From positions 1 through 49,069 of IMG/VR virus record IMGVR_UViG_3300034062_008749: DNA of 49,069 nucleotides. One strand, given 5' to 3'. Of this stretch, positions 1-49,069 are shown piece by piece (the first letter of the stretch is position 1; each line of letters starts with the position of its first letter). The notes under the pieces are model-generated. The model was given only the letters and a program-made list of their open reading frames with translations, was not told the DNA's origin and searched no databases. The position numbers and the translations under genes were made by a program. This DNA comes from a virus.

Positions 1-336
1 CAAAAGTATTTTGTCGGAATGGCTGAAATTCAGTACTGGTGAAGGATTCAGCAATAAATCAATATAAGTGAACTGATATTTTTTTATTATGCTGTCCAAA
101 CATATAGATTTAAACCTCAAAAGATCACTTTCCATTTTCATTTTATCATCTTGACTATCCATAGTCCAATAAATATTATCGGAAATCTTCCAATCTCTTA
201 ATGACATATCTGGATAAAGTTCTTTTGCAGTTTTCCATCCGACAATAATCGTAGGAACGCCTTCTTCCACAAAAGAAACATTATTCAAATAATCTGGAAC
301 GTATAAAGAATTCGTTAGAATATTACCTATTTTCAT
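1..336 (-). CDS. Hypothetical protein, 3' end cut by the window edge
   Basis: An open frame of 112 codons runs from an ATG at 336 to the left edge without a stop. It begins MKIGNILTNSLYVPDYL and is ordinary soluble sequence, with no signal peptide or membrane segment. Its start codon shares one base with the stop of the preceding minus-strand gene (TAATG), the tight spacing seen throughout this tail operon, so it is very probably a real gene of the same transcript. I recognise no family. Its position after the hub genes makes a baseplate or tail-associated role plausible, but that is inference from context only. Confidence 0.7.
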   Translation of the reverse strand, partial: MKIGNILTNSLYVPDYLNNVSFVEEGVPTIIVGWKTAKELYPDMSLRDWKISDNIYWTMDSQDDKMKMESDLLRFKSICLDSIIKKYQFTYIDLLLNPSPVLNFSHSDKILL

Positions 337-1193
337 TAGAAGTTAACGTCTTTGACAACCTTATTAACATCTTCAATGCCTGTAAAGTTCCCAAGCCTGT
401 TAAATTCATTATTTACAACTCTAACATCATTTTTTATTTCATTGGCTATGTCATTTGCAGTATTTACAGTATCTCTAATATCACCTAAAAGTTCTCTAAC
501 CTTTAAAAACCCATTCTTAAAATTATAGAACGCTACAGCTCTAAATGCTTCAGGAGCTTCAACAGTTAAAGTAGATGTTAAATTAAAAAAATGACCGTTG
601 TAATATATCCCAACGTGATTTATAGGTGCAAATGGTAATTTTTTATTTATCAAAATTTTATTATCAACATCTTCCCATTTTTCTTTATACCCCTTTTCAG
701 AAAAAACCATTTTATTCATAGGAGTTGTATCAAAAAAACCAAAGTCGCTTTCAGATGTATTTAAATTTACCTTATCATCTCTTTTTAAGAACCTATTTAA
801 TTGAAAAATTTTTACAGGTGAAATCGCATTTGTGATCATTTTATCTATTGATCTAAAAACATAAGGATGTCCAGGAAAATAACCAAATACAATAGAACCA
901 CTTTTTATTTCTTTTGAAAGTAAAGCATTGTCAAAAGAACTTTGAATTCCTAATGAAAATACATCTTTATTGATATATCTCATACTTACATCATTAATTT
1001 TAGTGAATAATGCCCATGCTGAATCTATATCTTCAGGTAAAGTGATTCCAAGTTCTGCCAAAACTACTAAAACCCATTTATAACTTTGAAATGGACTTAC
1101 GTCTAATAATTGTGGTTTATTAGGGTCTAATAATTGTGCAATTTTTTTATTAAATTCTGATACTCTAATATCTCCGTAAATAAATGGTTTCAT
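336..1193 (-). CDS. Baseplate-region protein resembling an inactive NlpC/P60 domain
   Basis: This 285-aa protein lies just downstream of the giant hub gene, with a 3-nt gap. Three segments fall in the order expected for an NlpC/P60 cysteine peptidase. Residues 31-36 read DVSPFQ, where active enzymes have DCSGxV. Around 97-105, KSGSIVFGY matches the usual xxGDLVFF strand. At 192-199, NHVGIYYN matches HVGIYxGN. If that alignment is right, the catalytic Cys is Val32, and the whole protein contains no cysteine, so it would be catalytically dead. A binding or structural role in peptidoglycan contact would fit a baseplate location. The C-terminal 45 residues look like an amphipathic helix. The family call is tentative; the gene itself is solid. 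Confidence 0.6.
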   Translation of the reverse strand: MKPFIYGDIRVSEFNKKIAQLLDPNKPQLLDVSPFQSYKWVLVVLAELGITLPEDIDSAWALFTKINDVSMRYINKDVFSLGIQSSFDNALLSKEIKSGSIVFGYFPGHPYVFRSIDKMITNAISPVKIFQLNRFLKRDDKVNLNTSESDFGFFDTTPMNKMVFSEKGYKEKWEDVDNKILINKKLPFAPINHVGIYYNGHFFNLTSTLTVEAPEAFRAVAFYNFKNGFLKVRELLGDIRDTVNTANDIANEIKNDVRVVNNEFNRLGNFTGIEDVNKVVKDVNF

Positions 1194-1196
1194 ATC

Positions 1197-4100
1197 TTAA
1201 TAATTTACTATATTTCCGTATGTTGCAGCTTGAAAATGCATATAATCATTATTTCTATATCTTCCTTGATTATACCAGCCCCATTTTTCCATTATATCTA
1301 AAAAAGGTCTATAAACTGGCAATGCATATAATGCATCTTTTTTATTAAAATTCATACTACCAAAATATTCCCCAGCTGCTAAGTCTATAGCTGCACCATA
1401 AGCATGTAAAGATGGCTTATTTGCATTTGTCATCTTTCTATAATTAAATGTCCCAACTGTTAAATTTATACCTAATTTTTCAATATTATCAAAACCATAA
1501 AAATCTAAAACCTCTTTCATAGCATAAACTAAAGAATCACCAACATCTTTATGTAAAGGAACAGAAGTCACTAAATTACCAAAATTACCACTATTTCCTA
1601 CATATCTTAATCCAAAAGGTAAAGTGAAATTTCTTATATATTTTGATCTAAATTGGGCAATCGCAGCAGGTGATGAATCTGGTTCCTTTACACCTAGTGT
1701 ATTAATGTCAATATAACCATATGCTGCATCAAGATCAGCTTTATTTGAAAGAGGTCTTGCAACCCTTGATTTACCTACAATATATGGTTTTATATTTAAT
1801 CCTTTTAGATATGCATCTAAAGTACCAAGTTTATCTTTAGAAACAGTTTGATTCGTTAAAATTATTTGAGCAGAAGGAGAATTTGATTGTCTCGCTTTGT
1901 TCATTAACGAAGTATATTCTGAAGTAGAAATATCAATTTTTTTAGAAATTGCATTTTTAGCCCATAAACCAGACCTATCTAAAGATGTTGCATTTTCAAT
2001 TAAATTCAATGGTTTAATTTCATTTGCAGATAATCCTGAAATATTAATTAAAGAACCTGTGAATGCAGGTGTAGTCACAGAAGTAGCAGTACCAACATTT
2101 TCACCTAACTTATAAGATTTTACTTTTGGAGATGAACCTGAATTATTTTTAGCAATCTCAGCTTCCGAATAATTAGCACCTAAAGGTCTGAATACAGGTT
2201 TACGTCTTTCATTTTGATTAAATAAAGAATCTGATAATGGTATTTTAACATAAGCTGTAACAGTTTTTACAATTGGATGCAAAAATCTTGGCATTCTAAA
2301 ACCAGAAAAACTTGTTTCAGCAGTATGCGGTGTTATATTATGATTTACCTTTATAATTTGATATGCACCATGATAAAATGGAACATTATCAAGTTGAAAG
2401 TAATTCAAAGGATGCACATTTAAATTACCAAGACAAGTAACATCTACTTGATAAGACCTTAAAGAAAATATGTTATATAAATTAGCCTTTTTATACATAG
2501 GTTTTGTACCACCTTTTGGATCAAAAGTCTCAACAAAAGTTTTAACATACTCCATAGAAGCTTTATTTTCCGTTTGATTCATCTTTATAGTCTTAAAGAT
2601 GTTTTGATTTTGATCCGCATATCCAACCCTAAATACAACTAAATTATACTTATCTTTATCTTTAGGAATTTGATCAATATTTAAAGGAACCCTCTTTTTA
2701 AATCCTGTTGGTATATTACCTATGTCAGTTTCTCTAAAATCAAATCCATCATTAGCATAAAAAGATTTCTTACCAATGTCTAAAAGTTTAGAATCTTGGT
2801 GTTGCCTATACACACAAAAAAATGCTGCACCAGAATTTACATTTTCTATTGTAGTTTGAGGTTTCCACATCTCTAAACCTTCTCTAGGAGATTTATAGTT
2901 TATAAAAGAAGGTAAGATAAAATTCATAAAGCCAGAAGCATCTGCAAGTTTAGATAAAAAATTTAACAAAGGTAAATCACCTGTATTTGTTAAAGTTCTT
3001 AACATTTCAGGGTCAACAACAGCAATATGTCCTATTGGATTAAATGCAGTATCAACAAAATGAAATCTATCTATTAACTTAGAACCTGGAACATTACTTA
3101 AACCTCCTGAGCAAGAATTAAAAACTTTTCCATCTTTAGTACCAGCAAGCCACTTATCATATAAATTTTTAAAATATTTATATGCAGCCAATTTAGTATC
3201 TTTGTCTGCAATATACCAAGGATCGGATCCAGTAGTAGTTGTAGTAGTATTTGTAGTTGTATTATTACTCTTGAGATAAAGTTTTTTAAATGTTGATAAC
3301 CATTCTCTATAGTAAGATAAAGATAATTCATTTGGAATTCCATCTCTATTTGTTTCAATTTCTATATTATAATTAGAATTAACAAAAAAATCAACAGGTT
3401 CAGTGAATTCTTTTAAAAGTAATTCATAATAATATTGAAATGCAGCAAAATTTTGAGAACCATTAATAGGATTATTTGCACCAACACTATAAAGATCCAT
3501 AAAATTAAATAACGTATTCTCTAAACTTTTATCTTGATTTGTATAATCAGATAATAGCAAATTAGGATCTGGATTATAACAATTTTCAACCCAATTTATA
3601 TAAAATCCTATGAGTTTATCAATAAATTCTTGTGAAAATACTGATAAATCAGGCAGATATCTTTCAGTATTCTTTCCTAATTGAGTCAATTGGTTTGATA
3701 ATTCATTTAATAATTGACGCTCTGATATATTATCAGGAATTGTAAATATATTACTTGTAACATCCTCTACAACTTTATCAAGAATACTAACAAAAATATC
3801 ACCACCAGTAATTTTTATATATTTTGCTCGCCAAAATTGAGCTGAAACCCAAGCCAATTGCATTTTAGTGATTTTATACATACCTCCATATGATAACATC
3901 TCATAAAAATCATAAATTTCATCAATAGGAGTTGTTAATAAGAACAAGTATGCTCTTTCTGTAGTTGAAGCACTTTTATAATAAATGGTATCTAATATTG
4001 AATCAGTGTTTGTTGGTCTACTTAAAACCGTAGAAAAAGATGGAAATAAATTTAAACCAATTTTATTTCTTTTTATATTTGTAAATTTGCTATTTGGATC

Positions 4101-6629
4101 TATAGATTTAACAAAATCAACTGCTGGATTAATTTGACCATCAAAAATTGAAAAATCATTTATCTTAGATGAAATAGTAAAACTAACAGGATCCTTTTGT
4201 AGTAAATCATTACTCGTTTCAGATTTATAGAATTTTCTTATGTTAGCTTTTACTTCATTAGTCCATAACAAATCTGTAATATCACCTTTAATCAGATAAG
4301 TATTTTTATCAATCTGCCTATGAAGATTTTTATGTTTATTAGGAATCAATATATCTTCTAAAGGTTTTTTTTGTGCTTCTATTTCATCATTTACATCTTT
4401 AATGAGATTACGTTTAGGTTGATTTTGTATGTTTTTTATTATTTTACTATCTGAAACAAAATCAGCGTTTGAAGAAAGATTTTCTAATACTGTTCCTTTT
4501 GTATCAATTGAACTTCCTATTAAAATAGGTTCCTTTTTAAAGGTGAAAGCATCAAATAGATTAAAAAGATAAAAATCTTCTAAAGTTATATTATTTAAAA
4601 AATCTCTAACATATTTATCATTTGTATTATTATACGCAAAACATGCATCAAGTTTGGCTAAAAATAGTATTGTATCATTATCAAAACCCATTTCATAATA
4701 AGCTGCAAAAAGACCTTTCGATAAATCAGTATTATAAGCTCCAATAATCTTTTCAGATGAATTAAGCGTAATTGATGGATATTTATAAATGTAAGGATTA
4801 CTAAACTCTTCAGTTGGTATATCTGTAGTTGGATCACCATTAGGCAAATAGTAAACAATCCCTCTAGGTAAACTATGTTCTAAAGATAAAGGCATCCAAC
4901 CTCCTTCAGTAGGAGTTACACTTGTACCTGAATCATTTTTTTCTTTATCTTTAACATTTTTTCCTTCAGAAGTCACAGCAGAGTTCAAACTTAACCTAAC
5001 AAGTTGAATTTCTGGGAAATAAGGGTTATCATCTCCAACAATATCCCCAATCCAAACCTCTTCACCTGTATTTGAATCAAAAACAGATGGAAATGGGAAA
5101 ACTCTATTCTCATAAGTAATAGGTATATCAGTAACCGCACCTCTAATAGCACTTAGCCTTTGAGATTGGATAGAAGGACTATCTGCAGCAACCGCATAAT
5201 CATGAACAACCTTTAAATACGCTTCAACATTTCCAAGAATGATTTCATATACATTTGAAATATTTAATTTCAAATTTAATTGAGTTTCTATATCGCTATT
5301 TAATTCATCATTAACTTTCTTTTCAACATCACTTTTCTTTTTTGATAAATCACTTTTAATTTGAGAAACCTCTTTTCTGAATTTATGAAAATCAATTATA
5401 TAAAATTTCTTAGTTGAATTATTTGGTAAATTCAATCTACTTCTAATAGCAGTAGTAGTAGTTAATGCATTATTATCAGATAATCCATCCTTTTTTACTT
5501 TATCAATTATAATATTAGTTGTACTATCATCTATAACATATGCAATTGTAGGCACAGAAATATTAAAATCATCAATTTTATATTCATTTCCATAAGGATA
5601 TTTAGATGAATTCGTTTTGATAAAATCATTATATTCTTTTACATATTTTCCAAGATCTTCAATTATAAATTTTAATGTTTCAAGTTTTTCTTCAGAAATT
5701 AATGCCACATCTCTAACAAAAAGTTGATCAGTACCATTTTTTAATTGTGGTATCGGAAGAGGTGTACCAAAAGAGGAAATATTTGCAATAGTCATAACTT
5801 CACCAATACTATTTGATAAAATTTCAATTCTATCAAGTAATAATGAATTTATAAATTTTAACTCTTCAAAAGTTTTACTATTCTTTTTATACTCTTCAGA
5901 AATAGTTGTTAATTTTCCTAAGCGAGTTACTAATTCCGATATTGAAATTACACCATATTCCTTTAGAGCTTCTTGCCCAACATTCATATTAATAATTGTA
6001 ACAACATGTTTTAACATTATGTCATTAAAAAATGCAAAAGTGTAACCTTGAAATTCTGCAGTAATTTTAAAATCCCCATTTTCACCATCTAATTCTAGTG
6101 ACCATTTCATTAAATGTAAACAATAAGAAACAGCTTTTCCATAAAAACCTTTTACAGTTAATTTGAATAATGGATAAGGTAATGAAAAAAATGAAGAAAA
6201 GGTAGAGTTATTAGAAAGTATACCATTATCATCAACAGTTTCATATCCATTTAAAAGCCCTGCACCTCTTACATCCACAAACTCTATTTTAATAATAGGA
6301 TTAAATTCTTTTCCATATTCAATACTTATACTCTTAATACCAAATCCTTCTTCTTCTTTAGGATTACTACCACCTATATTAGTATAATCAGTTGTAAGAT
6401 AATTAGAACCATTTTGTTTTTTAGAAGCAATAAAGCTTACACCTTTAGTTTCAAATACTTCATTAGTAACAGAACCATCCGTTTGAACAACAGACCTAGT
6501 TTTAGGTAAAGACCTAAAATCTACGTATATAAATAAGTCTTCATTACGTACATTCTGTTTATTGAGTCCATTTGGGTCAACAACCACTGTAAAAAAGTTA
6601 TCATTTGAAATTGTTTCTATATCACCCAT
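1197..6629 (-). CDS. Giant baseplate hub protein with C-terminal M15 peptidase
   Basis: This 1810-aa protein is probably the central baseplate hub fused to a peptidoglycan hydrolase. The N-terminal 90-200 region (PLFKLTVKGFYGKAVSY and following) and a region near 1390-1450 (NVHPLNYFQLDN, then YQIIKVNHNITPH) resemble hub proteins of the gp27/gpD type. Residues about 1650-1810 form an M15 (D-Ala-D-Ala carboxypeptidase or endolysin-like) domain. SLHAYGAAID supplies His1742 and Asp1749, and DYMHFQ supplies His1798, the expected zinc ligands, with Asp1796 or a neighbour as candidate base. A Thr/Asn-rich linker lies near residue 1125. T4 gp27 is about 390 aa, so this protein is greatly expanded. 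The domain order suggests local cell-wall cutting during DNA injection. The start lies 29 nt after the LysM gene, in an A-rich leader without a Shine-Dalgarno sequence. Confidence 0.75.
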   Translation of the reverse strand: MGDIETISNDNFFTVVVDPNGLNKQNVRNEDLFIYVDFRSLPKTRSVVQTDGSVTNEVFETKGVSFIASKKQNGSNYLTTDYTNIGGSNPKEEEGFGIKSISIEYGKEFNPIIKIEFVDVRGAGLLNGYETVDDNGILSNNSTFSSFFSLPYPLFKLTVKGFYGKAVSYCLHLMKWSLELDGENGDFKITAEFQGYTFAFFNDIMLKHVVTIINMNVGQEALKEYGVISISELVTRLGKLTTISEEYKKNSKTFEELKFINSLLLDRIEILSNSIGEVMTIANISSFGTPLPIPQLKNGTDQLFVRDVALISEEKLETLKFIIEDLGKYVKEYNDFIKTNSSKYPYGNEYKIDDFNISVPTIAYVIDDSTTNIIIDKVKKDGLSDNNALTTTTAIRSRLNLPNNSTKKFYIIDFHKFRKEVSQIKSDLSKKKSDVEKKVNDELNSDIETQLNLKLNISNVYEIILGNVEAYLKVVHDYAVAADSPSIQSQRLSAIRGAVTDIPITYENRVFPFPSVFDSNTGEEVWIGDIVGDDNPYFPEIQLVRLSLNSAVTSEGKNVKDKEKNDSGTSVTPTEGGWMPLSLEHSLPRGIVYYLPNGDPTTDIPTEEFSNPYIYKYPSITLNSSEKIIGAYNTDLSKGLFAAYYEMGFDNDTILFLAKLDACFAYNNTNDKYVRDFLNNITLEDFYLFNLFDAFTFKKEPILIGSSIDTKGTVLENLSSNADFVSDSKIIKNIQNQPKRNLIKDVNDEIEAQKKPLEDILIPNKHKNLHRQIDKNTYLIKGDITDLLWTNEVKANIRKFYKSETSNDLLQKDPVSFTISSKINDFSIFDGQINPAVDFVKSIDPNSKFTNIKRNKIGLNLFPSFSTVLSRPTNTDSILDTIYYKSASTTERAYLFLLTTPIDEIYDFYEMLSYGGMYKITKMQLAWVSAQFWRAKYIKITGGDIFVSILDKVVEDVTSNIFTIPDNISERQLLNELSNQLTQLGKNTERYLPDLSVFSQEFIDKLIGFYINWVENCYNPDPNLLLSDYTNQDKSLENTLFNFMDLYSVGANNPINGSQNFAAFQYYYELLLKEFTEPVDFFVNSNYNIEIETNRDGIPNELSLSYYREWLSTFKKLYLKSNNTTTNTTTTTTGSDPWYIADKDTKLAAYKYFKNLYDKWLAGTKDGKVFNSCSGGLSNVPGSKLIDRFHFVDTAFNPIGHIAVVDPEMLRTLTNTGDLPLLNFLSKLADASGFMNFILPSFINYKSPREGLEMWKPQTTIENVNSGAAFFCVYRQHQDSKLLDIGKKSFYANDGFDFRETDIGNIPTGFKKRVPLNIDQIPKDKDKYNLVVFRVGYADQNQNIFKTIKMNQTENKASMEYVKTFVETFDPKGGTKPMYKKANLYNIFSLRSYQVDVTCLGNLNVHPLNYFQLDNVPFYHGAYQIIKVNHNITPHTAETSFSGFRMPRFLHPIVKTVTAYVKIPLSDSLFNQNERRKPVFRPLGANYSEAEIAKNNSGSSPKVKSYKLGENVGTATSVTTPAFTGSLINISGLSANEIKPLNLIENATSLDRSGLWAKNAISKKIDISTSEYTSLMNKARQSNSPSAQIILTNQTVSKDKLGTLDAYLKGLNIKPYIVGKSRVARPLSNKADLDAAYGYIDINTLGVKEPDSSPAAIAQFRSKYIRNFTLPFGLRYVGNSGNFGNLVTSVPLHKDVGDSLVYAMKEVLDFYGFDNIEKLGINLTVGTFNYRKMTNANKPSLHAYGAAIDLAAGEYFGSMNFNKKDALYALPVYRPFLDIMEKWGWYNQGRYRNNDYMHFQAATYGNIVNY
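3231..3267. repeat. GTA/GTT trinucleotide run coding a Thr/Asn linker
   Basis: An imperfect trinucleotide run inside the hub gene. Read on the minus strand it encodes a Thr-rich stretch with Asn at residues about 1122-1133, before GSDPW. It looks like a flexible linker between two parts of the hub and could vary in length between relatives. Confidence 0.6.
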
Positions 6630-6658
6630 TTTTTTTATTTAATTTAGCTTATAATTAT

Positions 6659-6976
6659 CTAAATCCCAAATTTAGCATCAAATCTTACAATCTCATCTAA
6701 ATAAGATTGTATAGATGTTTTGTAAGGATAAGGAATTATTACTAATTCTCCATCTGGAATATCGAATTCATCAGTACCATATTGTGCATTTGCCATCATT
6801 ATAAGCCACCCTGCATCAGGAACACCATAATATCTTTGGCTCAATACATCTAGCCTATGAGTACTTTTATTCCAAATAATACTTTTGTCACTACCTTTTA
6901 CTCGAATTTTTATAAAAGGCATTATTTTCATCTCACTATTAGATGTGAATTTTTGATATCTATTTATACTATCCAT
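6659..6976 (-). CDS. gp53-like baseplate wedge protein with LysM-type fold
   Basis: This 105-aa protein carries a LysM-like segment in the middle: HRLDVLSQRYYGVPDAGWL, then IMMANAQYG, and IPDGELVIIPYP near residue 80. This is the pattern of tail protein X and of T4 gp53 (start-up of the repeat, a YYG turn, a W-I-x-x-A-N helix, then G-x-x-IxIP). In contractile tails such a protein links the wedge to the hub or clamps the tube end. The gene starts 4 nt after the stop of the 1480-aa gene and precedes the hub gene, which fits a baseplate role. The N-terminal 25 residues are not part of the repeat. Confidence 0.65.
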   Translation of the reverse strand: MDSINRYQKFTSNSEMKIMPFIKIRVKGSDKSIIWNKSTHRLDVLSQRYYGVPDAGWLIMMANAQYGTDEFDIPDGELVIIPYPYKTSIQSYLDEIVRFDAKFGI

Positions 6977-6979
6977 ATA

Positions 6980-9900
6980 TTATCTTTTTCTTAATGTATT
7001 AGGATCAATCCAAACCTTTCCATAGGCTCTTATATATTCTTCAGATGTTCTTTTTGCATCTTCTTCTGTTATATCGTTAGGGTCACTTACACTTGCTTGA
7101 GTATACTGAAAAACTGATTGTACAAAATTTGTATAAGCATTTTCAGATGAAGGGATAACAAGCGTAGGAAAGGGATTTTCAGGTGGAGGAATAACAAGAG
7201 TAGGAAAAGGATTTTCAGACGGAGTCTTACTAAAACTATCTTCAGTCTTTAATAATCTATTTAAATATGCAACATCATCAGGATTTTTTGAATTGAATCT
7301 AGTTTTATATATTTGTTCAGCTTGTTGATTCAATAAAGATTTTTCATCTTGCAAATTCCCAACCATTGTATCCTTTATACTTTTTGAATCTTTAGGATCT
7401 AAACTTTCAAATAAAAATTTGTTTTTTGTTTCAAATCCAATACTTGCCATTATTTGTTCATAAGCAGTTAAAGGTACACCTGTATTAGCTTTATATTCTA
7501 ATAATGAATTAATATCACCAGATGTAGTAATTTTTTCTGTTGACACAACAGGTTCCGTTGAAGTTGGATTAACCAATCTACTTTCTAATCTAATTTTAGC
7601 CAACCTTTTCTGCTTTTGAGCTTCACTTAATTTTATTAAAGATGAAAGTTTTATACCATCGACAATTTTTGCTGCCTTAAGAGTGCCATAAGTTGAATCG
7701 ATATCTAATTTACCATCCTTATCAAATTTTTGTTCAAAAACTACACTATCAGCTCTTTTATCATAAACTTCAGTATTAGCATAAAAATTAAAAGATAATG
7801 CATTTTGCAATCGGTTTATTGGAGCTGTCAATGACATTCCACCAAGTATTTTTATTGCTAAAGAAACATCTGCAACCATTGGTTGAACTCCTATACCTTC
7901 AGGATTTGTATCCCATGTAATAGTATCATTTGCATATTTTATAGTTAAAGTTTCAATTATAATTTTCACATGGAAAAAATCACCAATTCTTAGGATGCAA
8001 ACAGGAGGTCTACCAAATGCAAGATTTTTAATATTATCTACACCATCCATTCCAATACTATCACCTTGTCTTGTACATTGATGTAAAAACGTTAACCTTG
8101 AATTTAATCCTTGAGGTGTAATAGAATGAAACGCAGGGGTGAAATATTTTATTTTTTCACTTATTGTTTGATATGTAAAAGGCTGATCTGTTTCAAGATA
8201 CTTGAAAAAATCACATTCAGTATAAACTAATTTTCTAAGGATCGCAGGGTCTATAACAGGTTCGTTAGGGTCTCCGTTTGGATCCACATTATCTTGAGTG
8301 TCATCGGGAATTAACTCTTCAGAAGTTTCAAGGTCTTCTATTGTAGTTTCTACAGGAGGTTCAACAATTGGCTTGTCTTCCACAGGTGTAATTGTACTTC
8401 CAGTAGGATTAAACGGTGGTATATTCGGTTCACCTGTATTTGGATCTACTACAGGGGGCACAACCACTTCATCCAAAACCTTAACAAAAATATCAACTCT
8501 TCTTGTTTTTTTACATTGTTCTTTATCAGATTCATCACAATCCTGACAAAAAGGAATTCCTGCCAAACCATTTTTTTCTAACTCATCATTTTGTTGTTTT
8601 AGGGCAACGTCTTCTAAATCACCTTGACTTTGAGTTACTATTTCTATACCAGTAGTATCTTGATTAAGAGTTTGAAGAAGTTTAAGTACATTTTGTTCAA
8701 CCCATGTTTTTACATTATTTGCTCTACCAGATGCTAAAGCTGTATTAGTTCTTCCAACAGGTATTGCACCTGAAGCATTACCCATTATAGTTACTTTGGC
8801 TTTTTTAACACCTTTTAATAGCTTTAAAAATGAAGATTTCCATTCAAAATAAAATTTATTATTTAATCCAAGATTATTTCCATCTTTATAACCTATAGCT
8901 GAAATTTTAAAATTATTACAAACATATTGATTAGAAACAAGTTTTCCTTCCTTATAAGTATAATTTATATTTACAGCAGTATTTGACCCTTGCAGTTTAT
9001 ATTTTAAACCTGAAATATTTTCTATAGTATATTTATCACTAGAAAGAAATCCTAATTCATTTATTTTTGGTCCACCTTCATAACCGTAATTTTTTAATTG
9101 CAAATCTTTTAAAGACAAATTATTATCAACAGTATAGCTATCATCCTCTGAAGAATAATTATATTTTACTGGAGCAAGTGGTATAGTCGTTTCATCATTA
9201 GGAAAATATACACTCAAAAGAAGTGCGCCTAATGGTAAGTCTTTAGTTTCAATTTTATCTTCAGTTTGTTGATTTTCCTTCTTTTTATCACTATTTTCTT
9301 CTAACTTTTTTTTATTTTCATCAACTTTCTTTTTTGTCTCTTCAGCCTTTTTTTGTTCTACCTCTTTTTTAGGTTTAACTTTAACAGGAACCTTCTTAAA
9401 TCTTGGTAAATTATTATTTTGAATCTTTTTTATTTCATCTAATTCTTTCTGCGATAATTTTGTAAGCTCTTTATATCTTTTGATAGCTTCCTCTTGAACA
9501 AGCTTATCTCCTTTGAAATATCTTTCCCAGAATTGAGTTTTTTCTCCAACTAAAGATTGAATATGAACAATATCTGGATGGTCTACAAGAATTTTAAATG
9601 AAAGATTCCCACTCCTTTCAGTATTAGTGTATGTCCATATTTTTTCACCTCTACCTATAAAAGCATGATCTTGCCAACTAGCAGTAACAGATTCATCAAA
9701 ACTTAAATCATATGGAGGAAACCACATGATACGACCTCTTGTACCTGTTAGCGGATCACCAGGACCTTGCTCACATTCAGGTAAATCATCCATATGGTCA
9801 TTCCAAGCAAGATTCTCAAGAGAAAGCATATACCTCTTAATAACCTCATCTGAAACAAGACCGTTACTTCTATTAGCCTCCCTTATAGTCGGAGCATAAT

Positions 9901-11422
9901 TAGGAATACCATTATCATTAAGAACACTTCGTTTTTCGCCATTATCCAACCCACGATGTCTCAAAGTTCTATCAAGCCTATTATAACCTCTTTGTTTAGT
10001 CCAAACCCTGAAATATTCACCCTGTTCAATTAGAGTACCATCATCATCTTTATACTCTCCAGAGGCAGTAGTTGCATCACCTCTTGAAATTATTTTAGGA
10101 TCCCCATCAACAATTTCTATAAACTCTTTTTTACTTAAATCTAAAAATGCTTGCTGAGAATTTACTAATTCTTGTGTTTTATATAATAATGATTTAGATT
10201 TAAATGGATTATCTCTAGCAACCCATCCTACAGAATATGATTCATCAACAACTGAAGGTGTTAGATTAAATGCATCAGTTGTCCATACAAACCAAAATCC
10301 ATCAGAAAATAATTGTTTTTCTGGAGTACCAAAACTTTTATCATTATTTTTATGTCTGCTTATAACACCATATGGCTCATAATAACCATCAGGTGCAGGT
10401 ATAATCAAATTGCCTTTAACAATAAAATCAGAATTATCTAAATTATTTATAGCTCCTTTAATAAAATTTGTGTATGTATTAGCTCTTATAGTTCTAGTTC
10501 TACCTTCAATTTCATTTTTGTAAATATTTAAGTCTACAAGGCTCAATAATTGTTTCTCTTGACCTTTCCCTGTATATTGAAGTATAAGTGCCACTTGGTC
10601 TTTATAAGTTAATTCTGAGCCAATATAACGAACTTTTCCATTAGTAACAACTCTATTTCTATTGTAATTAAAAACATCCTCTGGAAGGTATGACAAGGGG
10701 TTCTCAAGACTAATCAATTTTGCAGCGAATTCGGCAGCTCTTGCAAGTCTATTTTTTGGATTTGTAATCTCATAATCCTCTCTTATTAAAGCATCGCCTT
10801 CCAATAAAGAAAGAACATTTTTATTTAGAATCCCGACAACTTTTCTTGAAACACCATCTTTGAATTGAGTTGTCAATGCTTGATACAAAGCCTCACCACC
10901 TATAACACCTATTGGAGAATCTTCAAGATTCCATCGACCAATAAAAATATCAGCAAGTGTGTTTCCACGCTGTTCAAGATTTGAAAGAATTGTTCCAATA
11001 TAATCACCATATGTTCCATCGTAGTTTTGCACTCCAACTGCATCAAGAACTTCCAGTGGAATATATTGTAAATTTGAATACTTGTTATATATAGTTCTCG
11101 AAAGATAGATGTCTTCACTTATTTCATCAATTCCAGGCATATCAATAACTGAAACATCAATTCGTTCAACTTCTGCTTCACTGTAAGTGTCTTGAGGAAA
11201 TATATTATAATCTTTTGAATCTCTTAAAGCTATATCACCAACTTCTGAAACAGATGGAGATTCAGTATTAACATCATCACTATAGTCTTGTATAGCAGTT
11301 GTACCATAATCATCTAAATAAGATGAAAATCCATTTTCTATAACATCATCAGTTCCATTAAGATTCTTTGGTTTTAATCGAAATCTTTCATTTTCACCTA
11401 TTAAAGATAATAATGTTGCCAT
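6980..11422 (-). CDS. Very large baseplate protein with embedded OmpA-like domain
   Basis: This 1480-aa protein has several recognisable zones. Residues about 560-640 (RGRIMWFPPYDLSFDESV, then SGNLSFKILVDHP) resemble the tail/baseplate component next to LysM proteins in contractile injection systems (Afp7-like). Residues about 665-735 are Lys/Glu-rich and probably coiled coil. Residues about 870-985 form an OmpA-like peptidoglycan-binding domain: VTIMGNAS with Asn882, a RANNVKTW helix, and closing RRVDIFVKV. A Pro-rich acidic linker follows, then more baseplate-like sequence, and near the C-terminus a tandem 12-residue repeat. No signal peptide is present. It sits between tape measure and LysM protein. 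OmpA-like domains bind diaminopimelate in peptidoglycan, so a cell-wall anchoring role during infection is likely. The boundaries are my estimate. Confidence 0.65.
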   Translation of the reverse strand: MATLLSLIGENERFRLKPKNLNGTDDVIENGFSSYLDDYGTTAIQDYSDDVNTESPSVSEVGDIALRDSKDYNIFPQDTYSEAEVERIDVSVIDMPGIDEISEDIYLSRTIYNKYSNLQYIPLEVLDAVGVQNYDGTYGDYIGTILSNLEQRGNTLADIFIGRWNLEDSPIGVIGGEALYQALTTQFKDGVSRKVVGILNKNVLSLLEGDALIREDYEITNPKNRLARAAEFAAKLISLENPLSYLPEDVFNYNRNRVVTNGKVRYIGSELTYKDQVALILQYTGKGQEKQLLSLVDLNIYKNEIEGRTRTIRANTYTNFIKGAINNLDNSDFIVKGNLIIPAPDGYYEPYGVISRHKNNDKSFGTPEKQLFSDGFWFVWTTDAFNLTPSVVDESYSVGWVARDNPFKSKSLLYKTQELVNSQQAFLDLSKKEFIEIVDGDPKIISRGDATTASGEYKDDDGTLIEQGEYFRVWTKQRGYNRLDRTLRHRGLDNGEKRSVLNDNGIPNYAPTIREANRSNGLVSDEVIKRYMLSLENLAWNDHMDDLPECEQGPGDPLTGTRGRIMWFPPYDLSFDESVTASWQDHAFIGRGEKIWTYTNTERSGNLSFKILVDHPDIVHIQSLVGEKTQFWERYFKGDKLVQEEAIKRYKELTKLSQKELDEIKKIQNNNLPRFKKVPVKVKPKKEVEQKKAEETKKKVDENKKKLEENSDKKKENQQTEDKIETKDLPLGALLLSVYFPNDETTIPLAPVKYNYSSEDDSYTVDNNLSLKDLQLKNYGYEGGPKINELGFLSSDKYTIENISGLKYKLQGSNTAVNINYTYKEGKLVSNQYVCNNFKISAIGYKDGNNLGLNNKFYFEWKSSFLKLLKGVKKAKVTIMGNASGAIPVGRTNTALASGRANNVKTWVEQNVLKLLQTLNQDTTGIEIVTQSQGDLEDVALKQQNDELEKNGLAGIPFCQDCDESDKEQCKKTRRVDIFVKVLDEVVVPPVVDPNTGEPNIPPFNPTGSTITPVEDKPIVEPPVETTIEDLETSEELIPDDTQDNVDPNGDPNEPVIDPAILRKLVYTECDFFKYLETDQPFTYQTISEKIKYFTPAFHSITPQGLNSRLTFLHQCTRQGDSIGMDGVDNIKNLAFGRPPVCILRIGDFFHVKIIIETLTIKYANDTITWDTNPEGIGVQPMVADVSLAIKILGGMSLTAPINRLQNALSFNFYANTEVYDKRADSVVFEQKFDKDGKLDIDSTYGTLKAAKIVDGIKLSSLIKLSEAQKQKRLAKIRLESRLVNPTSTEPVVSTEKITTSGDINSLLEYKANTGVPLTAYEQIMASIGFETKNKFLFESLDPKDSKSIKDTMVGNLQDEKSLLNQQAEQIYKTRFNSKNPDDVAYLNRLLKTEDSFSKTPSENPFPTLVIPPPENPFPTLVIPSSENAYTNFVQSVFQYTQASVSDPNDITEEDAKRTSEEYIRAYGKVWIDPNTLRKR
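7139..7210. repeat. Two tandem 36-bp repeats (with partial third)
   Basis: Two adjacent 36-bp direct repeats occupy 7139-7174 and 7175-7210, each beginning ATTTTCAG on the plus strand. A third, partial copy begins at 7211. Read on the minus strand they encode 12-residue units containing ENPFPTLVIP in the 1480-aa baseplate protein. The two copies differ at a few positions, so the duplication is not brand new. Confidence 0.85.
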
Positions 11423-11462
11423 ATTCTATTTTATTATAATTATTTACATCTATATTTTATTA

Positions 11463-13565
11463 TTAAGGGTTAGGGGTAGTTCTATAATTACCCATCATAA
11501 GATTCTTAACTAATTCCCTGATTTGTTCTTCAGTTAATGGTACCTTTGACCCATCAGCATTTATCAAAAATATTTCACCTTTAACTTCTAAATATTGTTT
11601 ATTATCAACAGTGGTCTTTACTTTTTCTCCCTCATCAGGAATCATATTTCTTATGAACTTACTTGCCTCTTCACTGAGACCTGGTATTGGTTTATATTTT
11701 TCTTCAGCACGTTTAAAAATAGGATCTATTATATTACCCCAATCAAAATCTTTGAATACATCAACAATTTCATATTTATTTTTTTTCATCCAATCTGAAA
11801 ATGAATCCATTTCCATTGTTGAAGTATCAATTAAGTTTGGCTTTATATTAAAACGTGCCAAAATAGGTCCTATAATTGTTGCTACAATTGTATTAGCAGC
11901 CTCAAACAATCCCTTTTTAAGTGAAAATATCAGATAATCTACACCATAGAAAAACCCTGCAACAATATATTGGTAAGCATTCCATAATGCATTCCCAATA
12001 ACTTTACCTACTTCATAAACAGCACCTTTAATCATATTCCAAAATGTTGATAACGTATCAGTCACATTTGTAAAAGCTGCATTGAAAGCACCTGTTAAAT
12101 CACCTTGAGCTAATGGATTTAAAACATCACCTAATCTTTCATAAGCTATCTCAGACATGTCTGAAAATGATTGTGCATATTCTTTTATGGTATCAGCACC
12201 TGTATCAGCAATTTGTTTAATTATAGGTAAAAGTTCTTGATAAGCTGCGCCTGCTCCCCCTAACGCAGTCTTTTTTATTTCTGCAACCAAAGTTTTCAAA
12301 ATATCACCTAAATCCATATTAGATCTAATAAGTTCTTTGAAAGTGTCTTTCTCATCACCTTCAGGAGATATAGATAATTTAGCATTAATATCTTCTTCAG
12401 TTAAATCTTGAACTTTTTTCTCTATACCATCAATTGTTACAACCCAATCACCAAAAGCATTTTTACCTTTAACAGCACCAGCAACTTTTTTAGTCATTTC
12501 CGCAAATTTCTCTGGAGTTGATTTCAAACTTAAATCCAACTGCTTACTGATATCCATTTCTTTAGCCATCGCTCTACCAAGCTTAGTTATTTCTTGAATA
12601 TCCACCCCTGTTTTAACTGCTAACTGCCTAAACTGCATCATTGCTGCAGGATCAAACATGATCTCCCCCTCAGAATTTATTGTTGCCATTTGAGCAGCAG
12701 CCTTTGCCATATCATTCGTAAATCCTTCAACATCACCACTCAATGCTTTCTGTATAAGACCAAAAACATCTCCCATTTGTGCAATAGGTCCACCCATTAT
12801 CTGAAACTCCTGCGCCATTTCAACAGCACCTTCAATACCACCATCTAATATCTTATCAATCATAGTAAAGGCACCCTTCATATCATTATTTAAGCTTGCA
12901 GCTTTTAATGCCATATGCTCAAATGCCTTAGTTCCTCCTTTGAAATAATATTTATCAACAGCACTTAAATTTTCTTTAATAAGCTTCACAGCTCTCGAAG
13001 GCAAAACTCCATATTTATTCGATTCAAGTGTCAACTTTTTCATTCGAGCAGTTGTGGTTTCTATTGAAAGACCTAAATCTTTATAAGAAGACACAATCGC
13101 AAGAGATTCTACACCAAAAATATCTGCCATTTGAGACATGTTGACCATTTCTTGAGTAGAAAGTATCATGGCACGTCCATAATCCTCCATAAATGTTTTG
13201 ACATTGGTAGCGATTTCCTTTTGCTCAATTCCAACATCAGCCAATGCAATAAATGCATCTTTGAATTGGGTTTTCATGGCTAAACCTAAATTGCCAGTAA
13301 TACCTAATCCTTTATTAATCGTGCTAATTTCAGAATAAACTTTATTCCAATAACCTAATGCCCCAAATGGAGTAAAATCTTCAGCACCTATTGAAAATTG
13401 TGGATCAAGCTTTTTTAAAGTCGGTTCTATCATTTTAAGACCTCCTGCAATTACATCCATCATTACACCTTGAGGACCAAAAAAAGCTGCATTTAAACCT
13501 TCTGCTTTAATTGCTTCCTTACCACCTGTATATAACCATTCTAAAATCTTTGCTAACGCACCCAT
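11463..13565 (-). CDS. Tail tape measure protein
   Basis: This 700-aa, mostly helical protein is rich in Ala, Gly, Met and Lys. It carries the alternating amphipathic segments typical of tape measure proteins (for example GLAMKTQFKDAFIALADV and EEFQIMGG-like stretches). A hydrophobic block near residues 500-570 (YQYIVAGFFYGVDYL, then TIVATIIGPILARF) is the expected membrane-active part. It is encoded between the baseplate assembly genes and the large baseplate genes, where tape measures usually lie. With the usual rule of about 0.15 nm per residue, a tail near 100 nm is inferred. The start at 13565 follows a stem-loop and an A/T-rich leader without a Shine-Dalgarno sequence. Confidence 0.75.
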   Translation of the reverse strand: MGALAKILEWLYTGGKEAIKAEGLNAAFFGPQGVMMDVIAGGLKMIEPTLKKLDPQFSIGAEDFTPFGALGYWNKVYSEISTINKGLGITGNLGLAMKTQFKDAFIALADVGIEQKEIATNVKTFMEDYGRAMILSTQEMVNMSQMADIFGVESLAIVSSYKDLGLSIETTTARMKKLTLESNKYGVLPSRAVKLIKENLSAVDKYYFKGGTKAFEHMALKAASLNNDMKGAFTMIDKILDGGIEGAVEMAQEFQIMGGPIAQMGDVFGLIQKALSGDVEGFTNDMAKAAAQMATINSEGEIMFDPAAMMQFRQLAVKTGVDIQEITKLGRAMAKEMDISKQLDLSLKSTPEKFAEMTKKVAGAVKGKNAFGDWVVTIDGIEKKVQDLTEEDINAKLSISPEGDEKDTFKELIRSNMDLGDILKTLVAEIKKTALGGAGAAYQELLPIIKQIADTGADTIKEYAQSFSDMSEIAYERLGDVLNPLAQGDLTGAFNAAFTNVTDTLSTFWNMIKGAVYEVGKVIGNALWNAYQYIVAGFFYGVDYLIFSLKKGLFEAANTIVATIIGPILARFNIKPNLIDTSTMEMDSFSDWMKKNKYEIVDVFKDFDWGNIIDPIFKRAEEKYKPIPGLSEEASKFIRNMIPDEGEKVKTTVDNKQYLEVKGEIFLINADGSKVPLTEEQIRELVKNLMMGNYRTTPNP

Positions 13566-13594
13566 ATAAAACTATTATTTATTATAAATATAAT

Positions 13595-13620
13595 GGGAGG
13601 CTTTTTTTTAAAAGCCCCCC
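13595..13620 (-). terminator. Stem-loop between baseplate chaperone gene and tape measure gene
   Basis: On the minus strand GGGGGGCTTTT pairs with AAAAGCCTCCC across a 4-nt loop. The one non-Watson-Crick position is a G-U wobble in minus-strand RNA but an A-C mismatch in plus-strand RNA, which argues that the minus-strand transcript forms it. The downstream sequence is only moderately T-rich, so it may be a partial terminator, an attenuator or a processing/stability element. Confidence 0.6.
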
Positions 13621-13628
13621 AAATATTA

Positions 13629-13775
13629 TTATTTTTTATTTTTTTCCAATTCTTTTCGAGCTTCCTCTTGAATTGAGATTAATTCCTCATAATAAAACTT
13701 TTTTTCCCACAATGGCATTTTCATAACATCGCCCCAGGAAAACCTACCTTTATGCACAAGATACAATCTTTGCAT
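13629..13775 (-). CDS. Small gp51-like baseplate hub assembly protein
   Basis: This 48-aa reading begins MQRLYLVHKGRFSWGDV and continues with a charged helix (MPLWEKKFYYEELIS and beyond). That pattern of W, a MP-turn, aromatic residues and a Lys/Glu tail recalls the small gp51-type assembly factors encoded next to gp26 in T4-like phages. The same frame is open upstream to 13880, overlapping the previous gene in the +1 frame. The protein could therefore be made from its own ATG at 13775, 25 nt after the preceding stop, or as a frameshifted extension of that gene. I favour the internal ATG because the upstream overlap encodes nothing recognisable. Confidence 0.55.
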   Translation of the reverse strand: MQRLYLVHKGRFSWGDVMKMPLWEKKFYYEELISIQEEARKELEKNKK

Positions 13776-13800
13776 AAGATAATTTTTTGTTACACTTGGG

Positions 13801-14601
13801 CTATAAATCGGGGAAAAAGAATTCTGCGGTGATAGGGATATCCGCACGAAAAGTCCCTCCGCTTGGAGCGGACACCTCAATATTAAAATTTAAAATAGGC
13901 ATACATTCATCCATAAATTTAACAAGCTTCCTACTATCACCAATTTGCATATTTTTGATGAAATTTCTTTTTTCAAAAACATCAGTTATACCTTCAATAG
14001 AAACAATTTGTTGTTCTAATTTTAAAATCCTATTAAAAGGTTCGGCATTTTTTCTTAATTCTTGTTCTTTTTTATTTTTATTTCTTATTGCAATTTCATC
14101 TTCACCTGTTGAAAGTCTAAATTTGACAATTCTTTCAGATTTAGGTAATTTATATTCAAATAAACCATCTTGACCTGGTAGTGCTACAGATTCCTTTAAT
14201 TCTAAAGCTAACAAATCAACTTCATAATCAAACGGTATATTTGTCTTAGGATCCATCACACTAATTCTATACATTCTTTCCATAGTAGACCTAAGATATA
14301 TAAAAATAGATAATCTATCACCTGTTGTAAATTTTTCAATAGGATAAGGAGTCTGTACCTTTCTCTTCAAAAGAACATCTATCATTTCTCCAGATTCAAA
14401 TAAAGCAGGATTCAAAAGAATATTTTCATCCTCTGTAACTAAATCGTATACTTTTACAGATGTCAAACGATCACCATTTTCATTTATTGGAGGATAAAAA
14501 ATTCCTTTTGAGGGTAAATGAAAAATTTCCGATTGAGGTTCGTAGGTATTGTAGTTAACCTGTTGCATTTGTTGCGTCATAACATTTTTTTCAATTTCCA
14601 T
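13801..14601 (-). CDS. T4_baseplate-family protein (gp26-like)
   Basis: This 266-aa protein contains the hallmarks of the T4 baseplate family: LPSKGIFYPP near residue 30, a TEDENILLNPALFESG segment, LLKRKV, and TGDRLSIFIYLRSTM near residue 100. The C-terminal third is charged and helical (IRNKNKKEQELRKNAE and following). In T4-like phages it takes part in hub assembly, and a small gp51-like gene follows, as here. I chose the ATG at 14601 rather than the in-frame ATG at 14625. A TATAAATA box at 14607-14614 lies 5 nt before it, and the upstream codons are A/T-rich leader-like sequence. The preceding gene is insulated by a strong terminator, so this gene probably starts a new transcript. Confidence 0.65.
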   Translation of the reverse strand: MEIEKNVMTQQMQQVNYNTYEPQSEIFHLPSKGIFYPPINENGDRLTSVKVYDLVTEDENILLNPALFESGEMIDVLLKRKVQTPYPIEKFTTGDRLSIFIYLRSTMERMYRISVMDPKTNIPFDYEVDLLALELKESVALPGQDGLFEYKLPKSERIVKFRLSTGEDEIAIRNKNKKEQELRKNAEPFNRILKLEQQIVSIEGITDVFEKRNFIKNMQIGDSRKLVKFMDECMPILNFNIEVSAPSGGTFRADIPITAEFFFPDL

Positions 14602-14606
14602 AATTT

Positions 14607-14614
14607 TATTTATA
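14607..14614 (-). promoter_or_regulatory. TATAAATA box before the T4_baseplate-type gene
   Basis: An exact TATAAATA on the minus strand ends 5 nt before the ATG at 14601 and lies just downstream of a terminator. It is identical to the T4 late-promoter core, so it is a good candidate for a phage promoter with a leaderless or very short mRNA. Confidence 0.5.
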
Positions 14615-14648
14615 ATATATAGCAAGTCAAATAAAAAATAAAAAAAAA

Positions 14649-14672
14649 GGATGGAATTTTAAAATTCCATCC
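14649..14672 (-). terminator. Rho-independent terminator after the tail tube gene
   Basis: A perfect 24-base inverted repeat (GGATGGAATTTT and its complement) is followed on the minus strand by a long T run (the A-rich plus-strand bases 14637-14648). It lies 25 nt past the tube stop codon and should end transcripts coming from the sheath/tube genes, which fits very high tube expression separate from the baseplate genes. Confidence 0.85.
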
Positions 14673-14696
14673 CCAAAATAATTTTTTATTATAAAA

Positions 14697-15191
14697 TTAA
14701 CCAAATAAGTGAACGCAATATTGAGGTTGCATTGTAAACGATAATTCTCTAACGTCACCGTTATCATAATCAAAAGAACCAAAAGAAACAGAACCTGTTA
14801 CAATTGTATTTTTCAATAACCACTCTTCAGTAGCAACTCCTGTAGGGTCAAGTGATTGAAGGATGATATCTTTTGCCATACCTACATTATAACCCATACG
14901 ACCTGTAACAGATTCAGCATGAAGACGAACCCATTCCATTAAAGCTTCAGATTGTGAAGGTGCAATAAAATCTCTAATTGTAACCTCCATGCTTTCCCAA
15001 GCGTATTGTGAAACATAATAAGTCTTTGTATTCAAGAAAGACATCTCCTTTTGTTCTAAATTTATTTTTGGTGAACCAACAGTTTTTACAGCCCAAGTTT
15101 GGATTCCGACATCGTCAGGAAACAATAATACCCATCTATTCTGTGTTTTCGGTTCGTATTTTAAAGGAGCATTTAATAATAGATTAGCCAT
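14697..15191 (-). CDS. Tail tube protein (gp19-like)
   Basis: At 164 aa this matches the size of T4 gp19 (163 aa). The features of the family are visible: a short N-terminal arm, PKTQNRWVLLFP, the EQKEMSFLNTKTYYV strand pair, MEVTIRDFIAPSQSEALMEW with the conserved polar loop, and a C-terminal ELSFTMQPQYCVHLFG strand. The protein polymerises into the inner tube through which DNA passes. It is encoded downstream of the sheath, as in T4, but here two tiny genes and a 364-aa gene intervene. A terminator follows directly. Confidence 0.85.
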   Translation of the reverse strand: MANLLLNAPLKYEPKTQNRWVLLFPDDVGIQTWAVKTVGSPKINLEQKEMSFLNTKTYYVSQYAWESMEVTIRDFIAPSQSEALMEWVRLHAESVTGRMGYNVGMAKDIILQSLDPTGVATEEWLLKNTIVTGSVSFGSFDYDNGDVRELSFTMQPQYCVHLFG

Positions 15192-15244
15192 AGTATTTCT
15201 TATTTTATTTTATTTTTAAATAAATATCATTTATATATTTTTTT

Positions 15245-15514
15245 TTATCCAAGTTCCCAATAATTTCCACTTTCATCAATCCAACATTCTTCAGAAGAAG
15301 TTAACCAACAATTTGGAATAACAGGTTCTTCAAAAGGATTACAGGTTATTGCACAAGAAAAATCTATCGGTTGAATATTATTACATTTCTTCACACTATT
15401 TGCTGTAACTTGTTCTCCTGCAACTATATCAAAATAAATTGTAGATATAAAAACTTCACCATTAGGTAAAATTTGATTTATCGTAATTTTTCTAATGTTG
15501 TCACAATTAACCAT
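15245..15514 (-). CDS. Small Cys-containing protein, longer copy of a tandem pair
   Basis: An 89-aa protein beginning MVNCDNIRKITINQILPNGE. Its first 61 residues are clearly paralogous to the gene immediately upstream (same spacing of Cys, the ITINQILPNGEV block, IIYFDI/TIYFDI, and CNPF/CNPS). It adds a C-terminal extension with two further Cys and several Trp. The start follows the stop of its sister by one base. No known family is recognised. Placement between sheath and tube suggests a virion decoration or assembly role, which is inference only. Confidence 0.65.
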   Translation of the reverse strand: MVNCDNIRKITINQILPNGEVFISTIYFDIVAGEQVTANSVKKCNNIQPIDFSCAITCNPFEEPVIPNCWLTSSEECWIDESGNYWELG

Positions 15515-15515
15515 C

Positions 15516-15701
15516 TTAAGAAGGATTACAAACTACTGCGCAAGAGAAGTTTAATGATTGTACATTATTACATTTTGAAACTTGATTAGCTGTCAATTGA
15601 TCACCAGAATCAATGTCAAAATAAATAATTGATGTCAACACTTCTCCATTTGGAAGTATTTGATTTATTGTAATTTTTCTTACTTTAGTGCAATCTATCA
15701 T
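15516..15701 (-). CDS. Small Cys-containing protein, shorter copy of a tandem pair
   Basis: A 61-aa protein (MIDCTKVRKITINQILPNGE and onward) that is a near copy of the N-terminal two-thirds of the next gene. It stops where its sister continues into a Trp/Cys-rich tail, so it either lost that tail or the sister gained it. Its ATG overlaps the TGA of the preceding 364-aa gene by four bases (ATGA), indicating translational coupling. The function is unknown. Confidence 0.6.
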   Translation of the reverse strand: MIDCTKVRKITINQILPNGEVLTSIIYFDIDSGDQLTANQVSKCNNVQSLNFSCAVVCNPS

Positions 15702-16792
15702 CGGTTGTATCTGCTTTTAGTTTGGTATTGTTTTCTTTTATCTTCTTCATATTTCAACTTTTCATGTGCATCTCTCATCATATTAATTACAGCTTCACTA
15801 ACATTTTGTGCTACGACTTGACTTGTAAATAAGTCATAAACTATATCTGATATATCAGATGGCAAATCTTCAAAGTACAAATCTTTAGCATTTTCCATAA
15901 GATGTTTTAAAACTACTCTTGTAATTGGAACTGAAATATCTTTAATATTACTATATACATTAACACCTCTTCCACTGAAAAATGCAGCAATTTTAGCATG
16001 TTCCATTCCGAAAAATTCGTCTTTTATTTTACCTCTCAAAGGCTTTTTTAAACTTGGTAAATATTTCATAATTTCTTTTACCAATTTAAATTTATCTCGA
16101 ACTTCTCTTTTTACAAATAAATCTTTAAATGCATCACCTGTGTTTTGAAGACTTGCACCAATACTTCTTCCAACACTTCTCAAACCTCTATTTATACCTA
16201 AAACTTCAGATAAGAAAAGATTATTAAAATCACCATCACTAGCTATAGTATAAACTTTAGGAAGAATGTCTGGTTCTGCAATAGCTGTAAATTCATTCAT
16301 AACAGCTCCACTTTCCAATGCTGTAGCTAACCCTGTATAAATTGAAGTATCTAAAGCATAATTACCTGTAGAAACCTTTTTCATAAATGGAGTAATTTGT
16401 CTTATTCTACTCCATATAGAATCTTTACCAAATGCTTTTTGTAAGAAATAATTAAGCATTGGAGTCCCAATTAAAGATAAAATATTATTTTTATAAGTTG
16501 AATTATTTGGCGAATCTAAATATTTAGAAATTATAGCCAAAATTGAAATTTTTTCACGTCTAACCTTTTTTCTTAAATCTTTTTCTAAATAATCTTTAAA
16601 TCCTCCATCAAATAATTGAACAATTGATTTAATAGCGGTTTCTTCAGAATCTATTAATGCTTGTTTAGTTTTACCTTGTCTGAAAGTAGAAAAATCTGAT
16701 TGAATGGCATCTGTGAAACCACTTAAAGCAAACACTGATTCATCTAAATTAGCTTTTCTTAATTCTAATAATATATATTTTTTTAATTGCAT
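15698..16792 (-). CDS. Helical protein of unknown function between sheath and tube genes
   Basis: This 364-aa, lysine-rich and largely helical protein begins MQLKKYILLELRKANLDES and ends with a strongly charged tail. It has no signal peptide and no clear transmembrane helix; moderately hydrophobic stretches occur around ILSLIGTPMLNYFLQ and SVPITRVVLKHLM. The start lies 19 nt after the sheath stop, so it is probably co-transcribed with the sheath. In T4 the tube gene follows the sheath directly, so this is an inserted or lineage-specific gene. A structural or assembly role is possible, but I recognise no family. Confidence 0.6.
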   Translation of the reverse strand: MQLKKYILLELRKANLDESVFALSGFTDAIQSDFSTFRQGKTKQALIDSEETAIKSIVQLFDGGFKDYLEKDLRKKVRREKISILAIISKYLDSPNNSTYKNNILSLIGTPMLNYFLQKAFGKDSIWSRIRQITPFMKKVSTGNYALDTSIYTGLATALESGAVMNEFTAIAEPDILPKVYTIASDGDFNNLFLSEVLGINRGLRSVGRSIGASLQNTGDAFKDLFVKREVRDKFKLVKEIMKYLPSLKKPLRGKIKDEFFGMEHAKIAAFFSGRGVNVYSNIKDISVPITRVVLKHLMENAKDLYFEDLPSDISDIVYDLFTSQVVAQNVSEAVINMMRDAHEKLKYEEDKRKQYQTKSRYNR

Positions 16793-16811
16793 AAGATTAT
16801 AGTTTTATTTT

Positions 16812-19800
16812 TTAACTTGTAACTGAAACACCTGCAGGAGTTAATACGAATTCAATGTTAATGTATTCTAATGCTCTTGTAGGCGCAATTTGAATTTTAC
16901 CTTTCATTTCATTAGAACTAAACGCTTCATTAGAACGATCAAGAACTACTCTAAAATCAATAAGACCTCTTTCGTTTCTAATATTTGCAAGAATAGGATT
17001 AACTTTATTTTCAAACTTTCTTCTAACAGCTTCATCATTTTGATCAAAGAGAAGTGGTAATCCAACATCTTCAATCAATCTTTGTGTATAAAGCAGTAAG
17101 CGTCTTACGTTGATATCTGTCAATGCAGTATCAGCAAGTTGTAAAGTATTATTACCCCAAACATATACAGGAGATGAACCATCAGCTTGTTTAAAAGTTG
17201 CAAGGTAGTTCATTCTATTAGTATATAGAATATCCATTTCATCTTCTCTTAATTTCTTTCTTGCTTGTTTGAATTGAGTTCTCATTTCAACACCTGCAGG
17301 AGCAAACCAAGGTCTTCTTAATTTATCATTAAGAGCATATACACGCATTACTTCAGCAGTTGGAGGAATCCAAATAAACACATTGTTAACTTCATCAAGG
17401 AATTGACCCCAAGGGAAATATGTAGCAGCATAAGAAGTATCAAACAAATCTTGAATAGAACTTACAACATCATTTACTCTTAAAACCTGACCAGCATCAT
17501 CTGTATCTAATGTTGTAGGAATATAGAATGTATCACATCTCTCACTTTCGCACATTTCAATAGACTCTTCTACAAGATTTGAATGTTCGTTTGTATTAAT
17601 ACCAGGTGTCGCAAGAAGATTGATACGGAATTCATTTCTATTTCTCAAACTTCTGATACCTTCAAGATATGCATAGTAATCTGAATTAATAACAGTTTGT
17701 CCATCATTAATATTTTCAGAACTATAGATATCGAATGCACCTGAAGTTAAACCTTTTTGTCCTAAAGAACTTGTAACTGTATACAAATCTGTATTTGTTC
17801 TTCTTTTTCTGTGAATATCCCATCCATCAAAACCTCCAAAAGGAACCAAAGTGAATTTTCTTGCAATAAGTTGTTCATAAGAAGTTCCAGCCAAATCAGC
17901 TTCATTTTTGAAAGAATGGATACCTGTTTCAAATTGTACAACACCATAACCTTCAACTGTAGCAGAAGTTGCATTTGAATCCATATGGAATCCTTTGGTA
18001 GTTCCAGTCCAGAAAGGAACATCTGGATCAGCAGGTCTACCTTTATAATCAAAGAAATCTGCATCAAATCCCAAAACATCATTCAATCCAAGATAAACTT
18101 GTCTAACTCTATCTGTAGGGTTATATTGTGTTTTGTAGACAAGTAAAGGATTTTCCATACAATCATAATCACGAACAGGATAACCTTCAAAACCTGCAGG
18201 GAATGATTCATCCAAACAATCTGCAGCCAATTCAATCATAATGTACTTACTATTAAGAACATAGTTACCATCTACAGTACCAATACGTCTTCCGATGAAG
18301 TTATTATCTTGTTCTCTGAAAGTAAGTCTTGAATACGATTCAAGAATAACAGGTTTTTTATCTGTATCACCATAACCTCTAACTTGAAGGTCAAATGTTT
18401 TTGCATCAGGACGAATATTTGTGATAGAAACTTTAATGTCTGTATTGGCAGCATTACCATCACTAAATGTATGAATTCTAAATAATCTAAATACTCTATT
18501 ACCTCTTAATTCAGAAACAATCCAAGGAGTCATTGCACCTTGATATGGTTCTTTATAGTTATCTAAAGTATTGATATAACAAATAGAAGGTTTGATACAA
18601 TATACCAAATTGTTATCCAATAAATAATTGAAGCTATTTTCAAATAAATCTTCAACATACAGAGGATTATTTGTTCTACAACATGGGATAAAGTTACCAA
18701 AAACTCTTGCGATATAATTTGATTTACTCTTATCTAAAGATACATTGTATTCAAATGTACTACCATTTACTTTTGTACCTTTGATTAAAAAGTCATCAGT
18801 AGGATAAATCGTACCTCCATCTATAGATTCAATAGAAATTACATTACCTTCTACTTGGAAATTTAAAATTTCATCTCCATCATAACTTGCATAAGAACGC
18901 ATCAATGCTACAACCATGTTATCATATTGTGCATATGGCATACCTGAAAGTTCTGTAACAGTACCTGAAAAATCAAGTTGAATCAAGCCTGAAGGAATCT
19001 GTGAAACAATCTGTTGAGTTGTTCCTGATGTTACAGTATTAAAAATGATAGTAGTTCCTGTAGTAAGAGTATAATTGATACCATCTATAGTTTCACAATT
19101 ATAAACTGCAGTATTATCATTCAAATCGCATATTTTATATTCACCACCTGTGAAGACATCTCCATTAGGAAAGAAAATTGAACCATCTTCAATTGTAATT
19201 GAACCATCAACACCATGAGTGATAGTACCACCAACTAATGTCAAAAATCCAGAAGGAACAATTGTTAATTCATTAGTTGTAACATTTTGAACTACTACAG
19301 AATTTTCAACAGTAATAATGAATGTACTATCATAAGTCACAGTACCGCCCGAATAAATCACAAGACAATTTTGAACTTCAGAAGGAACCTGAATTGATTC
19401 CGAAACACTTGTTTCACCTGTAATACAAATATAAGTCTCAATTTTATTTGTTACAGTCATATTGAAACGAGCACCTACAAAAGTTTCACAATTTCCTAAG
19501 AAGGCATTTCCTACTAAAACTGTGTCACCTGTTAAAAGTGTGCTGCTTCCTAAAGAAGAATTAGCAATTTGACCTGCATCATAAAGGTCTTGAAGTGTAG
19601 AATTACTGAAACTTACACTTCCTACATTACCATTTACATAATTAATTGTAGCTGTGAATGATGAAGTACCAGTTATAGCAACCGTAGAAGGATCTAATGC
19701 TGCACCGAAGGAAATTCCCCAAGCATCACCTGCATCGTAACCTGTCAAACCAAGTACTCTCGAAACAAAGAGTTGGTCACTTTCTTTTAAGAATTGTTTT

Positions 19801-20042
19801 GCTATATAAACACCCTCATAAATAGGTTGTGAAGTTCCTTCGAACTTACACGCATTTGATTCACCAAAAACTTGAGTGAATAATTCGACATTATCGATTG
19901 AAATTGGTGTGAAAGCTCTACCTTTCAAAAATTCACCAGAGATACCCAAACTAGTTACACCGAAATTTCTTCCAGTTGAAAAGGTTAAATCTGTTTCTGT
20001 AAATTTTATTGAAGGAGCAAGATTAGGTTTACTTATCGCCAT
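16812..20042 (-). CDS. Contractile tail sheath protein, enlarged
   Basis: This 1076-aa protein is the tail sheath. The conserved core is visible near residues 720-735 (RKFTLVPFGGFDGWD), in VFIWIPPTAEVMRVYALND with RRPWFAPAGVE, and in the closing C-terminal domain (IRNERGLIDFRVVLD and ALEYINIEFVLTP). Family members are usually 480-660 aa. About 400 extra residues lie in the first half, mainly at about 130-390, rich in Thr, Ser, Val and Gly and predicted beta-structured, with Cys residues. Such insertions face outward in known sheaths. The sheath contracts on adsorption to drive the tube through the envelope. It is transcribed after the gp15-like gene and carries a plain A-rich leader. Confidence 0.9.
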   Translation of the reverse strand: MAISKPNLAPSIKFTETDLTFSTGRNFGVTSLGISGEFLKGRAFTPISIDNVELFTQVFGESNACKFEGTSQPIYEGVYIAKQFLKESDQLFVSRVLGLTGYDAGDAWGISFGAALDPSTVAITGTSSFTATINYVNGNVGSVSFSNSTLQDLYDAGQIANSSLGSSTLLTGDTVLVGNAFLGNCETFVGARFNMTVTNKIETYICITGETSVSESIQVPSEVQNCLVIYSGGTVTYDSTFIITVENSVVVQNVTTNELTIVPSGFLTLVGGTITHGVDGSITIEDGSIFFPNGDVFTGGEYKICDLNDNTAVYNCETIDGINYTLTTGTTIIFNTVTSGTTQQIVSQIPSGLIQLDFSGTVTELSGMPYAQYDNMVVALMRSYASYDGDEILNFQVEGNVISIESIDGGTIYPTDDFLIKGTKVNGSTFEYNVSLDKSKSNYIARVFGNFIPCCRTNNPLYVEDLFENSFNYLLDNNLVYCIKPSICYINTLDNYKEPYQGAMTPWIVSELRGNRVFRLFRIHTFSDGNAANTDIKVSITNIRPDAKTFDLQVRGYGDTDKKPVILESYSRLTFREQDNNFIGRRIGTVDGNYVLNSKYIMIELAADCLDESFPAGFEGYPVRDYDCMENPLLVYKTQYNPTDRVRQVYLGLNDVLGFDADFFDYKGRPADPDVPFWTGTTKGFHMDSNATSATVEGYGVVQFETGIHSFKNEADLAGTSYEQLIARKFTLVPFGGFDGWDIHRKRRTNTDLYTVTSSLGQKGLTSGAFDIYSSENINDGQTVINSDYYAYLEGIRSLRNRNEFRINLLATPGINTNEHSNLVEESIEMCESERCDTFYIPTTLDTDDAGQVLRVNDVVSSIQDLFDTSYAATYFPWGQFLDEVNNVFIWIPPTAEVMRVYALNDKLRRPWFAPAGVEMRTQFKQARKKLREDEMDILYTNRMNYLATFKQADGSSPVYVWGNNTLQLADTALTDINVRRLLLYTQRLIEDVGLPLLFDQNDEAVRRKFENKVNPILANIRNERGLIDFRVVLDRSNEAFSSNEMKGKIQIAPTRALEYINIEFVLTPAGVSVTS

Positions 20043-20069
20043 TTTGTTATATTTTAATTATAAATATCT

Positions 20070-20083
20070 TTTAGAATTCTAAA
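20070..20083. promoter_or_regulatory. 14-bp perfect palindrome upstream of the sheath gene
   Basis: TTTAGAATTCTAAA reads the same on both strands and sits in the 51-nt gap between the gp15-like and sheath genes. It could be an operator or simply chance in A/T-rich DNA; no second copy was noticed. Confidence 0.25.
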
Positions 20084-20093
20084 TCATATATTT

Positions 20094-21110
20094 TTAAGTT
20101 ATTTTTTTTCCACAAACCTGTATATTAATTACATTTGAATTTCCCATATTATGTGCAACTGTTAATTCATCTCCAACATCTGCAATAAAAGGTATTGTAA
20201 CTAATTGACCGTTAAGAAAATAATCATAGTCATTTGATATGCTTTGGTTATCATAATAAAATTCTAATTTCTGAGGAACCCTGTAAGTATTTGAATTTGG
20301 TGACTTTCTATTAAATTTAAAATTCAAGCATAAATCACAATCAAAGTCTAACTGGTTTACAATACAAACTCTACTATCCTTAACTATTGATTCTCCAATC
20401 TTTATATTAATTTTATTTAAAGAAGAAACCAATTCAAAATCTTCTTCCCTTAATAAATAGCCTTTAACTTTCAAAACATAAACTCTTTGATAATATCTTC
20501 TTTTATCTATATCTCCAGTTTCTGAAGCGTCATCAATAGTATCTAAAAACATAGGCATATAATGACCATTTACAACTACATAATATTGTAAAGATTTGAA
20601 TTGATGTAACATTAATTCATCCATTTTATTTATAAGTCTTTGATGCATTGTAAATATGTGGAATTTATAAGTTAAATCAATATTAACAGGTTGAGGTATT
20701 TTATAGTAATCTACTGTAGCCTTACCATTTCTAACAGTATTTCGCTTCCAAAGAGGAAATGTTGGAAATCCTGGGATATTTGCAGCATTACTTAAATTTG
20801 TACCCTTTTCAGCTGGCTCTTTAACTAATAAGGTAAAAGGTAGCTTAACCGTATTAGTTTCATCGGTGCTTTGCCAAGTTTTCATATATTCAGAAAATCT
20901 TTGTATAGAAAAGATATCTAAAAAAGGAACCTTTTCACCTTCTGAAGTAACTTCAAATTCTGTCTTAAAAATATCTCTAACAGCTCTGTCTATGTCATCA
21001 ATATGAACACCTTTAGGAAAAAACGTATCATTTTCAAGACCATTTTCATAGTACTTCATTTGTAACTGTTTCCCACTCAATTGTTGACTATTATCTATTG
21101 TTTGTCTCAT
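20094..21110 (-). CDS. gp15-like tail completion / sheath stabiliser protein
   Basis: This 338-aa protein shares the layout of T4 gp15. A central block DLTYKFHIFTMHQRLINKMD corresponds to the gp15 IYELSIFTRYEDD region. It is followed by a helix, a MFLDTIDDASETGD segment and RRYYQRVYVLKVKGYL, matching the gp15 RRR-x-x-W-S-L-T-F-E-V-N-G-W segment. T4 gp15 is 272 aa. It caps the finished tail and joins it to the neck. The neighbours support this: a gp14-like gene precedes it with an ATGA overlap and the sheath gene follows. The C-terminal 90 residues (YDNQSISNDYDYFLNGQ and following) are extra. Confidence 0.6.
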   Translation of the reverse strand: MRQTIDNSQQLSGKQLQMKYYENGLENDTFFPKGVHIDDIDRAVRDIFKTEFEVTSEGEKVPFLDIFSIQRFSEYMKTWQSTDETNTVKLPFTLLVKEPAEKGTNLSNAANIPGFPTFPLWKRNTVRNGKATVDYYKIPQPVNIDLTYKFHIFTMHQRLINKMDELMLHQFKSLQYYVVVNGHYMPMFLDTIDDASETGDIDKRRYYQRVYVLKVKGYLLREEDFELVSSLNKINIKIGESIVKDSRVCIVNQLDFDCDLCLNFKFNRKSPNSNTYRVPQKLEFYYDNQSISNDYDYFLNGQLVTIPFIADVGDELTVAHNMGNSNVINIQVCGKKIT

Positions 21111-21622
21111 AATTCAAAAAAGCCCTCTCCTTTATTTATTGGTGTACATGTTATAGTTTTCCAAAAACTTTTATATCCTAAAAAAGTATTTTTATTTTGA
21201 TAAAATTTTTGTTGATCATTTGAAACTTCAAAAAATAAGACTAAAGTTTCACTAACCCTATATCCAATATAATCACCGTATGTTATATTTGCGTTATACA
21301 ATTCTAAATCTGAAATTAATAAACTTGCTGTCAAATTACCATATTCTTCATATCGAAGCATTGACTTATCCGAAGCATAGGCTTTATTTTCAGAAACTTC
21401 TAATTTAACTATTGCAGGTATTTCAATAGGTGAATTCAATTGAATTTCTTCCTTATAAGCTTCTCCATACAAATCGTCTATTTGTGATTTTTCTTTATTT
21501 ACTTTATAAAATATTATCTTTGTATTTAAAGAAGCCATATGTTCTCTTGAAGAATCAACATAGTATCTATATTCTTCTTCTGAAAAAAATTTGTTATTAT
21601 GATTTAATGGAGATATATTCAT
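21107..21622 (-). CDS. gp14-like neck protein
   Basis: This 171-aa protein resembles T4 gp14 in two places. NTKIIFYKVNKEKSQIDDLY with GEAYKEE corresponds to the gp14 CYYVPREYVSVDLIFGEDL region. ITYGDYIGYRVSETLVLFFE with LGYKSFWKTIT corresponds to its [20 protein letters not shown] region. gp14 forms part of the neck that connects head and tail. Here the protein is shorter than gp14 (256 aa). The gene is first in the minus-strand tail operon and overlaps the gp15-like gene by ATGA. A 47-nt divergent spacer separates it from the helicase gene. Confidence 0.5.
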   Translation of the reverse strand: MNISPLNHNNKFFSEEEYRYYVDSSREHMASLNTKIIFYKVNKEKSQIDDLYGEAYKEEIQLNSPIEIPAIVKLEVSENKAYASDKSMLRYEEYGNLTASLLISDLELYNANITYGDYIGYRVSETLVLFFEVSNDQQKFYQNKNTFLGYKSFWKTITCTPINKGEGFFEL

Positions 21623-21654
21623 ATGGAACTTATTATTTATTAATACTGTTTTCT

Positions 21655-21662
21655 TATAAATA
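21655..21662 (+). promoter_or_regulatory. TATAAATA box before the helicase gene
   Basis: An exact TATAAATA ends 7 nt before the helicase ATG at 21670, in the 47-nt spacer between divergent genes. On the other strand the neck gene has a related but inexact AATAAATAATAAG element before its start. Confidence 0.5.
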
Positions 21663-21669
21663 CTATATA

Positions 21670-23472
21670 ATGGAATATCCTAACTTTCAATTAAAAGAAT
21701 TACTTCAATATTCAGGTAATAACCCCTTTATAATTCAACTTGAGAAAAAATATCGTAATGATTTCAATTATGAATTATCTGAATTTGAAAACGAATACCT
21801 TCTAAAGAACTTTAAATTTTCACCTTTTGGATTCAAAGAACTTACTTTAGAAGTCGGTGAAAAAACTGAAAAAAGAATTCAACAAGATTTTAATTTAAAT
21901 AGACCTATAAAAAATGTAACTATCAATGCAGTTATAGGAGAAACCGATGAATGGTACCATGTTTCTTTTAAAAAGATTGGATCAAACCCTGTCTATTTTT
22001 GGTTACACAGAGAAGAGGTCGGAGATTTATATGAAAAAAATTATTCAAGACATTCTGTAAATTTTGAAGAGCTTAATTCAAAATTTTCCAAAGGAAATTT
22101 ATACGAACATCAAGAGAATGCTGTAAAATTTCTTTTGCACAACGAAAAATGCTTTCTGATGGATACAGTTGGAGCAGGCAAAACTTATTCTTCAATAGCT
22201 GCAACAATCGAAGGAAAATGTAGTAAAGTTCTTATAGTTTGTATTGCAGGTAAACAACTTGACTGGAAAAAAGAATTAAAACATTGGGGACAAGATTGCA
22301 AAATAATTTGGGGTGAATCTAATTGGATTGATGATGATGCAAGATATACAATCATTGGATGTGATGTATTAACAGCTTATCATGAAGAATCTAAAAAAGG
22401 AGTTAAAAAGGAAACACTTTATAGACCTTTATATGCTGAAGGATATGATTGTATAATAGTAGACGAAGTTCAAAAATTTAGAAATCCTAAAGCTAAAAAA
22501 AGCATTGTACTTCAAGATTTAACCTTACATCCAAATGTAAAATACGTTTGGGCTATGTCTGCTACAGCTATAGAAAAAAATGAAGAATTTTATGACATCT
22601 GTAGAAATTTAAATATTAGCATTAGCGATATTATATATTGTAAAAAGGATTATCATTTTTCAATGGTTTCTGCAAAATTTGAAGAATATGTAAAAAGATA
22701 TTGTGGAGCATTTTTACAAAATGGTAAAGCAGGAACTAAACCTTTCTTAAGAAGAACTGGAAATACAAATACTTATGAACTCTCCCAAAGAATCAGACAC
22801 ATCCAAAGAAGAAGAAGAACTGAAAAAATGGTTGATGGATTCCCTGATAAATTTATAAACGAGCTTTATTTTGAATTAACTCCGAGTCAGAAAAAAGAAG
22901 CCTCTGAATTATATGATAAATATATTGCTAAAAAGGGTAATAGGAGCGCAATGGAGGTTAAAGACTTAACCGAAACAATACTTTTAAGACAATTTTATGC
23001 AATTCAGAAGGTTGAACATACAATAAAATCAGTTCTTTCTTCTATAGAAGATGGTAAAACTTGTATAATTTTCACTAATTTTGTTGAAGAATATGAAAGA
23101 CTTAAGAAAAAATTAAGTAAATATGCAGTATGCGTTGATTCAGGTATGGATGGAAAAAGAAGACAGGCTGCAATTGATGAATTTATGAATAATCCAAATA
23201 AATTTGCGCTTATAGGGAACATAAAATCTATCGGAACAGGTTTAAATATTACAAAAGCAGATATAATTTACTTCAATTCGCCATCTTGGAGTTCTGATGA
23301 ACATGAACAAGCCGAAGGAAGAACCTGGAGAATTGGAAGAGTAGGTGATGTTGAAGTTTTTTATTGTTTATTTGATAGCACTCTTGAAGAAGATGTGTAT
23401 GCAGTATCAAATACCAAACAATTGAACAGAAATATTTTTTACGGAGAACATAATTTAAAAATAAATGAATAA
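21670..23472 (+). CDS. SNF2/UvsW-like ATP-dependent DNA helicase
   Basis: This 600-aa superfamily 2 helicase carries Walker A VGAGKT (Lys171), Walker B VDEVQ (Asp265-Glu266), motif III MSATA, motif V SIGTGLNITKAD and a SNF2-type motif VI (QAEGRTWRIGR, about residues 545-556). It probably remodels branched DNA or supports recombination-dependent replication, as UvsW does in T4; the motif VI form is closer to SNF2/SMARCAL1 enzymes. I chose the ATG at 21670 because longer in-frame starts run through the opposing neck gene, and a TATAAATA box lies just upstream. The stop overlaps the next start (TAATG). Confidence 0.85.
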   Translation: MEYPNFQLKELLQYSGNNPFIIQLEKKYRNDFNYELSEFENEYLLKNFKFSPFGFKELTLEVGEKTEKRIQQDFNLNRPIKNVTINAVIGETDEWYHVSFKKIGSNPVYFWLHREEVGDLYEKNYSRHSVNFEELNSKFSKGNLYEHQENAVKFLLHNEKCFLMDTVGAGKTYSSIAATIEGKCSKVLIVCIAGKQLDWKKELKHWGQDCKIIWGESNWIDDDARYTIIGCDVLTAYHEESKKGVKKETLYRPLYAEGYDCIIVDEVQKFRNPKAKKSIVLQDLTLHPNVKYVWAMSATAIEKNEEFYDICRNLNISISDIIYCKKDYHFSMVSAKFEEYVKRYCGAFLQNGKAGTKPFLRRTGNTNTYELSQRIRHIQRRRRTEKMVDGFPDKFINELYFELTPSQKKEASELYDKYIAKKGNRSAMEVKDLTETILLRQFYAIQKVEHTIKSVLSSIEDGKTCIIFTNFVEEYERLKKKLSKYAVCVDSGMDGKRRQAAIDEFMNNPNKFALIGNIKSIGTGLNITKADIIYFNSPSWSSDEHEQAEGRTWRIGRVGDVEVFYCLFDSTLEEDVYAVSNTKQLNRNIFYGEHNLKINE

Positions 23473-23864
23473 TGAAAAAAGAAATTAAAGGAAAATTTTA
23501 TGATTTATCACCAGAATTAGTAGAATACATTGAAGAATTAGAATATTACCATAATTATTCAATAGGAAAAAAGGTTATCGAGATCCATAGTGGGATTACA
23601 GGGGATATAATACTAATGTTCAAAAATTTTTACGATATTCCTAAAGATATTTTACCAAATCCTAATGAATATATCGATAAAATAAAACATCTTATCCAGG
23701 AAGGTCACAAAAAGATCCAATGGATTGCTGTAAAACAAGATAACGAAGATGCAGTTTTCATATTTCCATTCCCATTTTGGAAAATATTGGAACCAAATGA
23801 TATAGATTTAGGAGGTTCTGATGATTCTGAAGATTTTGATGGTGAAATAGCTCCAAATGAATAA
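23472..23864 (+). CDS. Small acidic protein of unknown function
   Basis: A 130-aa protein whose start shares a base with the helicase stop, so the two are translationally coupled. It is mixed alpha/beta in appearance, with a strongly acidic tail (GGSDDSEDFDGE). No motif is recognised. Coupling to the helicase makes a partner or modulator role possible. Confidence 0.6.
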   Translation: MKKEIKGKFYDLSPELVEYIEELEYYHNYSIGKKVIEIHSGITGDIILMFKNFYDIPKDILPNPNEYIDKIKHLIQEGHKKIQWIAVKQDNEDAVFIFPFPFWKILEPNDIDLGGSDDSEDFDGEIAPNE

Positions 23865-23901
23865 AAATTTTTGTTATAACTATTTATGATAAAAAGGTGC
23901 T

Positions 23902-25098
23902 ATGGATTCATTTATTAATGCAAATCACAAAAAAACTCCATCAGAATTTCATCAAAACTATAACATGCAAGATTGTCTCTCAAATGAGCAAAAGGCATGT
24001 TTAATCGAAGATGTAAAAAATCTTTTAAGTGCAGGTATAGTAAAAATCGAAATAACATCTGGTGCATGGTGTTCTTTGTTAAAATTTTCAGTAGAAGAAT
24101 ATGTTTCTCAAATTCAAATGTGGCTCATTCAAAATCAATGGAGTTCTTTGAATGGAAAATCATTAACTGAGAATGATATTTGCTTTGCATTAACCCAAAG
24201 AAGTTTCGATTATGAACTTCAATTCACTCACGCCTATTCAAAACAAGTCGGTCTTCAAAGTAGAGGTAATTATGAATTAAAAAAAGATTTTTTCTATCTC
24301 GAAGAAGGTAGAATGGTTTATGAAGTACCTGCAGGAAGAGAGGTGAATCAAGTATTATGGCTTACACCTTCAGATATTACACATGCAACATTTGCATCTT
24401 TAGGATATGGTACAACTTTAAATGGTGTTGGCATCACAGGTGCAGTTGGTTGGGGTGGTTCAGGTTACAATATGCTTAATGGAGCATATTACATTTCACC
24501 TGCATACGACATAGTTGCCAGAGCAGCAGATTTTGGTCTTAAGAACAGGATCCTTAAATCAGATTTGACATATAAAATTACTGCAGGCTCAAATGGTACA
24601 AAGCTTATCCATCTTTATTCTGTTCCAGAGAAAAAAGACTTGATTGGTATCAGAAAAGAACTTTATGGTATGAAAGTTTGGTATCATTACTACGATACAA
24701 CAGAAATGAATGCCGAAGAAAAAAATAAATGTCTTGAAGAATGTGCTGATATTATAAAGTATCCATCAGATGTTCCTATGACAATGACAGACTATTGTGA
24801 TTTGAACACTCCAAGTAAAATTTGGGTAAGAAAATTTCTAACAGCTTATGCAAAAGAAGCTTTAGGTAGAGGTAGAGGTAAATTCAAAGGAAAATTACCA
24901 TTTCCTGAAGCTGATGGTGAAATGGATTACGATACATTATTAAGTGAAGCCAAAGAAGAAAAGGAAAAATTAAACGAAACACTTAAAGCTTGGCTTGATG
25001 AAATGACAAGGGAAAAAATCATGGAAAAACGAGCAAAAGAAGCTGAAGATCTTCAAAAGCTACTAAGCAAAAACCCCAACGGATTTTTTGTAATATAA
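23902..25098 (+). CDS. Probable virion structural protein
   Basis: This 398-aa protein has a helical N-terminal 120 residues. A central beta-rich, glycine-rich part follows (VPAGREVNQVLWLTPSDIT near 150-170 and GAVGWGGSGYNMLNG near 190-205), and the C-terminus is a long charged helix. The aromatic, Gly-rich centre and absence of enzyme motifs are typical of head or neck components of large phages, but I cannot name the family. It is the only gene in the window with a clear Shine-Dalgarno-like AAGG, 6 nt before the ATG. A strong terminator follows, so expression may be high. Confidence 0.55.
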   Translation: MDSFINANHKKTPSEFHQNYNMQDCLSNEQKACLIEDVKNLLSAGIVKIEITSGAWCSLLKFSVEEYVSQIQMWLIQNQWSSLNGKSLTENDICFALTQRSFDYELQFTHAYSKQVGLQSRGNYELKKDFFYLEEGRMVYEVPAGREVNQVLWLTPSDITHATFASLGYGTTLNGVGITGAVGWGGSGYNMLNGAYYISPAYDIVARAADFGLKNRILKSDLTYKITAGSNGTKLIHLYSVPEKKDLIGIRKELYGMKVWYHYYDTTEMNAEEKNKCLEECADIIKYPSDVPMTMTDYCDLNTPSKIWVRKFLTAYAKEALGRGRGKFKGKLPFPEADGEMDYDTLLSEAKEEKEKLNETLKAWLDEMTREKIMEKRAKEAEDLQKLLSKNPNGFFVI

Positions 25099-25103
25099 AA
25101 AAA

Positions 25104-25140
25104 AACCTCAAAAGTGAACTTTTAAACTCCTTTTGAGGTT
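25104..25140 (+). terminator. Rho-independent terminator before the polymerase gene
   Basis: An 11-bp perfect stem (AACCTCAAAAG with its complement) and a 15-nt loop are followed by TTTTTT on the plus strand. The terminator separates the probable structural gene from the DNA polymerase gene. The A run on the other side could give weak activity in the reverse direction. Confidence 0.9.
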
Positions 25141-25185
25141 TTTTCTTTATATTCATTTATCAACTTAATCACCATCTTTCAACTT

Positions 25186-28100
25186 ATGCAGTTTAACATC
25201 TTCAAACCGAAAAAATCGAGAACAAAACCAGAAATAACTGAAAAGGTTATTGTAGACTTTCTAAATGGTTCTTATGAAAAAGATGTTTTTGGTTCAGAGC
25301 TTCAAGGAATAAGAACAATTGAAGTCTCAAGGGGTAATAACGATGTAGATATAATTTTTTGCAAAGCATTCCAAAAAGACAATCCAAGAATTACACATAA
25401 AGATGGATTGAAGCCATTTCTTTGGAGTAAGCAATTCAAAACATCAAATTTTTTCCGATATAATGTTATAACAGTTCCAAATAACAAGTATAGCGATTCA
25501 CATGTTATACTTCCAAATGGAATTCCAAAGGCTTTTGATGATACCACAAAAATCATCAAAAGAAACAGTGATGATTCTATAGTTGTAAGATATAAAGTTG
25601 AAGATGTTGAAGATTGGAAAAGAATAGTAAACGCCAAACAAAGAGAATACGGAATTGAAATTGAAGAACTGATAACTTCTTTTGATGATAAAAAAATAGA
25701 TAGAATTGAAAAAGGGTTCAAATATAAAATTTCAATTAAATCAAAAAAGACCGAAACAAAATTTAGTGATAACCCATTCTTCCAAAAGAAAATTACAGGT
25801 TGCTACAATAATCTTGTAGATTTCTTTAAAGAAGCAGGGCTTTCTGCAAGAGGGACAGTTTATTTAGATGAAACAAGATTCACAAATTTCTTCAACTATA
25901 TTAGCCAAGATTTAAACTCTGCAATATATTTTTACATTTCACTCTATAGATTTAGAGAATATTTCAATCCATTCACAAAGGATTCAGTAAACTTCGATGA
26001 AATAATCAAGTTCTATAAAAAACTGTATCCAGGCATAAGCTATAAGATTAATAAGACATTTATAAATGAACTTATCGAAAAAGATTTCAAAGCAGTTTAT
26101 GATACGCTTATCGATAGTGGTTTAGATTTAAAAGAAATTTTTAAAATTTCTTTGGATGAAAATAGATTGAATTTATACGTTGTCGATTGTTATACTTTTG
26201 ATGACAATATGGACAAACGCCCCTTACAAGATTATATTGTTTCTTTAGGTTATGATTTCACATATTCAATTCCATCACAAATTTATACTCTGAATCCTCT
26301 TGAACAATACATGATTCAAACTGGGAGAAGATTATTCAAAGGAATTGAGACATATGAAGATTTGAATGTTTTGATGATTGATATCGAGACTAAGGCTCAA
26401 AAAGGCAATGAAGAAATAGAAATTGCAGCATTGAAACCTGAATTGGGCAAAGTATTTCAGATTGGTATAAAATCTAATGATGGATTTGTAAAACTTCTTG
26501 AGGCAGAAACACCACAAGAAGAAGCCGATATTATTTCAGAAACTTATAGAATCATTGGGGATTACGATCCAGATCTTGTTTTAACTTTCAATGGAGAAGG
26601 ATTTGATTTTCCATTTATGGAAAAAAGATTGCAATTGCTTGGATGTGTTTCTGAGGAAGTTAATATGAAGGGTGAAAAAATAAAAGATTCATCGTTACAA
26701 TATATAAGAGAGCTAATGGCTCCATCTTATGAGAGATATGGCAAGGTTTTCAATTATCATATGTATAAAAAAATTGAAAATTCTGTTGTAAAAGTTGGAA
26801 ATAGCACTGAAAGATATACCCAGACTAAAATGTTTGGAAGAAATTTCTGTGATGTAATGTTTGCAGTTAAAAGAGCTGCAGAACAGGATAAATCTCTTCC
26901 AAACGCAAAATTAAAAGATAATATTAAGCATGCCAATTTAGCAAAGGCAAATCGTGTTTATGTCGATGGAGACCAGATTGGTAAAATTGGTTCAGATAAA
27001 AATCCTTATTACTTCAATAATGAAGATGGAACATACTTTTCATCAGTAAAAAGTATGTCAAAGGAAACAAAGTTTTCTTTCGATAGAATCCATGAGGGTG
27101 AAAAAGGATATTTTTACGGAAATATTAAAAATCTATATTTAAGATTCTCAAATGAAAATTTAGATGTTCCTCATTTAGATAAATGCTCCAACATTTTTAC
27201 ATTTGATGCAAATGAAAAATCTTTAAAGCTTTCATTTGAAAAAATGTATAGCGCACTTGTAGATTATGATGGAATAATTTCTACAGAAGGTTTTGGAGAT
27301 TTCTTAAGAAATGATAATGTTCTTTGGAAAAGTTTCATAGAATTAAAATTTAAAACTGTAGAACTTCTAAAGGATATAAAAGAAATCTATACTAAGTATA
27401 AGAATATTGATTTTGACAAATATAAAGTTGTAACAGGCAGCTATATAATTAAAAGATATCTTGAAGATGACTTGGATGAACCATATTTGTTAGATAAATT
27501 ATATTCTCAAGCCACATTTTCTCTTTCTAAATGGTTGCCAACATCTTATGAAAAAATATCTGTAATAGGTAATGCTACCGTATGGAAACTTATTTTATCT
27601 AATCTATCATATCTGAATTGTGTTGCGATTCCTGATTATGAAGAAAGTAGAAAGTATACTGGCGGATTATTAGGAATGGTTGATTCAGGGTATCACGAAG
27701 ATATTGTTAAAATTGACTTTTCATCTCAATATCCTGCGACATTCTTAGCTCATTGTCGAGTTCCAGATATAGATATAACCAATGTTTATAAAGCAGTTCT
27801 TGAATACGCTCTAAGAAGTAGACTTCATTATAAAGATATGAAGAATAAGGCTACTGATAGTGAAATGAAGCAGTTTTATGATAAAAAGCAGCTTCCTTTG
27901 AAAATTCTTATCAATAGTTTTTATGGAATGCTTGGAGCCCCTAATGTTTCACCATTCTGTCATATTGAATCTGCATGGCATATCACTTGTGCAAGCCGAC
28001 AAAATATGAGACATATGATCAAATATTTTGGAAAAGCAGATTTCAAAATTGTTTACTTCCATACAGATGGAGCAAACTTTGTGATTCCAAAAGGAATTGA

Positions 28101-29499
28101 GAATTATTCTTATGTAGGTACAGGTAAATCCTGGCTCACAGATAAAGATAAAGAATATAAGGGTATTGAAGCATTTGTAGCCGAATACAATGACAAATTT
28201 ATGATTGGCTATACTGGAGTTGCTATTGATGAATTTGCTGTATCTTGTATAAATTTTGCAAAAGGTAATTTTTCATATCTCAAAGAATCCAAAGGAAAAT
28301 ACAAAATTTCGCATGTCGGTGGAGGTCTTATCAATAAGAAGCAAAGCGGTTTTATTGTTGATTTTTACGAAAACAATCTTTTGGATTTGTTTTTGAATAA
28401 ACCTGTGAAATTCTTGGATTCTTATTACGGCTACATCAAAAAAATATATAATGGAGATTTGATTGCAAGAAAGATTGCAAGCAAGAGTAAAGTTAAAAAG
28501 ACAGTTGATGATTACAAAAAAGGTGTTGCAGAAGGAAGATACGCTAAACAGGCACATATGGAGCTTGCAATCAAAAATAATCTTCAAGTCGAAATTGGTG
28601 ATTGGATTTACTACATAAATGATAATGAAGAAGATGAATCACAAGATAGAAAAACTTTGAAAAATTCATTAGGATATTTTATAATAGGCGATATTGCAAA
28701 AACACCTATTGCGATCAAAAGACTTGAAAAATTTCTTAATGAAGATAGAGTGAAAATTAAAGAGGTTATTGAGAAATGTATTCAAGATGGAACATTTGTT
28801 TTCAATACAACTTTTGAGAAGTTTTCAGATATACATGGAGCTGTTAAGAAAACAAAGGTTTCTAAAGAAAAAGATTTGGATTCTTTATTTGAAGCAGATG
28901 CTATCAAGTTTAAAGCTAGAATTAAAAAGTCTAAAAAAGATGGAGATACAGCAGTTATAGATATTATTCTCGAAAAAGATGTACTTTACTGCACTTACAT
29001 TCCAAATGATAAGCTTGATGCAAAAGTTAAATATAATGCTAACAAGTATATCAATAAATTTAACAAAGTACTCGAACTTGTTTGGATTGTATTCCATCCA
29101 GATATTAGACATAAAATTCCTGCTCCAAACAAACATCTAAAAAGACCTGCAAATGAACGTGCATGGTTTACTGATGAAGAACTACAACTTGTTCATGGAT
29201 ATCCTATAGAAAACAAAGAGGATAAACAACAAGATATAAATGAACTGATGCTTATCACTGAAGATGAATACGAATTCTGGGAAATGACAAACCTTTCTCC
29301 AAATTCACCTTTCGATTACCAAGAAGTTTTCACGGACAAAATGTATGCATTCGATAATAATTCTTTAGAAATAAGAGAATTTGCAAACGAATCTAATTTA
29401 AATCCTAATGAAAAAATGTTTACAGGGGTGGAATTAATGAGGTTCATCGGAGAACAAGTCATAATAGACAACGAAAACCCTCCATATAGATTTGTTTAA
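25186..29499 (+). CDS. Family B DNA polymerase with 3'-5' exonuclease, enlarged
   Basis: This 1437-aa replicative polymerase shows ExoI DIE (Asp399, Glu401), ExoII FNGEGFDF (Asn469, Asp474) and ExoIII YLEDD (Tyr758, Asp762), so proofreading should be intact. The polymerase motifs are A at DFSSQYP (Asp844), B at KILINSFYG (Lys906-Gly914) and C at FHTDGA (His959, Asp961). Motif C normally reads DTD; here the first Asp is His, while the second, metal-binding Asp is kept. T4 gp43 is 898 aa. The extra length lies in the N-terminal 390 residues, in a long stretch between ExoII and ExoIII, and in a long C-terminus. It starts 45 nt past a terminator, so it has its own promoter, and a bidirectional terminator follows. 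Confidence 0.9.
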   Translation: MQFNIFKPKKSRTKPEITEKVIVDFLNGSYEKDVFGSELQGIRTIEVSRGNNDVDIIFCKAFQKDNPRITHKDGLKPFLWSKQFKTSNFFRYNVITVPNNKYSDSHVILPNGIPKAFDDTTKIIKRNSDDSIVVRYKVEDVEDWKRIVNAKQREYGIEIEELITSFDDKKIDRIEKGFKYKISIKSKKTETKFSDNPFFQKKITGCYNNLVDFFKEAGLSARGTVYLDETRFTNFFNYISQDLNSAIYFYISLYRFREYFNPFTKDSVNFDEIIKFYKKLYPGISYKINKTFINELIEKDFKAVYDTLIDSGLDLKEIFKISLDENRLNLYVVDCYTFDDNMDKRPLQDYIVSLGYDFTYSIPSQIYTLNPLEQYMIQTGRRLFKGIETYEDLNVLMIDIETKAQKGNEEIEIAALKPELGKVFQIGIKSNDGFVKLLEAETPQEEADIISETYRIIGDYDPDLVLTFNGEGFDFPFMEKRLQLLGCVSEEVNMKGEKIKDSSLQYIRELMAPSYERYGKVFNYHMYKKIENSVVKVGNSTERYTQTKMFGRNFCDVMFAVKRAAEQDKSLPNAKLKDNIKHANLAKANRVYVDGDQIGKIGSDKNPYYFNNEDGTYFSSVKSMSKETKFSFDRIHEGEKGYFYGNIKNLYLRFSNENLDVPHLDKCSNIFTFDANEKSLKLSFEKMYSALVDYDGIISTEGFGDFLRNDNVLWKSFIELKFKTVELLKDIKEIYTKYKNIDFDKYKVVTGSYIIKRYLEDDLDEPYLLDKLYSQATFSLSKWLPTSYEKISVIGNATVWKLILSNLSYLNCVAIPDYEESRKYTGGLLGMVDSGYHEDIVKIDFSSQYPATFLAHCRVPDIDITNVYKAVLEYALRSRLHYKDMKNKATDSEMKQFYDKKQLPLKILINSFYGMLGAPNVSPFCHIESAWHITCASRQNMRHMIKYFGKADFKIVYFHTDGANFVIPKGIENYSYVGTGKSWLTDKDKEYKGIEAFVAEYNDKFMIGYTGVAIDEFAVSCINFAKGNFSYLKESKGKYKISHVGGGLINKKQSGFIVDFYENNLLDLFLNKPVKFLDSYYGYIKKIYNGDLIARKIASKSKVKKTVDDYKKGVAEGRYAKQAHMELAIKNNLQVEIGDWIYYINDNEEDESQDRKTLKNSLGYFIIGDIAKTPIAIKRLEKFLNEDRVKIKEVIEKCIQDGTFVFNTTFEKFSDIHGAVKKTKVSKEKDLDSLFEADAIKFKARIKKSKKDGDTAVIDIILEKDVLYCTYIPNDKLDAKVKYNANKYINKFNKVLELVWIVFHPDIRHKIPAPNKHLKRPANERAWFTDEELQLVHGYPIENKEDKQQDINELMLITEDEYEFWEMTNLSPNSPFDYQEVFTDKMYAFDNNSLEIREFANESNLNPNEKMFTGVELMRFIGEQVIIDNENPPYRFV

Positions 29500-29503
29500 T
29501 TAA

Positions 29504-29530
29504 AAAAGGCAGCCATTTAAGCTGCCTTTT
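29504..29530. terminator. Bidirectional terminator between converging genes
   Basis: AAAAGGCAGC and GCTGCCTTTT form a 10-bp stem around a 7-nt loop, with an A run on the left and a T run on the right. It can stop the polymerase transcript on the plus strand and the small-gene transcript on the minus strand, whose stop codon lies 4 nt away. Confidence 0.9.
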
Positions 29531-29533
29531 ATT

Positions 29534-29896
29534 TTATATTATGTTTACATATAATTTTTCTCGTATTGGTACAATTAATTTACCACACCCATCAAGGAAG
29601 TCAATTTCAACTATACCAAGAAACCTACCCTTTCCACTTGTATCTCTAGCCCTCCATGGATAAACGATCTTATATTTCTTTTGACAATTAGCACAATTCT
29701 TTCCACAATCATCCTCAATAACTTGCATAGGTCTGCAAATTATTTTTCTTACGCAACCTTCAACACTTTCCATTGAAAATGTTACAAGTGCATTTTGAAG
29801 CTTATCATAAAAATCACTTCTATCCCCATAACCATCTTCAATCAATTCAAGTTCAAGATAAGGAAGTGTTGCGTTTTGTTTTATAAAAAATTCCAT
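29534..29896 (-). CDS. Small Cys-rich protein, possibly BppU-like
   Basis: A 120-aa protein beginning MEFFIKQNATLPYLELELIE. This opening, with a following NALVTFSMES strand, vaguely resembles the N-terminal domain of BppU-type baseplate/fibre attachment proteins. A cluster CGKNCANC lies near residue 85 and may bind a metal or form disulfides. The gene is last of a three-gene minus-strand unit headed by the LamG-like protein and ends at a bidirectional terminator. Virion association is plausible; the family call is weak. Confidence 0.5.
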   Translation of the reverse strand: MEFFIKQNATLPYLELELIEDGYGDRSDFYDKLQNALVTFSMESVEGCVRKIICRPMQVIEDDCGKNCANCQKKYKIVYPWRARDTSGKGRFLGIVEIDFLDGCGKLIVPIREKLYVNII

Positions 29897-29898
29897 AG

Positions 29899-30429
29899 TT
29901 ATTCAGTTTCTTTGGGTAAATTATTTATTTCATCTATAATTACATTTTTAATAATTTCAAGCAAATATTTTAAGGCATCTTCTAAAAATTCAAAGTATTC
30001 TTCCTCCCCAGGAATATCTGCTTCAGGTTCATTTGAATATATTAAAATGCTTTTTTTATAACTTCGTTGTCTTTTAGAATCAGATTTGCTATATATTTCA
30101 ACATTTAAATCTTGATATTTATATCCAGAACTTCCACTTTTCTTTATAGTTGTATGTAATCCCACATAATCATTCAAAATTTGTATAGGTAAAAATACAT
30201 TACCATTTCTACTTTTTAATAATGAATCTAAATCTTCAAAAGAACTTATATTTTTTTTCTCAAGTATTTTTGAAGCTATTTCTAAAATACCAAGACCTTG
30301 ATTTTTTATTAATAATAAAGATATCTCTCTATTAACTTTGTCAGGATTCATTAATAAGTCTACAACATTATCATAACTATTATCCTCCTTTAGAAGTCTA
30401 TATTGTTCTTCAGTAATTATTAATTTCAT
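29899..30429 (-). CDS. Protein of unknown function with N-terminal LIITEEQ motif
   Basis: This 176-aa protein begins MKLIITEEQYRLLKED. I chose this ATG because it overlaps the TGA of the preceding gene as ATGA; an ATG two codons upstream is also in frame. The remainder is charged, with a helical C-terminus (FLEDALKYLLEIIKN). The opening motif matches short terminal motifs in two other proteins of this window (at 32216 and 32790), suggesting a shared targeting or docking peptide. No enzymatic motif is visible. Confidence 0.6.
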   Translation of the reverse strand: MKLIITEEQYRLLKEDNSYDNVVDLLMNPDKVNREISLLLIKNQGLGILEIASKILEKKNISSFEDLDSLLKSRNGNVFLPIQILNDYVGLHTTIKKSGSSGYKYQDLNVEIYSKSDSKRQRSYKKSILIYSNEPEADIPGEEEYFEFLEDALKYLLEIIKNVIIDEINNLPKETE

Positions 30430-32183
30430 TCGCATTCAAATCTATCTCTATGCCTATTATATTTTTCTTTTTCTAACTCAAAATTACATCGGATCTCTTG
30501 TAAACAAAGCGGTCTTTCATGTAATCTAAATTCTCCAATGCCACCAATAAACGTTCCAGCGAAATTTTCTTCTAAATAACCACAGGAACCGCTATGAGGC
30601 GGAACATCTATACAATTTATTTTACATATTCTACATCTTCCACCATCTACTAATATATAGTCAATACTATCATAAACGGCTTTGAATTCAATTCTTAAAA
30701 TGTCCGTAGTACCCATATAATAAGGTTCAACAATAATTTCACCACTTCTTCTTGGAAGATTCATTTCAATCCAAGCTTTTATTAATTCAGGTTCAGCTGA
30801 AGTAAGTGGAGGACTTACAATTTCTACTCCATTTACAACTATGCCATTAAAAGTTCTACAGCGAGAAAGTTTTGCTGCATAGTTACACAATGTTACACCC
30901 GATAATCCAATATTGTCTCCAGAAAACAAATGACTTTCAAGTAAACCCTGTGTGCCCCCACCAAGACTAATATTAAACGGAACTGCTAATTGTTTCTCTG
31001 GAATTTCATTTAGTTCATAAGGAATAAATTCAGGGAATGCATTTACCTTTAGTTTCAAAAATCCATCTACAAAAACAGATAAAACTCCTAAACCTATCCT
31101 ATATCCAATACATTCATGTTTTTCATAAGGATCAAATCTATATGTCACATGATACCACTTATCTTCCTTTATTATATTTGGTTTTGAATAAAATTCTTCA
31201 ACCATAGGTGCCCCTGAAAACATAATCACGCCATCAACAAGAGCACATTCACCTGTAGTTGTTAATATCCTTAAACCAACTTCTCCTTCATCAGTTATCC
31301 TAAAAGCTAAAGCATTATTTATCAAACCTTCACAACAATCATTGAATTCTGCAGAAGAATTAGGTTCTCCACTGCATAAAACTTGTCTTCTGGTATAATA
31401 CAAAAATGAATTTTCAGGCTCAAATTCTTTTTCTTCAATATAATTTGCTAAAGGAATTCCCTCACAAGTAGTTAATTCAGAAATCGGTGACATAGAACAA
31501 AACTTATTTTCAGCCCTTGTACCCCAATAGTAAAAAATACCTTTATTATCAGGGTAGATTTCATTTAGAATGTATTTACCTTCACAAGTGGCACCAGATA
31601 AAATTTCCATTGTCCAATATTCAATGAAACCATCTACCTCAGTTTCGCCTGAAATTGTAACCCATTCACCTGGATCACATTGAGACCTCTTAATCCAAAA
31701 TTCCTTTGTCCAACCTTTGTAATACATATTTGGAAGAACATCATAATCATATCCATGAAGCCTATAAAAACCTTGAAAAAATCCACCACAGAATTGAATA
31801 TGTTCAGGTTCAACTCCATAAGCAGGGATATAGTTCATGTCATAGCAATAAGTATCTCCCGAAACAGCTTTTACACAGAATGTGGTATCACCTGAAGGAT
31901 TATAAGTTTCACCTGTCCACCAAGGCACAAATCGATTATCATAACCTGTCAATCCTATATCACAAAGGTCTTGATTAAATGATTTAGCTTTATCCCATGT
32001 TACAGTGCTACACAAGCCACTGATATTATTAAAATCAAAAGTCGCAACAACATCACCTGTTACCAATTGTAAACAGTTTATACAATCAACAGAATTATCC
32101 ATTGAAAGATAAAAATCCCAGTAATTACACTTATTTATCTTAATATCGAAGATTTTGTTACTATTTAGTTTTATGTTAGACAC
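30426..32183 (-). CDS. Cys-rich LamG-like (concanavalin-fold) phage surface protein
   Basis: This 585-aa protein contains about 26 cysteines, many in CxxC-like pairs (VDCINC, GRCRICKINC). A LamG/concanavalin A-like domain spans about residues 340-575. Its signs are DKWYHVTYRF, then LSVFVDGFLKLKV, and the closing FIGGIGEFRLHERPLCLQEI pattern usual for the last strand of the fold. This is a typical carbohydrate-binding module of phage fibres and other surface proteins, so it may be a receptor-binding or decoration protein. The start is GTG at 32183; an in-frame TAG lies immediately before it. A TATAAATA box lies 7 nt upstream. It heads a three-gene unit divergent from the 193-aa gene. Confidence 0.6.
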   Translation of the reverse strand: MSNIKLNSNKIFDIKINKCNYWDFYLSMDNSVDCINCLQLVTGDVVATFDFNNISGLCSTVTWDKAKSFNQDLCDIGLTGYDNRFVPWWTGETYNPSGDTTFCVKAVSGDTYCYDMNYIPAYGVEPEHIQFCGGFFQGFYRLHGYDYDVLPNMYYKGWTKEFWIKRSQCDPGEWVTISGETEVDGFIEYWTMEILSGATCEGKYILNEIYPDNKGIFYYWGTRAENKFCSMSPISELTTCEGIPLANYIEEKEFEPENSFLYYTRRQVLCSGEPNSSAEFNDCCEGLINNALAFRITDEGEVGLRILTTTGECALVDGVIMFSGAPMVEEFYSKPNIIKEDKWYHVTYRFDPYEKHECIGYRIGLGVLSVFVDGFLKLKVNAFPEFIPYELNEIPEKQLAVPFNISLGGGTQGLLESHLFSGDNIGLSGVTLCNYAAKLSRCRTFNGIVVNGVEIVSPPLTSAEPELIKAWIEMNLPRRSGEIIVEPYYMGTTDILRIEFKAVYDSIDYILVDGGRCRICKINCIDVPPHSGSCGYLEENFAGTFIGGIGEFRLHERPLCLQEIRCNFELEKEKYNRHRDRFECE

Positions 32184-32190
32184 CTAAAGA

Positions 32191-32205
32191 TATTTATAAT
32201 AAATA
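32191..32205. promoter_or_regulatory. Divergent TATAAATA-type promoter element
   Basis: TATTTATAATAAATA is nearly self-complementary. On the minus strand it contains an exact TATAAATA (32198-32191) ending 7 nt before the GTG of the LamG-like gene. On the plus strand it contains TATAATAAATA, 10 nt before the ATG at 32216. The whole intergenic region is only 32 nt, so it probably serves both directions. Confidence 0.5.
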
Positions 32206-32215
32206 TATTGATTCG

Positions 32216-32797
32216 ATGAATAAAAAACGCAAAATACTTAAAGTATCAGAAGATACTATGAATGAGATCATAAACATGGGTGGAGATTTCATAAGAGGAG
32301 GTAAAAAACAATTCCCTGGCAATTCTATGATAAGAACTTCTACGTATATGCATAAAGATGATGGATTAAGCTGGACTACCGATGACCAAAGAAAATCAGC
32401 ATCTCAACAAGGATATGCATATTTCAATTATCGTGGATTTTCATATGGTGCAGGCAGCGTATCTGAAACATACTTGATTGAAGATGATTTGAATGAAGAA
32501 GATATAGTTGATAAAAAAAATGACACAGGACTCATTCCAAAAAGAAATAAAAGGGATTTGTTTATTAAATCAGAACCTTCAATTCCTTCTTTAGAAGAAT
32601 TAAGTAATGATGCTTATAATGTAACATCAATACAGTCAAAAGTTATAAATTTAATTACATCTATAAAGAATACAGAAAAATCAGAAAATCATAAGGATAT
32701 TATTGCAATAGTAATTAATAAACTTTTAGGTTCTTTTGATTTAAAAAATATTGAAGCAGAACATTTTGAAGAACTAAAATCATATTTCAATGGCTAA
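32216..32797 (+). CDS. Hypothetical protein, possibly virion-associated
   Basis: A 193-aa protein beginning with a basic stretch and RKILKVSEDTMNEII, which matches the K-I/L-I/L-x-T/S-E-E/D motif seen in two neighbours. The next part is Gly/Ser/Tyr-rich (YAYFNYRGFSYGAGSVSETY) and the C-terminus is helical. It overlaps the following gene by 8 bases. I recognise no family; the cluster of small genes here looks like accessory virion proteins. Confidence 0.55.
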   Translation: MNKKRKILKVSEDTMNEIINMGGDFIRGGKKQFPGNSMIRTSTYMHKDDGLSWTTDDQRKSASQQGYAYFNYRGFSYGAGSVSETYLIEDDLNEEDIVDKKNDTGLIPKRNKRDLFIKSEPSIPSLEELSNDAYNVTSIQSKVINLITSIKNTEKSENHKDIIAIVINKLLGSFDLKNIEAEHFEELKSYFNG

Positions 32798-33293
32798 TCA
32801 AAAATTAATAGGACAAACATTTAGTATTCCAACGAACACTATAGGTCTTCTTAAGGGCTCATTAGCTTCCTTTGAACAAAATAACGGCAACAAAGGATTG
32901 AAAGGTTATACTCTTCTGAAAAATTTAATTTCTTCTGGGAATTTGACTTATGAAAATCTGAAAAATATAAAAAACGATTTTGATAATAATGGATTTCCTA
33001 ATGAAATATTAAGTTTGAAAGGCGTATCAGAATTGAGAAAAGATATTGAAAATGCTTTAAAATTAGGACGTGGGCAAGTAACTATGAATAAAGATTTGAA
33101 AGCCAAAACAGGTATTGCAAATTCTCATATAAAAACACATGATAAAGACAACACTAAAAACCCTCAAGTAGCGACAGGGGTTGAAAGAAATCCTTTAGGA
33201 ATTTCTGAAACTTTCAAAAGAAAAACTTTGATTCTTACGGAAGAACAAGTTTCAAAATATATAAAAAAAATAAAAAAAGAATATTTAAGATAA
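32790..33293 (+). CDS. Hypothetical protein with C-terminal LILTEEQ motif
   Basis: A 167-aa protein with many Asn and Lys. Its last 25 residues are KRKTLILTEEQVSKYIKKIK and a few more, a basic amphipathic helix preceded by the same short motif found at the start of the 29899-30429 and 32216-32797 products. The start overlaps the previous gene by 8 bases. The function is unknown. The placement of the motif at a terminus suggests a docking or packaging signal, which is inference. Confidence 0.55.
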   Translation: MANQKLIGQTFSIPTNTIGLLKGSLASFEQNNGNKGLKGYTLLKNLISSGNLTYENLKNIKNDFDNNGFPNEILSLKGVSELRKDIENALKLGRGQVTMNKDLKAKTGIANSHIKTHDKDNTKNPQVATGVERNPLGISETFKRKTLILTEEQVSKYIKKIKKEYLR

Positions 33294-33299
33294 AAAGAT

Positions 33300-33659
33300 A
33301 TGACAAGCGATAATAACAACACTCTCGGTACAAGCTGTTCAAGGCTTGAAGAAATTGCTGCTGAAGCAAGACAACAACTTCTTTTAAGAAATGTTTATCA
33401 GAACGAACCTGGTAAATTTTACAGTACTCAACATCCAAATGCTTTACAAGCACAAGGTGGAGCTGATGATCCTAACAATATTAAAGGAAAGGGTACATTT
33501 GGATATCTTGACACTTCCAATGGTGGTGGTGCTTATGATATTTATGGAAGACCTGATGTTGATGGCTCTGGAAGAAACAGCCTTCTTTTGAAGAATATTT
33601 ACAATAAAGATAACCAGTACGACTGTTTTCCAAACATTCCGTTTTCTTTTAACATGTAA
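33300..33659 (+). CDS. Hypothetical Asn/Gly-rich protein
   Basis: A 119-aa protein beginning MTSDNNNTLGTSCSRLEEIA. After an N-terminal helix the sequence is Gly/Asn/Asp-rich and probably flexible, ending YDCFPNIPFSFNM. Its TAA overlaps the next ATG by one base. It resembles minor virion proteins in composition, but no family is recognised. Confidence 0.55.
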   Translation: MTSDNNNTLGTSCSRLEEIAAEARQQLLLRNVYQNEPGKFYSTQHPNALQAQGGADDPNNIKGKGTFGYLDTSNGGGAYDIYGRPDVDGSGRNSLLLKNIYNKDNQYDCFPNIPFSFNM

Positions 33660-34030
33660 TGAAAGGATTATTTGAAACATATATAGATGTTTTAGCTGAA
33701 GCTATTTCCAATTCTCAAATCACCAATCCAATTGAAAAAAAACTCCAAGTGAAATTTAAATATGGGGATGAAACTGGTTGGAGAGAGGGTGAGATATATG
33801 TTTTTGGTAAAAATCATTTGGGAAATGAATTATTAAGGATTTATCAAACGGCAGGTAATTCAAAAAATGGTATTAATCAATGGAAAACTTTTAGAAGAGA
33901 TAAAATAAAAGAATTAAAGGTTTTAAAGACATTTTTCTTTTTTGATAAAAAATTTGATAAACCGAGAGATAAATTTAATCCAGATGGTGATAAAAATATG
34001 ACAAATATTTATAATATTGTAAAATTTTAA
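33659..34030 (+). CDS. Small protein resembling a WYL-type SH3-like domain
   Basis: A 123-aa protein in which residues about 28-90 read VKFKYGDETGWREGEIYVFG, then GNELLRIYQTAG, then QWKTFRRDKIKELKVL. This is the strand pattern of WYL domains (substitution near the start, a Y-V/L strand, then FRxDxI). WYL modules bind nucleic acid or nucleotides and often regulate defence systems. No helix-turn-helix partner is present, so it would act alone or with another protein. The assignment is from pattern only. Confidence 0.45.
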   Translation: MKGLFETYIDVLAEAISNSQITNPIEKKLQVKFKYGDETGWREGEIYVFGKNHLGNELLRIYQTAGNSKNGINQWKTFRRDKIKELKVLKTFFFFDKKFDKPRDKFNPDGDKNMTNIYNIVKF

Positions 34031-34052
34031 TTTAATTTTATTTTGCATACAT

Positions 34053-34060
34053 TATAAATA
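34053..34060 (+). promoter_or_regulatory. TATAAATA box before the 127-aa gene
   Basis: An exact TATAAATA ends 3 nt before the ATG at 34064, in a 33-nt A/T-rich gap following the WYL-like gene. It probably starts transcription of the following three small genes. Confidence 0.5.
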
Positions 34061-34063
34061 AAA

Positions 34064-34447
34064 ATGGAAAATAAAGTAATAAAAGAAATTAATCCTGAGC
34101 TTGATAGTGAGCTTTTAGACGTGTTATCCGAAATGGAGAATTCTAATCAAGATGACGCATTTGTTGATACTAATAAGCTTTTTGAAAGATTTGATTTTGA
34201 AAGAGCATCAAAAGTTTTTGAAAAAGCAGAAAAAATTGCTAACTCAAAAAATGTCAATACAAATACAAATCAATCTAACGGATTAATAAATGAAGGTTAT
34301 TTAAGATATTTGATAAACTCTGAAATCAGAAAGGTATTTGATGATTTATCAGACAATCTTTCTTCACAAATATCATCACAATTAGAAAGAACTGTAGCAA
34401 TGATGATGCAATCAGTTCATAGAGAAAAAACAGATTTAAATGGATAA
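34064..34447 (+). CDS. Hypothetical helical protein
   Basis: A 127-aa acidic, helical protein (INPELDSELLDVLSEME near the start and LSSQISSQLERTVAMMMQ near the end) with a central Asn-rich linker. It overlaps the following gene by 8 bases. The arrangement of two helical blocks and a linker suits a scaffold-like or structural component. No family is recognised. Confidence 0.55.
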   Translation: MENKVIKEINPELDSELLDVLSEMENSNQDDAFVDTNKLFERFDFERASKVFEKAEKIANSKNVNTNTNQSNGLINEGYLRYLINSEIRKVFDDLSDNLSSQISSQLERTVAMMMQSVHREKTDLNG

Positions 34448-34730
34448 ATTAGATGCAAGAGTTGATAAACTTCTACAAAAAATTTCAAAGGAAGTTAATC
34501 ACGAACATATGGTAGATGAGGAGTATTTATATGAAAGCAAGGTTCATAATACAAATAGTTCTTCATTAGAACATCAGATTTACGAGCTTAAACAACAAGT
34601 TCAAAGATTAACAGAGATGATTGCTGGTCTTCAAGGAGCCACAGTTATTGAAGAAAGTAAATCAGATGAAGTACATTTGGTTATTATGGGGCACCATTTT
34701 AAAGGAAAAATGTCACCAGTTAAAAAATGA
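34440..34730 (+). CDS. Hypothetical coiled-coil protein
   Basis: A 96-aa protein with a probable coiled coil at about residues 41-65 (SLEHQIYELKQQVQRLTEMI). It overlaps the previous gene by 8 bases and the next by ATGA, so all three are likely co-translated. The last 25 residues form a short beta-like segment (VHLVIMGHHFKGK). The function is unknown. Confidence 0.55.
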   Translation: MDKLDARVDKLLQKISKEVNHEHMVDEEYLYESKVHNTNSSSLEHQIYELKQQVQRLTEMIAGLQGATVIEESKSDEVHLVIMGHHFKGKMSPVKK

Positions 34731-34993
34731 TACAAAGCAGAACATATAACAACGGAACAATTTTAGAATATTTCTTCAAGGTTTCACCCGAAAGCGGAAA
34801 AACCAAAAAAACTTCTGTTTTTATAAATTTAGCTACAGGTGAAAAGGTTGATCCAAAAAGTATTGCCTTGAAAATAGATTTTGCCTCTGAAAACAAATTT
34901 GCTGGCATCTGTTGTAATATAGCTTGTATTGATTCATGGATAACTATTGTCAACGATTGTTGGGTAGGTGAAGGTTTTAGCTGGGGAGTTTAA
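34727..34993 (+). CDS. Hypothetical small beta-rich protein with Cys cluster
   Basis: An 88-aa protein beginning MIQSRTYNNGTILEYFFKV with three cysteines close together (ICCNIACID). The start overlaps the previous stop as ATGA. Its last 17 bases overlap the end of the opposing T5orf172-type gene. No family is recognised. Confidence 0.5.
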   Translation: MIQSRTYNNGTILEYFFKVSPESGKTKKTSVFINLATGEKVDPKSIALKIDFASENKFAGICCNIACIDSWITIVNDCWVGEGFSWGV

Positions 34994-35549
34994 TAGAATC
35001 ATAAAAGTTTTCAATTAGAGTTAAATCCTCTTCAGAAAGATTAAACCATTCGCCATTTATCTTTTTTTTATTGAATTTAGAATGTAAAAATTTTTCAAGA
35101 AGTTTATAATCTTTCAAACAGTAAATTTTTTCAAATTCCCATTCGATTGGAAGTTTAACATTGAAAATTCTTGTTCTATCGTGAATTGATTTAGTTATTC
35201 CAATTTTATAACCGAGTTCTGATTTTATAATATAAACAAAACCAAAATCAACGTTTAAATTTGCCGAAAATCTTAAAAGGTCTTCGGCATTTTCTATTAT
35301 AGAAACTTCTTGAAAATTCACAAGTGCTATAAATACTTTACGATTTTTAGAAGTTCTTATTTTGAAAAGCAAAATTTTATTTATGATGGTACCTTGAAGT
35401 TCATAAGAAAATTCTTCACACTCTTTTTCAAAATAATAATCATCTAAATAAAATATGGGTTCTTTAGAAAGTTCTTTGATTCTATTATAATATTTTGAAG
35501 CGTTCTTTTGAAGAATAAATCCTGCTTTAAGAATATAACTTTCGTTCAT
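34977..35549 (-). CDS. T5orf172-type (GIY-YIG-like) putative endonuclease
   Basis: A 190-aa protein whose C-terminal 90 residues fit the T5orf172 / MUG113 branch of the GIY-YIG fold. Signs are FVYIIKSELGYKIGITKSI with a following Arg (DRTR), a central LPIEWEFEKIY strand, then KLLEKFLHSKF and INGEWFNLSEE. The N-terminal half is unassigned. The gene is alone on the minus strand and converges with the 88-aa gene, an orientation common for mobile or homing-type additions in phages. Nuclease activity is inferred from the family and not proven for this branch. Confidence 0.7.
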   Translation of the reverse strand: MNESYILKAGFILQKNASKYYNRIKELSKEPIFYLDDYYFEKECEEFSYELQGTIINKILLFKIRTSKNRKVFIALVNFQEVSIIENAEDLLRFSANLNVDFGFVYIIKSELGYKIGITKSIHDRTRIFNVKLPIEWEFEKIYCLKDYKLLEKFLHSKFNKKKINGEWFNLSEEDLTLIENFYDSIKLPS

Positions 35550-35577
35550 TTTTATTTTTAATCTATTCTATGGATAT

Positions 35578-35585
35578 TATAAATA
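35578..35585 (+). promoter_or_regulatory. TATAAATA box before the GT-B glycosyltransferase gene
   Basis: An exact TATAAATA ends 6 nt before the ATG at 35592, in the 42-nt spacer between divergent genes. The intervening bases are almost all A. Confidence 0.5.
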
Positions 35586-35591
35586 AAAAAT

Positions 35592-36749
35592 ATGTCAAAA
35601 GTTAAAGTATTAGTAGTTGAAGTTAAAAATGCTGGAGTAGGCAAATTTAGATTTAGTGATCCGCATATAACATTGCAAAAAAACCATAAGGATGATTTTA
35701 TTGTCGATATTATGGATAATCCTCCTATTGAAGATAAAGATTTCATTTCATTTTATGACATCATTGTATTACAAGGAACGGTTGTTATGAATGACAACCT
35801 TTTTAAAATTCTTGAGAATCTTAAAAAGCAAGGTCTTAAAATTGTTTTAGATATTGATGATTATTGGAGATTGAGTCCAAGCCACGCAATGTATAAAAAA
35901 ATGGAAGAGACTTATAAAACATTGGTTGAAAGATTAAAAATTGCAGATTTGATTACTACGACTACAGTTAATCTTGCAAGAGAACTTTTGAGATTTAATA
36001 AAAATGTTAAAGTTCTTGAGAATGCTATAAACCCTGAAGAAGATCAATTCATTAGTAATCCTATTGAATCAAATAAAGTTAGAATTGGATGGGCTGGTGG
36101 TTCAAGCCACTTAGAAGATTTAAAGTGCCTTGGAGGTTTATCCAATCATATTCATAATAAGCATTATAATGAAGTACAATTAATCATGGCAGGATTTGAT
36201 AACAAGATCCGAAACATACAAACAGGTGAAATAACTACCACCAAAAGACCCGAACTTTGGATGCAGTGTGAAATGTTGTTTACCAACAACTACAAAATGA
36301 AAGATGATAATTATATACACTATCTTTTACATCCAAGAGAAGAAGAGTATGAAAATATTCAAGAACAATCTTATAAAAGAGTTTGGAGTAAACCCATTCA
36401 TTCTTACGCAAAATGTTATAATGAGATTGATATAGCTTTGGCACCTCTGAAAATTAATACTTTTAATACTATGAAATCTCAGTTAAAAGTTCTTGAAGCA
36501 GGATTCCATAAGAAACCTCTGATTGCAAGTGAAATTTATCCATACCAACTTGATATAGTTCATGGTAAAAACGGATTTCTCGTTCCAGAAAAAAGAAATC
36601 ATAAGGAATGGTATGAATATTCAAAAGCATTGATTAGAAATGAAAATATGAGAAAAGAAATGGGTGAAGCATTGTATGAAACAGTTAAAGATAAGTATGA
36701 TCTAAATAATGTGACACGCAAAAGAGCATCACTTTATAAAAATCTTTAG
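35592..36749 (+). CDS. GT-B fold glycosyltransferase (GT4-like)
   Basis: This 385-aa enzyme has the two Rossmann halves of a GT-B transferase. KIVLDIDDYW near residue 95 lies in the first half. The second half contains KVRIGWAGGSSHLED near 165, a DIALAPL strand near 280 and KSQLKVLEAGFHKKPLIAS near 297-315, which includes the Glu that contacts the nucleotide-sugar ribose in GT4 enzymes. No membrane segment is present. It probably transfers a sugar from a nucleotide donor. It is separated from the main glycosyltransferase cluster by about 4 kb of nucleotide-metabolism genes. The acceptor is unknown. Confidence 0.8.
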   Translation: MSKVKVLVVEVKNAGVGKFRFSDPHITLQKNHKDDFIVDIMDNPPIEDKDFISFYDIIVLQGTVVMNDNLFKILENLKKQGLKIVLDIDDYWRLSPSHAMYKKMEETYKTLVERLKIADLITTTTVNLARELLRFNKNVKVLENAINPEEDQFISNPIESNKVRIGWAGGSSHLEDLKCLGGLSNHIHNKHYNEVQLIMAGFDNKIRNIQTGEITTTKRPELWMQCEMLFTNNYKMKDDNYIHYLLHPREEEYENIQEQSYKRVWSKPIHSYAKCYNEIDIALAPLKINTFNTMKSQLKVLEAGFHKKPLIASEIYPYQLDIVHGKNGFLVPEKRNHKEWYEYSKALIRNENMRKEMGEALYETVKDKYDLNNVTRKRASLYKNL

Positions 36750-36815
36750 AAAATATGAACTTTCTTTGGAAAGTATAGGTTAATTACTCTGAACAACATT
36801 TTAAAACTATACACA

Positions 36816-37373
36816 ATGCACAATTTAGAAGAAATCGAAAAATCTGTAGAAAAAACCAGAAAGATTATACAAGAATCAATGTCGATTCAAGAGTCTCTTG
36901 CAAAGGGTGAATATACATATAGCCTTCAAAAGAAAGTTAAAATTTATTCTAGAGGTGGTGAAGGGTTTATTCCCGAATACAAAACGCAAGGCTCCTCTGG
37001 ATTAGATGTATGCGCTTATCTACAAGAACCTAAAGTAATCCAACCAATGGAAATTACATTGATTCCTACAGGGATTTATGTAGACATTCCAGATGACTAT
37101 GAAATTCAATTGAGAGCAAGAAGTGGCACTGCCTATAAGAAAGGTATCACACTTATTAATTGTATTGGAACCATCGATGATGATTATGTAGATGAAATTA
37201 AAGTAGCAGTTATCAATCTTTCAGGTAAAGAGCAGGTTATTGAACCTAAAGAAAGGATTGCTCAAATGATTTTCTCAAAAGTAGATAAACTTCAATGGGA
37301 AATTGTAGATTCTCCTGAAGATTTTAATTCTAAAGACCGTACAGGTGGGTTTGGTTCAACTGGTATAAAATAA
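36816..37373 (+). CDS. dut: Trimeric dUTPase
   Basis: This 185-aa dUTP diphosphatase shows all five motifs in order: GSSGLDVCA, ARSGTA, IGTIDDDYVDEIKV with the catalytic Asp, RIAQMIF, and C-terminal RTGGFGSTG. It hydrolyses dUTP to dUMP, keeping uracil out of DNA and feeding dTMP synthesis. Motif 3 has Val where many homologues have Arg (DYxGE). An N-terminal helical extension of about 40 residues precedes the core. It follows a 66-nt gap that may contain a promoter, although I see no convincing consensus there. Confidence 0.92.
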   Translation: MHNLEEIEKSVEKTRKIIQESMSIQESLAKGEYTYSLQKKVKIYSRGGEGFIPEYKTQGSSGLDVCAYLQEPKVIQPMEITLIPTGIYVDIPDDYEIQLRARSGTAYKKGITLINCIGTIDDDYVDEIKVAVINLSGKEQVIEPKERIAQMIFSKVDKLQWEIVDSPEDFNSKDRTGGFGSTGIK

Positions 37374-37379
37374 TAAATT

Positions 37380-37973
37380 ATGACTGACAGATTTTATATA
37401 AACGATCTTTGGCAAATATTCGATGAAGCGGATTTCTTGATAACAGGAAGCCCAAAGGGTGTCGGATTCACAACATTCATAACTGAATGGGCTGCTGAAA
37501 ATATGTTTTTGAAAGAAGATTATTCAATATTGATTCTCACCAAAGACAGAAAAACTCAAATCGATATAATTTTCAAAATTCTTGAGAACTATAAATATTA
37601 TCATGAGAATGGTGTTGAAAGAGATGGCAATATCTTATATTCTCTGAAGAAAAATTTATCTGTCACTGGAGTGTTTTGTTATGACGAAATAAATATAAAC
37701 GAAATTTATGATTTTTATGATTGCATCATTATTGATTCAGATGACTATTCTGAACGCTTATATAAAAGTATAGACCATATGATGGGGATAACATCAAAAT
37801 TAATATTCAATACTTACGATGTACCCCAAAGTATATTTTACAACTACCAAGATGCACCAAAAATTGTTTTGGCATCTGAACATAATAAAAAATTGAAAAA
37901 AAAACTTAGTAATTCTTATTCAGAAATTGTAAACTTTGATCGAATTTTAGATGGCAAATTTGAAGAATATTAA
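37380..37973 (+). CDS. Degenerate P-loop NTPase-like protein
   Basis: A 197-aa protein with a single nucleotide-binding-like core. LITGSPKGVGFTTFITEW occupies the place of a Walker A loop but lacks the GK[ST] lysine, LILTKDRKTQIDIIF resembles the next strand and helix, and CIIIDSDDY resembles Walker B. The layout recalls the ATPase half of phage terminases or recombinases, but the protein is too short and the loop is altered, so hydrolysis is doubtful. It overlaps the next gene by 23 bases. Confidence 0.5.
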   Translation: MTDRFYINDLWQIFDEADFLITGSPKGVGFTTFITEWAAENMFLKEDYSILILTKDRKTQIDIIFKILENYKYYHENGVERDGNILYSLKKNLSVTGVFCYDEININEIYDFYDCIIIDSDDYSERLYKSIDHMMGITSKLIFNTYDVPQSIFYNYQDAPKIVLASEHNKKLKKKLSNSYSEIVNFDRILDGKFEEY

Positions 37974-38988
37974 AGAAACCTTAAATCTTGGAGATTTAGC
38001 AATTGTTCCTGCTATTTTATCAGATATTGATAGTAGAAACGATGTTATGACAACTTATACAAATGGTCAATCACCATTTTTTGTGGCTCCAATGGATACA
38101 GTCCTTAACAAGGAAAATTATAAACTTTTTATGGAGTCAGGTTTAAATATCTGTCTTCCAAGAGGAATATATCTCGAAGAGAACACTCCAAATATATTTG
38201 AAAGTTACTCTTTAGATGAGTTTATTCAAAAATTTATAAAGAATCAAGAGCAGCCTAAACATTGGTATATTCATATTGATATAGCAAATGGTCACATGTC
38301 AAAACTTTTCAATGCTTGTGCTGATGCAAAAGATATATATGGAAAGGATTTGATTCTTATGATTGGTAATATTGCAAATCCAGAAACATATGCAAGTTTT
38401 GCTGAAATTGGTGTGGATTATTGCAAATTTGGTATAGGAATGGGAGCAGTATGCACCACCACAACTCATACAGGTGTTCATTATCCAATGGCATCTTTAC
38501 TTATGGAAGCAAGAATGATCAAAGAAAAAGCAGGTTATTCTACTAATATCATTGCAGATGGAGGTATTTCTTCAACAGCAGATGTAAATATAGCTTTAGC
38601 ATGTGGTGCAGACTTCGTTATGATGGGAAGTATTTTCAACAAAACAAATGAAGCTTGCGGACAAGCATATCTTTTAAACCGAATTCCAATTCCAAATATA
38701 AGTGTAGCATTTTTCAAAAGACTTGGTTTTAAAGTCTATAGAAAATATAGGGGAATGAGTACTACAGAAGTACAAAAATCCTGGAGAAAAAAAATACTAC
38801 GTCCTAGTGAAGGTATACACAAAAGAAACGAAGTTCAATTTACTTTAGAAGAATTAATTTCTAATTTAAATCACAGACTTGCAACAGCTATGAGTTATAC
38901 TGGAGATAAGTATCTGGAAACTTTTGTTGCAGGTGAAACTGAACTTGTTAAAAAAACAACAGATACAAATAATCGAGTAAACAAATGA
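37951..38988 (+). CDS. guaC: GMP reductase-like enzyme (IMPDH/GMPR family)
   Basis: This 345-aa TIM-barrel protein has FFVAPMDTVLN near residue 45, HIDIANGHM near 108, IADGGISSTADVNIALACGADFVMMGSIF near 198-225 and the Cys loop FGIGMGAVCTTTTHTGVHYP with catalytic Cys168. The TGVxYP form and absence of CBS domains favour GMP reductase (NADPH-dependent GMP to IMP) over IMP dehydrogenase; the length equals that of GuaC. Family members usually read GIGPGSxCTTR, so Met and Ala replacements and loss of Arg are unusual. It is co-transcribed with dUTPase, suggesting adjustment of purine pools during replication. Confidence 0.75.
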   Translation: MANLKNIKETLNLGDLAIVPAILSDIDSRNDVMTTYTNGQSPFFVAPMDTVLNKENYKLFMESGLNICLPRGIYLEENTPNIFESYSLDEFIQKFIKNQEQPKHWYIHIDIANGHMSKLFNACADAKDIYGKDLILMIGNIANPETYASFAEIGVDYCKFGIGMGAVCTTTTHTGVHYPMASLLMEARMIKEKAGYSTNIIADGGISSTADVNIALACGADFVMMGSIFNKTNEACGQAYLLNRIPIPNISVAFFKRLGFKVYRKYRGMSTTEVQKSWRKKILRPSEGIHKRNEVQFTLEELISNLNHRLATAMSYTGDKYLETFVAGETELVKKTTDTNNRVNK

Positions 38989-39494
38989 GTTTAACAGGAA
39001 TAACTGCTCAAACTATTTTCATTGATGAAAAAGAAAAACAATTTTTTGAATATGTTTATGATATAGTTTTAAAAGATAAGTATTATTATTTCATTTCAGA
39101 GTCTTTTGAAGAATATTATTTTATTATGATTGATACAATCGAATATTATAAAAAATTAGAACAATATGAAAAATGTGCTATCTTGAAAAAAAATATTGAT
39201 TCATATATTGAAAAAATCCCAAAGAACATTGATGAAGCTATAGAGTATCTTGTTAATATCACTCCAGAGAATAAAATAGATGACTTTGAAAATTTTGACG
39301 AATTTTCTTTTGCTATAGAACTACATCCAACAGTTGGCAAAAAAATAATCGATATATGGCTTCTGAGAAACGAAAAAAGCTCTGTTAGAAATTTCTTCCT
39401 CAAAGAATATAAAATGAAAAATCCAGATGAAATTGCTAATACTATCTTGAAAAATTATATTTCTTTTGTTAAAGCAAAAAAATCTACTTCATAA
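38985..39494 (+). CDS. Hypothetical helical protein
   Basis: A 169-aa acidic helical protein starting with an ATGA overlap with the GMP reductase-like gene. It has many Tyr, Phe and Glu residues and no recognisable motif. The stop codon sits inside a terminator hairpin, so it is the last gene of the unit that begins with dUTPase. The function is unknown. Confidence 0.55.
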   Translation: MSLTGITAQTIFIDEKEKQFFEYVYDIVLKDKYYYFISESFEEYYFIMIDTIEYYKKLEQYEKCAILKKNIDSYIEKIPKNIDEAIEYLVNITPENKIDDFENFDEFSFAIELHPTVGKKIIDIWLLRNEKSSVRNFFLKEYKMKNPDEIANTILKNYISFVKAKKSTS

Positions 39495-39502
39495 GTAGAT
39501 TT
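39480..39502 (+). terminator. Terminator overlapping the stop codon of the 169-aa gene
   Basis: AAATCTACTT and AAGTAGATTT form a 10-bp stem with a 3-nt loop, followed by a run of T. The TAA stop lies in the loop and first right-arm bases. Confidence 0.9.
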
Positions 39503-39538
39503 TTTTTTGTTTTACAAAAGAATATTTATATAAAAAGA

Positions 39539-40516
39539 ATGCCACAAAATTTCAAAACTGAATTATCAAATTTCAAAAGAGAGTATTCTATTCCAAGTTT
39601 AAGTTTAAGTTTAGTTCAGTATAACGATGACCTTTCAAAAGGAAAATATTTGTTCTCCTTTAAAGAAGGAGACATTTCAAATGATACCCCATTTTTTGCC
39701 CAAAGTGTAAGCAAATTACATGTAAAAATTTTGATATTGAAATTGATAGAATCAGGTGCCATGAATTTGAAAGATAAAATTTTTAAATGGATTGATCCTG
39801 TTAGAAATGGAAAAAATATTATCAATTTTTATGATTGGAATAAATGGGCTGAAATTACAATAGAAGATTGTTTGAAGCATAAAAGTGGCATACCTGATTT
39901 TCTTAATGAAATACCAGATTTTGCGTATTATAATGATAACGCACCGCAAAACTTCAATTGGGTGGATATATTAAGAGCTTTGGGAAAATATCCACTTCAT
40001 TTTAATCCTGGTTCTGATGAATCTTACAGTAACAGCAATTTTTATATTTTGTTATCAATAGCAGAATTGATAACAAAGACAAAATGGAATGTTCTTTTGA
40101 AAGAGGAAGTTTTAGAACCTGCAGGATGTTCAAACAGCGCAGCTGTAGATTTTCAAGATTATAGCATGTGGAATATGATTGGGTATCTTTATAAAGACAA
40201 TACAAAAGAAGTTGTTAGAGCTGATGAATGGTCAAATGATTTTGCAAAAGGACTAATTTATACATCTATAAATGATTTACATAAATTCTCAAGAGCTTTA
40301 TTGACTAATAAGATAATCAAAAGAAGTACATTGTATCATTTTTTTGATAACAAAACAAATCCTGTCGGAGGATTGGGAGCAGGGGATACAGGAACAATTG
40401 TCTATTATATGTTTGATTTTGAATCCAAAAAAAGTATGGTAATAGTTTCAAACTTGTTTGCTGAAGAAATTATGGATAAAATTATAGAATTAGGTGATAA
40501 AGCTTTAAATATGTAA
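39539..40516 (+). CDS. Beta-lactamase-fold serine hydrolase
   Basis: This 325-aa protein of the class C beta-lactamase / penicillin-binding-like family has SxxK as SVSK (Ser56, Lys59) and the second motif YSN (Tyr163-Asn165). ITIEDCLKHKSGIPDF and PGSDESYSNSNFYILLSIAE are typical surrounding segments. The third motif, normally KTG or HxG, appears as GAGDTG and lacks Lys or His, so the substrate probably differs from penicillins. There is no signal peptide, so it acts in the cytoplasm or in the virion. It has its own transcription unit between two terminators. Possible roles are esterase, amidase or peptidoglycan-linked hydrolase. Confidence 0.8.
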   Translation: MPQNFKTELSNFKREYSIPSLSLSLVQYNDDLSKGKYLFSFKEGDISNDTPFFAQSVSKLHVKILILKLIESGAMNLKDKIFKWIDPVRNGKNIINFYDWNKWAEITIEDCLKHKSGIPDFLNEIPDFAYYNDNAPQNFNWVDILRALGKYPLHFNPGSDESYSNSNFYILLSIAELITKTKWNVLLKEEVLEPAGCSNSAAVDFQDYSMWNMIGYLYKDNTKEVVRADEWSNDFAKGLIYTSINDLHKFSRALLTNKIIKRSTLYHFFDNKTNPVGGLGAGDTGTIVYYMFDFESKKSMVIVSNLFAEEIMDKIIELGDKALNM

Positions 40517-40526
40517 GATTATAACA

Positions 40527-40550
40527 AAAAGGTCTCATCAGAGACCTTTT
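40527..40550 (+). terminator. Terminator after the serine hydrolase gene
   Basis: AAAAGGTCTC and GAGACCTTTT form a 10-bp stem around ATCA, followed by additional T residues. It isolates the hydrolase gene from the glycosyltransferase cluster. Confidence 0.9.
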
Positions 40551-40586
40551 TTATTTTCATAAGAAAATTAATTATATTAATTAAAA

Positions 40587-42080
40587 ATGATATCTATTTT
40601 CTTTTCAACTCGTGAGGAGTCAAATGAATATAAAGAAGTTCTTCAGAAGACTTGCACATTACCAGATGTTGAAATTATACAATTTGTAAACAAAAATACA
40701 CACTCTCTTTCGGAAGCATATAATACTGCTCTTGAACAATCAAAATATCCAATATTAGTCTGTGTTCACGATGACATCCATTTAGAAAAAGGTTGGGATA
40801 AAATCATTTATGACCATTTTAATTCATCAGATTTCGGTATTTTAGGAATGGCTGGAACTACTGAAATAGATGAAACAGGAATGTGGTGGAGAAAAAGACA
40901 TTTGATGGTAGGCGAAGTTGCGCACCGAGATAAGCAGGGAAAATGGACTGAAATGAGTTACAGTTACAAAGCTCCTGGCAAAATACATCAAGTTGCTTGT
41001 ATCGATGGGTTATTTATGGCGATCCATAAAGAAAGAATAAAATCAAACTTTGATGAGGAATTCAAAGGCTTCCATTTTTACGACATACCCTGTTGCCTTA
41101 GAAATTCAATTGAAGGAGTAAAAATAGGTGTAATTTTCGATTTTAAAATCAAACATGAATCCATTGGAATGGTTTCAGAAGATTGGAATAAAAGCAGGGA
41201 ATTATTTACTCTAAAATATAAAGATAATCTTCCTTTAGAAATTAATCAATTTCCCTTTGTAAGCAATAAAGATGTTAATATTAAGAATGAACCATCTTTA
41301 GCTATAATAATTCATTCTAAAGACAATTTTGAACGTTTAAAGGAATGTATTGAAAGTCTTAAGAAGACAAATTATTCAAATTACCAGATTTATATTGCGG
41401 ATACAGGTTCAAATGAAGAAAATATTGCTTCTATTGAAGAATATGTGTATTATGATAAAAAACTTAACCTTTTATATTATGATTACAGTCATTATGCAAG
41501 TGTTAACAATGATATAGTATTCAATTATATTGACAAGGGAACTGAATTAGTTTTATTTTGTGATAGTGGTATTGAAATGATTAATGATGCAATTTCAATC
41601 ATGGTTAGCGAATGTCTTAAGAATAAAAAAGAAATTGGAACAGTAGGGTGTAGATTACATTTCAAAGACAATAAAATCCAACATGGAGGCATTGTCTGTT
41701 ATATGAATAAAGAAAACCGAATGGGATTCACTAATCAAGGAATAAGAACAGTTTTTGGAGCCTCTTTCAAAAAAGAAGAAAATATTTTTGGCAATACTAA
41801 AAACTTTTTTATGATTAGAAAGGCTTTGTTTATAGGAATTGGAGGATTTGATACAAGTCCTGAAGAAAGTTATGAAGACATTCTTTTGAGTATAGAATGT
41901 ATTTTAAGGAATTATAAGAATATTTATGTGGGAGAAGCTGCTTGTTTTACTAATGAAATTTCAGATAAAAAAGACGTTGAAAAATTAAGAAATGAACAGA
42001 AAGTAGCTATAAATCTTATTGCCCCTAAATTCTCAAAATACCAAAAGAAACTTAAAAACTTCATAGTACAGTTAGGATGA
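40587..42080 (+). CDS. Two-domain glycosyltransferase (GT2-like)
   Basis: This 497-aa protein has two GT-A units. The first (about 1-210) has SLSEAYNTALEQSKYPILV and CVHDDIHLEKGWD with the metal-binding Asp-Asp. The second (about 230-497) starts SLAIIIHSKDNFERLKECI, has IADTGSNEENI, and LVLFCDSGIEM where a DxD-like motif is expected but only one Asp is clear. GGFDTSPEESYEDILLSIE near 430 fits the catalytic-base region (ED). It begins the glycan cluster after a terminator. Fusion of two transferases suggests sequential or repeating sugar addition. The acceptor is unknown. Confidence 0.75.
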   Translation: MISIFFSTREESNEYKEVLQKTCTLPDVEIIQFVNKNTHSLSEAYNTALEQSKYPILVCVHDDIHLEKGWDKIIYDHFNSSDFGILGMAGTTEIDETGMWWRKRHLMVGEVAHRDKQGKWTEMSYSYKAPGKIHQVACIDGLFMAIHKERIKSNFDEEFKGFHFYDIPCCLRNSIEGVKIGVIFDFKIKHESIGMVSEDWNKSRELFTLKYKDNLPLEINQFPFVSNKDVNIKNEPSLAIIIHSKDNFERLKECIESLKKTNYSNYQIYIADTGSNEENIASIEEYVYYDKKLNLLYYDYSHYASVNNDIVFNYIDKGTELVLFCDSGIEMINDAISIMVSECLKNKKEIGTVGCRLHFKDNKIQHGGIVCYMNKENRMGFTNQGIRTVFGASFKKEENIFGNTKNFFMIRKALFIGIGGFDTSPEESYEDILLSIECILRNYKNIYVGEAACFTNEISDKKDVEKLRNEQKVAINLIAPKFSKYQKKLKNFIVQLG

Positions 42081-43609
42081 AACATATTCAAAAGCTTACA
42101 ACCAGAAATGGTAATAAAGGTACCATCATAAAAGCACACCAAAGTGCAATAAAACCTGTACAATCAAAAGCAAAAATTGTGATAAATAAAGTTGAAATAC
42201 CTATACCTCTGATAAACATTCTAACAAGAACCTCTGGGAGACCTTTAGCTTTCAAAAGATGTCATGAATCTGTAAAAAATCAAACATATAAGAATGTAAG
42301 ACATATTGTTTCTATTGATAATTTGCAAGATGAAGAATATGTGAAGGAATGTGGTGTAGATTATTTCTTTATGGATAAGAATGCAATTTCTAAGGAGCCA
42401 GATATTGCAGATCCAAAGACTGGTCCACGCTTCATATACAATCTATATCTCAACAAACTTATTGAAAAAGTAAACGATGGATGGATCATAATATTAGATG
42501 ACGATGATTATCTCACAGATAACAATGTATTACAAAAGGTGGCAAATATTGCCAAAAGTAATACGGATATGCTTCTTTGGCAGATGAAATATCCAAATGG
42601 AGGACTTTTGCCTTCTTTGCAGGAACTTGGCAAACCTCCAAGATTGGCAAGGATCGGTATGCCCTGTTTTGCAATTCATAGTGGTATTGCTAAAACTATC
42701 AAATTTGATGGATGGAAATGTGGAGATTTTAGGTTTATTCAGAAAGTGTGGGCAAAAACTGTAGATAAAAGAGTTGTTAAAGAAGCATTGGTTTCTTTAG
42801 GAAGTATAGGGCTCGGACAAAGAAATGATATTGGCGCAAATATTAATTCACTTAACAGAGTAAGTAATAATCCTTCGGAAATTAGCGGTAATGCTATTGT
42901 AAAATCATTAAAGCATAATATAGATATAAAAAAAGATTATTATGATTTTATAGTAATAACTTCCTCATATAAAAGAAATGAAATGTTAAAAGGTATTTTA
43001 GAAAAAATTACCACCCAGCAAACAGATTATTCTTATAAAATTATAGTATTGAATGATGGAAATAATATTCAAGAATTTAATGAAATCTTTAATAATTTTG
43101 AAAATATAACTATTCTTCATAATGAAAAAAATAATGGTAAATTTTATTATTGGAAAACAATTACAACTCTTTTAAAAGAAGTTGATAAATTCAATTACAA
43201 ATATTTAATCCAATTAGATGATGACCATGACCCTGTAGATACATTTTTAAACAAAATACATTCTCATTTTAAGTCAAACGGAGAAAAATCTATTTTAAAA
43301 ATGGTGGTTAATATAAATTACAATCAAAAAAGGTGGGGGTATTCTCATTGGGTTGATGGAGGATCAGTTTACCCAAAATTTGTATTTGATGATATTGGAT
43401 ATTATATTAATGAAATAAATATGAATAGATGGAAAAATAATTCACATTTAGGAAGCGGAGTCTGGCAACAAGTAAGTCAAAGGATAAATTCAAAAAAAAT
43501 AAAAGTATTTATAGCTGATAAATCATTTGCAAATCATTTAGGATATAAGGATTCTGTGATGAATACTGAAGAAAGAAAAAAAAATAATTTAAAAACTATA
43601 AATTTATAA
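42077..43609 (+). CDS. Two-domain GT2-type glycosyltransferase with internal composition step
   Basis: A 510-aa protein with an N-terminal basic stretch and two GT-A units. The first has PLINILTRTSGRPLAFKRC, VKNQTYKNVRHIVSID and WIIILDDDDYLTDNNVL. The second, from about residue 293, has FIVITSSYKRNEMLKGIL, KIIVLNDG and YLIQLDDDHDPVDTF. Both carry the Asp-rich metal-binding motif. The ATGA overlap couples it to the previous gene. G+C falls sharply in the gene at about 42930, between the two units, as if the second half and the genes after it were acquired separately. Confidence 0.75.
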   Translation: MKHIQKLTTRNGNKGTIIKAHQSAIKPVQSKAKIVINKVEIPIPLINILTRTSGRPLAFKRCHESVKNQTYKNVRHIVSIDNLQDEEYVKECGVDYFFMDKNAISKEPDIADPKTGPRFIYNLYLNKLIEKVNDGWIIILDDDDYLTDNNVLQKVANIAKSNTDMLLWQMKYPNGGLLPSLQELGKPPRLARIGMPCFAIHSGIAKTIKFDGWKCGDFRFIQKVWAKTVDKRVVKEALVSLGSIGLGQRNDIGANINSLNRVSNNPSEISGNAIVKSLKHNIDIKKDYYDFIVITSSYKRNEMLKGILEKITTQQTDYSYKIIVLNDGNNIQEFNEIFNNFENITILHNEKNNGKFYYWKTITTLLKEVDKFNYKYLIQLDDDHDPVDTFLNKIHSHFKSNGEKSILKMVVNINYNQKRWGYSHWVDGGSVYPKFVFDDIGYYINEINMNRWKNNSHLGSGVWQQVSQRINSKKIKVFIADKSFANHLGYKDSVMNTEERKKNNLKTINL

Positions 43610-43614
43610 TAATT

Positions 43615-44304
43615 ATGGAAAAAATTTTACTTATAATGTGCGTTTGGAAAAGGATCGAAAATTTAGATAAAATTTTATTGGCATTAAAAAATCAAACATA
43701 TAAAAATTTTAAGTATGTAATTTGGAATAACAATATAGAAAAAAATAATGAAATCCAAGATATAACCAATCAATATAATTTAGATTTAGAAATAATTAAT
43801 TCTGAAAAAAATATAGGAGGATTTGGTAGATTTTATGCTGCTAAAAAATATGCAAAGGATTTTAAAAAAATAATATTTTTTGATGATGATCAAATACCAT
43901 TATCAAATTTCATTGAAATAATGAAAGATTCATATGAAAATAATTCAATAAAATCTAACCATACATTTAAAATAAATTCAAATAATGATTATTGGAAAAG
44001 AACAAAAACTTCCATTAAAAATAGTGTTGCAAATTACTGTGGTACAGGAGGTATGATTTTAGATTCAAGCATATTTTTATATGATGAACTTTTTAAATGC
44101 CCTGAAAAATATTTATTTATAGAGGACTTATGGTTATCGTTTATAGCACAACATATGTTAAAATGGAAGTTAGAAGCAATTTCTGCACCATTGACATTAT
44201 TAAATGATGGAAAGGATCAATACGTAAAATTAAAACAATTAAAATCCGAATTTTTGACATATCTCATACAGAAATATCAATGGAATTTAAATAAAACTTA
44301 TTAA
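43615..44304 (+). CDS. GT2-type glycosyltransferase, single domain
   Basis: A 229-aa GT-A enzyme: LLIMCVWKRIENLDKILLAL, KNQTYKNFKYVIWNN, then KIIFFDDDQIPLSNF with the Asp cluster, and later CGTGGMILDSSIF and FIEDLWLSF, which fit the acceptor side and the catalytic Glu-Asp. The N-terminal half resembles the GT2 units of the gene before it (the NQTYKN phrase recurs). The gene is extremely A/T-rich. It has no membrane segment. Confidence 0.75.
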   Translation: MEKILLIMCVWKRIENLDKILLALKNQTYKNFKYVIWNNNIEKNNEIQDITNQYNLDLEIINSEKNIGGFGRFYAAKKYAKDFKKIIFFDDDQIPLSNFIEIMKDSYENNSIKSNHTFKINSNNDYWKRTKTSIKNSVANYCGTGGMILDSSIFLYDELFKCPEKYLFIEDLWLSFIAQHMLKWKLEAISAPLTLLNDGKDQYVKLKQLKSEFLTYLIQKYQWNLNKTY

Positions 44305-44305
44305 T

Positions 44306-44941
44306 ATGTATAATAAATCAAATCTAAAATACTACTATATAAATTTAAATCATAGAACTGATAGAAATAAACATATGATTAATCAATTTAAATCATATAA
44401 TATTAAAAATTATGAACGAATTGAAGGGTGTATGTTTAATTTAAATGTTGAAAATTTAAATGGAAAAACAAATGGAAGAATAGGGTGTACAATGTCGCAC
44501 ATAAAAACACTTGAAACATTTATAAATAGTGAGTATGAATATTGTGTTATTTTTGAAGACGATTTTTTATTTACAATAAATAAAGAAGAATATTCAAAAA
44601 AATTAGAATATGTATTTAAATTAAATATTAATTGGGATGTTATTCTTTTTTCTTCAAATGTAATATCATCAATTCCTTATAATAATTTTTTACATAAAGC
44701 TTTAAACTGTCAAACTACTTCAAGTTATTTAGTAACAAAAAAATATGCTGAAAAACTATTAAAAAATTATATTGAAGGATTAAACTTATTAAAAGAAACA
44801 CAGCAAAGTAAATATTGTATAGATATGTATTGGAAAAAATTACAGCCTGATGATAATTGGTATGTTTTTAAGCCTAAAATTGGGAAACAAATGCCATCAT
44901 ACTCAGATATTTCAAAAGGGAATGTTAATCATGAGTGTTAA
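44306..44941 (+). CDS. GT25-family glycosyltransferase
   Basis: A 211-aa protein matching the LPS-type GT25 family: YYYINLNHRTDRNKHMINQF at the start, RIEGC, GRIGCTMSHIKTLETF near 70, CVIFEDDFLF near 92 (the ExD-type motif) and TTSSYLVTKKYAEKLLKNY near 145. These enzymes usually add galactose or glucose to LPS or protein acceptors. It starts 1 nt after the previous stop and overlaps the next gene by 11 bases. Confidence 0.8.
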   Translation: MYNKSNLKYYYINLNHRTDRNKHMINQFKSYNIKNYERIEGCMFNLNVENLNGKTNGRIGCTMSHIKTLETFINSEYEYCVIFEDDFLFTINKEEYSKKLEYVFKLNINWDVILFSSNVISSIPYNNFLHKALNCQTTSSYLVTKKYAEKLLKNYIEGLNLLKETQQSKYCIDMYWKKLQPDDNWYVFKPKIGKQMPSYSDISKGNVNHEC

Positions 44942-45632
44942 ATTGCCATATTTTTCAATAGCAATGCCTGTTTACGAAATGAAAGGACATGGAGTTCATT
45001 TCTTAGATTTTAGTTTTAAAAAATTTTTAGATCAAAGTTTTAAAGATTTTCAAATAGTGATATCTGATCATAGCTTGAATAAAGATATTTCAAATTTATG
45101 TTTTAAATGGAGTAAAATTTTAAATATAAAATATATAAAGTTTAATGAAAAAAGGGGTAGTAGCTCTGCAAATATTAACAATGCCATTAAAAATTCTGAT
45201 GGAGAATGGATAAAAATATTATTTCAAGATGATTTTCTTTTTAATGAAAATTCATTAGAAATTTTAAAAATATCTTTAGAAAAATATTCTCCAATTTGGC
45301 TGGCATCAGCTTGTGAACATTCTAATGATGGTGAACATATGTACAAAAAGTTTTTTCCTAAATGGAATGATAAAATATATCATGGGGTAAATACGATAAG
45401 TTCACCGAGTGTAATTACTATAAAAAATAAATTAAATACATTTTTTGACGAAGATTTAATTTGGCTAATGGATGTAGATTTTTATCAAAAAATGTTTAAT
45501 ATTTATGGTTTACCATTATTTATAAATGAAATAACAGTCGTAAATAGAACATGGGGAAATAGATTATCAGATACCATTTCAAAAGTTATTAAAGAAAATG
45601 AAAAAAATAAATTATTAAATAGATATAATTAA
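44931..45632 (+). CDS. GT2-type glycosyltransferase
   Basis: A 233-aa GT-A protein: PYFSIAMPVYEMKGHG, FLDQSFKDFQIVISDHS, SSSANINNAIKNSDGEWIKI and LFQDDFLFNENSLE with the Asp pair, then DEDLIWLMDVDFYQKM for the catalytic region. I chose the ATG at 44931, since longer in-frame starts lie inside the GT25 gene; the overlap is 11 bases. It ends directly before the dehydratase ATG, with no gap. It is the fourth GT2-type gene in the row, and its composition is as A/T-rich as its neighbours. Confidence 0.75.
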   Translation: MSVKLPYFSIAMPVYEMKGHGVHFLDFSFKKFLDQSFKDFQIVISDHSLNKDISNLCFKWSKILNIKYIKFNEKRGSSSANINNAIKNSDGEWIKILFQDDFLFNENSLEILKISLEKYSPIWLASACEHSNDGEHMYKKFFPKWNDKIYHGVNTISSPSVITIKNKLNTFFDEDLIWLMDVDFYQKMFNIYGLPLFINEITVVNRTWGNRLSDTISKVIKENEKNKLLNRYN

Positions 45633-46604
45633 ATGGTAGCAATAATAACAGGAATTAATGGTCAAGATGGATCATATTTAGCAGAATTCTTATTAAATAA
45701 GGGGTATACTGTAATAGGAGTATTAAAAAGAAATTCAGTTTCAGAAAATCAAACTTACAGATTAAATAATATTATAAATAATTCTAAATTAATACTTGAA
45801 TATGGAGATTTATTAGATATGGGATCACTTATGAATCTAATAATAAAATATAATCCATCGGAAATTTATAATTTGGCAGCCCAATCGCATGTAAAAATCA
45901 GTTTTGATCAACCAATATATACTGCTGAAATCACTGGACTTGGAACTTTAAGATTATTAGAAGCAATACGATTAATAAATCCAAAAATTAAAATGTATCA
46001 AGCAAGTTCATCAGAAATGTTTGGTAATTCAATTGATTCGGATGGATATCAAAGAGAAACCACATCTATGAATCCTGTATCACCATATGGTTGTTCAAAA
46101 GTATTTTCTTATAATATATGTAAGAATTATAGAAATTCGTATAATATGTTTATTTCCAATGGAATACTTTTTAATCACGAATCACCAAGACGAGGATCAA
46201 ACTTTGTTACAAATAAAGTGGCTAAAGAAGCTGTTAAAATATCATTAGGATTGCAAGATAAATTATATTTAGGTAACTTATATTCTACAAGAGATTGGGG
46301 GCATGCAAAAGATTATGTAGAAGCAATGTGGCTCATGTTACAAGCTGAAACTCCAGATGATTTTATTTGTGCAACAGGTATCTCAAAAAGTGTAAAAGAA
46401 TTAGTCGAATATGTTTTTAGTAAGTTAGATTTAGATATGGAAAAACATCTTGTTATTGATAAAAAATATTTTAGACCTGAAGAATTACATAATCTAAAAG
46501 GAGATGCAACTAAAGCAAAAAAAATACTAAATTGGGTGCCTAAAATAACATTTGAAGAAATGATGGATGAAATGATAAAATATTGGAAAAACTATTACAA
46601 ATGA
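45633..46604 (+). CDS. gmd: GDP-mannose 4,6-dehydratase
   Basis: This 323-aa short-chain dehydrogenase-type enzyme converts GDP-mannose to GDP-4-keto-6-deoxymannose. The NADP-binding start is TGINGQDGSYLAE. NLAAQSHVKISFDQP, YQASSSEMFG, SPYGCSKVF (Tyr152, Lys156) and LFNHESPRRGSNFVT are all characteristic of Gmd rather than of other epimerases. It is about 30-40 residues shorter than typical Gmd. The local G+C is higher than that of the flanking transferases, probably from conservation. The product is the branch point to GDP-fucose, GDP-rhamnose or GDP-perosamine. The TGA overlaps the next start. Confidence 0.9.
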   Translation: MVAIITGINGQDGSYLAEFLLNKGYTVIGVLKRNSVSENQTYRLNNIINNSKLILEYGDLLDMGSLMNLIIKYNPSEIYNLAAQSHVKISFDQPIYTAEITGLGTLRLLEAIRLINPKIKMYQASSSEMFGNSIDSDGYQRETTSMNPVSPYGCSKVFSYNICKNYRNSYNMFISNGILFNHESPRRGSNFVTNKVAKEAVKISLGLQDKLYLGNLYSTRDWGHAKDYVEAMWLMLQAETPDDFICATGISKSVKELVEYVFSKLDLDMEKHLVIDKKYFRPEELHNLKGDATKAKKILNWVPKITFEEMMDEMIKYWKNYYK

Positions 46605-47422
46605 GTAAATATTCAATAAATGTTTATAGTAATTTTTTAAAGATTGATAAAAAGTTTGATTCGCAAATCAATTTATATGTTGATACAAAGATAATACCAA
46701 CATTAAAAGATGATGAAATCAATATTGGCTTATTAATTGAACCCGAAGAATCCAGACCAATTAAAGATTTTTATATAAAGCATAGTCATCTTTATGATTA
46801 CATTTTAACATATAATGATGATGTATTAAAATTATGTAAAAATGCAATAATGTTTGAATTCGGATCATCATGGATATCAGATTTTGATTTCAATTTTGAT
46901 AAAACTTTCAGTGTATCATTTTTAGTTGGAGGAAAGGGAAGATTAGCTGGTAGAAAATTAAGACATGATGTTTGGAATAATCAAAATTTAATAAGTATAC
47001 CTAAAAATTTCTTTAATAGTTCGATGATCCCATATGAAACGGAGATAAAATCAAAATTTTTAAAATCTGAAAAAAATCCACTTTTTACATCACAATTTCA
47101 CATTTGTATTGAAAATAGTAGCAGTAATGGCTATTTTTCTGAAAAATTAATTGATTGCCTATATACTAAAACTATTCCTATTTATTGGGGATCTTTAGAT
47201 ATTGAAAAAAGATTTAATATTAAATCTATATTTAAAGCTAAAACTTTAGAAGATATAATTTATATATGCAATAACTTAAATTCAGGAACATATGAATCTT
47301 TAATTGATTCTGTAGAAGAAAATCATTTGAAATCGTTAGAATATAAAGATTATACAGAAAGATTAATACAAAAAATAAATAAACTAATAACTAATGGCAA
47401 ACGGAATATACAAAATAACTGA
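46601..47422 (+). CDS. GT10-like fucosyltransferase-type glycosyltransferase
   Basis: A 273-aa protein whose C-terminal half has the GT10 signature: SQFHICIENSSSNGYFSEKL followed by IDCLYTKTIPIYWGS (about residues 160-195), the donor-binding region of alpha-1,3-fucosyltransferases. The start at 46601 gives an ATGA overlap with gmd. GT10 enzymes normally use GDP-fucose, which is derived from the Gmd product; no fucose synthase is visible in this window, so either the host supplies it or the donor is another GDP-6-deoxyhexose. It overlaps the next gene by 29 bases. Confidence 0.75.
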   Translation: MSKYSINVYSNFLKIDKKFDSQINLYVDTKIIPTLKDDEINIGLLIEPEESRPIKDFYIKHSHLYDYILTYNDDVLKLCKNAIMFEFGSSWISDFDFNFDKTFSVSFLVGGKGRLAGRKLRHDVWNNQNLISIPKNFFNSSMIPYETEIKSKFLKSEKNPLFTSQFHICIENSSSNGYFSEKLIDCLYTKTIPIYWGSLDIEKRFNIKSIFKAKTLEDIIYICNNLNSGTYESLIDSVEENHLKSLEYKDYTERLIQKINKLITNGKRNIQNN

Positions 47423-48023
47423 AGATTTTGAAAGTGCTCTTTCGAAATATACAAATGCACCTTATGTTGTAACAGTAGATAATCAAAGTAATGCATTATT
47501 CTTAGCTTTAATGTATGAGAAAGTCTCAGGGTTAGAAATAACAATTCCTGCAAGAACTTATCCAAGTGTTCCTTGTGAAATAATACATGCAGGAGGTAAA
47601 GTTAAATTTGAAAAAGTTGAAGGCACAACACTTAAAGGAGCATATCAATTATCTCCAACAAATGTTTGGGATTCAGCTTTAAGATTTACTGCAGATATGT
47701 ATATACCAAATACGCACATGTGTATTTCATTTACAGGTCCGTACAAACATTTTAAATTAAGTAAAGGTGGAGCAATTTTGACTGATAATGAAAATGCATA
47801 CAAATGGTTTAAAAGGGCAAGATATTCTGGTAGAAATGAATGTTCTTATCATGAAGATAATTTTGATATGTTAGGTTGGAATTTTTATATGATGCCTGAA
47901 TTAGCAACAAGAGGAATGCTTCTTATGAATCAATTTTATAATATAGATGGTTCTAAAAAAGAAAATCCTGATTTAGAATTACCTTATCCAGATTTATCTA
48001 AATTTGAAATTTATACTAAATAA
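47394..48023 (+). CDS. Short DegT/DnrJ-type aminotransferase-like protein
   Basis: A 209-aa protein resembling the large domain of DegT/DnrJ/EryC1 sugar aminotransferases. YVVTVDNQSNALFLALMYEK, LEITIPARTYPSVPCEIIHA and ISFTGPYKHFKLSKGGAILT are visible, with Lys118 as the candidate PLP-binding lysine. Full enzymes are about 370 aa; the C-terminal small domain is absent and a plain stop follows. It may be a compact sugar aminotransferase, perhaps acting on GDP-4-keto-6-deoxymannose from Gmd (perosamine-type), or a remnant that has lost activity. The open frame and conserved core argue for some retained role. Confidence 0.65.
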   Translation: MANGIYKITEDFESALSKYTNAPYVVTVDNQSNALFLALMYEKVSGLEITIPARTYPSVPCEIIHAGGKVKFEKVEGTTLKGAYQLSPTNVWDSALRFTADMYIPNTHMCISFTGPYKHFKLSKGGAILTDNENAYKWFKRARYSGRNECSYHEDNFDMLGWNFYMMPELATRGMLLMNQFYNIDGSKKENPDLELPYPDLSKFEIYTK

Positions 48024-48031
48024 ACATTAAT

Positions 48032-48763
48032 ATGGAAAATAATTCAATTTTCATGGTTAAAAATTTTTTTGATTATGAAAAAATAATTCCTCCACCAATA
48101 AATTTACCAAAATCTCTTAAAAGTTTATATGTTACAGATAGTATAGAAAATATAAATATCGCTAAAAAACTTGGTTGGGATTATACATTTTTACATGATA
48201 AAGATTTAAATTTAATTGATAAATTTGAAAGAAGAAAATTAGTTGCAAAAGTAAATTGTTATCCTCATCTATTTTTGCCTAATGAATTAAAAAATATTGA
48301 AAAAATATTTGTTTGTGATTCTAATATAATTTCTTTATGGAAAGAATATGAAAATTTTATAAATAATTGTAATTCTAATAACGCATTATATTTAACTTCA
48401 GGATATTATAAAGATGAAAGGGATAATATTCTTTCTGAAATGAACGTATCAATTACGCAAGAACGATGGAGTTATAATAAAAAAGAAATTTATGAAAATT
48501 CAATTTTATATTTAAACAATTTAAAAAAAATAAAAATTGATTACAAAAATGTAAGCATTATTTCGGCAAAATATATAGGTTGGAATATTAAACATCCTGA
48601 ATATTTAAATATTTCAAATATAGCTTATACTGAATATTGTAAACACTTACAAGGAAACATAATATTTGCATATTTAAGTGCAATTTTTAAAAGTTATGTA
48701 TATAACTACCACACCAAAAATTATGTAGGTTCAAAATTAAATAATCATAATTATAACGCATAA
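48032..48763 (+). CDS. Possible glycosyltransferase-like protein (DUF616-like pattern)
   Basis: A 243-aa protein in which KKLGWDYTFLHDKDLN, FERRKLVAKVNCYPHLFLPN and NIEKIFVCDSNIISLWKEY follow the pattern of the DUF616 group (an arrival loop, a K-x-x-P-H region and a strand ending in Asp). It is very A/T-rich and sits between sugar-nucleotide genes, so a role in glycan assembly is likely. The assignment is from pattern only. Confidence 0.5.
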   Translation: MENNSIFMVKNFFDYEKIIPPPINLPKSLKSLYVTDSIENINIAKKLGWDYTFLHDKDLNLIDKFERRKLVAKVNCYPHLFLPNELKNIEKIFVCDSNIISLWKEYENFINNCNSNNALYLTSGYYKDERDNILSEMNVSITQERWSYNKKEIYENSILYLNNLKKIKIDYKNVSIISAKYIGWNIKHPEYLNISNIAYTEYCKHLQGNIIFAYLSAIFKSYVYNYHTKNYVGSKLNNHNYNA

Positions 48764-48774
48764 ATTATAAAAAT

Positions 48775-49069
48775 ATGAAATTAGCCTTATATGGATATGG
48801 TGGTCACGCAAGAGAAGTTGCAGCCCAAATAAATAAAGATGTTACATTTTTTGTTGATGATGAATTTTGTGTGGTTGGCACCAAACCTATATCAGAATTT
48901 AATCCTAATGAATATACTTTAATGATCGCAATTGCAGATTGTGGACAAAGATCAATTATAACATCAAAACTTCCTAAAGAAACTAAATACTTTTCATTTA
49001 TACACCCAACAGCACAACTTTTTGATAAAAATATTATAATAGGCGAAGGATCTTTTATAGGTGCAAATT
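48775..49069 (+). CDS. PglD/NeuD-type sugar O/N-acyltransferase, cut by the window edge
   Basis: 98 codons are present before the right edge. The start MKLALYGYGGHAREVAAQI is the hallmark nucleotide/sugar-binding N-terminus of the PglD/NeuD family, and SFIHPTAQLFDK with IIIGEGSFIGAN is the beginning of the left-handed beta helix. These enzymes acetylate the amino group of UDP- or GDP-linked amino sugars. Placement after Gmd and a DegT-like gene fits the last step of an N-acyl amino-sugar route. The active-site His lies beyond the edge. Confidence 0.85.
   Translation, partial: MKLALYGYGGHAREVAAQINKDVTFFVDDEFCVVGTKPISEFNPNEYTLMIAIADCGQRSIITSKLPKETKYFSFIHPTAQLFDKNIIIGEGSFIGAN

Follow-up and report, generated by a model that had tools for sequence, protein, structure and literature searches.

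The YxDTDS motif (motif C) is a signature of family B DNA polymerases. Its first aspartate has been called essential (PMC2527604). In the virus record IMGVR_UViG_3300034062_008749 of IMG/VR, of which we analyzed the whole stretch of 49,069 nucleotides (referred to below as the window), the polymerase has a histidine at this place, His959. We asked whether the change is real, whether it comes alone, and what it would mean for the enzyme.

The window polymerase (Table 1) matches the Pfam families PF00136 (E value of 1.4e-12) and PF03104 (E value of 3.9e-11), both over the cutoff, as well as PHROG 262, annotated as DNA polymerase (E value of 2.1e-29). The catalytic residues of the family are all present, namely, the motif A Asp, the K...NSxYG of motif B, and the second Asp of motif C. 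The stretch Y758-LED-D762 is the one we take to be ExoIII. The N-terminal part of about 370 residues (25186-26295) and the long interval between ExoII and ExoIII (about 26610-27450) have no Pfam match of note; counting these extras, the protein is 1.8 times as long as the enzyme of Salinibacter phage M8CRM-1. Two features of the family are missing: YxDTDS with both Asp residues, which reads YFHTDG in the window, and the Lys of the KxY (or KKRY) motif, which reads KGNF. The initial annotation had described ExoI to ExoIII and motifs A and B as intact, and this is right, but its list was incomplete and left out the altered KxY motif. YFHTDG is taken as a variant and not as exclusion from family B, because groups lacking the first Asp are kept within the family (PMC7544198). 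An AlphaFold model of residues 330-1200 (25-row alignment; mean pLDDT of 62.1, pTM of 0.54) has motif C in the expected hairpin (pLDDT of about 82), with a pLDDT of 45 for the KxY block. Foldseek ranked the Pfu and KOD polymerases first for this model (best hit Pfu, E value of 8.9e-23, TM score of about 0.4). The predicted structure, which is of modest confidence, supports the family B fold and not the side-chain geometry.

Table 1. Coordinates of the polymerase gene and its motifs in the window
Feature	Position	Strand	Basis
Family B DNA polymerase, 1437 aa	25186-29499	+	ORF with ATG start, no internal stop
ExoI, D399-I-E-T	26380-26391	+	Sequence
ExoII, N469-GEGF-D474	26590-26607	+	Sequence
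ExoIII, R757-Y758-LED-D762	27454-27471	+	Aligns with YSMED stretch of Pfu-type polymerases
Motif A, D844-FSSQYP	27715-27735	+	Alignment; Asp844 is the expected motif A metal ligand
Motif B, K906-ILINSFYG	27901-27927	+	Alignment
Ser922, eight residues past motif B	27949-27951	+	Alignment column comparison
Motif C, Y957-F-H959-T-D961-G962	28054-28071	+	Codons TAC TTC CAT ACA GAT GGA
His959, replacing first Asp of motif C	28060-28062	+	Alignment, codon CAT
Asp1015, conserved acidic position before KxY	28228-28230	+	Alignment
Degenerate KxY/KKRY motif, K1026-G1027-N1028-F1029	28261-28272	+	Alignment
Gly1027, in place of the Lys that pairs with the first Asp	28264-28266	+	Alignment

When the protein was compared with solved structures by phmmer, YFHTDG of the window aligned with DTDG of Pfu-type polymerases, and His959 shares its column with the first Asp of DTD when 77 sequences are aligned. 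Both results rule out another Asp pair as the true motif C, and the original observation that His replaces the first Asp while Asp961 is kept was confirmed. The string FHTDGANF is also found in three close homologues, L001 (99% identical, on a separate contig), L002 (on a contig of 184.5 kb; best segment 58% identical), and L027 (on a contig of 98.6 kb), and is therefore not a sequencing error. All three close homologues found are HTD, and DTD is seen in the more distant Salinibacter and Nostoc phages. The final Gly of the motif, which had also been pointed out as an oddity, is none, as DTDG is ordinary in these phages and in Pfu-type enzymes.

Between the window and L001, the polymerase gene has 77.0 synonymous and 22.0 nonsynonymous changes (dN/dS of 0.065); toward L002, synonymous sites are saturated. 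The 184.5-kb record of L002 contains a single family B match, together with a match to a DnaB-type helicase that exceeds the cutoff. A second polymerase doing the replication was considered and rejected, as neither this record nor the window, both possibly fragments, has a match to a family A or C polymerase. Six records were searched for family B: five have one polymerase locus each (in one case in two open frames), and the sixth, which was reached through a non-polymerase pattern match, has none; all of them may be fragments. The view that the enzyme is probably active is supported by purifying selection, by the relatives with the same motif, and by the sole family B match in the 184.5-kb relative. 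A search for related loci gave nothing beyond the two contigs already found, and a protein scan of genome contigs (hosts and prophages) matched 33 stretches, none of them a relative of the window polymerase.

Near the polymerase are genes for a tail sheath protein and an SNF2/DEAD-type helicase (16812-20042 and 21430-23472), and the sheath protein indicates that the virus is probably a contractile-tailed phage. The window also has glycosyltransferase genes (35592-36749, 40587-42080, and 42077-43609) and a gene for an IMP dehydrogenase/GMP reductase domain protein (37951-38988; PF00478, E value of 9.2e-35), which is unusual cargo for a phage. The protein encoded at 39539-40516 has a beta-lactamase fold (PF00144, E value of 7.8e-25) and also hits a PHROG whose members are minor tail proteins with lysin activity; it seems more plausible that this is a serine peptidase or an enzyme acting on the cell wall than a resistance determinant.

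We investigated how common HTD is by pattern scans. Scanning IMG/VR for FYG followed at fixed spacing by YxHTD returned 62 environmental stretches, and the 60 new ones are all in-frame polymerases with NAFYG or ASFYG and YGHTDS, as are L056 and L059. The same scan with Asp returned 102 stretches; among the 80 listed were 61 new loci, 57 of them polymerases by HMM. With looser spacing and fixed codons, the His scan gave 31 stretches, of which 16 were polymerases by reading, and added a group of proteins of about 745 amino acids (745-aa group, L033-L050), mostly with Y-[VI]-HTDG. Spacing wider by one residue gave 9 stretches: three of the window clade, L033, L210-L212, whose polymerase frames do not contain both motifs, and two non-polymerases. 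An HTD pattern scan of genome contigs gave 15 stretches with one HTD polymerase, L213. This is a YGHTDS viral-type enzyme on a 43-kb contig of a MAG labelled Altibacter, probably a virus contig binned with a bacterium. Among 17 named phage polymerases read, NTDG was found in 2 (crAss cr110_1 and Pseudomonas JG054) and DTD in the other 15. HTD is common and present in at least two lineages, and other polymerases use Asn, Ile, or Ala at this position. L032, L057, and L210 (perhaps also L211 and L212) form a further HTD subgroup with KNRN for KKRY, in which the polymerase is seemingly divided between two open frames, with the break just ahead of motif C; this could reflect a split gene, an intron, or a frameshift. 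The 31-kb contig IMGVR_UViG_3300037195_000659 encodes a pair of distinct HTD polymerases that belong to the 745-aa group, L039 and L048, which are either paralogues or the mark of a chimeric contig.

Comparing 37 His rows and 37 Asp rows column by column, we found one further position that splits the two sets, the second Lys of KKRY. It is Lys in all 35 Asp rows with a letter there (2 have gaps), and no His row agrees: the window clade and the 745-aa group have Gly there, and the YGHTDS group has Asn. Asn is also the residue in the two NTDG rows of this first alignment. In the window clade, Phe also stands in place of the Tyr of KxY, so that more than one contact is altered. An Arg eight residues after motif B was suspected to be a third strict partner, since 29 of the 37 viral DTD rows and none of the 37 HTD rows have Arg in the column of Ser922; the suspicion weakened with the many archaeal DTD rows lacking this Arg. 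A compensating acid was likewise discarded, as none of the columns listed is acidic in all HTD rows. The column that comes closest, that of window residue 986, is acidic in most of them, but one row of the window clade has Thr there, and 15 of the 37 DTD rows are acidic at this position as well.

The comparison was then made on 186 aligned rows, with the window-clade copies L001, L004, L008-L012, L016, and L017 dropped before counting and 11 rows gapped at either site, which leaves 175 scorable rows. Written as first Asp position/Lys position, these comprise D/K (82), H/N (65), H/G (14), N/N (10), and one each of I/N, A/N, I/M, and N/D, the last being the interrupted cr3_1. Where the first Asp is present, Lys is found in 82/82 rows; where it is absent, in 0/93. 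With kinship taken into account, the 175 rows form 63 D and 40 non-D clusters at 70% identity and 47 D and 18 non-D clusters at 50%. An extra 57 DTD viral polymerases gave 56 Lys and 1 gap, so the pooled count is 0 exceptions in 231 scorable rows (175, including the interrupted cr3_1, plus 56). No pattern used for searching contained the Lys, so the searches did not select for it.

The pair rule was set down beforehand and then applied to 11 named phages, with agreement in 10 of 10 scorable cases: both DTD enzymes keep Lys, and all eight scorable NTD enzymes have Asn (cr3_1 was excluded from scoring). The polymerase frame of the crAss-like cr3_1 (L229, 1226-4591) stops at KxY and is followed by a homing endonuclease gene and then a second polymerase piece, so the insertion sits at the coupled active-site position. 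Thirty genomes of one archaeal phylum provided 43 loci. The first Asp is present in 38 of these, all 38 with Lys; three with Ile, Ala, and Ile pair with Met, Asn, and Asn, respectively, and two (both from one contig end) are unscorable. As 12 archaeal regions were hand-chosen, partly for a PolB2-like look, the archaeal proportions carry no meaning.

To interpret the pair, we take Pfu Asp541 to be the first Asp of motif C, KOD D404 to be the motif A Asp, and KOD Asp542 to be the second motif C Asp. In Pfu, Lys593 of KKRY reaches into the minor groove and bonds the penultimate primer base; a salt bridge to Asp541 sets its orientation, and the equivalent Lys of RB69 and phi29 makes the same minor-groove contact (PMC3733885). 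In the ternary structures of KOD and 9N, the ligands of metals A and B are D404 and D542 (PMC5718519), and the first Asp is described as pointing away from the active center (PMC8764526). In our alignment, the motif A column has Asp in 169 of 175 scorable rows and gaps in the remaining 6, the second Asp of motif C is kept in 175 of 175, and the Asp1015 column is Glu or Asp in 174 of 175. Asp1015 may be equivalent to the third-metal acid of KOD or RB69.

In KOD-type structures, the first Asp is then no ligand of metals A and B; it holds the KxY Lys by the salt bridge. In the window virus and its relatives, the pair appears to have been exchanged as a unit, Asp for His959 and Lys for Gly1027. 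Loss of the Asp alone would leave the Lys unpaired, while with both lost the charge would stay balanced. With Asp844 and Asp961 kept, the polymerase is presumably active, with its proofreading motifs in place. Gly1027 may leave room beside His959, whose side chain could itself make the minor-groove contact. Such a swap would act on the sensing and extension of the primer end. Dpo2, which lacks the first Asp, has activity equal to that of the replicase Dpo1 and readily extends mismatches, and its authors suggest that a His may take over (PMC8764526). As this paper and a second one point in opposite ways on mismatch extension, the effect in HTD enzymes could go in either direction.

Because the partner Lys contacts the primer minor groove and is lost together with the first Asp, primer-end handling is probably a better reading than metal binding. 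We consider it probable from these comparisons that the window encodes an active family B replicase in which the Asp-Lys primer-end sensor is replaced by His-Gly, with primer-end effects likelier than metal effects. The initial annotation had instead proposed altered metal or nucleotide handling, which could mean that the enzyme prefers Mn2+ or some other metal, or modified nucleotides. His is a good transition-metal ligand, the titles of cited papers name the first Asp of YxDTDS as a metal ligand in phi29 and the YxDTDS region as a site of metal-specific catalysis in Pol alpha, and we also counted the IMP dehydrogenase/GMP reductase-like gene of the window for this proposal. We nevertheless find it unlikely, and as worded it is unsupported: metals A and B sit on D404 and D542 in KOD and 9N and not on the first Asp (PMC5718519), their ligands are kept in the window, and the partner residue that has changed sits by the minor groove of the primer and not at the metals (PMC3733885). 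A modified-purine pathway was rejected, since the adenylosuccinate synthetase family PF00709 has no match in the window or two relatives, three records that may be fragments.

How often the pair has changed was examined on two trees, one with 61 of the 77 aligned rows and the columns of motif C removed, and one of 77 rows without both motifs (18 of the original 77 left out, 6 phage and 12 archaeal rows added). His needs three changes in the 61-row tree, two of them forced by well-supported branches, and the HTD rows fall into three clades. A single clade for all HTD rows was rejected by the AU test (P = 0.003); the window group and the 745-aa group as one clade gave a P value of 0.38, and they stand apart in the best tree. 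The window group and the YGHTDS group are parted by a well-supported branch (99/98 in the 61-row tree and 100/98 in the 77-row tree). In the 77-row tree, each trait changes six times, and in all of the four pairs on well-supported branches the two change in step (sign test P = 0.125). Six of the eight NTD phages of the prediction were placed on the tree; they group in a single clade with the two rows from which the rule was drawn and thus add no independent events. The coupling is without exception here but rests on few independent events (4 well supported), which limits the statistics.

The coupling could therefore be a by-product of shared ancestry, with a few ancient lineages having lost both residues and neither loss compensating the other. 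The four well-supported pairs with their sign test, the three HTD clades, and the unrejected joint clade of the window and 745-aa groups all fit such a history. Yet we regard it as rather improbable, since the 231 scorable rows hold no exception, the archaeal sister rows L281 and L282 are unlike at the two sites (D with K in the former, A with N in the latter), and the Asp and the Lys touch in the Pfu crystal structure (PMC3733885).

A further alternative is a lesion-bypass or mismatch-extending polymerase like the archaeal PolB2 (Dpo2) in place of the main replicase. Dpo2 is likewise without the first Asp and extends mismatches (PMC8764526), and three archaeal rows that look PolB2-like have neither the first Asp nor the KxY Lys. 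PolB2 enzymes, however, are without proofreading (PMC8764526), whereas the window has ExoI to ExoIII, and the family B match is the sole one, with none for family A or C, in the 184.5-kb relative (possibly a fragment), which makes this role very unlikely. That the polymerase is inactivated, decaying, or mis-sequenced can be practically dismissed, although the changed residue is reported as important for activity (PMC8764526, citing others), because four separate contigs, including the window, have the same motif with a dN/dS of 0.065 and both metal Asp residues kept, and a single scan found 62 HTD stretches in another polymerase group.

Returning to the primer-end reading, the joint loss of Asp and Lys suggests a natural swap of the sensor of the growing DNA end and not a broken or odd-metal enzyme. 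A wider proposal, which we put forward tentatively, is that the first Asp and the KxY Lys form one exchangeable module sensing the primer minor groove, which would occur naturally in at least three states, Asp-Lys, Asn-Asn, and His-Gly/Asn. The His imidazole would read the groove directly, convergent with the motif C His of family A, and would set the extension of mismatched or unusual primer ends. If this is true, the HTD enzymes would be a widespread, uncharacterized functional class of viral replicases. Natural viral polymerases of several lineages do without this Asp, and all that were scored obey the simple two-residue rule, which advises caution before enzymes lacking this Asp are called inactivated. 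The HTD pair offers a direct route to test the role of the first Asp, at the metal or at the primer end, and HTD enzymes are candidate polymerases whose mismatch extension may differ from that of standard enzymes. In the literature searched, we found no assay of any HTD enzyme. The pairing of the first Asp with the KxY Lys was in no title or opening lines among the matches listed, which is no proof of novelty. The string YGHTDS was not found in the text searched, and the figures of PMC7544198 might show HTD in the Magro group.

Among known systems, the named phages matching the whole protein at an E value of 1e-5 are eleven records, ten of Salinibacter phages and one of a Nostoc phage. The Salinibacter phages M8CRM-1 and SRUTV-1 and Nostoc phage N1 have been placed in group G3 within the EpsilonN-like clade (PMC7544198). 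Their polymerases share with the window the exonuclease-polymerase order and the DTDG-type ending, and that of M8CRM-1 has 26.3% identity over 44% of the query. They differ in keeping the first Asp and the KxY Lys and in length (631-801 versus 1437 amino acids), and the path to the window on the tree is long, at 3.5 changes per column. The Glu of G3 motif C is present in the Salinibacter phages where the window has Tyr957, and the Nostoc phages, also G3, are without it too.

The YGHTDS polymerases (L056, L059, and L150-L209) are like the window in having His for the first Asp, in the loss of the KxY Lys, and in the kept metal Asp residues, but they have Asn and not Gly at the Lys position and form a separate clade. 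Haloviruses are their nearest named relatives, and Magro polymerases have been described as similar to viral B5 (PMC7544198), so these environmental contigs are probably magrovirus-like. In the polymerases of crAss-like phages, Queuovirinae, and other NTDG phages, the first Asp and the KxY Lys are also lost together, with the difference that both positions are Asn; crAss-like and HelPrimPolB enzymes have been noted to differ profoundly in MotifC and KxY (PMC7544198). The same paper lists B2/G2, primer-independent polymerases, and SITDG as groups without the first Asp and also has a Magro group.

Archaeal PolB2/Dpo2 and bacterial G2 lack the first Asp like the window, and Dpo2 is active (PMC8764526), while the PolB2 type has been called apparently inactivated (PMC2527604). 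The KxY Lys is missing in the three PolB2-like archaeal rows without the first Asp, and the fourth row of their clade, L281, keeps both. PolB2/Dpo2 differ from the window in an HxxxD motif, in the loss of proofreading, and in a lesion-bypass role. Family A polymerases have a motif C with Gln and His, and this His affects mismatch extension (PMC4011760); they differ in family and geometry, and His959 may have a similar role. Taken with these systems, the window polymerase is ordinary as a family B member and unusual in its active site; our preferred interpretation is that it represents one state of a primer-end module in which Asp and Lys are coupled.
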